NCBI GenBank assembly: GCA_949152475.1
Contig: OX424567.1
Coordinates: forward strand, 18,749,402-18,813,401
Length of the DNA: 64,000 nucleotides
Direction: 5' to 3'
Source of the DNA: Terebella lapidaria
Lineage: Eukaryota; Annelida; Polychaeta; Terebellida; Terebellidae
Positions 1-64,000 of this stretch are shown one piece after another (the stretch's first letter is position 1; each line of letters opens with the position of its first letter). The notes under the pieces were generated by a model. It saw only the letters and a program-made list of their open reading frames with translations. It did no database searches and was not told the origin of the DNA. Both the position numbers and the translations under genes were made by a program.

Positions 1-561
1 CTTTGCTTAGTTGAAGAGAAAACCTACCCCCAACTTGACCCCGAAAACACTGTAGTGGCCGTAAATCTACCAGAAGAACGTAGAAATTTAGACTTGCAGT
101 GCCAGGACCTAATTGTGAACGGTTTGGGGATAGAAGACATCAAGGTTGTTCTCACAAAAAGGATGAGACCTCAGGGCAAGCAAGGAGAAAAACTGGGTAT
201 CGTCAAAATTGAGCTACCAAACATACCTGATAAAATAAAAGTGTTGCGGGCCAAGAGAACACTTGCATCAAAACCCAAATACAAACGTGTTCAGCTCAGG
301 AGCTCCAAACCTCATGCCAAGAGAGTTGCTGAAAATAACTTTTTCAAGATTGTCGATTCTGTCCCAGATTTGAAAGGTCGGTTCCATCTAACTAGTCATG
401 GACTACTGGTGAAGAATGATCAAGATCAACGTGGGAACGTGAGGAATCAGTATTCAGCTCAACACCAGGGGTATGTGACAAACCAGCCCCCCCCCCCCCC
501 TCACAATATCACCAGCCTGCCGATTCCCAAGGAGGTTCGAATCCACGAAATCAGCCAATAG
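1..561 (+). CDS. LINE-A ORF1 protein, RRM-like nucleic-acid-binding part (5' end outside window)
   Basis: The frame is open from base 1, so the start lies upstream of the window. The visible 187 residues match the RRM plus C-terminal domain pattern of L1-type ORF1 proteins: an 'IVNGLGIEDI' beta strand, a basic 'LTKRMRPQGKQGEK' stretch, 'IVKIELPNIPDKIKVLRAKR', then 'LRSSKPHAKRVAENNF' and a final 'GRFHLTSHGLLVKND'. Such proteins coat the element RNA and act as nucleic-acid chaperones. The C-terminus is low in complexity, with a run of seven prolines coded by a C homopolymer (487-500), followed by a stop at 559-561. The endonuclease of the same element follows at 820. The family assignment is by pattern, not by search. 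Confidence 0.7.
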   Translation, partial: LCLVEEKTYPQLDPENTVVAVNLPEERRNLDLQCQDLIVNGLGIEDIKVVLTKRMRPQGKQGEKLGIVKIELPNIPDKIKVLRAKRTLASKPKYKRVQLRSSKPHAKRVAENNFFKIVDSVPDLKGRFHLTSHGLLVKNDQDQRGNVRNQYSAQHQGYVTNQPPPPPHNITSLPIPKEVRIHEISQ

Positions 562-581
562 CGATAAATCAACCTACAACC

Positions 582-785
582 ATGGTTCAGCCCTTGACGT
601 CAATGGCAAGACCCTTCTCACCACGGATGAACATCATTCGGCTGCCATTGCCTGCTTCCCAACAGATTATCGCCATGATGAACAACTCACTGCGAATGCC
701 GTACAGTTATGCAGACAGTGCGAACAGTGTGAGTCAGCAAGTGCTATCATCACCGCTTCCTGTGACAGTCCCTGGCTACGGGTGA
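582..785 (+). pseudogene. Possible C-terminal continuation of LINE-A ORF1 in another frame
   Basis: A 67-codon open stretch lies between the ORF1 stop and the ORF2 start, in a different frame from 1-561. It is rich in Met, Pro, Ser and Gln with no domain I recognise. It may be the out-of-frame end of ORF1 after an indel near the C homopolymer, or a chance ORF. Its only support is position and a composition similar to the preceding Pro/Gln-rich end. Confidence 0.3.
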
Positions 786-819
786 TGTCCCAACCAACAC
801 TTCAGATATCACAGGATCT

Positions 820-1265
820 GTGTCCATTAACCCCAATGACTTAACTTTTGTGACATGGAACATTCATGGTTTGAAATATATTTTGTCATGTGCAGATATG
901 TTGAGATTTTTACAGGAATATTACGTTGTGAGCTTCACAAAGACGTGGACATCAAGTGATGATGATCTGTCCAGTCTTCTCACTCTTCTCCCCGATCACA
1001 CAGCATACAGTATCAACGGGCGGCGCCGCTCCACGGACACCAGGTGGAGTCACGGTCCTCATCAGGAACACTTTTGTACATATGTTTGAGTGTGTAAATA
1101 AGACTGAACTTGGTATTTTTTTTCAGAAATCCCCTCTAGGTTTGTAAACAACAGTCCAGGTCATGGCATTATATTTGCATTTGTATACATTCCATGTGAA
1201 AACTCAACTTTTTATCATTCGGCAGAAAATGGTATTTTGATGTTACAAGATAAACTTACTTTTGC
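820..1265 (+). pseudogene. LINE-A ORF2, N-terminal half of AP-type endonuclease
   Basis: The frame opens with 'LTFVTWNIHGL', the first endonuclease/exonuclease/phosphatase (EEP) motif, followed by 'FLQEYYVVSFTKTW'. In active family members this motif reads ETW and the Glu binds the metal; here it is Lys, so this copy would not cut DNA. The frame shifts after about residue 75; later stretches in other frames (for example 'GGAAPRTPGGVTVLIRNTF' and 'IIFAFVYIPCENSTF') continue the domain. It stops at about 1265, where an antisense LINE is inserted, and continues at 2546. In an intact element this nuclease nicks the target for target-primed reverse transcription. Confidence 0.75.
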
Positions 1266-2525
1266 GGCAAAACATAATAATATAATATAATAATGCTTTA
1301 TTTCAGGTATAAACACCCATATAAAAAGAGGACAATACATCATAAAAACGCATAACATAAATAGTATGGAGATGGCATCTATGTCAAATACAGAAGAGAG
1401 TGCCAATGATTAAACAAGTAATTGTTGCTGCACCAATTATTGTTATTGAGTGTTTGAATCAGTGTGTTCGAACAAATTTGAAGTCTCCTAATAAAGGAAA
1501 AGCACGACTTCCTATGTCTGGCATCAAAGGTATCGATCCGATTAGACAGAAACATATTCGAAGCACTATCCCACCTATTATAGCCAAGAATCTTGCGATA
1601 TACATTGTTGTAAGCAACGCGAAGTTTAGACAGCGCTTGCTTACTCGAGGTGCGCCACAAGTAAGGGCAATAGAAGTTCAAACAGAAAGACTCAACCAAA
1701 CGACATTTGACGGATATAGAACAATGTGCAAACTTGAGCAAAATGGTATTAGCACTAGCATATAGACTATGAAGTTGCCTTTTTATATCTTGGCGATCAT
1801 CGAAAGACCTACTAATAATCACACCGAGGTACTTAGCACTATCGACTTGGCCAATAATATTACCATTAAGGAAAACAGATGGGGACGACAACTGCCTGCC
1901 CTTGCTTGGGGGAACAATAATACAGTTTGATTTCGATGGATTGTACAAAATATCGTGAGAAAAGCCATACAACTCACAAGCATTGAGAAGTAACTGAAGT
2001 CCTAAAGCTGAGGGTGCAAGGAGGCAAATATCATCTGCATAAAATAGATGATTCATAGATACTGAACCTAGATAGCATCCAGCCTGTAGCTTTTGGAGTA
2101 CACGACTGAGGTCGTCCATATATAAGGCAAATAACCTGGGAGATAAAATTCCACCCTGACGGACACCGTTTGTAGTAAAAAATTCATCAGATGTAACCGA
2201 ACCCCATTTGACACAAAACTCCTGAGTTCTGTACCAATAACACAAAAGTCGAACAATCAGGGATGGGACACCACGTTCAAACAATTTTTTAAACAATAGC
2301 CAATGATTGACACGGTCAAATGCTTTCGAGGCATCAAGATAACAAGTAAAAACTGTGCTACCATGACAACGATAATATTCTATGACACTTTTCAGTGTAT
2401 AAACACACATGTCAGTTCCCATATTACGCTTAAAACCAAACTGATTATCAGTAGTAGTAATATATTCATCAATCAAATCCAACAGAATCAGCTCGAATAA
2501 TTGTGATAATTGTAATTGTGATGTG
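1266..2525 (-). mobile_element. LINE-B, 5'-truncated antisense insertion inside LINE-A
   Basis: Minus-strand reverse-transcriptase sequence interrupts the LINE-A endonuclease. Its 3' end (left side, 1270-1295) is an AT-rich microsatellite-like tail of ATTAT/ATA units, and its 5' end (about 2515-2525) begins abruptly inside the RT domain, as expected for a 5'-truncated LINE insertion. I could not see a clear target-site duplication. It is younger than LINE-A because it sits inside it. Confidence 0.75.
1379..2525 (-). CDS. LINE-B reverse transcriptase (C-terminal two thirds of ORF2)
   Basis: About 380 codons are uninterrupted. RT motifs occur in order: 'TTDNQFGFK' (finger), 'LDASKAFDRVNHWLLF' (motif A with catalytic Asp), 'GVRQGGILSPRLFALYMDDL' (motif B), 'FYADDICLLA' (motif C with the YADD catalytic pair) and 'SAKYLGVII' (motif E region), followed by a thumb-like region ending near 'LFNHWHSLLY'. 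No endonuclease is present. The first nine codons of the open frame (2542-2516) read antisense LINE-A DNA and are not part of the gene. It would have copied element RNA at the target site but cannot be autonomous. The QGG-type motif B and 'MDDLS' suggest a family common in aquatic invertebrates; I do not assign a clade. Confidence 0.85.
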
Positions 2526-2545
2526 ATATTAATTGGAGACACGAA

Positions 2546-3600
2546 TGCAAGACGTGGAGAATTGTTAGATTATTTTGACGATTCTGGTAAATACTTAGAT
2601 TTGCCAGAGTGGTGGCCGTTGGACAATCAGTATACCTAGGAGGTCACGAGATGGTGTTGTAAATAGCTTTGGGCTTTCCTTGATAGATTCATGTAAAGGA
2701 ATGGGACTTCGTATACTAAACGGCAGGTCATCTAAGGAGGTACATGGAGAGTATACTTTTTGTAGCTCGTCTGGATTGAGTGTCGTTGACTATGTCATTG
2801 TGCAGTCTTGTCTCTTCTCATATGTCAGTGATTTCCAGGTGTTGGACCGAAGTGAATCAGATCATTTCCCTATTTGTTTTAGGCTACATGGTATCTCTGT
2901 TAAGCAACATTGTTCAAATGGTACAACGTTTGGATGTGGACAAAATTCAGCAAGTATCACTAGTTATATATGGAATGTAGAAGTACAAGATAGATATAGA
3001 GCTGCCTTGTGTGAATCAGAAACGAACGGTGGTTTAAAGGAATTCAACAAAACTATACAAACCAAGGATGTGAACAAATCGGTCTCTAGCATTGTCAAAT
3101 TAATTGCTGAATCATCTGAAAATATGAAATATGTAAGACGTTATCCTCCAAAAAATGTGAAAATGAAAACTCAAGCATCATGGTGGGATGATGAATGTAA
3201 CACGGCAAAAATTAAGAAAGTAGCCTACTTGAAAAACTTTTGCCTGAAACGTATGCAAAATGACTTAGATATGTACTTGCAGGCCAAAAAATCTTACAAA
3301 TATCTATATAGGCAGAGAATGTACGAATATAGAAGAAAAGTATATTGAGATTTGTATGAATCCACCAGGTGCACAAATGATGTATGGCGTTGTATAAAAT
3401 AAATTGGCAACATGTCACAAAAAGATGTACAATATATTGAAAAGGAACAGTGGAAAAGCCACTTCGAAACTTTGTTAAATGCTCAACCCAAAATAAACTA
3501 TGAATACTTGCAGAAGGTAGGAAATGCTGTTGATACACATGATCAAAAATGTGAAAAATTGAGATAAATGATTGTGAGCTGTTGAACAGGAAAATTGAAT
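2546..3600 (+). pseudogene. LINE-A ORF2, C-terminal endonuclease half and linker
   Basis: Right after the LINE-B insertion the frame reads 'VILIGDTNARRGELLDYF', the GDxN catalytic motif of EEP nucleases. It continues from 2680 with 'SLIDSCKGMGLRILNGR', 'SGLSVVDYVIV' and 'RSESDHFPICF'; the SDH motif holds the last catalytic Asp-His pair. The following 200 residues are the basic linker to the RT ('SWWDDECNTAKIKK', 'KKSYKYLYRQRMYEYRRK'). A stop lies at 2637-2639 and the frame closes at 3346-3348. With the N-terminal half at 820-1265 it makes one endonuclease separated by LINE-B. Confidence 0.8.
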
Positions 3601-4388
3601 GTGTTGAAATAGATATGGTTCTCAAACAAGTTATAAATGGAAAACAGCCAGGTACTGACGGGCTGCCATATGAATTCTTTAAATACTCTAGTGACATACT
3701 ATCTAATGAAATTTGTGTTTTGTTCAATTTGATTTAAGATACTGGTATCTTTCCTACTCAATGGAGTGAAGCCATGATTACCCCTCCGCATAAAAATGGT
3801 TCAAAAGATGATGTTAACAACTATCGTGGCATTTCGTTGCTATGTTGCTTTGGAAAATTATTCACTAAAGTGTTAAACAATAGGCTCAGTTTGTGGGCTG
3901 ACATAAATAGTAAATTGGATGACAATCAAGGTACATATAGAAAGGGGAGGTTTAATGTCGACCACATGTTCAGTTTGTATGCTATTGTTACTAAGTGCCT
4001 GCGCAAACGAGGTGGTCGATTTTACTGCACATTTGTAGATTTCTCCAAAGCCTTTGACTCTGTTCCACGTTCCATACTCTTTTACAGATTGATAGAAAAT
4101 AATGTGCATGGTAAAATTAATAATGTCATTAAATTTATATATTCTCAATTTAGGTCAGCCGTTAAAACACCACAGGGGCTCACAGAGTCATTTTGTTGTA
4201 CTGTGGGAACACGTCAGGGTTGCATGTTAAGTCCTTTTCTTTTTGCCTTGTACATAAACGAGCTTGTTGCCAAATGTAGAGGAATGAGTTGTTCTTCTGT
4301 ATGTATAGATGATGATATTCAGGAATTTCATATGCTCTTGTATGCTGATGATGTGTGTATTGTCAATGATTCGGTGGAGAGGCTTTAA
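3601..4388 (+). pseudogene. LINE-A ORF2, reverse transcriptase core
   Basis: An upstream portion ('VNGKQPGTDGLPYEFFKYS', near 3640-3690) is followed after a stop by a 204-codon open stretch from 3774. It holds 'NNYRGISLLCCFGKLFTKVL', 'FVDFSKAFDSVPRSILFYRL' (motif A), 'GTRQGCMLSPFLFALYINEL' (motif B) and 'LLYADDVCIVND' (YADD, motif C). It is the polymerase of the same element as the preceding endonuclease. The frame ends at 4388, just before a foldback. Motif residues look intact, but frameshifts on both sides make the copy non-functional. Confidence 0.85.
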
Positions 4389-4401
4389 ACACAATTGCAT
4401 G

Positions 4402-4555
4402 CTGCTTTTTCTGCTTTCATACTTAGATTATTCACAGCCGTGGCCCAACGAAGTCTGTTTGTAGAACCAGTATAAATATCTTGGTATTGTCTTTACAAAC
4501 AGACTTCGTTGGGCCACGGCTGTGAATAATCTAAGTACGAAAACAGAAAAAGCAG
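4402..4555. repeat. Foldback: 62-bp inverted repeat arms inside LINE-A
   Basis: Bases 4402-4463 and 4494-4555 are reverse complements with only a few mismatches, separated by a 30-base loop. The right arm and loop carry normal LINE-A coding sequence (the loop reads 'KYLGIVF', the arm 'NRLRWATAVNNLSTKTEKA'), so the left arm is the extra, inverted copy. It replaces the sequence expected between the YADD motif and motif E. Confidence 0.85.
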
Positions 4556-5475
4556 TTTTTATGTTGAAAAAAATGAAGTAAGTCTATGTTTGGACTTGTT
4601 TGGTAAAACTGTGGTACCAATTCTTTTGTATGGATCAGAATTTTGGAGAACGCAGAAAAGGGAATGAATTGAATTAGTCCAAAGGAAATTTTGCACTCTA
4701 AATGTTTCATACTCCACATCAAACTCGTGTGTTTTAGGTGAATTAGGTCGATCTCCATTATCTGTGATGTATAAGTTAAAGTGTGTAAAGTTCTGATGCG
4801 AAATTGTTACAGATTTGCAAAATGTAAAATCACAAACTCTATGTACAAAATGCTCCGACGTTTTGATGAAGTTGAATGTTATAACTGGGTGTGTGATGTT
4901 AGATATTTGTTGCATTCTCATGGGTTTGGCAATGTTTGGCTTCAACAAGAGGTAGGGGACATAGACTCATTTCTTTAATATTTAAGCAACGTCTAATCGA
5001 TACATCTAAACAAATTTGGTATGAAGAAGTGAAAACTAATTCCAAACTTTAATTGTATGGTACATATAAAGATGATCTTGTATTTGAACATTACCTCCAA
5101 GTAAAATTGTGTAAAAAAAAACATTGTATAGCACTGACACGTTTCCGTTGTGGAAATCATCAAGCTACAAATAGAAATAGGAAGACATAAGAATATAGAT
5201 AAACAATCCAGAGTGTGCATTCACTGCAAATCCGAAAAGAACTTAGAAGTCATAGAGGATGAATTTCATTTTTCACTTGTTTGCCCCTTGTATTCAGATA
5301 TTCGAGATCAGTATTTAAAGGAACACATATGTCATAACTTTACCCTAGTAAATAACTTTCAACATATCATGTCGAGAAAACAGTGTATTCCAAGCTTGGA
5401 CGCGTATATTTATAATGCATTAGACTTCCACAATAACTACAATTCCATAAAAAATTTAGAACCGAGTTGAACAAT
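4556..5475 (+). pseudogene. LINE-A ORF2, thumb and zinc-like C-terminal tail
   Basis: Scattered in-frame stretches continue ORF2: 'LFGKTVVPILLYGSEFWRTQ' and 'IELVQRKFCTLNVS' (typical post-RT region), 'LGELGRSPLSVMYKLKCVKF', then from 5150 'LQIEIGRHKNIDKQSRVCIH' leading to 'CIHCKSEKNL' and 'DEFHFSLVCPLYSDIR'. The last part has the C-x2-C ... H-x3-C spacing found in the tails of many LINE ORF2s. Frameshifts separate the pieces. The open frame closes at 5468-5470, which I take as the end of ORF2. Confidence 0.75.
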
Positions 5476-7294
5476 GATGTATGATATGTATGTACTCCAT
5501 TTTTGCCTGGAAATATATGTATGTATGTAAGTGAGCATTTATGTTTGTGTGTTATCGCCGCAATTGAAACATTGTATGCATGTATATGGGCCATTGGCCT
5601 AAGTGAACGAATAAAACAACATCAATTCCTTGGCATCAGAAATTTGTTTCTAGAACAAATTGTTGTTATTGTGAACCTAGTATGTGTGAAATTGAGATTT
5701 TGCGGCAGCCATCTTGGAATTTCCATTCTATTTGGATGAGTGCCATTTTTGTTGTACCTGTCTTCACGGAAAATTATTTTGATATCCGAATCAGATTCCC
5801 TGACCTCACGAACCTATATTTGGACACCAGGAACTTCTTTGTAGTTAGTGGTGGCCCAGTGACATGACGTCTTCAAATTTCTTGGTACCTATCTTGGATT
5901 TGTCCCTCTAGGCGACATAGGCCAAACTTCTGAGAGTTTTGAGAGTTCAAGGATCGGGCTGTTAACCAATGAAACGATTAGTCTACACAACTTCCGTTCT
6001 TTTCCCCTGTAGAAAACGATATCATTCATACTCAAAAATCAATGCGGAAAGTCATACCTCGAAGTGTGATACCTAATAATTTCAATAGCCATGAAATGAC
6101 TAAACCACCACTGAACCAATTAAATACAAATCACATAATATTGATATAATAAAACCATCACATACACCAGCATTATCGTTATATCTACGATAATGAGGTC
6201 CATGCCACTTTGGCCATTATTCAAATACACCATAAATAAAATCCTACGAATTTTTACGGCTATGTTTATACACAGTGCAAGACTTACTGACCCATGTGAC
6301 CGATTTACGAAATAATACAGTAACTAGTCTCCTGTTAATATATCACGAGTCAGATGGCGAACTATTTGTGAGATAATGCACTGACATCCTACATGACGCG
6401 CAGCCAAGAACAGATGCTGATATCGAGTGCCGTCGGTGTATTATCTCCCATAAATCTCGCGATCATGATCACAAATTAACAGGTGATATCAATAGTCATT
6501 AAGTCAGATATCACACCCCTGGGGGTTCATAGCCGAATAAAGGTAATAATACCTGTGACTACCTCATGACTTCCAATAAATCTGGGCATGATGCCTTATA
6601 ACCTGTTTACCATGTAGTTTTAGAACATATAGATTAACGTTCATGATCACCCTCTAGTTTCTAACGATAAACATAAATCAATACAAAACAATCCTTTAAA
6701 TACGGCCCTCAAATTTTAAGAGACGTTAGGACATCTTCTGGGAGACAGAACCTGTACCAGATTCAGAAAATTTTCCGGATGACAAAACTCCAGCCCATCA
6801 CTAATGCTCCAGAATATCCTGTACAGAAATCACTTTGATTTTGTATAAGAGGAAGGAACACGTCATCATAGTATCACGTGCCTTTCGTGAAACTCGCTCG
6901 ATCCCGTGTTTTCATTAAGTTATAAGAGGGACGTAACACTCACTCTTACGAAATTACTCACAGCAATTACCGGTATACATCGATGTAGTAGTAGTATGCC
7001 ATCACATTCTCCGAAATGAACGCATACTTGTTGCTGTCATGCATCAACTGAATTTATTTTGTCTTACCAGGAGGACAGTCTTCATATCTCCAGTCCATTC
7101 GCCCTGGCCAGTCTGAAAAGAATCTCCGCACATTAAGTTCAGCATGTTTTTCATTAGGAATCGGTCCTAAAAACTATCCCCAGTACATATACGCTTACAT
7201 CACTAGTAGGCCAAAACATGTACTCGACCCCATCCACGACTTTCCCCTGGGAATTCCCATTGTGCCCTGGGCCACATAAAAGGGACACGAAGCA
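5476..7294. other. Gene-free stretch
   Basis: No coding region with recognisable motifs on either strand. 5700-5880 contains a 'GCAGCCATCTTGGAATTT' phrase resembling the 'GCCATCTTGGATTTC' phrase of the tandem repeats at 44970-46210, so a short dispersed-repeat relic is possible. Otherwise I see nothing. Confidence 0.5.
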
Positions 7295-7400
7295 GCAAGG
7301 AGGTTTGAGGTTGAGGTTTTTTTTTGAAAAAAACATGGTTATGTGACGTTACTTCCATGTTTCGTAAGTTATATGACGTCACTTTCGGTTTAGGGTTCGT
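7295..7400. repeat. Left terminal inverted repeat of the virus-like fossil
   Basis: Matches the right end in inverted orientation over about 100 bases with several mismatches and small gaps. The inner half contains TGACGTT and TGACGTCA-type (CRE-like) motifs, as does the right end. No target-site duplication could be fixed. Confidence 0.5.
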
Positions 7401-7725
7401 CATAGCGTACCCATAAATATTCGAAAAACCATAACGTACCCATAAATGTTGAAAAATCATAACGTACCCATAAATGTATGGAATACCATAACGTTCCCAT
7501 AAATGTTTGAGAAATCGAAACGTACCCATAAATGTACGGAATATCATAACGTACCCATAAGTGTTTGGAAAGTCGTAACTTTCCCATAAATGTTTGAAAA
7601 ATCTCAACGTACCAATAAAGATCTGGAATATCAAATCCTATCCATAAATGTTTGGAAAATCATAATGTACCCATAAATGTCTGAAAAATCATAATGCACC
7701 CATAAATGTCTCAAAAAGTGATTGA
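7397..7725. repeat. 29-bp tandem repeat next to left terminus
   Basis: About eleven degenerate copies of a 29-base unit with the core CGTACCCATAAATG. Read on the minus strand it gives a repetitive 'HLWVRY / YIYGYV' frame, which is a by-product of the repeat and not a gene. It lies just inside the left terminal repeat of the fossil. Confidence 0.85.
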
Positions 7726-8699
7726 ATATTATGATATATATTTTTTATTTCATTTATTATCTCAATACATTATGATGTTCACTTTATTGGTAAATTTTCA
7801 TTAACTATGTTTTTACTATTTTTGTTTGATTTTTCCCCTTTTTTCAATTTATATTCAATCTGAAAAAAAAAATGAACAAGTATATGACATTTTTTTCAGG
7901 GTTTTTTTTATTTCACAGCCCACATCTACCATACATACAATTTCTACATACAATGAACAGGCATGTGGAAAAACTACGCATGCACAATAAACAGTTATCA
8001 TGGCAGATATGGGGTAGGGTTTCATAGCCCCTTCACTGCGTATAGCCCGAAGAAGAAGGTCTCGGGCTCTGAACAATGTGTGATAAGTCAGTGTGGAGTG
8101 TCAAGATCGTTATGATATTTGCCATAAGTTTGGCAAACATGAATGGGCACCCTAAGATAATGCAGTGAGCACTATTCGGCCAATCATCTCAAACTTACAT
8201 GTACCTCTTTAGATTGATTTCTGCCAAAGAGAAGAGAACCAGCATGTATTTTGTCTACATGCAAATTCTGATTTATATACATACATGCTATAGATGTGAT
8301 TTACAATATTTATTTGCTGTTCATTTTGACAGTTATGATTGCAACATGTTGCTCAGCAATCGTGAACTATTTAAGTTAGCTCTTATATAATATATCTGAT
8401 CAGGTCAATGGAAATGGAGACACAACTTTGTGTCTGATGGGGATAATTTAGTGCCGTGTAAAAAGCATGCTTTGTTTGTTAAAATGTGATCGTTGCCATG
8501 GTAACCTGCTACATAGCAAATAAATTTCATTGGCATTGCTGCTGTATTGCTGAGAATAAAGTTTAGTACCAAATATATATAATTTTTACGATAATATTCC
8601 ATTTTTTTTCTTGAAAAAATTGAAAATATCTGAGAACATAGCAAATTTTGCTATTTTTCCTCCACATAGGCGATTTCACTGAGCCCCGCATTGAAGGGG
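7726..8699. other. AT-rich non-coding part of the virus-like fossil
   Basis: No supported gene. Long A and T runs occur (7740-7900, 8560-8660). This is the region downstream of the minus-strand genes. A short GC-richer phrase around 8675-8700 precedes the end of the first gene. Confidence 0.5.
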
Positions 8700-9300
8700 T
8701 TAATATTCAACGTCCTCATCCATAGAGTCCTCTTCTCCCGGCTGAACGACATCGTCGAAGAGATGATTGAGTTTCTCCATTGACAAATTCAGCGCCTCCT
8801 CAAAGTTGGCTCCCCGTCCCCTGTATTTTTCCACAGCTTGCATGATTTCCATGTGGATCATGCTTCTTTGCAACAAATGGCTCATCTTTACCATGGTTTT
8901 GTACATTTCCATCAACCCCGTCTTCAATTCCAGTTTGACCTCATCTTCAGACAACTCTGGTGTATATTCCATGACGCGACGCAGCAGGTACCTGAAGGCC
9001 GTTTCGTATACGTCATGGTCCTGGACTGCCTTGCATCCATTTCGGAACCAGCTTACGAATTGATCGAACCAGTCATGTTTCATCATGATAGCCATGTTGA
9101 GCACATCTTTGAATGTAGCACCTCACGCTCTGTATTCTTCAACCGCCTTTTCAATTTCGCCATGAATCCGACTTCTCTGGAGCAGATGCATGCAATTCAC
9201 CACTCTCTGGTAGGCGTTAATCAGTTCTTCTTTCATTTTTTGGGCGACCTCCTCTTCAGGCACTTCTTCGGCCATAACAAACTTCAGCATGCTTCAGCTG
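8700..9300 (-). pseudogene. Helical repeat protein of the virus-like fossil, function unknown
   Basis: Charged, alpha-helical sequence holding two related copies of one module: each has 'HLLQRS-IH-EI--AVE-YR' followed by a 'GA-F---LN' turn, and the copies are separated by a 'DWFDQFVSWFRNGCKAV' segment. The end is acidic ('PGEEDSMDEDVEY'). I recognise no family. Conserved internal duplication in a compact element suggests a structural or scaffold-like role, which is inference only. It is the last gene of a leftward run, downstream of the ATPase. Treated as part of a fossil; it has at least one break. Confidence 0.55.
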
Positions 9301-9336
9301 GACTCTCGGGCGACTGATTGGAGAGAGGGTTCGGTC

Positions 9337-9924
9337 TCAGGCGTTATCATCCTGCATTGTCGGTATCAGGTCCACGACGAGATGTCCGTAGGGCTCGGCG
9401 GTTGCTCTGTTGAACTCTTGAAGAAACTTTTGGGGGCAGACGTGATACATTTGCCTAGCCAGGGTCATGATTTGCTGCTGATCGATAGGGTTTTTGAACA
9501 GAGTCAGATGATGACAGTTTCTCCTCTGAGTCGGGTCCTTGCTGTAGTAGAGGTTCTGATTCAAGCAAATGACGCTCAGGTTCCTGTGGTGGCTCCCTTC
9601 CGTGAACAAGTCAGTGATTCTCGGATCCTTGGCAGAAATAGACATGAGGTCGTCCAGGACAATGACATTATTTTCCGTAGGTGAGACGAAGTCATCGGAA
9701 TCCAGATTGATAGGTATCCCCTGTATGAATTGCACGGGGGGCTGCAGAGTAGACCTTATGATGTCGTAGAGGGGTTGCCATCTCTTGTACAGCCATATGA
9801 TCCTCGTAGGGGCGGGGAATATTTGACCAAACTCCAAGAGGGATTTTACCCAAGCCGTCTTCCCACACCCAGTAGGTCCTGACACGTTCAGGGTGAAGGG
9901 GTGTTGAAATACCAGGGGGTCCAT
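9337..9924 (-). CDS. Packaging-type P-loop ATPase (A32/FtsK-HerA-like) of the virus-like fossil
   Basis: 195 codons with a clear Walker A 'GPTGCGKT' near residue 15 and a Walker B-like 'NVIVLDDLM' near residue 87, followed by 'LFTEGSHHRNLSVICLNQNL' (a sensor-like segment common in viral packaging ATPases) and 'LFKNPIDQQQI'. The ending 'PYGHLVVDL' is typical of this ATPase group in Polintons, adintoviruses and related elements. Such enzymes pump DNA into capsids. The frame is open throughout. It starts inside the overlapping Pro/Gln-rich frame, so the true start is uncertain. Family call by motif; placement among Polinton-like groups is tentative. Confidence 0.75.
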   Translation of the reverse strand: MDPLVFQHPFTLNVSGPTGCGKTAWVKSLLEFGQIFPAPTRIIWLYKRWQPLYDIIRSTLQPPVQFIQGIPINLDSDDFVSPTENNVIVLDDLMSISAKDPRITDLFTEGSHHRNLSVICLNQNLYYSKDPTQRRNCHHLTLFKNPIDQQQIMTLARQMYHVCPQKFLQEFNRATAEPYGHLVVDLIPTMQDDNA

Positions 9925-10450
9925 GTGGCTGAGGCTGATGCTGAGGCTGCCAAACCTGAGGCTGTGACTGCCAAGATTGAGACTGTGGCTGTGGCTGTCT
10001 CTGTGGCTGTGGCTGCCAAAGCTGAGGCTGAGGTTGTGGCTGTGGCTGCCAAGCCGGAGGCTGTGGCTGATGCTGCCAAGATTGAGGCTGAGGCTGAGGC
10101 TGAGGCTGCAATGGATAATCCATATGGTGCAACTTTTGATGTCTTCTCAGGTCTTGCGGCCAATTATATGTCTTGTGGCAGAGAGCAAAAGAATGCATGT
10201 TGCCTTTTCAACGCCTCTTCTTCAGTGACAGTGTCTAACTGATATCGCCACCTTTTTTTTTCAAAATGATGTCTTCTCTTGCTTGATCAGCAACTTGGCC
10301 TGTTCCACCGTCTGTTGTGTAGGTGAAACCAGTTTCCCTTGAATGGGTTGAGTCTGTTTCTCCTCGATGGGATGACTCTTCTTTTTCTATCTTTTCTTGT
10401 TGATATTTCTTCCACACATCCACTGTGGGAAGGTACGACTCGAGCGGCAT
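9915..10450 (-). pseudogene. Pro/Gln-rich protein with zinc-finger-like N-terminus, virus-like fossil
   Basis: Reading from the promoter side: a short charged start at 10450, then a segment 'CHKTYNWPQDLRRHQKLHH' that resembles the second half of a C2H2 zinc finger, then about 60 residues of PQ repeats coded by a degenerate 6-base CAGCCN-type repeat (9930-10115; GGCTGTGGCTGAG on the plus strand). It leads into the ATPase gene. Function unknown. The 91-codon Ala/Ser-rich and the plus-strand Ala/Glu-rich frames over the same repeat are shadows. More than one frame is involved, so I treat it as a broken or frame-ambiguous fossil part. Confidence 0.5.
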
Positions 10451-10500
10451 GTTGATGCTTTGACGTCCAAAAGTGAATGAGGAAAAAACTCAGTGCAAAG

Positions 10501-10512
10501 ACTTATATAGTT
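10501..10512 (-). promoter_or_regulatory. TATA-box candidate for the leftward genes
   Basis: On the minus strand the sequence CTATATAAGT lies about 50-60 bases before the first ATG (10450-10448). It sits just inside the five-copy CRE/CCAAT array, the expected order for an RNA polymerase II promoter. Confidence 0.5.
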
Positions 10513-10534
10513 TTCTCCTTCGAAATTCTCGATT

Positions 10535-10925
10535 CTCATTGGTTCCCTCGAATAGGGGATGCTGATGACGTCGTTTACTGAGCGTGGGAGACTTGTCTGA
10601 ACACGTACGAATTCCAGGGCTCCTATTGGTCCGTTCAAATAGGGGACGCCAGTGACGTCATTTAACGAACGTGGGGGACTTGTCTGAACCTGTACGAATC
10701 CCAAGGCTCTTATTGGTCCATTCAAATAGGGGGATGCCAGTGACGTCATTTAACGAGCGTGGAGAATGAGTTGCACCTGTCTTGTTTCTGGGGCTCCGAT
10801 TGGTCGGTTCATAAAGGGGACGCTAGTGACGTCATTTAACAAGCGTGGGGGACTGAGGAACCTGTACGAATACCGGGGCTCCTATTGGTCGGTTCATATA
10901 GGGAACGACGGTGACGTCATAATTA
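10535..10925. promoter_or_regulatory. Five tandem ~86-bp units, each with a CCAAT box and a CRE-like site
   Basis: ATTGG (inverted CCAAT) occurs at 10538, 10625, 10711, 10799 and 10884, and TGACGTCA or TGACGTCG follows each by 28-30 bases (about 10566, 10653, 10741, 10827, 10911). Spacing is 85-88 bases. Other shared phrases are GGGGACG and AACGAGCGTGGGGGACT. The array lies directly upstream of the leftward genes, so it looks like an enhancer/promoter, or an origin-like iteron set. Confidence 0.75.
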
Positions 10926-11419
10926 CCTAGCTTATTTTGCGACCACCTATTACTTAATCACCTATTACATGACTTATCACATACCCAACTATAACCAACC
11001 AGACCACATGACCTTGTCATAATCCCATTGCATCACCTAGGCCTATTACATCACCTATTAAGCCACTTATCACCTATTAAGTCACTTATTCCATCTGGTG
11101 CATCGCATAACCTATTGCATAACCCATTATGTCCTATGCCCACATCCAGGCCTATTATGTGCTCCATAACCATCTATTACGTCATATAGACACTGTATAA
11201 CCACCTATTACGTGACATAGCCAACCATTGACAGCACATATTACATTATATGAGCACCTATTACGCCTCATAATTACCTAATCACCTGTTTTATAACCAC
11301 GGAAACCACGTGACCTATAACCACAAAAACCACGTGACATATAACCACCGAAACCGGAAGTGACGTCATATAACCATGGGTTTTTCAAAAAAAAAAAACC
11401 CTCAAACGACCGTCCTTGC
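10926..11419. repeat. Degenerate 'CACCTATTACGTCA' repeats and right terminal inverted repeat
   Basis: Between 10926 and 11290 the phrase (A)CCTATTACNTCA recurs a dozen times at irregular spacing. From about 11290 it passes into 'TATAACCAC-GAAACCACGTGAC' repeats, and then the right terminal repeat (to 11419), which pairs with 7295-7400. No coding sequence seen. Confidence 0.6.
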
Positions 11420-13954
11420 TCCTACATGAGACTCTACACAAATCAGGACAAAGCATACCTGACATCAGCACACGACATTCCCCTCACTATCCCTCGCCCT
11501 CACAAAAGAGCGCTGTTCCCGCCTTACACCTGTTTACTAGATCTGAGTTTTTCACAGGGAGTGGACGTGTTCCCTCTGGCCGTGATCACATAGTGATTTG
11601 ATAAAAGACAGAGTTTTTTCCCATATGTGTTTAGATATATCGGTACGATGCTTGTCTAACGAAATAATACGAGTGAGTACCATACCCCGATTTTTCTAAC
11701 GTCTTTGGATACTTTTGCGATGCTAAATGGTATATAATATTGTTCTATAACTTGGCATACTTCACCTGGGATTCAAACGGCAATTTTCTACCGAATTTCA
11801 GACTTTTATTGCGAAAATTTAGAAAGTTAGCAATCTACTCCAATGTTAAATTTAGCCCTGTCATTCAATTTTTGGGTCCGCACACAATTTTGTGCATTTG
11901 CACGGCTTTGTAACTGAGCAATCTTTCGAAATCAACGTGTTTGTCTAGAATACACCCCATTGTGTCTTCTTGTCCAAAATTACAGTTATACTTCAAATAC
12001 CGATTAATGTAAACAAGACCAAATCCTCTATTATGGTCAGATTCTCGAGATAGAGGGCGGTGGTTTTTTGCATTTGACTCCTCATAATGTGCTTCTCCTC
12101 GTGTGTGTTATGTGCGGGTTTCGTTGCCCTTGAACCGTTGGCCCAAATGGGACTTTCCTGTGCTGAATTCCTTTGTGCTTTGTGAAGGGACACAATGTTC
12201 CTGGTGTCTCACTCGATGTTGAGATTGGATATTAGGAATCAGTTGTGGACATAGGGGTGGTGATATATATGATGAGTGTTCTCGTGGCCGTTACTTTGGC
12301 CTCTGATCTCGTTTTCAAGGTTAGAAAACAAAATTGTTATATATTAAAGTATAAAACATATACCATTATTGTCCTTTAACCTATCTCGGCCTTTGGGCTG
12401 TTTTTTTCTGTTTCTATATAAGGGTGATTCAGGTTCAGATGTCGGATGTGAAAAGGGATTACCTATCCAAATTACAGATTAGATCTGTATCAGTTCTCAG
12501 AATAATGAACAGAGTAAATAGATTTATCTACATAACTCTGAATTTGAAAATATTTTTGACATTAGAGGGTTGGGGGCGTCTATGTGCTGACTTTTTTATG
12601 GAGGGTTCATGCCAACCTATCGACGCTCGTTTTGGCATATAAACGTTTAGACTCCTACTTCAAATGAGAATTTTCTTCATCCTTGACATAAAATCTCTCG
12701 AATTGATGGGAAACTTTGACTATTCGACAGATATATTAGGCATGAATCGATGCGTTCCCAGAATGCAAAGCAAATTCTACAACAATCACGCGTATTTTGG
12801 AACACAATTTTCTGTTCAGCAATTCGTGCATGCATACATGCATGTGGGCATCTGCGTGTGGGCATCTTTGGCGTTATGAAGTAAACACAACGATTCGTCT
12901 GCAATGCCACGGCTACATTTACCGTAATTTGACGTATTTCATCACATGACAATTGAGCTGGTGTTCCATGCTGGGTTGCGAAGCCTTTTTATTTTAAACT
13001 GGTCTTTTAATTTGCCCAGTAAAGGCATGTGATAGGCTATATTTGATATCAGATGCAGATATTCCTCATAGTTTCCAATGTTTTAGGGATATCTTAATGA
13101 GGTTCCAAATCATTTTAGCAGGCGTATCTGTTCCAATGATCGATTTCAAAATAAATGTTTACTCATTAGGAATATGAATGAAGTAGGCCATATTTTTCAT
13201 CCTAATATACGGAAATGAATTGGAATCATGTAGGGGGAGGAAATGATAGCTTCTGGGTTTTTTTTGGGGGGGGGGGGGGGGTGGGTGGGGAGGAAAGAGG
13301 GTAACGTTGTGTAAGATACATTCAGCTGTTGTGGTGCTGATGACGTGCTCGAGCTCTAATGTCGTCTCCCGCAGTTAGCTGTATTTTCTTGTTACATATT
13401 CGAATACGAATATACTTTATACCATTTCAATATATAAGTATACATGTTATTCGAGGAAGTGAAGTCATGTCCATTGTGTTTACGTGTAGTAAACTTTCGA
13501 ACTTCAGTGTGCGCCTGTACGATGTCGGTCCTGTACATCTTATCCATACAACGTTTTTTTTCTTGACTATGCCATACAATTGTTTGATGTTGAATTAATA
13601 GCAGGCTTAGGCCCTCTCTATTGTGTGAACATCTGGGGAACATCCATAATTCACAACTCATTAATCCCCCCCCCCCTCGAGTAATATAGGTATTTCTTTT
13701 AGAAAAAAATCGATCAATCCAATCATGATCTTGTCAATAATTGAACAACTTGGAATCTGGACCTATGTACTTGATTTCCCCTTATACAGTTATTATCATT
13801 ACGCTGTGGTCTTGGGTTTGAACATTGTACATAACTTACACTAAGGTTCTTGGAGTTAATTACAATAATTCGGATTTAACGTACAATTGTATATTTAGTA
13901 TTGTAACTTTCTTCGAATAAAACTGGTGTTCTAGAGGACTTAAACTGCTATGGA
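11420..13954. other. Gene-free stretch with one dispersed-repeat relic
   Basis: No gene supported on either strand. 12090-12330 contains 'GGTTTCGTTGCCCTTGAA', 'GGCCCAAATGGGACTTTCC' and a CTTGAA-type tail, the reverse complement of the long satellite unit at 16800-17780 and parallel to 59560-59780; it is a single relic of that family. A G-run lies at about 13267-13282. The rest is AT-rich. Confidence 0.55.
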
Positions 13955-13964
13955 TTTGCGATTG

Positions 13965-14280
13965 TGGCACCGCTAAATGTAACACCTACCCCAAATGTAG
14001 TAAGGTCCCCTATATGTCATAACACAGGAACCCCAAATGTCATAAGGTCCCCTAAATGTCATAAAGGTCCCCTAAACGTGTGTGGCACCGTTAAATGTAA
14101 CACCTACCCCAAATGTAGTAAGGTCCCCTATATGTCAGAACACAGGAACCCCAAATGGGACAAAGTCCCCTAAATGTCATAAAGGTCCCCTAAATGTGAC
14201 ACATCACCATACCCTAAATGTCATAAATTTGAGGCCCCCTAAATGTAACATACATGCCTACCCTAAATGTCATAACACAA
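13965..14280. repeat. Terminal minisatellite (CCCCTAAATGTCATAAGGT units), left copy
   Basis: Irregular 18-20-base units built on CCCCNAATGT(C/A)(A/G)TAAGGT, with a roughly 120-base block repeated (13965-14085 and 14086-14200). The inverted counterpart is at 18690-18885. The open frames here ('NVTPTPNVVRSPIC') are translations of the repeat. Confidence 0.8.
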
Positions 14281-15229
14281 TTGAAAACATTCTGAACCAT
14301 AAATCAAACATACTCGACCATTTGTCCATTGCTTTTTATTTGAAGGATGTTAAAAATATGCTCTTCGGATACAATACGACTATGTATTTGACTGATAAAA
14401 TATTGACAGCATGATTAAAATAGTGAGTAATCAAATAAATACTTTATCCGACTGGTTCAAAGCAACTAAATTATCATTGAACACAACTAAAACTACTATT
14501 TATACTACTTAGCAATACATGCGGGTGTTGAGGCCCCTGTAATTATTTATAATAGCATTATTATCCTATCCATTACCTCTATAACACTACACGGGTAACC
14601 CCAACAGCCCACTCAAAGCAACTGCCTTCGAATGTATGCAATTTTTATTTTCAAAACTAAATTTCATTGAAAATCGTCTAATACAATACAACAAAACATG
14701 TACACATTAGTTTTGACGATTACAGTCCATCGGAGTTGTCTTTACATTCGTTTTACCACACATTTTATGCCAGTTTTGTGTAGAAACAAACAAAGTGTAT
14801 CCATCGAACCCGAATGTAAACAAATGCTCAGATTGCCCTTAAAAGTCCACATCGAGTACATTTTCCAGTTTTTATCTGTATATATGGTGTAGTTATGAGA
14901 AAATAATCAGTGATATACGGTGGTGTGCGTGGAATTGTCAGTCCATCTTGCACATTTATGCTTTGTTTACATCTGCATGTGATGGATGCAGTTCCTGTAT
15001 TTACGTATGAACCGCCTGTTCAAATGAGGAAAATTGCGCAAAAGACTGGGTTGCAGACAATGCATTTGATGTGAGTACGTCTCATTGAGTTAATTTCACA
15101 TGTTTATTGTGAAATATAGTTTTCAAAATATATTGCCTATTTTTGAAGATAGTTGCTTTAAAATAGGCGCTCCCCCATGGAGAAACCTCCCCATGGGGAA
15201 GAATAAAGAATGACTCATCCAGGGCTGTG

Positions 15230-16770
15230 ATATGTCTATTTCTATATGTCCACAATTGATTGATAAGCTGTAAAGTCAATAAAAAGCGAGATATTAGCCA
15301 TTTCGTTCACTGACCTTGAAAATGATGTCAAAGGTCAAATTCAATGTCATAGCAATATTCAGCATATATCATTTTCTATATGTTCATAATTGATTCCTAA
15401 GCTGTAAAGTCGATAATAAGCAAGATATTAGCTATTTTGTCCTGCGACCTTGAAAATGAGGTCAAATGTCAAGTTCAAGGTCATGACAATGTTCAAAATG
15501 TATCATTTTCTATATGTTCACAATTGATTGCTAAGCTGTAAAGTCGATAAAAACCGAGATATTAGTCATTTTGTCCTGTGATCCTGAAAATGAGGTCCAA
15601 GGTCAAATTCAATATCATGGCAATAATCTGCATATATCATTTCCTATATGTCCACAATTGATTCCTAAGCTGTAAAGTCAATAATAGGCAAGATATTAGC
15701 CATTTTGTGCTCTGACCTGGTAACTGAGGTCAGAGGTCAAATTCAAGGTCACGATAATATGCAGCATATTCAACGTCATCAGAATATTCAACATATATCA
15801 TGTCCTATATGTCTACAATTGATTCATAAGCTGTAAAGTCGATAATAAGCGCGATATTATACATTTGTGCTCTGACCTTGAAACCGAGGTCAGAGGTCAA
15901 ATTCAAGATCACGAGAATATTCAGCATATATCATTTCCTTTATGTCCACAATTGATCCCTAAGCTGTAAAATCGATAATAAGTGAGATATTAGCCATTTT
16001 GTTCTGTGACCTTAAAAATGAGGTCAAAGGTCAAATTCACGGTCATCAGAATATTTGGCATATATCATTTTCTATATGTCCATAATTGATTCCTAAGCTG
16101 TAAAGTCAATAATAAGTGATATATTAGCCATTTTGTCCTGTGACCTTGAAAATGAGGTCAAAGGCCAAATTCACGGTCATCAGAATATTCAGCATATATC
16201 ATTTCCTACATGTCCACAATTGATCCCTAATCTGTAAAATCGATAATAAGTGAGATATTAGCCATTTTGTCCTGTGACCTTGAAATTGAGGTCAAAGGTC
16301 AAATTCAAGATTATCGGAATATTCGGCATATATCATTTCCTATATGTCCACAATTGATTCCTAAGCTGTAAAGTCGATAATAAGCGAGATATTAGACATT
16401 TTGTGCTCTGACCTTGAAACCGAGGTCAAAGGTCAAATTCAAGGTCACGAGAATATTCAGCATATATCATATCATTCCTTTAAGTCCACAATTGATCCCT
16501 AAGCTGTAAAATCGATAATAAGTGAGATATTAGCCATTTTGTCATGTGACCTTGAAAATGAGGTCAAAGGTCAAGTTCAAGGTCATCAGAATTTTCGGCA
16601 TATATCATTTATTATATGTCCACAATTGATTCCTAAGCAGTAAAGTCGATAGTAAGCGAGATATTAGCCATTTTGTGCTCTGACATTGAAACCGAAGTCA
16701 GACGTCAACTTCAAGGTCACAAGAATATTTGGCATATATCATTTCCTATATGTCCACAATTGATTCCTAG
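15230..16770. repeat. ~135-bp satellite, 12 units, rich in AGGTCA half-sites
   Basis: The landmark 'TAAGCTGTAAAGTCGAT' or a close variant recurs at about 15264, 15398, 15533, 15667, 15825, 15959, 16096, 16231, 16363, 16498, 16636 and, diverged, 16769. One interval is longer by about 24 bases. Each unit holds 'TGACCTTGAAA', then 'GAGGTCAAAGGTCAAATTC', then 'AAGGTCA'. Perfect AGGTCANAGGTCA occurs at 15727, 15887, 16021, 16289, 16423 and 16561 in this block. Confidence 0.9.
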
Positions 16771-17800
16771 TCTCTAATCTCAATATTAAATGAGAGATTA
16801 GGCTTAATGTGTCCCATTATAAAGCATAGGAGAATTTAACATGGAAAGTCCCATTTGGGCTGTGTTTGGGCCCAAAATGGCCCACTTCGAGCGATTTAAG
16901 GGCAACGAAATTTATACATGTCACAGGAGTACATAAGAAGAGTGTTATGCATCAATAAGAAAACCAGTTACTGAACAGATTTTGAGAAAACGACCATCAA
17001 ATCCAAAACTGGCCATTTTTCGACTAAAATGGCCGCTCTGACCTTGAATCCGAGGTCCGAGGTAAAATTCAAGGTCACGAGAATATTCAGCATATATCAT
17101 TTCCTATATGTCCACAATTGATTCCTAGTCTCTAATCTCACTATTAAGTGAGATGTTGGGCTTAATGTGTCCCATTATAAAGCATAGGAGAATTTAACAC
17201 GGGAAAGTCCCAGTTGGGGTGAGTTTGGGCCCAAATGGCCCACTTCGAGCGATTCAAGGGCAACGAAATTTATACATGTCACAGGGGTACTGTAACATAT
17301 GAGGAGTGTTATGCATCAATAAGAAAAAAGTTACTGATAAGATTTTGAGAAAACGACCGTCAAAGTCCAAAATTGGCCATTTTTCGACGGAAACGGCCAC
17401 TCTGACCTTGAAACCGAGGTCAGAGGTCAAATTCAAGGTCACGAGAATATTCAACATATATCATTTCCTATATGTCCACAATTGATTCTTAGTCTCTAAT
17501 CTCAATTTTATGTGAGATATTAGGCTTAATGTGTCTCATTATAAAGTATAGGAGAATTTAACATGGAAAGTCCTATTTGGGCCGAGTTTGGGCCCAAAAT
17601 GGCCCACTTCGAGCGATTCAAGGGCAACAAAATTCATACATGTCACAAGGGTACATAGGAGGAGTGTTATGCATCAATAAGAAAAATAGTTACTGATAAG
17701 ATTTTGAGAAAATGACCGACAAAGTCCAATATTGGCCATTTTTCGACGAAAACGGCCGCCATTTTGAAAAAAAATGCGAAAATAAAAAAAATAAAAAATA
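16771..17800. repeat. ~360-bp long-unit extension of the satellite, three copies
   Basis: From 16769 each unit gains about 225 bases beginning 'TTAGGCTTAATGTGTCCCAT' and containing 'GGGCCCAAAATGGCCCACTT', 'GGGCAACGAAATTTATACAT' and 'GGCCATTTTTCGAC'. Copies start near 16769, 17128 and 17487; the last ends in an A-rich stretch at about 17770-17800. The extra block also occurs as single relics at 12090-12330 and 59560-59780. A seventh perfect AGGTCANAGGTCA lies at 17417. Confidence 0.85.
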
Positions 17801-18689
17801 CCTCCCTCTCGAAAGATTAAAGGCATGTCCGGTTAAAGCGGACATTTACTAGTCTAATTCCACAGGAAAACATTGGAAAACATACAAGATAGTGGACTTA
17901 TCGTCATTTCCAGGGAGTGTTTCAGCAGAAAGATACGATAATGTTTGGTCGAACATCACAAATATCATCTATCATTACCGATAAATAATTACAAAACAAT
18001 ACTCATCTAAGGACATACATCACAACTAATGCAAATAGACGACAGCACAAGTATAATGTTCATTATGATAAAAAAAATATGATCCATTAGCTCCGGTAAC
18101 CTAAAAACTGGAAAATGTACTCGATGTGGACTTTTAAGGGCAATCTGAGCATTTGTTTGTTTATAAACAAAACTGGCAAAAAAATGTGTGTTAAAACGGA
18201 TGTAAAGACAACTCAGACGGACTGGAATCGTCAAAATCAATGTGTACATGTTTTGTTGTATTGTATTAGACGATTTTCAATAAAATTTAGTTTTGAAAAT
18301 AAAAATTGCATACATTCGAAGGCAGTTGCTTTGAGTAGGCTGTTGGGGTCACCCGTGTAGTATATTATAGAGGTCATGTATTGGACAATAATGCTATTAT
18401 AAATAATTATAGGGGCATCAACACCCGCATGTATTGCTAAGTAGTATATAATTAGTTTCAGTTGTGTTCAATGATAACCTAGTTGCTTTGAACCAGTCGG
18501 ATGAGGTATTTAATTGATTACTCAGTATATTAGTCATACAGTCAATATTTTATCAGTCAAATATATATTCGTATTGTATCCGAAGAGCATATTTTTAACA
18601 TCCTTCAAATAAACAGCAATGGACAAATGGTTGACAAGTGGTCGAATATGTTTGATTTATGGTTCAGAATGTTTTCAATTGTGTTATGA

Positions 18690-18885
18690 CATTTAGGGTA
18701 GGCATGTATGTTACATTTAGGGGGCCTCAAATTTATGACATTTAGGGTATGATGATGTGTCGTATTTAGGGGACCTTTATGACATTTAGGGGACCTTATG
18801 GCATTTGGGGTTCCTGTGTTCTGACATATAGGGGACCTTACTACATTTGGGGTGGGTGTTACATTTACCGGTGCCACATGCGATC
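18690..18885. repeat. Terminal minisatellite, right inverted copy
   Basis: Reverse complement of the left terminal minisatellite (units of ACATTTAGGGGACCTTATG). It ends with 'GGTGCCACATGCGATCGC', mirroring 'GCGATTGTGGCACC' at the left end. Confidence 0.8.
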
Positions 18886-19199
18886 GCTGGGGCAAATCTG
18901 GGAATAATACCTTTTTGACGGTAATTCGGAGTCGAGTTACCCTTGTGTGTTTTTCATTGGTGTTTTTTTTCTTCCTATCTTTTTTTGTATATACCCCACT
19001 AATGAAACAGTGTTCTAGATGACATATTATACGATGGATATGTGATCGCTGGCGCTTATCTGAAAATGTCACTTTTGATGGCAAATTTGGCCATTTATAG
19101 ATACCATTGGAAAAGACCGTCTTTGAAAAAAAGAGTGTGTAGAGGCCTTAGAACACTATCGGTTTGCGATAACTGGCAAACATTCGGAAATGTTGTCCT

Positions 19200-19395
19200 T
19201 TTCACAGTAACATTGTGGATATGTGATTGTTCTCTTGGTTTGGACTCTGAGCCCAATGACATTATGGATCTGTAATCGTTGCCTTGGTTTGGACTCTAGC
19301 CCAATGACATTACGGATTTGTAATCGTAGTCTTGGTTTGGACTCTGAGCCTAATGACATTATGGATTTGTAATCGTTGCCTTGGTTTGGAAATAT
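19200..19395. repeat. ~57-bp tandem repeat, about 3.4 units
   Basis: The unit reads roughly 'ATGACATTATGGATTTGTAA' followed by TCGTTGCCTTGGTTTGGACT and CTGAGCCCA. Copies begin near 19206, 19255, 19304 and 19350. The GGATTTGTAATCG core resembles the flank just outside the palindromic element (about 13950 and 19032), so it may be related to its target or ends. Confidence 0.7.
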
Positions 19396-19699
19396 CTTTT
19401 TCGTAGAATGAGCACAACCTAATAAATAATACTATTTGTAATAAAATAAGAAAGGTAGAAATATTGTTACACCATGTATATGCTATCGCGAACGCAAGCT
19501 CAAATATTTTCATTCGACAATAGTTCTGAGTTCCACATTACATTACCGACTTGTACTCGTTACAATGTTTGAGAAAATCATCGACTTTTTCAGTTACAAA
19601 GTAAAAATACGATGCAATAGGTACACATCAACGAATAGAACTTGTTTCTCGCGTAGGACTCCCAATACCTAATGTAAATATAGAAATATTTCATGTGTA

Positions 19700-20080
19700 T
19701 ATGTATTGTTATGTACGCACGATATGTATATTTATTCTGGCAGAGCTCCGTTGATCTCGGTTTCTTTAGGAAACGGTCCTTTTTGTTTGCAAGTTTTTGC
19801 TTTTGGGTGTTAGCTCGTCTTCTTTATTCCATTTTTGTTCTTTGTAAATGTCGACAGTTAGAATATGCAGTGCAAACGTGCGTGGTATAAACGAGGATTT
19901 GAAGAGGCGCGATGTGTTCGATTATTTATCCAAACTAAACTTTAACATTTTTTGTATTCAAGATATACACTGCAGTTCCAAGCAAGAAATTAAATTTAAA
20001 AGGGATTGGGATGGGGAAATGTTGATAGCTAATGGGAGTTCTAATTCTAGAGGAGTAGCCATCATATTCAAACAAAGCTT
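19700..20080 (+). pseudogene. L1/Tx1-like LINE endonuclease, N-terminal fragment
   Basis: The frame starting at 19848 reads 'VRICSANVRGINEDLKRRDV', 'FDYLSKLNFNIFCIQDIHC' and 'NSRGVAIIFKQSF'. This is the start of an EEP-type endonuclease in the style of L1/Tx1 ORF2 (N in 'SANVRG', E-position in the 'CIQDIH' motif replaced by Asp, as in the Tx1-like 'LQDTH' group). Similarity ends at about 20075. The rest of the nuclease and all of the RT are missing. A LINE fragment that keeps the 5' part and lacks the 3' part is unusual, since LINE insertions normally lose the 5' end; a later deletion or rearrangement is likely. Confidence 0.7.
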
Positions 20081-20837
20081 CACAACCCCATCCAGTCTAT
20101 GTCTCAAAGCAACAATGTCTCTGTCAAAAACAGGCGTCAACTGCTGACACCATTTCAGCAATCATACGTACCCTCAGCTTCGACTGATCCAGCCAGTATG
20201 ATAATACCTGTATGAAAAAGAGAAACATTGTCAACATTGTATGATACCATGTACATATGTTTATGTATGAACCGGTTATGAACGATAACTCAATTCACAC
20301 CAAAACTCTTGACGCTCTTGAAGGGAATGAGTATGTCACCCAAAGATAATACAAAACGCAGTAAAAACATATGGTTCAAAACATATGATGAATTGTGCTT
20401 CTAACATCCCAACTCCTTTCCTAATACAGTTGCATCCAAGTTGGTAGAGTAGTTGTCCATGTCGTCTAATATATAGGTCACAGTTTTTGTTAAACGAAAT
20501 GCCAACTATTATGGGTATTTTTGCAAATGACATTCGACATGTTGAATCATGTGGTAAATTCTGACGTTTTCTGCCTCATTATGCCGACGTATCTTATTGA
20601 CGAGAAACCTACCTTCCAAAGAAGTTTTCATAACTTTTTATGGAACATATAATGTACAGGCGTGGATTCTGAGCATTCAACAGTACCACTCCGTGTTAAA
20701 TTCACAATTCATTCAAGTGTGCCTCATAGCTACTTAAACTGCATATCATATGCAATCTTAACCCTTACAAATCTCTTTACAATTCCCACCCTTATATTTC
20801 TCACAATATTATCCCGTCTGAGTCTGGTATATAATAT
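20081..20837. other. Gene-free stretch before the LTR element
   Basis: AT-rich, no supported gene, RNA or repeat structure seen on either strand. Confidence 0.5.
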
Positions 20838-21773
20838 TGTAACGATTTTAGTCCGAAAATTGTGTTCGGCCAAGTTTTAATACCTGTTTGTTAATGCGGT
20901 TACATGATATTTTATGGTCGTTAAAAGCGTTTAAAATATAAACAAGTAGATAATGGCGAATATTATTTATTAAAAACTACAACTAAAATTAGACACTACA
21001 TGCAACATTGAAAACAGAAATACTACAAAAAAAAAATAACAATATAAACTGGGTGGGCGGGTGGGATAAAATGTGTGTGTAACCCGGCCGGGGCAGAGCA
21101 GAAAATGAACACACTGCAGGCCTGTGTGTGTGAGCCACGGGTGGAGCAATACATGGTTACTAAGGGGTACGACTCAAGAGACTGTACATATACATGACAG
21201 AGCAAAAGGGTAGAGTTGTAGGATAAACAATGAGAGTTATGCATATATAGTAAATATTTTAAATACTGTTTACATACAAACAATCACTTTAAATTGATTC
21301 TAAGTGTGTGTATATGATTATCAAAGTTCGGTTGTTTTTCAGCTGCTCCGGGTGCTCTTCGGCTGATATCAGACCTTGATGGTATACGCTATTACGTAAA
21401 GGTGCTTGGAAACGGATTTGCAACAATGCAGATTGTTACTAGGCGGTTACTGACTGGTTATCAATCAAAAAAAAAATTTCGGCCAAAAAGTCAGTTTTGA
21501 TTGGTTGGGGTAGGTCACGTGACACCTACCCCAAAAAGTATAAATACTGCCGACTCACAGGAGTCAGCGCCTTTTGACACTGGGACACCAACCAAAGCAC
21601 ATTGCGGTCCAGTCGAACTAAAATTGGCCGAAGAGCAGGCGAGCACCCAAAGATGTCATCATTAGATGAATTCTCAACTATTTCAACCAACTGTATGATT
21701 CGTCAATAAACCTTGAACTGTTGTTGAGTTATTGCTTGAGGCGGCCTAGCTGACTCAGTGTTTGGGTATAACA
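20838..21773 (+). repeat. 5' LTR of the Gypsy fossil
   Basis: Begins TGTAACGATTTTA and ends GGGTATAACA. It matches 36267-36845 apart from an insertion of about 358 bases at 20936-21293. It contains a TATAAATA box at 21539-21546 just after 'GTCACGTGACACC' and an AATAAA signal near 21705, the usual promoter and polyadenylation arrangement of an LTR. Confidence 0.85.
20936..21293. other. ~358-bp insertion inside the 5' LTR, flanked by TTTAAA
   Basis: The 3' LTR lacks this segment. TTTAAA occurs on both sides (20930-20935 and 21288-21293), consistent with a 6-base target duplication. The insert has a GC-rich middle ('GTAACCCGGCCGGGGC', about 21080) and AT-rich ends. No terminal inverted repeats or internal pol III boxes are obvious; the family is unknown. 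Confidence 0.6.
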
Positions 21774-22404
21774 AATGGAAGGACAACCGAAGTGAACTCA
21801 GAGAATTTACTGAAGTAGAGTCAAACGAAGTAATAAGAGAAAAGGACTGGATGACCAGTCGGGTTGAAATCAAAGCTGATAACGTCTGAGATAGCTGTGA
21901 ACCCAAGCTATCAACCGAACTTACAACGGAAGAAGAAGAGGTCGAGAGAATGAGCCGAACACCGAACTACATGATAGGTGATCCCTACTTCGGGAACACT
22001 AGCAGCTGCAGTCCCAAACACGCTACCACAAAGACGAACTGCAGCCGGAGCCTCAGAGCTCCCGGAAGTATCCCACCTGAGTCAACCGAGACGTCCTGCA
22101 GCCGGAGCACCAGAGTTTCCCAAAGCGCCCCTGCAGCTGAAGCTCCAGAGACAACCGAGATGGCCTGCAGCCGGAGCACCGGAGTCTCCCGAAGCGCCCC
22201 TGTAGCCGAATGCCTCGAGCTACCCCAAGACCGAGCAACAGCCACTTAACGACCGTCTCTAGAATAAGCAGGTGACCCGAGAAAAGACTGTAGGAGAGAA
22301 ACTCGGCTCCTAGAACTGTTACAAACGTATAATCAACCAGGCGAATAACTGACCAGGCTGGAGACAGGGAGCATCCGGATGAGCCCGAAGACCCAGACGA
22401 TCTA
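21774..22404 (+). other. Leader of the Gypsy fossil with short tandem repeats
   Basis: Untranslated-looking leader between the LTR and gag. 22030-22215 holds three imperfect copies of a 55-60-base unit with the phrase 'CTGCAGCCGGAGCACC' and 'AAGCGCCCCTG'. The same leader recurs at 36846-37345. No primer-binding site could be assigned with confidence. Confidence 0.6.
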
Positions 22405-23265
22405 GTGAACGAGTTGACCCGACTCCTAGCAACCCAGATGAAGGTGTTTCAACAACATCTGAAGGCAACGAAGAAGGCATCACAGCACGAGCCCGTGTAT
22501 CATCAACCCAGAGGGGGTGGAGTCAGCCGACTCATGACTAACGACGGGTCTGATCCATGGCCGGAATATGAGGCTCATCTGGACGAGTACGCACGATTTT
22601 TCAGGTGGACCGAAGCAGGGAAGGCGTCAAATCTGTGTGTCAGCCTGAGGGGAAATGCCTGGAGTGTGTTGCTGGACCTATCGCCGGACCAGATAATGAG
22701 CTACCCAACCATCCAAGCAGCTCAAAGACAGCAATTCTGCCCAGCCGAAAAGACTTTTGTATATCAAGCCGAACTACAGGGGAGACGACTCCAACCAGAC
22801 GAAGACTTGTCGGAGCTGGCCAGAGACGTGAGAAGCATGAGTTGCCTGGCCTATCCACAGGCTGACCGAACTATCCTAGAGGTGCTGATGAAGATGCATT
22901 CCTGCAACAGCCTGAGCAACAGGGATATGCGGTTGTCTGTGTTAAAAAGCCATCCCGAGATGTTGACGCAGGCCCTGGCGTTTGCTACTGAGTTTGAGAG
23001 CATAATGAAGAGGGATGGCAGCCAGTCGGGAGTCAGACAAAAATTTCGATGATGTCCCCGAAAGGAGCGAACAAGTCCAAGACCTCCGACAAAAGACCGA
23101 CAGCATCCAAAAGCAGTTTTAGGAACTAATGGAGCAAGTGAAGGCTGTGCTGCAAAAGTCAATTAAACCAAGACGACCTCGGGCAGAGATTGAATGTTAT
23201 CAATGCCAGGAAAAAGGACACTATGCCAGAGAGTGCCCCGAAAAGAAGATGACGTCGAACTGAAG
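22405..23265 (+). pseudogene. Gag region with CCHC zinc knuckle (Gypsy fossil)
   Basis: A 215-codon open stretch reads as a retrotransposon gag capsid region: 'LTRLLATQMKVFQQHLKATK' and 'WPEYEAHLDEYARFFRWTE' (typical of Gypsy gag in animals), then 'DEDLSELARDVRSMSCLAYP'. A single zinc knuckle 'CYQCQEKGHYARECPEK' lies at about 23190-23245. Capsid and nucleocapsid would package the element RNA. Fossil. Confidence 0.8.
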
Positions 23266-23279
23266 TGAGTTTCGGCTAT

Positions 23280-24060
23280 GGGGAAAGCCGGAACCCGAAA
23301 GAGAGGACATCTCCACAACCGACAGGTGATCCAGGGACCCGGCCTGAGGGGAGAGATCTGCCTTTGTGTAGAGGGAACCATATTTGGCTGGAAGCTGAAT
23401 ATGGTAGTCAACACCGGCAGCACCATCACGATGCTCAGCTACAGCACCTTCAGGAGCATCAGGCAGCCTGGCATGAGATTGAAGAGATCGTCAGCCCGTC
23501 TTACTATGGTGGACGGGAGCAGTATCAAGTCCGGCTGAAGGGAGCTGCCCCTGTTTATAGCCAGATCCCGGGAGAACCTCATGATGGAGATCACTGATTG
23601 CGAAGATGATGCCATCCTGGGGATGGACTTCATTTGGCAGAAAGTTGACAGTACCATCTTCGACCAACTCCAAATGAGGATCGGCAGTCGGGAGGTGCCC
23701 CTCAACATGTACAAAAACCAGAAGACGACCATAAAGATTTGTGCTGCCGAAGATTTGGAGATCCCAGCTGAATCCGAAAGACTGATCCATGTCCGAACTG
23801 ATGAGGCACAGAATATGGAGGGGGTCATCGAAATGACTCAGGAGCCAACGGGAAACCGACCATGGCTGGTGGGTAGATCTTTGTCAAAGATCAACAAGGG
23901 AGCTGTCCCCGTTCGAGTCATCAATGTGTTGCCGGAGACTGTGGTCATTCGCCGGGGAGCCCATCTAGCAACCCTGACCAGTTTGGGAGGCGAATGTCGA
24001 ATCGTCCCCGTTACCAAGAGCATTCGAAAGACTGGAGCATCCAGACCTGAGAACTAAAGA
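23280..24060 (+). pseudogene. Aspartic protease region (Gypsy fossil)
   Basis: A retropepsin-type segment around 23395-23430 precedes 'ILGMDFIWQKVDSTIFDQL' (23615-23670), the ILG motif expected in the C-terminal half of a retroviral-type protease. This is followed by 'EVPLNMYKNQKTTIKI' and 'TGNRPWLVGRSLSKINKG', the protease-to-RT linker common in this Gypsy group. Its job would be to mature the Gag-Pol polyprotein. Fossil. Confidence 0.7.
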
Positions 24061-24970
24061 GATTGGACCGGGTACGAGAAACTCCAGCAGCTGACCGAAG
24101 AGACAGAGATGTGTGTGTGCCGGCCGAAAGCCGAAAACGAGTGACCGAACTGCTCTACCAGAACCGAAGAGTCTTCAGCGATGATTCCGGCATCCTGGGC
24201 CAAACGAAAGTAGTTCAACACGAAATCCTCACCGGGAACCACCGTCCCATCAAGTAACAAGCCAGACGACTCCCTTCCCATCATCGAAAGCTGGTAGAAG
24301 ATGTGGTACAAGACATGAAAGACCAGGGAGTCAGTGAAAAGATGGTACAACAAGCTTTCGCGTGGATTACCGACGACTCAATGCAGTAACAGAAAAAGAT
24401 GCCTATCCCTTACCCCGAACCGATGACACTATAGCGGCCTGCTCTGAGGCGAAGTGGTTTTCAACCCTGGACCTGACTAGTGGCTACTGGCAGGTGGGGA
24501 TGGACGAAGATGCCCGAAGGAAGTCGGCCTTCTGTGTTCGCGTTGGGCTCTACAGGTTCAAAGTAATGAGTTTCGATCTGTGCAATATGCCGGGGACATT
24601 TGAAAGACTTATGTAGAAAGTCCTCGGTGGACTCTCCTGGAAGACCTGCCTGACATACTTGGACGATGTGATCATCTATAGCCGGACCCTGGAGGACCAC
24701 GTCAGAAACATTCAAGAAGTATTTCTAAAACTGGAGGAGGTGGGCCTGAAGCTGAAACCTTCCAAGTGCAAATTTTTCCAACACGAAGTAGCTTTCCTGG
24801 GTCACATTGTGGGTACAGACGGGATACACACAGACCCTGTCGAGACCGAAGCTGTAAGAAGATGGTCGGCCCCTGAGAACGTGACCGACTTAAGGAATTT
24901 CCTGGGCCTGTGTTCCTACTACCGAAAATTTGTGCCGAAGTTTTCAGAGATAGCCAGTCCTCTACACTGA
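24061..24970 (+). pseudogene. Reverse transcriptase region (Gypsy fossil)
   Basis: RT motifs in order: 'VDYRRLNAVTEKDAYPLPR' region (24362), 'WFSTLDLTSGYWQVGMDEDA' (motif A), 'KSAFCVRVGLYRFKVMSF' (motif B side), 'TYLDDVIIYSRTLEDH' (YLDD catalytic motif, about 24655), 'KPSKCKFFQHEVAFLGHIVG' and 'RNFLGLCSYYRKFVPKFSEI'. This is the classical Ty3/Gypsy RT. Fossil. Confidence 0.9.
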
Positions 24971-25029
24971 CTGACCGAAAAAGGAGCACCTTTCCTGTGG
25001 CGGGCCGAACAGGAGCAAGCTTTCACCGA

Positions 25030-25525
25030 AACTGAAGAATCGGCTGGTAATGGCACCAATCCTAGGGTATCCCTGGGAAGAGGGACGTTACATCCTCGAC
25101 ACTGATGCCAGCAACACCGGGTTAGGAGCGGTCTTGTCTCAAAAAACAAGATGGACAGGAATGGGTCCTCACCTACCTCAGCCGAAGCCTGACCAAAGAA
25201 GAGAGGTGGTATTGCGTCACCCGGAAGAAGTTCTAGCTGTCGTCTTTGCCACCCGAAAGAATAAGCAGTACCTTTTAGGCCGAAAGTTCCTGCTGCACAC
25301 CGATCACAGGAGCCTGCTATGGCTAATGAACTTCAAAGAACCTCAGGGACAGGTCACCCGATGGATCAAGCTTTTGAGTGAGTACGACTTCGAGATCCAA
25401 CACCGACCTGGTCGAGTCCACAACAATGCTGATGCACTGTCGAGATCTGCTTGTAGCCAATGCGGGAAGAGTGACTGGAAGCAGGCCAAGATTGATGCCT
25501 GGGACTTCCGGGAGATTAAATGACA
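25030..25525 (+). pseudogene. RNase H region (Gypsy fossil)
   Basis: 'YILDTDASNTGLGAVLSQ' is followed by 'EVLAVVFATRKNKQYLLGRK', 'FLLHTDHRSLLWLMNF' and 'IQHRPGRVHNNADALSR', the complete signature order of a Gypsy RNase H, which degrades the RNA strand of the RNA-DNA hybrid. It follows the RT directly. Fossil. Confidence 0.9.
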
Positions 25526-27060
25526 AGCCAAGGGATCCCGTAGAAGCAATCCAAGAAAGGGGGAAGCTACTGGGCCGAAGTCACCCGAAAACCCTCTCCC
25601 AAAGAAAGCCGTCAAACCCCAACCGAACAAGACCGAAAGGGCATCAGGGGAACCTAAACCGAAAAGTGGTCGACCGAAGAGCCGAAGTAAGACAACCGAA
25701 ACTGAGGTTGAGCCAGAGCTGGAAAGATCAAGTTGGGGACAAGAGTACCAACTCACTGACTACAGAAAGCAGAGCCTTAGTATCCAGCAGTCAGCACCTT
25801 CATGACCGACAAACTGGTCCAAGCTAAGATCGACTACCCAAGCCTGGGTGCGGAAGAAAAGGTCCTGTACGGCATGAGAAAGAACTGGTGACCGACAGCG
25901 GCGTGATTTATAGATGATGGAGGACCACGGAGGGGTCTGAATGCCTGCAGCTCATCACCCCTCAACCGATCTGCCGGGAGGTTTTCAACCGGACACATCA
26001 AATTCGGCTAGGCGGACACTTGGGTGCAAGAAGAATGTCAGCAAGCATCCGAATACGATACTTCTGGCCGGGAATGCTGAGAGACATCAAGCAGTGGATC
26101 CTGACCTGTGACGATTGTGTTTCCCCAAACACACAGAACCTCAAGAAGTCGCCCATGCAGAAGAACTGGGTAGGATCACCAATGGAGCGAGTAGCCATGG
26201 ACATCATGGGGCCTTTGCCAAAATCAACCCTGGGCAACCGATACACCCTGATGGTGGTAGACTACTTTACCAAGTGGACTGAAGCCTACACAATCCCGAA
26301 TCAAGAGGCAGCCACGGTAGCCGAAGCCTTCACTGGCCAGTTCGTGTCCCGGTACGCCATCCCGAGGGAGGTACATACTGATCAAGGGCACAACTTCGAG
26401 TCTGAAGTTCTGAAAGAAGTTGCCAAATCCTGGGAATCCACAGGACCAGACCTACAGCTTTCCGGCCCCAATCTGACGGATTCATAGAGAGATTCAACCG
26501 AACATTTCAAAAGATGGTGAGCCTGTATATGAGCGATCGACAGACCGATTGGGATCGAATTGTCCCATTGGTTATGGCAGCATACCGAAGCACACCTCAA
26601 GAGACGACCGGGCAGAGCCCCAGCCTGCTGATGATGGGCAGAGAGGTCAACACCTCTGCGGACCTCCTGATAGCACAACCACACCGGGAGACTGGTCAAG
26701 AGGTGACCGAATACGGCAGTCAACTACGAGAGCATATGGAAAAGATCTACTCTGTAGTACAGAAAAATCTACGTGAGCATATGGAAAAGATCTACTCTGA
26801 AGTACAGAAAAGATCGAGCCGAGCGATGTAGCAAAAGAAAAGAAACTAAGCCGTGGCAAGGTCAACAACCAGTACAACCCGGGAGAGCTAGTGTGGATGG
26901 CGATCAAGACCCAAAAGAAGGGAAATGCCCCGAAGTTACAAAGAAAATGGAGCGGGCCGAGACTGGTGGTGGAAAAGTTCACAGGTGTTACCTACGTGGT
27001 AGCAGAGAGCAAATCCAAATAGAAAGTCGTCCATTTTGACCTGCTGAAGCTATACAGAGG
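25526..27060 (+). pseudogene. Integrase region with C-terminal domain (Gypsy fossil)
   Basis: After a variable linker (25526-25860), an HHCC-like zinc region ('HIKFGWADTW' surroundings and 'CDDCVSPNT') leads to the catalytic core: 'VAMDIMGPLPKSTLGNRYTL', 'VVDYFTKWTEAY' and 'EVHTDQGHNFES'. 26860-27050 gives the GPY/F-like end ('LQRKWSGPRLVVEKFTGVTY', 'KVVHFDLLKLYRGVK'). It would insert the cDNA. I see no chromodomain. A 50-base phrase is duplicated near 26730-26810 ('EHMEKIYS' twice). Fossil. Confidence 0.85.
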
Positions 27061-27266
27061 GGTCAAGCATCCGAAATGGATGAAGCAGAGAATGCCTTAA
27101 GACAGACATCTCCCCGAAGAAGATGGCATCGACCCAGAGAAGACAGTTGAGGAGCCGGAGATGGAATCCGGTTCAGACGAAGATTACATACCGAAGAAGA
27201 AGACGTCCGGAGGCCAGGAGTTTGTAGCCGAAAAGAAATAGGAGCCGAAGACAGCTAGACTCTGGT
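27061..27266 (+). pseudogene. Acidic tail after integrase, up to the nested LINE block
   Basis: Acidic and basic mixed sequence ('EEDGIDPEKTVEEPEMESGS') with the ACCGAA-rich base use of the rest of the fossil. The fossil is interrupted at about 27267 and resumes near 34438. Confidence 0.6.
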
Positions 27267-27690
27267 AAAACACCTGTTTGCCCAATTAAGGTGTGGTATC
27301 TTACCTATTGCAATTGAAACTGGTCGATTCAAAAATATAAGAGACACTGATACTGGCAACTTTGAAAACAGACTGTTGAAGAAAGACTATGTGAAATTTG
27401 TAATAATGGTAATATCGAGGTTGAAGAACATTTATTATTATATTGTACACAATATGCATCAGAGAGACATTTTCTTCTTTCAAACAATGAGATTTGCTCT
27501 CACTGCTTCTACCTGCCAAGCATGCGGTAAAGACACATTTGTACAGGCTCCTCAGGATTCCATGATTATGTGTTACTAAATGCAATAAGGAGACATAAAA
27601 ACTCCTGGAATGGGATATTGTCATAAAGATCATCGTAATGCATTCTAAAATACTATTTGTGTTGGATATATCATACAAAACTAGGATTTA
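27267..27690 (+). pseudogene. LINE ORF2 tail fragment, plus strand (downstream piece)
   Basis: Begins inside a coding phrase 'LFAQLRCGILPIAIETGRFK' and, after a frame change, reads 'ERLCEICNNGNIEVEEHLLL' and 'YCTQYASERHFLL', the C-x2-C ... H ... C zinc-like tail of many LINE ORF2s. The phrase expected just before it, ending 'KYKRSL', is found at 34278-34437 but on the minus strand. The two pieces are therefore neighbouring parts of one LINE tail, now about 7 kb apart and in opposite orientation, on either side of LINE-E. Confidence 0.75.
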
Positions 27691-27895
27691 TATCAGTGTT
27701 GAATCTACACCAGTGTGAAATATCGGAGCCATTTTGCATGCATGAGTGCTCATGAACCAGCATATGTATCGGACCATTCTAACTCTGTTGTTTCCTGCAC
27801 ACGCCGTCACGCACCTGTGACTGACCTGAATTACGTCGACATTGAAGAACAACAATAACAACACGATCTCAACAGCCGTACCCACCACACCAGTC

Positions 27896-29128
27896 ATGTC
27901 AACAAAAACCAGATCCGCCCAAAGTAAGTCAAACGTTGATGAAATGCCTGACTGGGCTGTGAGACTAAAAGATGATATTATTGAAAGTCTGGGAAGCAAA
28001 CTTGATTCTATGATAGAAAAAGCAGTGCATGATGTCAAAGAGGAATTCCACAAGGAAATTGAAAAAAGCATCAGTTTCGCCACTCAGTCATTAGCAACAG
28101 AAGTCCAGGATCTGAATGTGAAAATATCCCGTCTTGAAAATGACTCTCAGCAACAAGATAAAACAATGAAGGCCCTTAGGCAGATGTGTAGGGAAAACAA
28201 AGAAAGAACGATACGACTAGAAGCTTATGGTATGAGAGAAGCCCTTGTTTTCTCTGGATTTGAGGAGAAAGAGAATGAAACGGAGGATGACATCAGAACT
28301 GCCTTGTACAAGTTATTCGAGAATGACCTGGATATAGAAGATGCTAGTAGCATGCGGATCTCCAGGTGTCACAGGCTTCGATCTACTCGAGACGGTCAAC
28401 CTAGAGATATAGTTGCCAGATTCCTGTATTATCCAGATAGACAAAAGGTAATGAGTGCTGCCAAAAAACTTGAAGGTAGAGAAGATCCCATCTTTATCAA
28501 TCCACACTTCCCCAGGGAAATACAGCAACGACGTAATCTGCTCAGGCCAATCGTCAAACTGGCCAAATCCAAACACATCAAAGCCTTCCTAGTACAAGAC
28601 ACTCTACATGTCAAAGACAAGGTATACACAGTTGAAAATCTGGACGAGTTGCCATTCCGATGGGAGTCCGTGTCAACGAAAATGACAAATGATCATGTAT
28701 TCTTCTTCGGCGGCCTATCTCCGTTCAGTAATTTCAACGTCATCAACAGCTCCTTTGTCGTAAATGGAGTGACATTTTCTTGTTCAGAGCAAATGTTTCA
28801 ATACCGCAAGGCCACTCATGTCGGTGACGACGTAGCTGCTACAAATGTGCTTCTCGAAACGGATCCTGTTGCCATGAAACGGATAGGCGATGCTCTCCCG
28901 AAGAAACCCTCTTGGAATGACTTGGCTCCAGTGGTGATGAAAGAAGCGTTGATCGCGAAGTTCAGTCAGAATCCTTCCTTGAAAAAGGTGATCAAGGAGA
29001 CTGGGCAACGTCAATCCGTCGAGTGTAACCGAAGTGATAAACTGTGGGGGATAGGACTGCCTCTACACCATGACGCCATCAGTGACGAGAGCAAGTGGAA
29101 AGGCAAGAACCTCCTCGGCAACCATTAG
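27896..29128 (+). CDS. LINE-E ORF1: coiled coil + RRM-like domain + NADAR (YbiA/DUF1768) domain
   Basis: 410 codons from the first ATG (27896); the longer frame from 27842 uses TTG and is unlikely. Residues 25-105 are a heptad-rich coiled coil, 112-255 an L1 ORF1-like RRM plus C-terminal domain ('REALVFSGFEEKENETEDDI', 'ISRCHRL', 'PIFINPHFPREIQQRR'), and 266-410 a NADAR domain: 'FFGGLSPFSNF', 'FSCSEQMFQYRKA' with the conserved Glu, 'VVMKEALIAKFSQN', 'KETG', 'ECNRSDKLWGIGL' (D-x-x-W-G) and 'WKGKNLLGN'. NADAR proteins are N-glycosidases acting on riboflavin intermediates or, as reported, on ADP-ribosylated guanine. A stop at 29126 cuts the last helix: the frame one base off continues 'LGEVRTIINSDS', the usual NADAR ending, so one indel probably removed about 13 residues. 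The domain calls are by motif; the biological role is inference. Confidence 0.85.
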   Translation: MSTKTRSAQSKSNVDEMPDWAVRLKDDIIESLGSKLDSMIEKAVHDVKEEFHKEIEKSISFATQSLATEVQDLNVKISRLENDSQQQDKTMKALRQMCRENKERTIRLEAYGMREALVFSGFEEKENETEDDIRTALYKLFENDLDIEDASSMRISRCHRLRSTRDGQPRDIVARFLYYPDRQKVMSAAKKLEGREDPIFINPHFPREIQQRRNLLRPIVKLAKSKHIKAFLVQDTLHVKDKVYTVENLDELPFRWESVSTKMTNDHVFFFGGLSPFSNFNVINSSFVVNGVTFSCSEQMFQYRKATHVGDDVAATNVLLETDPVAMKRIGDALPKKPSWNDLAPVVMKEALIAKFSQNPSLKKVIKETGQRQSVECNRSDKLWGIGLPLHHDAISDESKWKGKNLLGNH

Positions 29129-29395
29129 GTGAAGTGCGCACTATCATAAACAGTGACTCCTAATCACTATCCTTGACACTGAGCGTACAGAACATGAACT
29201 TGAGCATCACATATTCACTCTTGGTAGATAGATAACGAACATCCACTTGTACAATATGAGTTCTAGGATAAGTTTATGTAATGTTTCATTTCCTACACCC
29301 AGTATTTTTTTATGTGTTATGTGTTTCCTTTTCTGAACATACCCTATATATTATGACTGTGTATGCAATGATGTATGTGTATATGTGTATGTGTG

Positions 29396-29438
29396 TATAT
29401 AATATATATATATATATGTATATATATATATGTATGTG

Positions 29439-29516
<78 letters not shown>
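29396..29516. repeat. (TA)n microsatellite
   Basis: About 120 bases of nearly pure TA with a few TG interruptions at the left, between the two ORFs of LINE-E. The 79-codon frame over it is a repeat translation. Confidence 0.95.
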
Positions 29517-29518
<2 letters not shown>

Positions 29519-30080
29519 GACTTAATATTCGAAGGCTGAGCTAATGAAGTTAACTGATTGTATGATACTACATGTATGCATACTGCATGCAGTGGTATAC
29601 AAGGTTAATATATCATGTTCGAATCTGAGTGTATCTGATTAAAGGTATATAGTTTTCGAGATCATACCTGATTGCTCCTCATTTATATTGTTGCAATCAA
29701 TGATTTTTTGGCATGTGATCATGAAAAATTTCAGGTTCGCCCGTTTGTAATGATCTTCTTGATGAAAATGATTATATTGACGTACATGTAAATTTATTAA
29801 CTACAATATGGAATTAGTGTATCGTATCTCAACTGTTATGTATATGTATGTGACCTGGTAATAACACTGAATATAACTCTAACATGCACCTGTCTCGTGT
29901 TTGTTTGTGTTGTTGTGGTTTCTTGTGGCCGCCGTTTTCACACATTTAACATACGAACAAGTACATCCGTGAGTACAAACAAATCAATGAAGATCGGATA
30001 TTCATCCTGTATACTGAAAGGAGTAACTCAAGCAGGAGTAGTTCTGCGCTCTAATCCATCATAACCACGGTGTGAAAATG

Positions 30081-30262
30081 CTGTGAGTTGACTATAACCG
30101 TCTTCTTTATGGCTCACTGAGTAATGCCTGGGATAACTGAACCTATTAGTGGACAGCAATGTGTGAGATTGTTGTGAGTTGACTATAACCATCTTCTTTA
30201 TGGCTCACTACGTAATGCCTTGGATAGCTGAACCTATTAGTGGACAGCGATGTAGAAATCCA
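30081..30262. repeat. 92-bp tandem duplication between the LINE-E ORFs
   Basis: Two copies (starting about 30081 and 30173) of a unit beginning 'TGTGAGTTGACTATAACC' and ending near 'CCTATTAGTGGACAGC', differing at about five positions. Tandem units are common in LINE 5' untranslated regions, so this may mark the 5' region of the ORF2-bearing element. Confidence 0.85.
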
Positions 30263-30771
30263 TATTCGATGTCCATGACCAGAACCCATTGATAACAAGC
30301 AATGTGTCTTGTGCTCATTGCAGCATTAGTTTATACGTATGCATACACGTTATGGTTACGATGTAATCCCAAGTTTATATATATATATATATGGTCATAT
30401 CGTGTTGACGAAATATTATTTATATGCCCAGATACATGTAATTCGTAAATTTTCAATCAACAGAATATTAGTTTCTATTCTGCACTTAACTAACCTCTAA
30501 CAGATCTACTGACCATGAGATGCACGTTTCATTGTTTCCTCGGTAAACATCTCAGCTCATTATAAGAATGAATCTTGAGGAGCCTCGCGCTCTGAAATGC
30601 ATCACTACTTGTGCTTACTCATGTACCTAGTGTCGGCCGAACGAGACCGATCACATATCAACAGGATTGCATTTCAAGTCTTTACCCTTTTGTTCAAATA
30701 TAACTATCATCTAAATATGCATGGTGCTCGATGCAATATATTCTATATTTATTTGCTGATGATCATCAAGT

Positions 30772-33700
30772 ATGGATAGTACACCATTGGACCACATCAA
30801 GACAACCGATGAATACAACTTATCTGGCCTATATGAAGGCACGGAGGATGATCATTTTGTGATGACCGAATTCCAGCAAGTAAGTGAAAATTGTCGATAT
30901 TATGAACCAAATCAATTCAAAAATTCAATTGATGATCTAAAAGGTGATATGACATGTCTTCATCTGAACTGCCGTGGTTTGTCATCAAATTGGGAATCAT
31001 TCAAGGAGTTTCTGTATAATTGTACAGGGGATGATTATGGGTTTGACATTATCGGTTTAAGCGAAATTTATGATACCGCTAGAGATAAGCGCTTGACTTT
31101 GAATGGGTACCATAAACTATTGGTGAGGAATCGGGATGATAATTTTCGGGGCGGGGTCGGATTATACATAAAAAATATATATGACTTTTCTGTACGAGAC
31201 GATCTAAGTGTTTTTCTACCAGGTGTTTTCGAATCGCTGTTTGTTGAAATTCGTAGTGAGCACAGCAAAAATCATGTTGTGGGCGTAATCTATAGGCCGA
31301 ACACCCCTCCTCTAGCGGACTTGGATATTTTTTCCCATACTCTTCTATCTATAATGAATATAATCAATACTGATAACAGTGTTTGTACTATATTGGGTGA
31401 TATGAATGTTGACTTGTTGAAGGCAAACAGTAATTATTTTACTGGGGAATATATCGATAGCATCTTCTCGAGCGGCTTTATGCCTTTAATCACCAGACCG
31501 ACTAGATTGGGGCCTACATCAGCGACTCTAATCGATCATATCTATTGTAATAATATTAAACCCAATTCGAAATCTGGAATCATAATAAATGATGTTGCCG
31601 ATCACTTCGCTATTTTCAGTGCAATCCCAAATAAATGCAAACGGAAACCGTCTAGGCATACTTATAGGAGAGTAATAACGCATAACTCACTGGATAATTT
31701 TCGTGACCGCCTTAGACAGATAGATTTTAGTCATATTCTTGAAATTGAATGCGCAAATAGTGCATATAACGAATTTATTAAAATCTACCAATCCACGTTT
31801 TTTGAAGTATGTCCGCTTAAACAGATAAAAGCAAATAAACGATATGTGAAACGTGAAGTCTGGTTCACTAAGGGCTTGTTAGTTTCGTCCCGCAAGAGGA
31901 ATACTTTACTTATGAATAAAATCAAACATCCATCTGAAAATAATGCGAACAAGTTTCAAGCATACAACTCAACTTACAACAAATTAAAAAGACTTGCGAA
32001 GAAGAAATATTATATGGAAATTCTTGAGGAAAATAAATTCAACATGAAAAAATCTTGGGACATAATAAACCAGGCATTATGCCGCCAAAAGTTACATCAA
32101 GAATTCAAAGTGAATAATACAATTGTTACTGATAAACTTGAGATAGCTAATAACTTCAATTCTTTTTTCTCCAAAATTGGTCAAGAAACAAAGGATAAAG
32201 TTCCTCTAGTTAATGAACATTACTCGGATTATTTACCAAATCCTAAATTACATAGCATGTTCATAGAGCCAGTTTCTTCCTCAACCGTCCTTCTGACAGC
32301 GAGTAAATTGAAAAATAAATCCAGCTATGGGCATGATGAAATTTCAACTAAACTATTAAAAGAAACAATCGAGATAATCTGTGAACCCATTACCCATATA
32401 ATAAACCAATCCCTTCAGTCAGGGGTTTTTCCGGACCAAATGAAATTAGCTAGAGTTATCCCGATATTCAAGTCTTCTGACCCCTCTTGTTTCAATAATT
32501 ATAGACCCGTTAGCCTTCTGCCGTCAATGTCTAAACTCCTTGAAAAAATAATGTATACTAAATTAGCGTCTTATCTTGAATCGCACAGTATTCTGTTTAA
32601 GCACCAGTACGGATTTCGTCCTAAACATTCTACCATTCATCCAATCCTTCATTTGTTAAATAATTGCGCTGAAGCCACTAATTGTCCCCATCCAGCATAT
32701 ACACTAGGTATATTCTGCGATTTATCTAAAGCATTCGATGTTATAAATCATGATATTTTATTTAACAAGTTATACAATTATGGAATTAGGGGGGTAGTTC
32801 TTCGTTGGTTTCAAAGTTACCTTTCTGGACGTGAACAATTTGTATATTTCGACGGTGAAAATTCTAACAAAACTAATGTTTCTTGCGGTGTACCTCAGGG
32901 GTCAATCTTGGGTCCCCTCCTTTATCTATTATATGTAAACGACATCAGTAATGCATGTAGCGATAATATTCTTTCTTTTGCGGATGATACGACGGTATAT
33001 TCTTCAAACAGAGATATCCAAACTCTATTCAGAGATGGTAATAATAATGTCAATAGTTTATATAGATGGTTCTGTGCTAATCAACTTTCTTTGAACGCCA
33101 ATAAAACAAAATACATCGTATTGCACCCTTCTGGAAGACGCGTAGATATGTCACGTTATGATATTGCTATAGCGGGTGTTAAATTGAATAGAATAGGGGA
33201 TCATAATGACGAAAAATGTACCAAGTTTTGGGGGTTATATTTCGATGAACATTTAACCTGGAAATATCATATTAATCACATGAATAAAAAAATATCACAT
33301 GCTTTATTCGCTATTAAACAAGTCAGTAATTTCTTGCCTACTAATACTTTGAAAACATTATATTATACTTTAATCCATCCACATATTACCTATGGGATAA
33401 TTGCATGGGGTAACGCTCAACCATCCGTTTTACGAAGGACAACACTTCTCCAGAAACGTGCAATCAGAATAATAAACAAAGCCTCTTATAATAGCAATAC
33501 GGAACCATTGTTCAAATCTACAAATATTTTGACGGTTGGGGATATATTTCTGTACCAATGTGCTTTATTTATGTTTGACTTTGTTAATGGGGGACTACCA
33601 CGAACGTTTGATGGTATATTTCAATATAATATTGAAATCCAACAATACCATGTCACTCGACAAGCCGAGCTGCTTCATGTACCTAGGATTTTTAACAAAT

Positions 33701-33876
33701 TTTCACGTAGTATGCCATTCTTTCAACTTCCGATAATATGGAACAAACTTTTGCGTGAGATAAATACTAATATATCACGCCCCGTATTTAAATTTCAATT
33801 TCGAAAACATCTAAATGACAAATACTCGAATATCGTACGGTGTAGCAACCCAAATTGTCGTGATTGTCGAACATAA
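30772..33876 (+). CDS. LINE-E ORF2: AP endonuclease + reverse transcriptase, full length
   Basis: 1034 uninterrupted codons. Endonuclease motifs: 'LHLNCRG' (Asn near 66), 'DIIGLSEIY' (Glu near 98), 'VGVIYRPN', 'ILGDMNVD' (GDxN near 209), 'LIDHIYCN' and 'ADHFAIF' (near 281). RT motifs: 'NNYRPVSLLPSMSKLLEKIM', 'GIFCDLSKAFDVINHDILF' (A), 'SCGVPQGSILGPLLYLLYVN' (B, near 706), 'LSFADDTTVYSS' (FADD, near 737) and 'NANKTKYIVLHPSG'. The end is Cys-rich ('RCSNPNCRDC'). It nicks target DNA and copies element RNA there. Motif style fits the Jockey superfamily (CR1/L2/Crack-like). It lacks the 2A-like leader of LINE-C and LINE-D. All catalytic residues I can check are present, so this copy may be functional. 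The short frames on both strands within it are shadows. Confidence 0.95.
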   Translation: MDSTPLDHIKTTDEYNLSGLYEGTEDDHFVMTEFQQVSENCRYYEPNQFKNSIDDLKGDMTCLHLNCRGLSSNWESFKEFLYNCTGDDYGFDIIGLSEIYDTARDKRLTLNGYHKLLVRNRDDNFRGGVGLYIKNIYDFSVRDDLSVFLPGVFESLFVEIRSEHSKNHVVGVIYRPNTPPLADLDIFSHTLLSIMNIINTDNSVCTILGDMNVDLLKANSNYFTGEYIDSIFSSGFMPLITRPTRLGPTSATLIDHIYCNNIKPNSKSGIIINDVADHFAIFSAIPNKCKRKPSRHTYRRVITHNSLDNFRDRLRQIDFSHILEIECANSAYNEFIKIYQSTFFEVCPLKQIKANKRYVKREVWFTKGLLVSSRKRNTLLMNKIKHPSENNANKFQAYNSTYNKLKRLAKKKYYMEILEENKFNMKKSWDIINQALCRQKLHQEFKVNNTIVTDKLEIANNFNSFFSKIGQETKDKVPLVNEHYSDYLPNPKLHSMFIEPVSSSTVLLTASKLKNKSSYGHDEISTKLLKETIEIICEPITHIINQSLQSGVFPDQMKLARVIPIFKSSDPSCFNNYRPVSLLPSMSKLLEKIMYTKLASYLESHSILFKHQYGFRPKHSTIHPILHLLNNCAEATNCPHPAYTLGIFCDLSKAFDVINHDILFNKLYNYGIRGVVLRWFQSYLSGREQFVYFDGENSNKTNVSCGVPQGSILGPLLYLLYVNDISNACSDNILSFADDTTVYSSNRDIQTLFRDGNNNVNSLYRWFCANQLSLNANKTKYIVLHPSGRRVDMSRYDIAIAGVKLNRIGDHNDEKCTKFWGLYFDEHLTWKYHINHMNKKISHALFAIKQVSNFLPTNTLKTLYYTLIHPHITYGIIAWGNAQPSVLRRTTLLQKRAIRIINKASYNSNTEPLFKSTNILTVGDIFLYQCALFMFDFVNGGLPRTFDGIFQYNIEIQQYHVTRQAELLHVPRIFNKFSRSMPFFQLPIIWNKLLREINTNISRPVFKFQFRKHLNDKYSNIVRCSNPNCRDCRT

Positions 33877-34277
33877 AAAAAAAAATATATATACAAATAG
33901 TAAACTGGATGGTACCAAGAACCATTGGTTCGCCGTTTGCATTCATATGCAATCTGTGTTATTGAATCGGTCTGTCAAATGATGCTATTTCTGTTTTCTT
34001 TTGCTAAGATTTTTTATGCATTTAATATAGTCTCCAGGTTGCATCGAGCACCATGCTGTTATGTTTTTTTCTGTTATAGTTTCCTTCATAAACAATATTT
34101 CACTCATAGGGCTTGTTGTAAGACAGCCAGTAGGCTATACATGCCCTCCTCTAATCATATATTATACGTTATGTGCATCATATGAAACTATTTCTTTGAA
34201 TATTCGTTGTCAGTTCCATATGTACTATATGTATTTATCTATCATTATAATGTATTTGATTTGAGGGAAATAAACTC
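33877..34277 (+). other. 3' untranslated region of LINE-E
   Basis: Starts with an A11 run after the stop and continues AT-rich to 'GGAAATAAACTCTACAACAG', where the antisense LINE-tail piece begins. It contains TTGCATCGAGCACCATGC (34037-34054), the exact inverse of an 18-base phrase upstream of ORF2 (30719-30736). No long poly(A) or microsatellite tail closes the element. Confidence 0.55.
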
Positions 34278-34437
34278 TACAACAGGGATCTCTTATATTT
34301 TGTTATTTTCTTAACAACATAGTCTTCTGCACAGAAATCTGTTTTAAATTGTACATATGTTCTCAACTTTGGTTTGTAGTTTAACACATTTATCCATTCC
34401 TCACACATAACAGTCATACATTTCTCTTCTACAAGCA
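34278..34437 (-). pseudogene. LINE ORF2 tail fragment, minus strand (upstream piece)
   Basis: The minus strand reads 'CMTVMCEEWINVLNYKPKLR', 'TYVQFKTDFCAED' and 'YVVKKITKYKRSLL', the region that directly precedes the 'LFAQLRCG' phrase in such LINE tails; that phrase is at 27267 on the plus strand. The breakpoint on both sides falls in CCTGTT. The Gypsy fossil resumes just to the right. Confidence 0.75.
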
Positions 34438-36253
34438 TACCCTGAAGAAATGCCGGGAACCACGAGAAATCCTGGAGCAACCCCCGTCCGATACCGAGTC
34501 AGATTCACCCACCTCAGTAGCTTCTCGGACTGAACACAGACTGGAGGGCGGGCCGCTTTTCGTCTCCGTGCCAACTTAGCCTTGTCGGAAACCCGCGATG
34601 AAAATGACGATGATGACATGATCACCGTATATGAGGGAGATGAGTATCCCAAGCCCAGTTCTTCTAGGGATGACAAGAAGGGGAAAGACCGCTCGTCTGA
34701 TATTGAAAAAGATCCACCGAAGAAGAAGAGTACCCGGTGTCTTTTGGCTTCACCCCTGAAGCGAAAGAAAACTCCTTCCCCGAAAAGGTACAAAGCAGCT
34801 GAAAAGTCCTCCCGCTACCAGAATCCATTTCCTAGACGTGGCCGAAGAGCGGACAGTCGAGGAAGGAGCCCCCAACGGTCCTCATCCCAGTGGAGCCTGT
34901 CCTCACACCGAAACTGAAGAGCGGACAGCTGAGGGAGGAGTCCCCGAAGATCTCCACATCATGTCCGAGTTGAGACTCAGCGTTCCCCAAGGTCAGAGAG
35001 GGACAGCCATGGCCGATCCAGAGCCTGCTGCTACCGTCCCTGCTGCTGCCGCCCCGTCATTCTACTGACCGAAAAAGAATCTTGACTGAACCAACGGCCG
35101 AAACAAAAGTAGCCAGCCCGAAGGAGCCACCTGCGTGGTCCACCTAGCCGAAGTCTCCATCCCCGTTCCGGTTGCTGACCATCGACACAAGCCCGTTCAT
35201 GACCACTGCACCAGTGAACGTCACTTCGGCTGACAGGTGACCAGAGCGTTGCCAGCTCCACGAACCTCTACCGTCATCCAGCCTGCACCAGTTACCCGAA
35301 GCAGCAGTTCAGAGAGTCGGGAGTTTCGGAGCACCGAAGCCCAACGCAGCCGAAGACGCATCTTGGAGGACCAGGCAGCCATCATCCCAGATTACACCAT
35401 CCTGGCAGAGGCCCGTCCACGCCATTCTCCAGCGATCACAGGAGCGGGAGCGCATGCAGCAAACTGAACAACTATTGCTGCCTCCAGAGGCCAGCATCTT
35501 CTTCCGGCCGATGACCTCGACGGACTCCCTGTGCATTCTGGCTGTCACCCTATCTGTGTCGACCTTGAAGGAGGTTACACCACCACAATAGTGCCACCAG
35601 CCCCTCAGCGAGTACACTACATCCCCGTCCAGTGGGGGCCTGATCAGTGGGGCCCGTCCGAATTTCGTGATTCAGGAATCTGCACAGAGACCTATGAAGT
35701 TCGAGAGACAGCTTGGGGCGCGGTATCCTGCTGAAATATCTACCGCATTGTTGATATGAATGTGAGCGACGACCGTCTGAAGAATGGCTTCTATGCTCCT
35801 CCTCAGTGGTCCCTGCATCAACCGGACCTTCTCGGAGCTGCTGCCCCTGCCCGAGGTACCAGCGGGGGTTGTCCGTGTGTCAAACCAGGAGCCTCCTCGC
35901 ATGACCAGAATGACGGTGGAGCCGGAAGTACCTTCACCACGTTCTCACAAAACAGACTCTACGGGGAGCAGTCCGGGAAGCGGTCGTTAATTAGTTCGCC
36001 ACAAATCAAGTCATCGAAAGTCAAGTTCGGCGCAGGACAAGTCATCGCAAGTCAAGTTTGGCGCAAGACAAGTTGGGAGACTCCCTGTTAATTTTAAATA
36101 TTAAGAGATACCAGGGAGTCTCGCCGAAAGCTGAAGAGACACAGTGACATTTAATTTTAGGTAAGAGATACCAGTGTCTCTGGAACAAGTTGTGTTGTGT
36201 TATGGACTGTAATGGACTGTTTACTCCGGATATGTTCGGGACGAACATTATCT
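34438..36253 (+). pseudogene. Long 3' region of the Gypsy fossil, basic/Ser-rich, unrecognised
   Basis: About 1.8 kb between the nested LINE and the polypurine tract with several Arg/Ser/Pro-rich open stretches ('PKKKSTRCLLASPLKRKKTP', 'GRRADSRGRSPQRSSSQWSL'), and the same ACCGAA/CCGAA-rich base use as gag and pol, so it belongs to the element. I see no envelope features (signal peptide, fusion peptide, transmembrane helix) and no known domain. Gypsy elements often end soon after integrase, so the extra 3' sequence is notable. Fossil. Confidence 0.5.
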
Positions 36254-36266
36254 AAGAAAGGGGGAG
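36254..36266 (+). promoter_or_regulatory. Polypurine tract
   Basis: AAGAAAGGGGGAG lies immediately before the 3' LTR (TGAAACAATTTTAG), the normal site of plus-strand priming in LTR elements. Confidence 0.8.
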
Positions 36267-36845
36267 TGAAACAATTTTAGGCTGAAAATTGTGTTCGGCC
36301 AAGTTTTAATACCTGTTCGTATTATGTAATGATATATGTGGCTACATGATGTTTTATGGTCGTTAAAAGCTTTTTTAAGTGTGTATATATGATTATCAAA
36401 GTTCAGGTATTTTTCGGCTGCATCGAGTGCTCTTCGGCTGACATCAGACCTTGATGGTCAAAATACGCGATAACGTAAAGGTGCTTGGAAACGGATTTGC
36501 AACAATGCAGATTGTTACATGGCGGTTACTGCTTGGTTATCAATCATAAAAAATTTTTGGTCAGAAAAGTCAGTTTTGATTGGTTGGGGTAGGTCACATG
36601 ACACCCACCCCGAAAAAGTATAAATACTGACACTTTTTGACAATTTTGACACTGGGACACCAACCAGAGCACATCGCAGTCCAGCCAATTTAGTCAAATT
36701 GGCCGAAGAGCAGGAGCACCCAAAAATGTCATCACTAGATGAATTCTCAACTATTTCCAACTGTATGATTCGTCAATAAACTTTGAACTGTTGCTGAGAG
36801 TTATTCCTTGAGTCGGTCTAGCCAACTCCGTGTTCGGATATAACA
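36267..36845 (+). repeat. 3' LTR of the Gypsy fossil
   Basis: 579 bases, matching the 5' LTR along its length, with TATAAATA at 36619-36626 and an AATAAA near 36775. It lacks the ~358-base insertion of the 5' LTR. It ends GGATATAACA. Confidence 0.85.
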
Positions 36846-37345
36846 AATGGAAGGACAGCCGAAGTGAACTTAGAGAATTTACAGAAGTAGAGTCAACCGA
36901 AGTAATAAAAGAAAAGGACTGGAAGACCAGTCAGGTTGAAGTCAAAACTAATAACGTCTAAGCTAATCTCGTAATAATCTCATAACGTCTGAGATAGCTG
37001 TGAACCCAAGCTCTCAACCGAACTCACAACCGAAGAAGAAGAGGTCGAGAGAAGGAGCCGAACACCGAATTACATGATAGGTGATCCCTACTTCGGGAAC
37101 ATTAGCAGCTGCAGTCCCGAACACGCTACCACCGAGAGGGCCTGCAGCCGGAGCATTAGAGCTCCCCGAAGTATCCCACCTGAGTCAACCGAGACTTCCT
37201 GCAACCGGAGCACCGGAGTTTCCAGAAGCGCCCTTGCAGCCTAAGCTCCAGAGACAACCGAGACGGCCTGCAGCCGGATCACCCGAGTCTCCCGAAGTGC
37301 CACTGCAGCCGAAGTCCCGGAGCTACCCGAAGTATAATGCAGTAT
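36846..37345 (+). repeat. Second, partial leader after the 3' LTR
   Basis: Follows the leader at 21774-22240 closely ('AATGGAAGGACAGCCGAAG', 'GGTCGAGAGAAGGAGCCGAA', then the CTGCAGCCGGAGCACC repeats) and then stops at about 37345. An LTR followed again by internal sequence implies a tandem or recombined pair of copies rather than one simple insertion. Confidence 0.8.
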
Positions 37346-37738
37346 ATTTGTACGGACAGTAATCATGCATACGACCAGGCGGACTGCATGGATGGATCAA
37401 GGTGCTTTCATATGAACATTACCACAATCATATTTCATCCTGATATTGACACGATGTAACTTTGAACATACTGTTGAACTCAAGCATTGATATCATTTGA
37501 TTGCATGAGTAAACGCCAGGAATGGAGAGTGGCAGAAGTGGTCCCCACATTAAACGAATTTGTATTGGCCAAATTTCTCGCCCTCTGAGATATTCAGTCT
37601 GTCGAAATTGAATATAAATGGTGCTAGCTGACTATCGGTTTTGCGATAGTCGTTACTACTGTACATAAGCGACTTTTAGCGCACATCACATATTGATTTG
37701 TATTTTTCTACTCACAGTAATCTCTTCATTCCATGTAT
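37346..37738. other. Gene-free stretch
   Basis: Nothing recognisable on either strand. Confidence 0.5.
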
Positions 37739-38395
37739 CGACGGGTGAAAACCAGAAGGTCGTAAGCGCCAATTTCACAATTTTACAAGAGCGTCCTTTT
37801 TCATCCTGTAGAATTACTTGTTGCGATCCTTGAAATTTCTTCTGCCACATGCTTTGTAATAGTGATTGTTGGTGTCATTTCACTTATTTCATTCACCATA
37901 GCTATTATTTTTATTTAATTATCAAAGGAAATGTGACTTACGATGTTCTGGCGTCACGTCTAAACAAGGCATAGCCATGCTTGGTACCAGCCAGAACATC
38001 GTAAGCGACAACTTTAAATGGGATAATCTCTGTCAATGCATGCTTATTCTAGTTTCACTTTTGGAAACTAATATCATCGCATCGATATCTTAGCGAATTC
38101 CTCGCTTTCAAGCATGAACAACGCAAATGGTGTTTACGACGTTCTGGCTCGTCACTATTCCGCAAAGACATAACACTGACGAAACGCCAGAAGGTCGTAA
38201 GTGTTTTTCGAGAGGCCACAACTCCGTTCTATTTAAAAATACAACAATGAAACGAGTTCATGGCGCAATACATGGATAGCGGATCATTCCCGATAAACGA
38301 AATTAAAATTGGAGCAATGTAAATGGGTTAAAACGATAAAACATCGTAAGCGCCACACGAGTTCGCCAGAACATCGTAAGTGCCAGTGGCTGTGA
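37739..38395. repeat. Subterminal array of GCCAGAA-(C/G)(A/G)TCGTAAGCGCC motifs, left
   Basis: Seven copies of the ~20-base core in both orientations: near 37752, 37940, 37985, 38136, 38183, 38345 and 38368. Subterminal clusters like this are transposase-binding regions in several DNA transposon families; that reading is inference. Confidence 0.75.
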
Positions 38396-38989
38396 AAGAA
38401 CGTCAGCCCAGAAGAAACATTTTACTGTATCTTTTGGTATTGTTTATCCTGAATAGTGAGCGTGTTATACCTCGAATTATGACCATAGGTATTTATATTT
38501 TGTATTATTATGAAGCCTTCATCATCATGACAATAACATGAAAAAATATCAAAACAAAATGCTGTGATGTAGGCTATGAAGCCCACATGAACCTTCTACT
38601 GGATAAGGAATGAAGCTTTGCGCTCTTTCGCTGGCACCAATTGCTGTATTCGTAATAGAGTAGAATAGAATTCTTCGGCGTTTTCATAGAAGATGCCACT
38701 GTTTTTGTGCGCCATACAAACAGCACATAACTTTTCCCCACTCATCCAACTTATCTCCGGCATTTGCTGGTGTTTTTTTAAATTTTGATGAAAACTCATA
38801 ATCTCAGGTACGTTATATCATACTTCCTGTCTGGAACTACCACGTTTCAGTTTATTGAAATCCAACAAATATTTGACTCATTACAGTACGGACAACCATT
38901 TTCCCCTTGGATAACAACCTACAAATTGGCACCGAATCTACTGTACAGGCATCTCAGAAATAAGTACCCAAGCGGGTGTGTCTTGTTTT

Positions 38990-40421
38990 AGGCCAAAAAA
39001 AAAATGTTTTCGTTTGCGTTCCCGCGCGCGTCGTCCCAAACCTCCCGCGTCAGATTTTTTTTTTTTTTTGCCATGATAGTATTTTGCAAGCAACGGCCAC
39101 ATTTCATTTTGTGCAAGTTGATGAGCGTCCCCAAAGTGGCTGTATTAGTGATTGTACTGTATCGAGGATTGCAATCTTGCAGGAACCAATCAGGCGTTTA
39201 ACTGTGAAAGGTACAAACCAATCAATTAGCAAACTTATACTTTACAGATTTGTTTTTAAGATTATTGTTGATCGTTATATTAACACGGGCTGATAACAAG
39301 TAGAGAAGGAGAGTCGTCCGGTAAACGATTAATTTTTTAATTTCCGATACTAGCTAGTCCCTTGCCACGGAAGTAATAACACCTGGTTTTCCATACGAGC
39401 CCCTTCCACTTGTCACAGATTAAAACAGCAGATCACCTCCAGTGAACTGCTTCGTGAGAAATTTGTTTTATACAGACATAGGAAGTTGCATATGCGTGCA
39501 AAGAAGACCCTCTTGCTTAGACCCAATATGAGTTTATGTCGTTGATATATTTTGTAGCGAGTATCGGCCAAAGTTTTAAAAGTAAACAATTTTTTTGGTA
39601 TTTATTTAGTTTTATGATTTTATTTATTACATTACTATTTTGTATTGATTCTGTTATCAATTGATATTTTCCACTAGTTATTTGATCCATACGTGGGCTG
39701 ATTTAGAACGTGCAAAAAAGTGTTTTATCTCGTTATTTCGAGACAATTATATCGGAAACAAAAAAAGTTTTTTTATCTCGTTTATTTCGAGATAATTAAC
39801 TCGTTACTTGGAGATAGTATCTTGTTATTTCGAGACCATTACCTTGAAAACTATTTCTAAATAACGAGATACTATCTCGAAATAATGACTTGATTATCTC
39901 TGAATAATGAGATACTGCCTCGAAATAACAAGGTATATAACTATCTCAAAATAACGAGATAAAAAACTGTATTATTTTGGATTTCTATACAACTATACCA
40001 TCTCAAAATAACATGATCATCTCAAAATAACGAGATACTATCTCGAAATAACGACTTATTTATCTCAAAATAACGACTGGACTATCTCGAAATAACGACA
40101 TAATTATCTTGATGTAACGAGTTAATTAACTCAAAATAACGTGATAAAAAACTTTTTTGCTGTCGTAAATAATTTTCTCGAAAAAACAGTAAAAATTGTT
40201 TTCAGGGTGTCCTAAACCAGCCGTCGTAGTTTCAATAGAGTTTGAATAAATCTGTATTTTATTGTTCCAGATGAAAAATATGGTACAAACACACTTTTTA
40301 TGCGAAAAAAAAATACCTAAACCGGTACTCAAAAAAAAAAAAAAAAAAAAAACCTCAGCGCCATAGCACCGATTTCGGAGCATCACTGGGACGCAAACCA
40401 AAACATTTTTTTTTTTGGCCT
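38990..40421. repeat. Foldback with ~34-bp inverted ends (GGCCAAAAAAAAATGTTTT...)
   Basis: 38990-39023 (AGGCCA-A9-TGTTTTCG then TTTGCGTTCCC) is inverted at 40388-40421 with one or two changes. The element between is gene-free and contains the ATCTCGTTATTTCGAGAT array, so nested insertion is likely. Confidence 0.55.
39715..40165. repeat. Palindromic array of ATCTCGTTATTTCGAGATAA units
   Basis: About fifteen short, mutually inverted copies of ATCTCGNNATTTCGAGATAA: the left part mostly in one orientation, the right part inverted. Flanking phrases are weakly inverted too ('GGCTGATTTAGAAC' at about 39699; 'GTCCTAAACCAGCC' at about 40209), suggesting a foldback MITE. Confidence 0.7.
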
Positions 40422-43019
40422 AGCTAGAAGTATTAGACGGACTTTAAGAGGTGATGGCCTAATAGCTATGGTAAATAAAAAAAAGTCAAGTTCGAGCAAA
40501 AGGTCCAACTCGAAAAAAAATGCAATAAATCTTTTTTGAATAAGACTTGATGGTCCTGCGGCCAAAACCCCCGATTATCCCGAGGTCGAAAAAAATGGGG
40601 AGGGGGGGGGGGGGGTGTCTTGATTTTACGGTTTCATGTGGCGCATTCTGTACCATATTATGGGGCCAAGTTTAAATGAACGCAGTTCTACTCAGCAACC
40701 ATTGTCCTGACCCCTCCTCCCATCCTAACTTTTTGGCCGTAAACACTTTTGAGTTATTAATATTTCTTGGGAGGTCTATTTTGAGGGAGGCTCAAGTTAT
40801 GTCCCTGGCAATACTGGATAGAAAATGCTCACTAACAAGTAGACACCAATAAATATCCACATTTTGTTACTCTTTTCCTTTTTCTTTCTTATCTTTCAAC
40901 CTTGCCCGGAGCTATATTAACATGACATTTGATATACATGGATATACTGGTAATGAATATTAACTGACAGTGTGAGACACTGGTGATCTCACAAGGATAT
41001 CACAGCGACCTCACTAGTATGACGTCGTGGCTCTTGGGTGTGAGGTAGTCATATTTATTGTGGGCGAACCTAAATATTGTTAAATTGATCACTATCATGA
41101 TGAAGTTCATCATTTCAAAGTGATATAACAGTGTTTCTTTTTTGTGTGTTTACGATGCGTGTGTTTGCAATTAAATTGCCGTATTGGTCCTGATAGTAGC
41201 ACGGCGAGCCAAAGCAAGATCTCCTGCAGCAGCGCGCCCGAAAATAAGGTCAAAATTGAGGTCAAAAATGAGACAAACACTGAAAAATATACCCAAAGCC
41301 TTCAATCCCCTTTATTATGATTCAAATGAGATACATATGTGGATTGGAACTCTCCAAACTTTTATTAGAAAGATATGATGTGAAATATAGGGTTACGAAA
41401 AGCGATAATTTTTTGGGAAAAGAGGGGGCGTGCTTCTATTAGGGCGCGTGCCACTATTGGGAGCAATATGGTATATATCCTAGTATGCCTACACTGATAA
41501 GTTATTCTTTCTCATAAAATTAGGCCTAACTAGAAAGTTGTCGTGATCAATATTGTCAAATCTTGAAGCAGGCAAGTTTCAAGTGGTGTAATCTTTCAGT
41601 ATAGTTCCAATGCCTAAGGACTCCTAAAATACATACCAGAAGTGCTCACAGCCTACAAATATTCATTTGTGTTTGGAGTGGGTGGGGGGGGGGGTGGGGG
41701 GGGGAGGAAAATTACGAGGGTTACATTGGTTTGGGATTTTTTAACGTTCTGTGGTCGTCATGCTGTTGTAAGTAATATCAGTTGCTAGTTGAAGAGAGAT
41801 TATAACGCTCGAATACAAAGGTATTTCATTCCCGGCCACATGCTGTTCAATATTTATTTTCTAGATCTATGCTGTTTTTGTTTTGCACTATGCAGTGTGT
41901 TTTTTTATACAGATCTACATGTAGGCCCACATAAAAAAATGACTTTAGTTGAAGTGTCAGTTGTAATATGAGTGCACCTATGCCTATGGCATGCGAAAGA
42001 GGCCACCGCCAAGTGTCATAATCTCAAATACTAAGAGTAGTCCTTTGGCATGCAATCACCAACTGCTGAAACTCATTCAAACCATTCTCAATTTCTTATG
42101 CTGCTCGGGGGATTTTTATTTTCTAATACCGGACATTGTTCAGGAGATATGTTAGGGCCTAAATGTAAAAATATGTGTAAATTATTTCATAGAAGGTATG
42201 CCTATGCGTCGAGCTTCGCTCATGGCTGATTATATTTATTAGTGTTGTAAATAATTATAATTGTAAATAATTGAATAATTATAATCTTACAGTGTTACCT
42301 AGAATAATAGTTATTGTAACTTTGTAAGCTGAACCGATCGATCGTATACTACAGTCGCCGAATGATCGCTTTATACACAGGCCTGCAGCAGCAGATTTTT
42401 TAAAAATACTTTGTTGAATTATACAGTATTGATATCATTATATGCATATTGAGAAGATTGCCGATTATAAATCGGCACGGCACATGGTCAGTCCAACGTT
42501 CCATATATGAAACGCATTAGGCCTACGATCCTACCTGTAGGCCGGGCCTACTTGTGAACCTACATGTGAGATTTTGGAATTCTTTACGCAGCAGTGGCCA
42601 AGAATCTATCACAGGACATAACAATGGATATGGCTAGATCTACTGCTGAAAGCCCTTGAGCGGGTCCCAGACCCTTGCCTATCATTTTGCACCCCCGCCC
42701 CACCCCTCTCAAATTTCTTGATCCGCCCTACCGCCTGGATCTATAGGCCTATCATGTGTAGGCCTAAGAAAAGTGTCGACAACAATGGTTAATGAGCAGA
42801 GGGAGGGTGCACGTCACCTTTTATTGCTCATTGACTGGGCATACCAGAGGCGAATCAACTATGAATGGTGCACTTTCTCTCAGATTCTAAATGCATTATC
42901 AATGAACAAAACACATTATGCAACATATACTAACCAAGATGAATGGCACATCAAGTCCGCGAAAAGGAAAAAAAAAATTGCCCCAAGGCTAAGACAGATT
43001 ACCGGACAACATATGTTTC
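40422..43019. other. Gene-free stretch with homopolymer runs
   Basis: G-runs at about 40600-40615 and 41685-41705. The 60-150-codon frames here have no family features. 42660-42730 has a C-rich phrase ending 'AATTTCTTGATCCGCCCTAC', probably a dispersed-repeat relic. Confidence 0.5.
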
Positions 43020-43620
43020 ATACATTAAATATTAGTCTCTGGTCAAACTCAAGGTCATCAAAGTATTCAAGATACATAATTCCTTATATATGCACACTTG
43101 ATTCCTATGCTGAAACGTCGGTATTAAGCAAAATATTAGCCATGTTGTGCTGTGACCTTGAAAATGAGTTCAAATGTCAAATTCAAGGTCATGACAATAT
43201 CAAGCATATATCATTTTCCTATATGTGCACAATTGATACCTAAGCGGTACACAGTCGATAATAAGCGAAATATTAGCCATTTTGTGATCTATCTTCAAAA
43301 ATAGGGTCGAATGTCAAATTCAAGGGGTCATCAGAATATTCAGGGTATATAATTTTCTGTATGTCCACAATTGGCTCCCACGCTATAAAGTCGATAAGAA
43401 GCAAGCTATTGGCTATTTTGTCCCGTGTGCTTGAGAATGAGATCAAAGGTCGAATTCTATATGTCCAAAATTGACTCCTTAGCTGTAGAGTCAATAAGAA
43501 GCGAGATATTAACCATTTCGTCCTGTAACCTAGAAAATGAGGTCAAATGTCAAATATTCAGTATATATCATTTCCATTATGTTCACAATTGATTTCTAAG
43601 CTGTAAAATCGGTAATAATG
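43020..43620. repeat. Degenerate copies of the AGGTCA satellite
   Basis: About four diverged units with 'TGTGACCTTGAAAATGAG', 'CAAATTCAAGGTCATGACAA', 'TATATGTGCACAATTGAT' and 'ATTAGCCATTTTGT', in the same unit order as the array at 15230-16770. A further partial unit is at 44230-44335. Confidence 0.8.
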
Positions 43621-43623
43621 TAT

Positions 43624-44192
43624 CAATCTATTACCACCGATACAGTCAGATTTTGATGATGACAATAACAAACGTAAAACATTTTTCAATTGACACAAAG
43701 CCCGACCAATTTGAACCAACAGCTATCGCCGGCGTGGGTTCGATCCTACGTCGGGCCTCATGTGTGGTAATTGTAAGGGAATTTTCTCCCTGTCCTTACA
43801 ACTGTCAGTGTGCCCGTGACTCGGATATCACGTAAAATGGCGGTCCCATCTCTAAAAAATGTTGTAAAGGGATGTAACCCCTCCCCCCCCCCCCCCGGTG
43901 ACCACTCTCAGGAACTAAATCCCAAACTATGAAGCGCTTTGAGAATGTGTGTAGCGTTGATAAAGCGCTATATAAGAACCGATTATTATTATAAGTACCT
44001 AATCACAAGCCAAAAGGCTACTGATTTGATGGTATCCTCCGGGACAGATTCAACGTCCACCAGCAGTGACACCGGCTCAGTGGTATGAATTTAAGAATCA
44101 ATATATTACCACTGATACAGTCAGATTTTGATGATACCAATAGCAAACGTAAAATACAACATTTTGCAATAGAAACAAAGCCCGATCAACAT
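43624..44192. repeat. ~90-bp direct duplication on both sides of the SINE
   Basis: 43624-43712 and 44098-44192 share 'GATACAGTCAGATTTTGATG', 'ACGTAAAA' and 'ACAAAGCCCGA-CAA' in the same orientation. They are too long for a target-site duplication and look like units of an older repeat split by the SINE. Confidence 0.7.
43690..43998 (+). mobile_element. tRNA-derived SINE
   Basis: A pol III B-box-like GGTTCGATCCT lies at 43737-43747 in a tRNA-like head ('CGGCGTGGGTTCGATCCTAC'). The body contains a C-run (43880-43899), then 'GAAGCGCTTTGAGAATGTGT' and 'GATAAAGCGCTATATAAG', ending in an (ATT)n tail at about 43983-43997. This GCGCTATATAA-plus-ATT tail is typical of invertebrate SINEs that borrow a LINE 3' end. 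The A-box is weak. No coding. Confidence 0.7.
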
Positions 44193-44229
44193 GATCAAAT
44201 AATTTATCCAAAGACATAGCTAGATACGA

Positions 44230-44335
44230 TTTAGCCATTTTGTCCTGTTGCCTTGAAAATTGGGTCAATGGTCAACTTCAAGGTCATGACAATATTCAGA
44301 ATACACTGTATATCCTTTCCTATTTGTTCACACAT
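44230..44335. repeat. Partial AGGTCA satellite unit
   Basis: 'TTAGCCATTTTGTCCTGTTG' then CCTTGAAAAT and 'CAACTTCAAGGTCATGACAA': one diverged unit of the 135-bp family. Confidence 0.75.
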
Positions 44336-44394
44336 GTTTTATATGTTTTAGGTAACCTATAACCCTTCCACATGTCGGGTGAAAGTCCTCGTAT

Positions 44395-44717
44395 GTCAGC
44401 ACGTGTTGGCGGTTACGATGTTCTGGCTTTGATGCAAGTGCACTTACGAGGTTCTGGCGTCATCATTGTGAATCACACACGAGCGCTTGCGACCTTCTGG
44501 CAAAAATCGCTGGTGCTTACGACCTTTTGGCGAACACGTTTTTTTGCAATTTGGCGCTTACGACTTTTTACAAAATAATGAATTTCCGGTTTTGGTTTAT
44601 TGAGAGCATGATCAGTCATTGATTGGATGATGACAAAGAAGCTCCTGGCTTGATTTGACTGATTAACTCATTTTCACCAAAAATGGCGCTTACGACCTTC
44701 TGGTTTTTACCCGTCGG
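44395..44717. repeat. Subterminal array of TTACGA-GTTCTGGC motifs, right
   Basis: Six copies of the same ~20-base core as at 37739-38395, mostly in the opposite orientation (near 44405, 44442, 44483, 44513, 44548, 44686), ending in the inverted terminal phrase. Confidence 0.75.
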
Positions 44718-44969
44718 TATGATATATGACATCCAATTGTCACCATGGCCTCCCAGCGGGGAGGATAAAAATTTGTTGATAAACATTCGGCCCTACTCCC
44801 ACCTCGTTCGCTCCCATATCATTTACCACAATCGCTATATCAAAATTTCGTTGATACACATTATATATAATTTAGGAAATCTACATACATGGAAATATAA
44901 GAATAAACCAAATTCTAGACCAAGTATCGGTGAAGAAACTACATTATCTTCGTTCAGCTATGCATAATG

Positions 44970-46210
44970 GTGGTCATCTTGGATTTCTCCCATGATGTGA
45001 ATGCTTTGCATGTTGGAAATGGTTTTTGTAATTTACATGTACCTGTATATATTTAAGATAAATGAACTAACTTAATAACATTTAACGTCATGTTTATGCA
45101 CATTATATGACTAACTGTTGATCGTGATCAAATTGAGGGGTGCTGCAATTGTGTTCAATGCCAAACTCAATATATCTTTTAGCAGTTGAGACATTGGGGA
45201 CATTGTTATTTTAACCACTGGTGTTATTAAGCACCATCAGCATGTAATTAAGGCACAAAATAATTATTGGTGATAACGACTACACATTTGTTTTAAAATA
45301 TTAAAGTTTTGCAAAAAAAAATATGACAAAATATGCCATTTCAGTGGCTGCCATCTTGGATTTCATACTAATGGACCACTCTAAAGTAATTGAAAACAGT
45401 TTCACGTATGTTTTGGTACAAACGTCGTGCGTATAGCACATTAGGGTAAAAGATATACATGTATGCAATTTTGTGCTGATCATTGATCAATTTCGGTCTT
45501 GTCGCGATTATGTTTATTGCCGAAGTTATTGCCATATTCTTGAGCAGTTAAGGCATAGGGACATTATTAGTTCTACCACTGATGTTTTTATTCACTAGTA
45601 GCATGTATTGGATCACATAATTGGTGATAATGACCTCACAGTTTAAGTTTTATCAACAAAATATGAAAAAATATGTGATTATGATGGACGCCATCTTGGA
45701 TTTCATGCCGCTATGCTAAAGTAGTTGAAAACAACTTCATTGCATTCATTGACCTCTCAAATGTAAGTTTAGGTACCAAGTTTGTGTCTCTAGCACAATT
45801 AGTAGCAAAAATTTATGCAATTTTGTTTATTGTTGATTAAATTCGGTTTCATCGCAATTGTGTTTACTGAGGAAAATTCAACGTATTTTTTTAGCAATTA
45901 GGCAATGGGGACATTGTTATTTTTATCACTGATGCTATGAAGTATCATTAGCATGAAATAGGACACATAATTGTCAATAATTGCCACACAATTCCTCAAA
46001 ATGTTAAAGTTTGAGAAAAAGAATATGACAAAATATGCGATTCTGATGGCTGCCATCTTGGATTTCATGCTGGAGGGATAGGCTGAAGTAGTTGAGAATA
46101 TTGTTATTTCATTCCTTGACCTCTAAAACATATGTTTAGGTACCAAATTCGTGTCTCCAGCACAATTAAGGGCGAAGAAAAATACAAATTTGTGTTTAAA
46201 GGAAATCTCG
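44970..46210. repeat. ~360-bp tandem repeat, about 3.4 units
   Basis: 'GCCATCTTGGATTTC' variants occur at about 44975, 45347, 45690 and 46047; 'GGGACATTGTTAT' variants at 45197, 45557 and 45909. Units are 345-372 bases, AT-rich, with no coding. Confidence 0.85.
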
Positions 46211-47789
46211 GTTTTGATGGCGGCCATTTGGAAAAGCCGCCATATTGGATAGTTCATCCCAGGATATCGAGTGTTAACAAGTGGGATCACACCATTATTG
46301 CGGAATAACACCACTCGTCGCTATAAATCGGCTTAATGAAAGTAAATCTTGTGGAGAAATGTGAAAAATATCAGGGAAATATGTGGTATATCAGTGTTTT
46401 CTGCTCAGAAATGTGTTGTATGTTCAACTGTTGATCAGGCAAAGGCAAATTTCTAATCTTTGGCTATTAAACAAAAATATAGAAATTTAGTAAACAAGCA
46501 CCTTGCTTTTGTGTCAATGCGCGCCAGAAAACACGTGATTTGAACGGTACTGTCACTCGAGGCACATTTAAAAAAAAAAATTGACGGCGAACTTGCACGA
46601 ATCTGATATTATTTTGTTCCAAAGTAATGATCTCTAATCATATTATATGGAGGCATTTTGTGGACTCGTTTTTTAAAAAAAAAAATTTTTCGTTATCATT
46701 GCCACCAATGCAGATCATATTGTGGTGTGATGCCAAGTGGATTCTGAAGCTCCAGGGTCCCCCCGAACCCTGGGAGAGGGGTGCACGGTAGACCCCCTGG
46801 GTTCATGGACTAATATACACAAATGATTGACATGAAATGATATACATGTGTGTCTATCAGACACTGGCGCCATGACCTATCAATTTCCTACGTTGTACTC
46901 CACCAATCTTCATACTGAGCTGAGGGCGAGGTGGAGGGGTCTTATTTGACAATAAAACATACAGAAAACAGTATATGTTACGTGCATGTTGTGGTGAATG
47001 TAATTAATATAAGGGTTTCTTGGGTAGAACACAACAACTGTGCCAATAAATAATTAATTATCAATAAATATGAATGGAAGTTATAAGCACATTTCCATAA
47101 AGCACCAGACTTGCTAGAATAGTTGATTATGACACTACTAAAAACTAGATTAAATGTTATACTTGAGGATGAGTGACCACAAATAATGTCCATCTGTATA
47201 CCAATGTAAGAAAGAAACTCGAATCTGTGAGCTCAATATCATAAATAAGGTAAATGTAAATATAACTAAGCTTCAATAGAACACTATCTCCTACCTGCAA
47301 TAACCGAAAAGTTAGCCATTCTCCCCTGAAAACAAATAAAATAACGGTACTGTCTGAGATTATTGAACGTGATTAACTAAGAAAATTGGAGTCTTGAAAT
47401 GTTATAGAAAAATAGGAACTATGCCATGAAATTGAGAAACTATTCCAGAAGTGACTTTTGTGTTTTCTCTAACATATGAAAATTTAATGTATAATAGACT
47501 TCCGACATGATAGTGGGCTGAAATATATATGGACATATCTTGTTGAGAATTTCACAAGTAATTATTGCCTTGTGTTTAGTCAATTTATTTTACTTTAGTC
47601 ACATATTTATAGACTTACCAAGATTTTCATGACCGCCACAATAAATTTCCTATGTCGTTTTGATTCCATGACAGGCATACAGCTCCGATTCTGCAGCTTA
47701 TTGGACGAACGTAATTATGATACTGGTCTGAGACACAAATATATTTTTTCGGATCAATATATGATCGTTTAAACATCTCTTCCGATATA
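46211..47789. other. Gene-free stretch
   Basis: A short GC-rich phrase around 46745-46805 has mirrored CCCTGGG blocks. The rest is AT-rich with no supported gene or repeat. Confidence 0.5.
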
Positions 47790-47791
47790 TA

Positions 47792-48410
47792 CGGTGGTTG
47801 ATATATGCCATAATTATTTATTTTGCAACACGCTCACAAGATATAAAAAAAAATAATTAAACTTTGATCGCGTTCAAAACGGTTTTTACACGTTCAAAAT
47901 GTTTTGCACGCGTTCAAAACTATTAAAATCGCAATCTAAACTACTCCTGACGTGTAGAAAGAGTTTTGAACACGTGCAAAACATTTTGATCGAGTTCAAA
48001 ATATTTGTTATGCGTTCAAAATGTTTTGTACGCATTCAATACTATTTAGGTCGCGATCAAAACTTTTCCTGCACATCATAAATAGTTTTGATCGTGAGAT
48101 TTAAATAGTTTTGAACGCGTGCAAAACATTTTGATCAGTTCAAAATATTTCGTACGCATACGAAACATTGTGTACGCGTTCAAAACTTTTTAAATCAGTA
48201 TCAAAACGATTTCTGCACGTCAGGTTTGATCGCCATTTTAATAGTATGAACGCGCGCAAAACATTTTGAACGCGTAGAAAACATTTTGAACGTGTACAAA
48301 ACTAATTTCGTACGTACGACAATAGTTATTTTAATTTGAAAAAGAATGGGTGTGAGCCGCTTGTTGTGAAGCGTGTTGCAAAAAAAAATTATGGCATACA
48401 TCACCCACCG
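47792..48410. mobile_element. MITE with ~45-bp inverted ends and TA flanks
   Basis: The left end CGGTGGTTGATATATGCCAT matches the inverted right end CGGTGGGTGATGTATGCCAT, and both continue with an AT stretch and TTTTGCAACACGC. TA lies directly outside on both sides (47790-47791, 48411-48412), as for Tc1/mariner-type targets. The interior (47865-48300) is an array of about twenty short CGCGTTCAAAATGTTTTG-like units in both orientations. No gene. Confidence 0.8.
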
Positions 48411-50443
48411 TAAAATAAGCAAACAGATTGTTGTGTACTGTTTGACGAAAAAAATATTTTCAAAAGCTCATAGCTCACAGGCCACAGAACGACGAATTCA
48501 AATCAACATAAACACATACTCCAAAATCAGATAGGCACACATACTGATCAAAATAAACTACACCGATAGCCATATATATACCATGAGCTTAATGGAATAT
48601 GACTGTACCATGAAAATCGAACATACAGAAAAGCATTGTTATTCACAATATTCATAATTCATGTATTGAATCATTAGGCAATATACTCGTCAACGAACCT
48701 CTGAATGGTTCATTGACAAGACCTGTTGAGCAAAACTAAGGTTTTATATTGTATAGACTCTCAGCGGTCGGATAAGTGGCGCTGGGGACTCACGATTTCC
48801 AAGTGCTACAAAGATTGGCCAAATCTCATGTGTCAAAATGTTGTTTTTTACTCTCAAAATTTCGTGAAAAGTTAGGTGCGCGGAAACGAGAAACAGAAAA
48901 TTAACAGGAATGATCTTATGCAGCTTAACGATAATTTGATGCCAAGACGTATTTTATACGATGACCTACTTAAATAAAGTAGTCTCCTTCGAACTTGACA
49001 TCTCTTATTATTTTTATAACCTTTGCAAACTCCACTTCCTAGCCTACTTATGCACATATACACTTTTATAACACAATTTTCATATGATAATTGTGGTGAC
49101 TACCGGTACTCAAGCCTAACTATGAGAAATGACCACCAGAGTTAACTCTAATTATGTGAGATTACATCATTTTATCTAATTGTCACCTTCATCACCACAA
49201 AAACGTCAATCTCTTGTCAGTTCGAATAACATTTTGCAATTCATCCATGTCTAATGACCACAATATATTTCCGATAATTTGCTAGTTTTATTGGTTGAAC
49301 GATTTGGGGAATTTATGTACTGTTTCTCTTTCATGATATATTGGACTTGTTAATTGGGTCCACGGGATGAGAGAAACTTTAAAATAGAGAAAAAATAGAT
49401 ATATGGGATCATCTTTCGAAATGACTCTTGACTCTATGCATTTTGTCTGCCTCAAAAGGCGCCTCTGTTTCCATTCATTTTTTTATTGTCATTTTAAAGA
49501 TGCTGTGGTATTGGCATTTATAGAATTATTATCGCTGGTAAATTATCGTACCATGATCCATGATTTATATTTGACACACGTGTATATAACATCCGTAGCA
49601 AAATACCAGAATATGTGCACGGCCCATCTAGGAGCTGTCGCTACTTTAATGTTTTTTCCAGAAAATTGTCGATCATTGTGGATCAACGATAAACACAGTT
49701 AACACTCTATTCATATATTCATTGTATATCGACTACTAAACAGTCAATTGAATCGTTGTCTCAACTATAAAACTGGAGTCATAGTTTTATCCCTATCACT
49801 TGTTGTGAAATCTTACGATGAAGTCAACAGTATTTACTTTTCTCAGCAGTGAACACATACGTTGAAATCAATGTACTGAATTGATGCAATAGACCGTGTC
49901 GCTGTTCGAGAAGGCATATTGTGTTTCACAATTTTGACCTTTCAAATGAATCATTTTGTGCACCTGTAGTTTTGCTGTTGATATTTACCAATTGGTTTTT
50001 ATTTATACATCTTTACATGAGGTATATTTGCCATAGAACCTCAAGTACTTTTATTGTCATATAATATATAAAACACATTGAATACGCAGAAGCATTTGAC
50101 TGCAGTGTAATTCAGTCAAAACAAGTATAATTGTATGAAAATTTGGGTAAGATTGCTTTTAGTGAACAGATTTTTTCTGAATGCACAAATAGTGCGGTCT
50201 ATGCACACCTTAATAATAGCTCTAAACTTTGATTCAGTAAGATTTTCGGATCATACCATTATTATTATTTTTTTAAATATTTATTTCAAGTGGATCTCAC
50301 ACGCCATTAAAATGGCACAGGGTAATTTCCACATTTATCATTACAATAACTGTGCATGGATAGCAAACAAACAGTCTTATATACATGAGAAATACATTAA
50401 AAAACAGCATAGTCAATATTTTCCAACAATCATATATGAGACA
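48411..50443. other. Gene-free stretch
   Basis: AT-rich. The 60-105-codon frames here show no family features. Nothing else seen. Confidence 0.5.
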
Positions 50444-51019
50444 CTATGATAGTAATCGCTTGGAATTGAGTATATATAGGAAAACAGCGTCGAAAATTTT
50501 GCTATTGGGTGGAAAGTCGAGTAAATGCGAACCAGTGGTTAGAATATCAAGGAGTTGAGTAGAGACAAGGTCATTGAAGTCTTGTATCATTGGCGACACG
50601 GGATTCAATAATATATGTCTTTGTTCGTCACAGGTTGGACACACCAAGAAGTAATGATTGATGTCTTCATCACAGTGACCGCAAGTCATACAGCGAGGAT
50701 CGTCGATAAAGTGGTAATTGTGCCGATGTCTGTTAAGATCACTGAGGCCCATCCTAATTCGGCTTAAATTTACCTGACCGTGACCTGTTCCATATGAAAA
50801 CAGTTTGTTTTTAGCTGGAAAAATCATATGTTTTAATTTAACTTTGAATGAGTTGTTACTAGATGTCGAACGCATTGATACCGGAATCTTATTCCATAAG
50901 CGAGCGGTTGACGGGAAGAAGGAATTTGCGACGTATGATGTTCTTGCCGCGGGAACACGCAAGTTTGCAGCGTTACGCAAGGAATAAGAGTGGTGGATGC
51001 ATGGACTCCAGACAGTCAC
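50444..51019 (-). pseudogene. LINE-C ORF2, C-terminal tail with zinc-like motif
   Basis: 191 open codons: 'RTSYVANSFFPSTARLWNKI' (the 'ARLWN' phrase common at the end of CR1-like ORF2s), then 'RIRMGLSDLNRHRHNYHFID', 'CMTCGHCDEDINHYFLVCP' (C-x2-C ... H-x3-H-like ... C) and a hydrophobic end. It continues the RT of 50973-52400 in another frame; the frameshift lies in the 46-base overlap of the two frames. Role: RNA or DNA binding during target-primed reverse transcription, by family analogy. Confidence 0.8.
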
Positions 51020-52400
51020 GAAGATACTGTGGTGATCTTCCGCACTGAATTTTGTGAAATAATGTCAATTTATAATATTTCCTTCTGTCCTGAAGGGTAG
51101 GCCAGCCCAGTTCAGTTAGCAGAGAGGTATGAGCAGTATGACGGTAAGCACCAGTAACTATAAGACCTGCCATTCTTTGGGTTTTTTCTATCAATTGAGA
51201 TGAACTTCCTGGGCTGTTGTCATACAATAGGCAGCCGAATTCAAGCACTGACCTTATGTATGAAATATATATTTGTTCCCTGCATCGGCGAGGAAGAACG
51301 CGTGATAGTCGTGCCAGCATATTTGTCATTGGTGCACATTTATCAATCCGAGATTGAATATTGGTTTCCCAGGACATCTTGTGATTCATCAACACCCCCA
51401 GGTGATTGTGTTCATACACCCGTTGAATATCGGTGTTGAAGAAACATAATACTGGGTAATTACTTGGTCCGCGCTTTTTGGATATGATCATATGCTCAGT
51501 TTTTGGGGGGCTGAATTGCACAGCCCAATGAGTTGCCCAATATTCTAGTTTACATAGGTCCGAGTTTAACTCGTATATGCTATGAATTGGATCATGTATA
51601 ACTTTCATCAACATTGAATCATCAGCATATAAAAATATGTCGGTTTCAATATCCTCGACAATGTCATTTACAAATACTAGAAATAAAAGAGGGCCTAGTA
51701 TTGACCTCTTGGGAACTCCAACATGAATATCCATTAGTTCGGAATGTTTCCGATTTATTACAACTCTCTGTTTTCTATCATGGAGATAATTTCTGAACCA
51801 TGTTAAAAGATTACCATTGATTCCTAGCGATTCTAATTTGTATAATAGGCCCGTATGCCATACTCGGTCAAAGGCCTTAGATATATCCAGGTAGACCATG
51901 CATATATCTCTCCCGTTCTCCAATTTACGGTAGATCTTATGGCTTATATATACCACTTGGTTCATGGCTGAGTCTAAAGGCTTGAAGCCCGAATCTCGCC
52001 ATGTTTGCAAATTATTTAGCTCGCAGAATTGGTACAGACGTTTGAATTTTATCATCTCTAATAATTTTCCACTGATCGGAAGAAAGGATATTGGCCTGTA
52101 ATTTTGCTTAGCTTGTCTGTCACCTTTCTTGAAAACCGAAGTGACATTTGCGCACTTCCATGATACAGGCACCAGTCCCGATAAAAGGGATGCGTTGAAA
52201 AGATTCGCCAATGGTACACTGATACTGTCGGCTGTACTTCGAAGCATTCGGCCACTCAGGCCATCTGGGCCGGTGGCTTTATTCACATTCAGCGACAGAA
52301 GCAATTTTCGTACTTCGTCAACGCTAGTTGTTATGTCGTGCAATCGGTTTTGAGTTTTATATCGCAGAGGCGGTAAGGGGAGTGGTTCTAAATTTACCAC
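50973..52400 (-). pseudogene. LINE-C ORF2, reverse transcriptase
   Basis: 475 open codons: 'NVNKATGPDGLSGRML', 'QNYRPISFLPISGKLLEMI', 'DSAMNQVVYISHKIYR', 'MVYLDISKAFDRVWHTGLLY' (motif A), 'HVGVPKRSILGPLLFLVFVN' (motif B), 'FLYADDSMLMK' (YADD) and 'HNHLGVLMNHKMSWETNI'. In motif B the usual QG is KR, probably damage. Upstream, 52401-52528 is out of frame. CR1/Jockey-superfamily style, closely similar in layout to LINE-D at 63100-64000 ('CKPLDSAMNQ' and 'SKAFDRVWH' in both). Confidence 0.9.
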
Positions 52401-52528
52401 ATTTTGAGTAGCTGTTTAATAAACTGGGTTTCAAAGCCGAAGTCAAGTAAATCTGATCCCCATCAATAAGTGATGGGATGCTGAAATTGGCTTTCGGACC
52501 CAGGAGAGATTTCAGATTTCATAAGTTT

Positions 52529-53357
52529 CTAGTAGGATTTACCGGATGTGTCCGCTGACATTAACTTGCATTTGATGCGTTCATCATGATCAGCCTTAGC
52601 CCGTCGCATTGTTTTCTTAGCTATACGGCGCATATCTTTAAATATTTGGTAATGTTCAGGTTTGCGACTAGATTTACATTGATGTATAACGCTTGTGTGT
52701 CCTGTCGCGAGCTTTATCAGCTCGCCTGCATTCATTTGTGGTATAAGGTTTATCCTGTGGCCGTACCTTGATTACACTATGATGTATACATCCTAGGACT
52801 ATCTCATTGAATTTCATTAGCATTTCGTCCACAGGAGTCTTACGTAAGTCATTACAATCTCTAAATTCATGCTGCAAATCATCGTTAAGGCGCTTGTAAT
52901 CTGTTGTATCGTAATTCCATATCTCACATGTGTATGGCTTCTCTCTAGGTACTGATAACGCTATCTCACAATAGACAGTACAGTGGTCCAAGTTAGAAAT
53001 TGGAGGCAATACGTCGATATGTTGCACAAACTCGGGAGAGTCTGTTATCAATAAATCTAGTAAGTTCGCGCTGTCGTCGGTGTATATGGTTGTAGATGGT
53101 ACTAAGTTGGTACATAGTACCATTTGCACTAGGTTTAGTGAGCGCAATAATTCAACCAGCTTGGACCCCATATCACTGGACGTGTGTTTGGAATTCCATT
53201 CGGTACATCTGTCATTGAAATCGCCTAGAATGATAAGGCAGCTAGGGTTTTCTGCCAAAGCCCTACAGATGGATGTTTGAAAGTTGGTAATAAAATCCTC
53301 GACATTTCTAACTGTTTGCCCCCGTGACAATGGAGGCCTATAATAGATGGCACACAT
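52529..53357 (-). pseudogene. LINE-C ORF2, C-terminal endonuclease half and linker
   Basis: Reading leftwards: 'MCAIYYRPPLSRG', 'CLIILGDFNDRCTEWNSKHT' (GDFN), 'LLDLLITDSPEFVQ' and 'SNLDHCTVYCEI' (DH catalytic pair), then a basic linker 'KVRPQDKPYTTNECRRADKA'. A second frame (52529-52735) continues the linker. Catalytic residues are present, but frameshifts at both ends break the gene. Confidence 0.85.
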
Positions 53358-53449
53358 TATTTTCTAGAAATCTATTGACAATTCGCACCATATACTTCCA
53401 GTGTTGTCCTCATGCAGGTCAGGTCTAGATTTAAATATGATAGCGTCAT

Positions 53450-53939
53450 TCATATACAAAGCAACACCCCGCCATGACAGTTGCGTAGAACATTGTAACC
53501 ACTGATGAGGATGTCATTATCGCTGAAGCGATCGTCAAGCCAAGTTTCACTGATAGCAATTACATCGATTTGCCTATCCCGAGTCATCGCGCAGGTAATT
53601 TCATCAAATTTCAATGTACAGCCTGTAATATCATCTTCCGCTAGTAGGCTGCGAGCATTAACATGACCAAAGCAGATTCGCTTGTCTGTGAGAGTGGGCC
53701 CTGGATTGGGGTGTATGTCGCCCGCACATAATGACAAAATTAGCGAAATGAACAGCAACGATTTACATGTGAGACATGGATGACAGATATGGATCAGAAG
53801 AAATGCACCATCGGATTTAATTCTCGAATTCCGACCAGCACAAAAATTAAACCAATGGCCTATTGAGGCAGTGTATTGCTGAGCAGATATCATTGTTATA
53901 TGATTAAAAGGAAGAAAATAGTGATTCATGCTCTGTCTA
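53450..53939 (-). pseudogene. LINE-C ORF2 start: hydrophobic leader, 2A-like motif, endonuclease N-terminus
   Basis: The first ~78 residues end in a hydrophobic segment 'SLLFISLILSLCAGDIHPNP' followed by GP (motif GDIHPNPGP at 53722-53696). The 2A consensus is D(V/I)ExNPGP; here His replaces Glu. 2A-like leaders that also act as signal sequences are known from AP-endonuclease LINEs of sea urchin and other invertebrates; ribosome skipping would release the leader from the enzyme. The endonuclease follows: 'CFGHVNARSL', 'IDVIAISETWLDD' (catalytic Glu present) and 'ISGYNVLRNCHGG', where the frame breaks. I take the ATG at 53929 as the start. Confidence 0.8.
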
Positions 53940-54179
53940 CTTTTGTGAATTTGACCTTGCGAGAAACACGGTTAAATTGCTGCTCCAACAATATTACCAC
54001 AAAATATACAGACTATGACAATGATATCAAAGTTTCTTCACCAAAACGGAGGAACATTTCAGTCCCTGGCATATAAATATTCATTCGAATGATATTCATA
54101 TTTATATAATTATATAAATATAAATATTCATTCAAATTCATTCAAATGTTCAGAGTGTTCACTGAGGAGATCTCAGAGT

Positions 54180-55491
54180 TCATTCATCATCAAGAGTTAA
54201 CTTAGCTACTGTTTGGAGCGGAGACTCAGCACTCGATGGTTCGGTCCGGAGAGACATCAGCATTTGTCCGAGCCGATTTTCGCCGGCCCATTCCCGTTTG
54301 GTTATCAGTTCATCGTCATGAAGGGAAAGACCGGAACCCCAGACCTTGTCGTTTGGATTCGCTTCTACCAGTATGTTGGATCCAGTCGCTAAGAGGGAGC
54401 CATCAGGTAGGAGTTTTGGGTGAACTTCGCGGGAAGGCCAATATACATTGCATCAGAACAAGCGTCAGTGCGATTCCAGTTGTCGTCGTTCTTGTCAATG
54501 AGTTTGCCGATTCGCTCTATATCTCGAGCCGATTCGCTCTATATCTGCTGCTAGGATTTGTCCCATGGCTATCTCGTCATTGTAATGACGTGCTTTTTCG
54601 AAATTGCAAAATTGTTCAGTGCACGCAAATTTCATTCCCCCCATATGGAAGGTAGAGGGATAAAATTTAGACAAGGGAGATGACAAGCCAAAGAATGCAG
54701 TTACTGTGTCACAGTTCTTGATACCTACTTGACTTACAATGTCACTGGGTAGTTGGTCGAGGTCATTCACACCCAGAGTTGATTTACCGAAGGAGAGCTT
54801 GTGCTGATTCGTGACCCTGTCTTTCCCTTGTATTTCGGGATGGTGTCTGCAGCATTTGCTACAGCCTGGAGTACGCGGCGTTTTCGGTTTATTGATTCAG
54901 GGTATACTGCATTGATGTACAATATTGGAGAATCCGGAAGCTCGTGACGCTTAACCCAGACTGCCTCTTTGTCTTTAAAATGGTGAAATTTAGCGATGAT
55001 GGGCCGGGTCTTACCATGGCGGAAGCAGCGGCCACTCCGATGAGCCCTGATGATGGTACGGTCGTTGTTCGGGATGCCCATGGTGTCGAGGATGTTCAAA
55101 ACCAGCTGCTCACAATTCTCATCCTTTGACTCATTGACGCCACAGAAGAGAAGGCAATCACGTCGGTTGTACGCCTCTGCCTTAGCCAGACGTTCTAGTA
55201 GCTGACTGTTGCTTTCACTCAATGACAGACACTTTATCTCGAGTATTTTGTTTGTTGTTTCAAGTTCCTTAACCTTTGAGCATGTGACGTCCTGGCCAAT
55301 TTTGAACTCTGATAGAGTTGCCTGCATCTGTCCCATCATCGCCAACAGTTCGTCAAGTTTTTCTGCATTTGTTTTTGAGGGATCTCATTTGATGTCATCC
55401 TTGTTCGCTTTGTATCCTTGTGAATTTCGGGGCTGGCTGAATCACAAAACGGACTACTGCCACTGAGCGGTCGTTTTCCAAAGCTAGCCAT
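54180..55491 (-). pseudogene. LINE-C ORF1: coiled coil + RRM-like domain + NADAR domain (frameshifted)
   Basis: Start ATG at 55491 ('MASFGKRPLSGSS'), stop at 54182-54180, about 437 codons' worth, close to LINE-E ORF1. A frameshift near 55380 precedes a long open stretch (55345-54767) with a coiled coil ('KVKELETTNKILEIK') and an RRM-like part ('RRDCLLFCGVNESKDENCEQ', 'IIRAHRSGRCFRHGKTRPII', 'ILYINAVYPESINRKRR'). After another frameshift near 54830 comes NADAR: 'AFFGLSSPLSKFYPSTF', 'FACTEQFCNFEKARHYN', then, past a ~21-base tandem duplication at 54510-54550 that shifts the frame, 'DIERIGKLID' and 'GLPAKFTQN', and in a further frame 'LVEANPNDKVWGSGLSLHDD' and 'WAGENRLGQMLMSLRTEP'. The conserved Glu, D-x-x-W-G and final LM-x-x-R of the family are all readable. 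Confidence 0.85.
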
Positions 55492-56031
55492 CAGGTATGT
55501 AATACATTTACCTGTTACAACAGGTGAGATATCCTATATGTGTTACCCTGGCTGGCTTGTTGTGATGTGTTCGAAAAAATAATAAGTATTGGTCCCTGAA
55601 CAGAAAGTCTATGTTCCAAAAGAAGCAAAGGTTCAAAAGGAACGATTGCTGCATTATTCGTCATGGGGTGCTATACTATTTTACCAGATCATGACGGCAT
55701 CTGTATGGTTTGTCAATGTTAGCTATAACTCACAGCCAATATTTGTGTCAAAGCACGCTGGGCCATGTTATTTTGCAAGCAAAGAGAATATGCATACATA
55801 CGAGCACAGAAAAAGTATGAAATTTACTCTGTATATATATATCGTGTTGACTTCTTGTCACCAATCAATGATAGCATATCATCTTTCGAATAGCTGAGAA
55901 TAATAATTTCTGATTTTAGGTTATCAAACCGTTTTAGGTTATTAGGCCTATAAATCGGCATGGGGTTGCGTCTAAACTGAAATTTACCGCTACATACAAA
56001 ACGGCTGCAGTCAGAGTTTTGTTTGCCTATT
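55492..56031. other. Gene-free stretch
   Basis: The region upstream of LINE-C. The 102-codon frame at 55589-55897 has no recognised features. Possible 5' untranslated region of LINE-C near 55492-55570. Confidence 0.45.
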
Positions 56032-56436
56032 GGCATGATGTTGCATCTGTTGTACGTTGTCCTCCGTCGTCGTTGACCTCATTCTTAGGTTACTGAACTG
56101 ATGGTCCAAAAACTACTGTCGTTGCCAAAAGTGTAGATTAGTGGATTCTGGGTTCATCTTTCATAGTACGAATTTACCTTCACAGAATCTTGTGAGCAAC
56201 ATCTTCAGACGTTCCGGCTGCATCACATGGCCTTGGTCACTGTTGTGGTGTTGTGGTTGTTACGTCACATGACCTGGGTCCACAGAGGTGAAGGTAAATT
56301 CATACTTTGAAAGATGAACCCAGAATCCACCAATCTACACTTTTTTTGATAATAGTTTTTGGACCGTCAGTCCAGTAAACTAAGAATGATGACACCGACG
56401 TCAGAGGACAACGTACAACAGATGCAACATCATGCC
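56032..56436. repeat. Inverted repeat, ~150-bp arms, at the 5' side of the Penelope-like ORF
   Basis: 56032-56183 and 56288-56436 are reverse complements with roughly 85-90% identity by eye, from 'GGCATGATGTTGCATCTGTT' at the outer ends to 'ATTTACCTTCAC' at the inner ends, around a spacer of about 104 bases. The right arm runs into the start of the Penelope-like frame. Penelope-like elements often have complex, partly inverted terminal repeats. Confidence 0.85.
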
Positions 56437-57377
56437 ACATGCAATCATCACACCATCTAGCATAAAATTGGTCTCGAACGTCAAAGGATCAGCAGCGGAT
56501 AAGTCAATACATCAGACAGAAAAAAAGTTACTCAAAATTAGGATTAGACAGTGTAAATTTATGATCGAAAAATTAGCGGAAGCAAAGGAAAAGCTGGAAA
56601 AAGAAATTCACTCGAAAGTACCACCAGAAGACAAAGTTAGCATTTAGACGTTCATTGCACATGCGCACAGGAAGTTGTTCGATGTAAACAAGGAGAGATA
56701 ACGTGCAAAAAATGACTAACTAGCGCAATTGACTGATGATGAAGACACCATCAATGTCAGTCAGAAGATCCACGATATCAAGGATCGATGGGTCATCAAT
56801 CGATCATCGAAAGTCCTGGACAAGGCAACGACCAACCTGTTACAACGTGGGCTAAACTTCGTGGTCACACCAACATCACTGCAGATTAAAGACGTCATCG
56901 TATCATCGTATCAACGGAATTGCCATGCAAACATTTGACTGAGGATAAAGCTGCTAGTCTGAGAAGTGAAGTCGCCAAAACAATAAAAAAAATCCGAACC
57001 GCCAAAATCAAACATCACGTTTGAAGAAAAGAAGGCACTCCAGGCGCTGAAGAAAGATCAAACCATCAGAACCCTTCCAGCTTACAAAGGTAGAGCTACT
57101 GCTATTCTGAACTCTCAAGAATACAACGACAAGTTAACTTCACTGTTAGAAGATCACACAGTATATGAAGTCCTGGATAAAGACCCTACATCTGAATATG
57201 AATACGAGCTAACTAAGTTACTGAGGGACTGGAAAAAGAAGTGGTGGATCACAGACAGACTGTACCACTATATCTACCCAACTACCGAGGCTGTTCCAAA
57301 ATTCTACCGTCTTCCGAAGATACATAAACAAGATAATCCCCTACGACTAATAGTCTCTGGCATAGGTAGTGTCACAT
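56432..57377 (+). pseudogene. Penelope-like element, N-terminal part of the reverse transcriptase ORF
   Basis: Pieces in several frames follow the Penelope-like N-terminus: 'KKLLKIRIRQCKFMIEKLAE' (helical), 'INRSSKVLDKATTNLLQRGL' plus 'NFVVTPTSLQ' (the conserved 'L-KGLNF-PTP' region), then from 57032 'KALQALKKDQTIRTLPAYKG' (canonical LPADKG; Asp is Tyr here), 'ATAILNSQEYNDKL', 'DPTSEYEYELTKLL', 'LYHYIYPTTEAVPKFYRLPK' and 'IHKQDNPLRLIVSGIGSVT'. Similarity stops at GSVT, just before the catalytic RT motifs, so RT core and GIY-YIG nuclease are missing. Several stops and frameshifts. The element kept its 5' side, possibly through a 3' deletion or a later insertion at 57378. Confidence 0.85.
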
Positions 57378-57977
57378 CAGGGCATTACATTAACGATTGC
57401 TCTGGGCAAGTGAAAATTGGGTACAGGCAAGTGGGATTTTAATGTCCTTGCCTGATGGGGCAAGTGAAAAAAAGTTATCTACGATATATTTTGGACGGAT
57501 CTGTTCCACGGCAGTGATAAAAAGCACCCATACTGGGCCGTGTAGCTGTTCAGAACACGAGCGCTGATTGGCTGAGCTCAAGTCAGTCACCCAATCACAG
57601 CGCTCGTTAGATCGCATCTTGTGGTATAACTATGGTCACTGAGTGGCTGTGCTCTAGCAAAAACCACGGCTGTGATGTATGTCAGGCTTTCGGCAAATTT
57701 CCCTGTCAAAATATGGGTTTTCAAGGCAAGGGGACGATAATAACAACAACATTAGGAAGCGGCCGATCAAAGCTCGGTTCAAACTAAAATAGATTATGAT
57801 CACGGCATTTTTGCCTGCATGGTCAACAGAATTCCCGGGCCTTCATTACACAGCATCAGGGATGGTATGCGGCATCGCCCCAAACACCCGGACATCGCGG
57901 GCAGCACACTGTTTACGACGGGAAGAAACTGAACAAACATTATCACTATTTATATATATTTTATTTATATTATCACT
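57378..57977. other. Non-coding stretch with a CCAAT palindrome
   Basis: 57556-57607 holds an inverted pair ACGAGCGCTGATTGG / CCAATCACAGCGCTCGT with a ~20-base loop, so two opposed CCAAT boxes. This may be the promoter of the hAT relic downstream. No other feature seen. Confidence 0.45.
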
Positions 57978-58916
57978 AAGCTTCGAAAATTCAAGCGTTT
58001 CATGCACTTTCTGCAGGATTTGCTTGAAGTCATCAGCACTTTGAGTTTGCAATTTCAAAGGGATTTGACTACTTGTGTGGACTTTCTAGACTCCCTTGAT
58101 GCTGTAAACTTGCAACTAGTGTCTCTCCAATCAATGCCAGAAAAAAAAACACTTTGCAGCTTTTGTGAATTCCATTGACGACCATGATGTCTTCAAGGGT
58201 GTGAAATTGTCCAACTTCGAGGCCAACAGGGAATATGACTTCAAGGATGTCATAAACACAGTCATGGATCGCATTAACAACAGATTGGACAGCACAAATG
58301 ATGCCACAAGAACCATACTCAATGCTGCAAGAGTTGTCGACATCAGGGAATGGCCAAAACAAAAAGACCAGATTGTATCCTTTGGAAATGATAACATCAA
58401 AATTCTGGTGAAATATATTCAAGCGAAATTTCAGCAACTGGGATGCGATGAAGACTCGTTGATGTCTGAATGGACATATGTGAAAAAACACTTTGGCAAC
58501 CGATTGCTGAACCACCAACACGGAGATATCCCAACCATTCAGACGTTATTGTAAACAGAAGCTCACAGGGAGAGTTTCAAGAACTTCTTGCTTCTTCTCG
58601 AAATCATTGTGGTCATCCCAGTCTCATCGTCAATCTGTGAGCGTGGTTTCTCAGTTCTCAAACGTGTGAAGACAGATTCCAGAGCTTCACTCTCCACCAA
58701 AATGATCAACAATTTGATCTCAACAGTGATTGAAGGGTCGTCCCTAGATGACTTTGACAGTGAACGAGCAGTGGAGTTATGGTGGTTAAATGGTCAGCGG
58801 ACAAAACGACCACAGTTTGCAGATGAATACAGTGTCGACCCTGGTGATGACACAGAGGATGTCCTCTTGAAGTACCTCATACTGAACAATAATGGAACAA
58901 TAATGGAACAATAATG
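57978..58916 (+). pseudogene. hAT-superfamily transposase relic, C-terminal part
   Basis: The first frame from 57981 reads 'LRKFKRFMHFLQDLLEVIST'; it shifts in an A-run (58140-58148) into 'HFAAFVNSIDDHDVFKGVKL', 'WPKQKDQIVSFGNDNIKILV' and 'SEWTYVKKHFGNRLLN', passes one in-frame TAA (58552-58554) and ends with the hAT dimerisation signature 'IPVSSSICERGFSVLKRVKT', 'RASLSTKMINNLISTVIEG'. The style matches hAT-derived proteins of the ZNF862-like group. The catalytic N-terminal half and terminal inverted repeats are not seen. With only one indel (in a homopolymer) and one stop, it may be a young relic or a mis-sequenced copy. A 12-base tandem repeat (AATAATGGAACA) covers its 3' end at 58887-58930. 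Confidence 0.8.
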
Positions 58917-59034
58917 GAACAATAATGGAAATGCTCACTCTTTCCGGAACACCTGATTATAATCGATAATTGATAAATATAGTTAATATATATGTATATA
59001 AGGGCTATCAAGCGACGGATATAAAATGTTATTT

Positions 59035-61480
59035 TGTTTCATTTTGTTCCGGGTATCTACTGACCATTACGTTTTCCTTGTATGTACTGTCTGCCTATCT
59101 ATAGAATGGTTGCAAAAACACGAAGTGTTGATTACCGGTTTATTGGTTTGTGGTAATATTAGTATGTTTTCGCTCTCAACAGCGTCATGTGTGTTACATC
59201 TCATACAAATTTGATTTAGTGAGCTCCATGTGCCATGGAGCTTGTTTTTGACATATCTCATTTGCTTCGTGGCTAAGAATCTGCGATGAACCGAATGGTA
59301 CAGCTTAAATGTTGGTTTAAAGTTAACCCTTCGTTCATCACAGTCCTATTTCTAGGTTACTTGATTTTGGTCCGATGACCTGTTGGCGTGCGTTGCATTT
59401 TTCTGAGGTTTTGCATAAAATGCCAAAAATATTTCCTTGTGTATAGTGTTGACTTGTTGGCGTGCGTTGCATTTTCCTGAGGGCTTGCACAAGAATGCCT
59501 AAAATATTTCCAGTGGCTTTTCTCTGTTGTTGATGCATGCGACACTCCTTATCAGCACCCCGGTGGGTGTGTGTGGGTTTCGATGCCCTTGAATCGCTTG
59601 GAGTGAGCCTTTTGGCCCAAATGAGGTTTTCCGATACTGGATTCTCCTGTGCTTTATGAGACACCGTATTCCAGCTGTCTCACCTAATGTTTGGGGGGTC
59701 GACTGTGGATGTGTGGGAAATGATGTATGCTGAGTATTCTAGCGACCTTGAATTTGACCTTTGATCCAGTTTTCAAGGTCACAGTGCAAGATGGCTGGTG
59801 TCTCGCTTGCTGTCAGCTTTGCGATTTGGAAGCCGTTTGTGGATGTATCGGGGATAGTGTATGCTGAGTGTTGTCGCGACCTTGAATTTGACCTTCGGCC
59901 TTGTTTTTGGGGTCTGGGCACGGAGCGGCTGATGATTCGCTCGTTATCGACATTACAGCTTGGGGTTCGATTGTGAACATGTGGAGATTGATACATGCCG
60001 AGTATTATAATGACCTTGGGTTTGGCCTTGACCTCATTATCAAGCTCACATGACAAAATTGTCAATATCTTTCTTGCTGTCGAATATGCAGCTTAGCAAT
60101 CAATTGTGGACATATCTAGGGAAAGAGATACGCGTTTGCTGGATATTTCCCGTGATCTTGAGTTTGATTGGCCATATTTTCAAGGCTACGGGACAAATTT
60201 GCTGATGTCAAAAATAAAGAACATATTGTCTGGTAGCCTGTCTTAGGCGTTGGGCATTATTCCAGCGCTGTTCGGGTTTTCCTGTTCAAAATTGTTGTCA
60301 AATATTGTCAATGATTACTGATCATTCTAGTGAATCTCTCTGTACATAATTGCGTTCACGTGATGGATAAAAATGCAATGTTGACTATTTGTTATTTTCT
60401 TGTATATACTGCTTGTTTGTGGAATGGTTGCTAGAACATGAAATGCGGTTTATCGGTTTAAATTTTTAACTTGTACCGGTTCAGTATTCTGTGTGATATA
60501 TTTTGCTTTCAGCATTGTCATGTATTACATCTGATACAATTTTATTTAATGAGTTCCATTTGCAATGATCTCAGATGTATCTCATCTGCAACGTAGCCAG
60601 GGATCCGCCATGAACTGAATGGTACAGTTTAACTGTTAATTTAAAGTAGATCATCATTTAAGCACAAGTCGTATTTTATGGTGATGTCTGGTTTTTCATG
60701 TTCAATTCTGCTGTCGCGATTTTGCAAACCACGTGAAAAGAAAAAATATCTAAGGATTATTGTTAAATCTAGTAAATCTCTCTGTATATAATCGTGTTCA
60801 GGCGATTGATACAAAATGCAATTTTGTTTCATTTGCTTCAGGTATCCAGATTCAACTGACCATTACGTTTATCTTGTTTTTACTACTTGTTTGTTGAATG
60901 TTTACCAAAACACGAAGTGTTGCTTACTGGTTTAACGTTTGGTGGTAAAATGCTTCGCTCTCAACAGCGTCGTGTATATTACGTCTGATGCAAATTTTGT
61001 TTCATTAAGCACCATGTGCAATGGTCTCTGACATATCTCATTTGCTTCATGGCCGAGAATCCGCGATGAACAGAATGGTACAGCTCAAGTGTTGGCTTGA
61101 ATTAGCCCTTCGTTCATCACTAGACTGTTTTGTTTTGTCGTTTTTTTCTTGTTGGGTTTCTTTTTGCGGTGTTTGGTGTTTGGGTTTTCCTGTACAACTT
61201 TGTTGTCGCGATTTTGGAAACCACATGCAATCACCGGGTGTAATCAAATAACGATTAACTCTCTGTGTATCTCTATGTACGCGTTCAGACGACGGATACA
61301 AAATGCAATTTTGTGTTAATTTGATCCGGGTATCTACTGACCATTAAGTCTTTCTTGTATATACTTTTCCATAGATCGACGCAAAACACGACGTGTTGCT
61401 TACCGGTTTTACGTTTTGTGGTAGTATGTTTCCTCTCAACAGCGTCATGTATACTACGTCTGACAAAAGTCTGATTTAAT
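59035..61480. repeat. Four copies of a ~310-450-bp repeat
   Basis: The phrases 'TTTGTTTCATTTTGTTCCGG', 'CTGACCATTACGTTTTCCTTGTATG'-like text (shared core TGACCATTACGTTT), 'CACGAAGTGTTG', 'CAACAGCGTCATGT' and 'TCATTTGCTTCGTGGC' recur in order from about 59035, 60365, 60815 and 61295. The first two copies are separated by the AGGTCA-family relic (59540-60215). No coding sequence. Confidence 0.8.
59540..60215. repeat. AGGTCA-satellite family relic, inverted orientation
   Basis: 'GGTTTCGATGCCCTTGAATC', 'GGCCCAAATGAGGTTTTCC', and repeated 'GCGACCTTGAATTTGACCTT' followed by TTTTCAAGGTCA. Opposite orientation to the array at 15230-17800 and same orientation as 12090-12330. Confidence 0.75.
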
Positions 61481-61868
61481 TTGCATTCTTAATAGCGACT
61501 TGTTCATATAATGTGAAATGTCCTAGAGTAATTGGCTGTATCCATAGTTCATCCAAACATTACTCGTGTACTAAATGATTTCTATATATCGTATACTGAC
61601 ACAGTTCCTCGCTGATAGAGCATTGCAAAGTAAGTCCCACATAGAGACACGTGCCATACAATGTAGCCATGCTCTCATATGTTTGTGTAATTATATACAT
61701 TGTGATCGCCGGAACGAGTGAAATTATTATGTATGGCTGCTCAGTTACACCATTAAATGCAGTATATATGATCATCATGCGTATTTCTTCTAAACATCGC
61801 TCTGAGGGGGGCTTGTGTGGTTGGCTTTTTGTTTATCATCTCGTGCACGTTGTGCACCATGATCCGCC
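61481..61868. other. Region upstream of LINE-D ORF2
   Basis: No ORF1 is visible upstream of LINE-D, so this copy is either 5'-truncated between the ORFs or has lost ORF1. The short frames here are not supported. Confidence 0.45.
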
Positions 61869-63030
61869 ATGATATGTATTGGGCAGTATCGGGCAGCTAT
61901 AGGCTGGTGGCATTTATTCTGTTGCAGTAAGCCTAAGCAGTTAACGACAAGGTGTTCTGGTAGTCATGAGATATCGAAGCTTACCTTTAAAATTGTGTGC
62001 ATGTTGAGTACATTGCTCCTATTGGCAGGTGATGTACACAAGAATCCCGGGCCCAGTGACAAACGAAAACAATTAGACATTTGTCACATAAATGCTCGCA
62101 GCATTGGATGCAGAGATAATGCTACTCAGGCAACTCTGAAACTTGATGAGATCGAATCATTTGTTATGCGCAATAATTTCGATGTTATATGTGTTAGTGA
62201 AACGTGGCTCGACGAATCCGTAACAAATCATGAAATTTCAATCAGTGGATATTCTGTTATACGAAAGGATCGAAATCGGCACGGAGGCGGCGTTCCCATG
62301 TATGTTTCTGACATTTTACCAGTATTGCGTAGGCAAGAGCTAGAGGCCGATAATATAGAATGTTTATGGATTCAAGTTGGTATAGGTAGTAGAAATGCAC
62401 TGATTTCCGTATACTACCGTCCTCCCATATCAGGACCAAATATGACTCGGAGCACTGAATTTTTCATTATTAATTTGCAAAACAGCGTTGATATGGCACT
62501 GTCACTAGATAAAAACAGCGAATTGAACCCCAACAGCGAATTGAAGTTGAACTTATTTGACTTAATAAATGCCAACAATTTGTTTCAGTTAGTTTCAGAA
62601 CCAACTAGATATACAGAAACAAATGCTAGTTTGCTAGACTTAATCATCACAGATGCTCCAGGTTATGTGTCGAATGTACAAATTCACTCGCCACTTTCAA
62701 ACTTGGATCACTGCATAGTATCGTGCAGTCTCGCTTTTTCCTACGCACATGACCGTTCTTTTACCCGCGATATATGGGATTATTCAATCGCTGATTATGG
62801 ACATTTGAAACAGTCTCTGGAGAACTTTGCTTTCTGTGAATCTGAAGATGTAGACATACGGGCTAAAATGTTCACTGATTTCATATTGACAGAAGCGAGC
62901 CGCCACATTCCCCATAAGATTGTAAAAATAAAACCTAGAAATAAGCCTTACATAACCAGTGCATGTCGGTACGCCGACAGTGTGAGGGACCGTTGGCACA
63001 AAAATATCGTCGCTCGGGAAACCCGATTCA
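61869..63030 (+). pseudogene. LINE-D ORF2, 2A-like leader and AP endonuclease
   Basis: ATG at 61869. Residues 38-53 are hydrophobic ('LTFKIVCMLSTLLLLA') and lead to GDVHKNPGP (54-62; 62028-62054), a 2A-like motif with His for the usual Glu. The endonuclease follows: 'DICHINARSIG', 'FDVICVSETWLDESVTN' (Glu present), 'HGGGVPMYVSD' and 'ISVYYRPP'. Between 'SVDMALSLDKNSEL' and 'LNLFDLINANNLFQLV' the stretch that should carry the GDFN motif is missing; instead AACAGCGAATTGAA is repeated (62515-62545), so a small deletion or rearrangement removed a catalytic Asp/Asn pair. 'SNLDHCIVSC' (DH) is present. This copy is therefore unlikely to nick DNA. Confidence 0.85.
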
Positions 63031-64000
63031 TTACGAAATATACAAGGAAAAACGCAAGCGGGCTAAACTTGTCAGGTCCTTAGCAAAACAAGCTTACAAT
63101 AAAAAAATGGTATGCCGTCTTGACAATATTTCAACTCCCAAAGAATATTGGAAAATTGCTAAATCCTTATTGGGTGTTAAAGTTAAAGCTGGAGTACCTA
63201 CTTTATTTGATAATGACAAGGTTTATTCCACCAATATAGACAAGGCCACTCTATTGAATGAATATTTTGCAGAACAATCCTCAATATGTGACCCACCGAA
63301 TGCGCTCCCGCCGCTACGATTTATGACTCCTGCTCGCTTACGAAATCTAAAAGTTGACGCGACAAATGTAAAACGAATAGTTGATACATTAGACGTTAAT
63401 AAAGCAAACGGACCTGACGGGATTAGTAACCGATTGTTGAAACACACTTCCTCTGCTGTTTGCAAGCATCTAACGGAACTATTTAATTTATCATTGGGAA
63501 CTGGCAAGTTCCCAGATATATGGAAACATGCCAACGTCACCCCTTTGTATAAAAAAGGCGATCACCAATCGAAGACCAATTACAGGCCAGTTTCCCTCAT
63601 ATCAGTTGTTGGGAAAGTTCTGGAGAGACTAGTCTTCAAACACTTATATTCTTATTGTATCAATAATGATCTGCTAACTTGGCGTAATTCAGGGTGTAAA
63701 CCACTAGATTCGGCCATGAATCAATTAATCTTAGTAACACATAATATCTATCGTGCATTAGATAATAAACAGGATGTGTGTATGGTATACCTGGACATAT
63801 CCAAAGCATTTGACAGGGTATGGCACTTAGGGCTTATTTATAAATTACGGACATTCGGTGTTGACCATATGATGTTGAATTGGTTGGTTGATTATCTCAC
63901 AAATAGAACACAAAAAGTCGTCATCAACGGTCAAGAATCTTCATCAGTTTTTATTGAATCAGGGGTTCCTCAGGGGTCCATTTTAGGACCCTTATTGTTC
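63031..64000 (+). CDS. LINE-D ORF2, linker and reverse transcriptase (3' end outside window)
   Basis: After a -1 shift near 63020 the frame is open to base 64000: 'HYEIYKEKRKRAKLVRSLAK', 'TPKEYWKIAKSLLG', 'VNKANGPDGISNRLLKH', 'TNYRPVSLISVVGKVLERLV', 'SGCKPLDSAMNQLILVTH', 'MVYLDISKAFDRVWHLGLIY' (motif A) and 'SGVPQGSILGPLLF' (motif B) at the very end. The catalytic YADD motif should lie just beyond the window. Motif B is intact here, unlike in LINE-C. Confidence 0.9.

What the first reader, a model, noticed from the sequence alone, without database searches (positions are those of the whole stretch)
27896..29128. LINE ORF1 protein fused to a NADAR (YbiA/DUF1768) N-glycosidase domain
One open frame joins a coiled coil and L1-ORF1-like RRM to a near-complete NADAR domain ('SPFSNF', 'CSEQMFQ', 'MKEALIAKF', D-x-x-W-G, 'GKNLLG'). 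NADAR enzymes cleave N-glycosidic bonds, and members have been reported to reverse ADP-ribosylation of guanine. A retrotransposon RNA chaperone carrying such an eraser could shield its RNA or cDNA from host ADP-ribosylation. This would parallel the capture of an esterase domain by ORF1 of some CR1 elements. Architecture is seen directly; the defence-evasion role is inference. I cannot tell without a search whether it has been described.
Basis: partly seen in the sequence, partly recalled or inferred. Interest (0 to 1): 0.9.

Follow-up and report, generated by a model that had tools for sequence, protein, structure and literature searches.

The report
Jumping gene with ADP-ribose eraser domain
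A large group of jumping genes in this animal-like genome carries an enzyme domain whose relatives strip ADP-ribose from guanine in RNA and DNA, and copies have kept its active site while spreading and swapping parts, which suggests that the enzyme protects or prepares the jumping gene's own genetic material.

Summary
Window 27896-29128 encodes a 410-aa LINE ORF1: coiled coil, L1-type RRM/CTD (profile match to L1 ORF1p, E 8e-15) and a NADAR domain (Pfam E 2.8e-30). It is not a one-locus accident: at least 238 places in this genome carry all or part of the domain. Of 25 loci read over 8-15 kb, 23 have a LINE ORF2, or part of one, downstream on the same strand. Two copies on different contigs share 7,068 bp at 99.99% identity including both ORFs. 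Active-site Glu, Lys and Glu are invariant in 16 of 16 representative copies; NADAR dN/dS is 0.13-0.18 in the four between-family pairs computable. The ORF1 type accompanies two very different ORF2s, CR1/L2/Jockey-like (window) and L1/Tx1-like; ORF1 and ORF2 trees conflict (AU p 0.001-0.005). A 2025 paper (PMC12477816) already notes, in a short passage, NADAR in oyster Tx1 ORF1s. Its presence with another ORF2 type, exchange and purifying selection I did not find in print. Function (erasing guanine ADP-ribosylation from element RNA/cDNA) is inferred, not shown.

The parts
27506..34280 (+). LINE element (extent shared with copies elsewhere in the genome); 3' end ...AATAAACTCTAC, no clear target-site duplication; 5' end may be truncated
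   Evidence: identity to L009/L011 begins at 27506/27541 and ends at 34280
27896..29128 (+). ORF1, 410 aa: coiled coil + L1-type RRM/CTD + NADAR
28091..28582 (+). L1 ORF1p-like stretch (residues 66-229): coiled coil end, RRM and part of the CTD
   Evidence: E 0.024 single sequence; profile E 8.4e-15 to 2ykp
28685..29122 (+). NADAR domain (residues 264-409; Pfam 274-409)
   Evidence: E 2.8e-30; E 1.6e-31 to 8bau
28787..28789 (+). Glu298, aligned with catalytic E88 of E. coli C7 NADAR
   Evidence: mapping by alignment; a two-residue offset of the PDB chain numbering is inferred
28808..28810 (+). Lys305, aligned with K95 of E. coli C7 / K50 of P. nicotianae NADAR
   Evidence: same mapping
29021..29023 (+). 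Glu376, taken as the glutamate of the last strand that marks the YbiA subfamily
   Evidence: same mapping
29129..30771 (+). long non-coding spacer between ORF1 and ORF2 (TA microsatellite 29396-29515; 91-bp tandem duplication 30070-30253)
   Evidence: 1454-2486 nt in the 13 elements (11 families) measured
30772..33876 (+). ORF2, 1034 aa: AP-endonuclease + reverse transcriptase, CR1/L2/Jockey-like
31036..31581 (+). Exo_endo_phos (AP endonuclease) domain of ORF2
   Evidence: E 5e-06
32494..33153 (+). RVT_1 reverse transcriptase domain of ORF2
   Evidence: E 1.1e-33

Best explanation
The window holds a copy of a family of autonomous non-LTR retrotransposons (LINEs) whose ORF1 protein is an L1-type RNA-binding protein with a C-terminal YbiA-type NADAR enzyme. 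Shown: the architecture, its many copies, joint movement with ORF2, a conserved active site, purifying selection between families. Inferred: the ORF1 part coats the element RNA in cis, as L1 ORF1p does (recalled), and thereby holds the NADAR enzyme on that RNA and on the nascent cDNA, where it hydrolyses the N-glycosidic bond between ADP-ribose and guanine. That removes adducts put there by host (or stress) ADP-ribosyltransferases that would block reverse transcription or translation. The RNA-binding/NADAR module has been exchanged between ORF2 lineages, so it seems to work independently of the reverse transcriptase it accompanies.
For: Fusion; 30 of 30 members of the ORF1 alignment match NADAR (they were chosen as relatives of the whole protein). 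Repeat family: 102 of 102 scored ORF1 matches (of 1164 candidates), 88 of 102 without an in-frame stop in the matched stretch, some matches partial; 150 of 150 scored NADAR matches over the curated cut-off (of 973 candidates), 144 without stop; 238 places with all or part of NADAR, on contigs C1-C17, C273 and C307. Linkage: 23 of 25 loci read have ORF2 or part of it downstream on the same strand (the loci were the window, the 20 best further rows and 4 picked by me, not a random sample). From coordinates, all 10 co-locations with the window-type ORF2 (10 of 44 rows) are same-strand downstream at 0.9-2.2 kb; for the L1/Tx1-type ORF2 9 of 50 rows (8 places) are same-strand downstream within 6 kb and 1 is opposite; 0.04-0.05 same-strand downstream expected by chance for each. 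Mobility: L026 (C8) and L027 (C9) share 7,068 bp at 99.986%, with different 70-nt flanks and both ORFs open. Function kept: equivalents of E298, K305, K328, W340, E376, D381, W384 invariant in 16 of 16; NADAR dN/dS 0.13-0.18 in 4 between-family pairs (3 different family comparisons, dS 1.1-2.4, so rough) against 0.84-0.89 for the decayed copy L010. No NADAR-less version seen in this genome: 116 of 150 scored RRM matches adjoin a listed NADAR; of the other 34, 14 were read, of which 10 carry NADAR whole or broken and 4 are cut or decayed at or before it (L011, L033, L034, L041); 20 were not read. Biochemistry from papers (passages): NADARs are the only hydrolase family found to reverse guanosine-base ADP-ribosylation of RNA (PMC11833690) and act on DNA (PMC11543638, PMC11125620); six edible clams have guanine-specific DNA ADP-ribosylating activity (PMC11209040); positive-strand RNA viruses including bivalve picornaviruses carry NADAR (PMC9503650).
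Against: No activity was measured and the structure job did not finish. Two arginines that hold the pyrophosphate in P. nicotianae NADAR (R79, R93) are Asp and mostly Ala in the CR1-like copies, so the substrate may differ. Four relatives (P0005, P0006, P0009, P0010) have Leu and two more (P0007, P0011) Arg and Gly at the Lys305 position. E. coli YbiA is less active on guanosine-ADPr RNA than the DarT1-linked C7 NADAR, and NADARs outside DarT contexts protected less efficiently in E. coli. No Scabin-like transferase was found in this genome (controls silent). Some close pairs show no purifying signal: window-L009 NADAR 4 N and 0 S (includes the frameshifted tail), L021-L028 RRM 5 N and 1 S, L015-L018 NADAR 1.18 (includes the differing tail of L018). 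Three further between-family pairs were saturated.
Confidence: 0.5

Rival explanations
1. The NADAR domain works on soluble molecules: ADP-ribose derivatives used as host immune signals, or riboflavin-pathway intermediates, and not on the element's nucleic acid.
For: PMC9503650 argues that many viral NADARs may prefer soluble ADPr derivatives and names riboflavin intermediates as substrates (passages); loss of the R79/R93 equivalents hints at a changed substrate.
Against: In the copies of this genome that were read, the domain is tethered to an RNA-binding ORF1, which makes a nucleic-acid substrate the simpler reading; the same paper reasons that NADARs of RNA viruses target macromolecular adducts.
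Confidence: 0.2
2. NADAR processes the RNA intermediate itself, for example repairing RNA or removing caps, as a step of retrotransposition and not as counter-defence.
For: PMC12477816 proposes processing of RNA intermediates for the Ectocarpus and oyster elements; NADAR is associated with RNA-repair systems. The cap idea is mine.
Against: [quoted passage not shown]
Confidence: 0.15
3. The domain is a non-catalytic ADP-ribose or RNA binding module.
For: 6 of 16 database relatives lack the catalytic lysine.
Against: Catalytic positions invariant in 16 of 16 representative copies of this genome and purifying selection between families.
Confidence: 0.1
4. Chance fusion at one locus, or a host gene next to a LINE.
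For: None found.
Against: 238 places, joint mobility, same-strand spacing.
Confidence: 0.01

Closest known systems
Tx1-clade LINEs of Crassostrea gigas with NADAR in ORF1 (PMC12477816, short passage read; its supplementary figure not seen)
   Same: LINE ORF1 with a YbiA-type NADAR; L031 and L032 of this genome have an L1/Tx1-like ORF2
   Different: The window element has a CR1/L2/Jockey-like ORF2 (L1 ORF2p score 49 bits against 239 for L032)
[quoted passage not shown]
   Same: Retrotransposon carrying NADAR
   Different: LTR element, domain in Pol, its blastp hits almost only bacterial
Esterase-type ORF1 of CR1 and L2 (PMC4120745, passages)
   Same: An enzyme domain in ORF1, thought to be shared between LINE lineages by transfer
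   Different: Different enzyme; here RRM/CTD and enzyme sit in one ORF1
NADAR guanine-ADP-ribose hydrolases (E. coli C7, PDB 8bau, E. coli YbiA)
   Same: Same family by sequence; catalytic Glu, Lys and YbiA-type Glu
   Different: Fused to an RNA-binding ORF1; pyrophosphate arginines replaced in CR1-like copies
NADAR in positive-strand RNA viruses incl. bivalve picornaviruses (PMC9503650, passages)
   Same: RNA-based parasite of animals with NADAR
   Different: Viral polyprotein together with an RNA-dependent RNA polymerase

Membership tests
NADAR superfamily (PF08719) | Profile match over the curated cut-off | tested here: met
   106 bits against 35.1
NADAR superfamily (PF08719) | Catalytic Glu and Lys (C7 E88, K95) | tested here: met
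   Glu298 and Lys305; 16 of 16 representative copies; mapping by alignment
NADAR, YbiA subfamily | Glutamate in the last strand (Asp in BC4488 type, His in phage type) | tested here: met
   Glu376 by alignment (definition); strand position not modelled
NADAR superfamily (PF08719) | Guanine-ADP-ribose hydrolase activity | not testable with these tools
   needs an enzyme assay
NADAR superfamily (PF08719) | YbiA fold | not tested
Type II (L1-type) LINE ORF1 | Coiled coil + RRM + CTD homologous to L1 ORF1p | tested here: met
   profile E 8.4e-15 to 2ykp, 3.9e-11 to 2ldy; Pfam Transposase_22 in 5 of 30 members only, not the window copy
Tx1/L1-group LINE | L1-like ORF2 | tested here: not met
   window ORF2 49 bits to L1 ORF2p, L032 ORF2 239 bits; branch between them 100/100
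Jockey/CR1/L2-group LINE | APE + RT ORF2 with group-typical RT motifs and short-repeat 3' tail | tested here: inconclusive
   APE and RT present, short-repeat tails in relatives; motif assignment is recalled, no labelled reference sequences were available
Autonomous LINE | ORF1 and ORF2 move together | tested here: met
   L026/L027 7,068 bp at 99.986%
Autonomous LINE | Target-site duplication | tested here: inconclusive
   14 copies examined: at best 6-9 nt matches near the ends, none in 2 (L011, L013)

The most novel reading that the evidence does not exclude
Guanine ADP-ribosylation of RNA or DNA is a standing anti-transposon defence in some invertebrates, and LINEs of two superfamilies in this genome share and trade an ORF1-borne eraser against it; much of the unexplained NADAR content of animal genomes is then transposon-encoded counter-defence.
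Probability: 0.33. Interest if true: 0.92.

Novelty: new variant of a known kind. Interest (0 to 1): 0.66.

Why it matters
The physiological role of NADARs in eukaryotes, animals included, is called unclear in the literature (PMC11125620, passages). This genome shows that NADAR domains can sit in hundreds of LINE copies, conserved at the active site and tied to an RNA-binding protein. That gives a concrete, testable setting for reversible ADP-ribosylation of nucleic acids in animals, predicts a host activity to look for, and warns that NADAR counts in invertebrate gene sets may reflect transposons.

Tried and rejected
Rejected: one-off fusion; host gene beside a LINE; the window element as Tx1. 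NADAR-less ORF1 of this type: two matches that stop at the NADAR border (L033, L034) proved to be decayed copies, and 10 of 11 further candidates carried NADAR. Outside this genome one database protein of unknown organism, P0141, has an RRM-like part and no NADAR; whether it is a LINE ORF1 was not tested. Origin of the domain: in a 151-row tree the 15 LINE NADARs sit with 11 of 16 proteins and 6 of 120, but the deep branch has support 49, so one acquisition is suggested, not shown. Viral contigs gave 19 NADAR loci, best 40% identity; not pursued. Rfam, at gathering thresholds, found nothing in the window or four related loci. The spacer is not conserved between families apart from short stretches. 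Scabin-like family: no match, controls silent. DarT (PF14487) and PARP (PF00644) searches did not complete. Organism not identified.

Full report
What is there. Window 27896-29128 encodes 410 residues. Residues 274-409 match NADAR (E 2.8e-30). A profile of 30 relatives matches the PDB NADAR 8bau (1.6e-31), YbiA 2b3w (1.5e-23) and, over the coiled coil, RRM and part of the CTD, L1 ORF1p (2ykp 8.4e-15; 2ldy 3.9e-11). With the single sequence the ORF1p match is weak (0.024). Downstream, 30772-33876 encodes a 1034-aa AP-endonuclease/reverse transcriptase. Identity with other copies runs from about 27506 to 34280.

It is a mobile family. The genome (762 Mb, 438 contigs, organism not given) holds 102 scored ORF1 matches (of 1164 candidates) and 150 scored NADAR matches (of 973). 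Merged with a further ORF1 search they make 238 places with all or part of the domain, on contigs C1-C17, C273 and C307, a lower bound. I read 25 loci over 8-15 kb: the window, the 20 best further rows and 4 others picked by me; 23 of 25 have ORF2, or in some only part of it, downstream on the same strand; L010 and L020 do not. From coordinates alone, 10 of 44 window-type ORF2 rows and 9 of 50 L1/Tx1-type rows (8 places) lie same-strand downstream of a listed ORF1/NADAR within 6 kb, one L1/Tx1-type row lies opposite, and 0.04-0.05 are expected by chance for each type; all these lists are capped, so missing partners mean nothing. L026 and L027, on contigs C8 and C9, share 7,068 bp at 99.986% with both ORFs open and different 70-nt flanks; L023/L024 share 7,450 bp at 98.6%. 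Target-site duplications were not clear.

Two kinds of ORF2. The window ORF2 scores 49 bits to L1 ORF2p; the RT-bearing frame of L032 scores 239. L031 and L032 carry L1/Tx1-like motifs, the window and the others CR1/L2/Jockey-like ones (clade motifs recalled, no labelled references at hand). The RT tree separates the two kinds 100/100 and shows within the second a group A of 10 rows with the window (99/100). ORF1 does not follow: ORF1 of L012/L013, whose RT is in group A, groups with L016 of the rest (97/94). AU tests reject group A as a clade in ORF1 (p 0.0013), the rest as a clade in ORF1 (p 0.0052), and L012/L013 with the rest in RT (p 0.0031). The groups were named after seeing the trees, which weakens these p values. 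ORF1 thus seems to have been exchanged, as described for other ORF1 types in PMC4120745 (passages).

Selection on the domain. In 16 representative copies (window and L009 near-identical, the rest from different families) the residues aligned with catalytic Glu and Lys, the YbiA-type Glu, and nearby Trp, Lys and Asp are invariant. Over 41 aligned rows (24 genome rows with the domain, some near-copies, 16 database proteins, 1 row cut before it) Glu298 is kept in 23 of 24 and 16 of 16, the exception being the decayed L010; Lys305 in 24 of 24 and 10 of 16; Glu376 in 23 of 24 and 15 of 16. The pyrophosphate arginines R79 and R93 are not kept (Asp and mostly Ala in the CR1-like copies). The mapping to published numbering rests on the alignment and an inferred two-residue offset of the PDB chain. 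NADAR dN/dS is 0.13-0.18 in four between-family pairs (three different family comparisons; dS 1.1-2.4); three more such pairs were saturated; L010 against window and L009 gives 0.89 and 0.84, while its RRM gives 0.27; a few close pairs carry more non-synonymous than synonymous changes.

NADAR looks constitutive here. An RRM-only search gave 150 scored matches of 567 candidates; 116 adjoin a listed NADAR. Of the other 34, I fetched 11, of which 10 carry NADAR (intact, frameshifted or cut) and 1 is cut by a deletion; 3 had been read before and are cut or decayed (L011, L033, L034); 20 were not read. One database protein, P0141, has the RRM part without NADAR.

Known or new. Searches with NADAR, DUF1768 or YbiA and transposon or LINE terms gave one paper on NADAR in transposons, PMC12477816 (passages read): NADAR in Ectocarpus Gypsy Pol and, by a Repbase query, in ORF1 of several C. 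gigas Tx1 LINEs. The library lacks most subscription papers and I could not query Repbase. In that sense the fusion is known; carriers with a CR1/L2-like ORF2, exchange between ORF2 types, amplification and selection are what I add.

Function. NADARs hydrolyse guanine-ADP-ribose in DNA (PMC11543638, PMC11125620) and are the only family found to do so on RNA guanosine (PMC11833690) (passages). Six edible clams have guanine-specific DNA ADP-ribosylating activity (PMC11209040, passages). An ORF1 that coats its own RNA is a natural way to aim such an eraser. That step is inference: no activity measured, no host transferase found in this genome (controls silent), no structure model (job unfinished).

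An oddity: in the 13 elements I measured (11 families, both ORF2 kinds) 1.45-2.49 kb lie between ORF1 and ORF2 without long frame or more than short stretches of shared sequence. Elements with visible deletions were left out of that count: L015, L028, L009 and L011 have less or none of it. How ORF2 is expressed is unexplained.

Noticed in passing
29129-30771 and spacers of 12 related elements: A 1.5-2.5 kb non-coding spacer between ORF1 and ORF2 in the 13 elements measured, whatever their ORF2 type (copies with deletions such as L015 and L028 left out); long for a LINE (recalled) and hardly conserved in sequence.
   Followed up: partly
24362-26487: Fragments of a Gypsy-like LTR retrotransposon (RT, RNase H, integrase) just upstream on the same strand.
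   Followed up: partly
13963-14874 and 18102-18878: Long inverted repeat of about 0.8-0.9 kb arms, pieces 92-100% complementary, about 3.2 kb between the inner ends; may be a fold-back type mobile element.
   Followed up: no
15239-16801, 16678-17757 and 43042-43618: Tandem arrays of a 134-bp unit and a related 364-bp unit, with inverted relatives near 59.7-60.1 kb.
   Followed up: no
21384-22210 and 36463-37314: Two direct copies about 15.1 kb apart, pieces 88-91% alike, containing a 69-bp tandem repeat.
   Followed up: no
P0005, P0006, P0009, P0010 (database proteins): ORF1-NADAR-like proteins from other sources with Leu in place of the catalytic lysine; possibly inactive or altered NADARs.
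   Followed up: no
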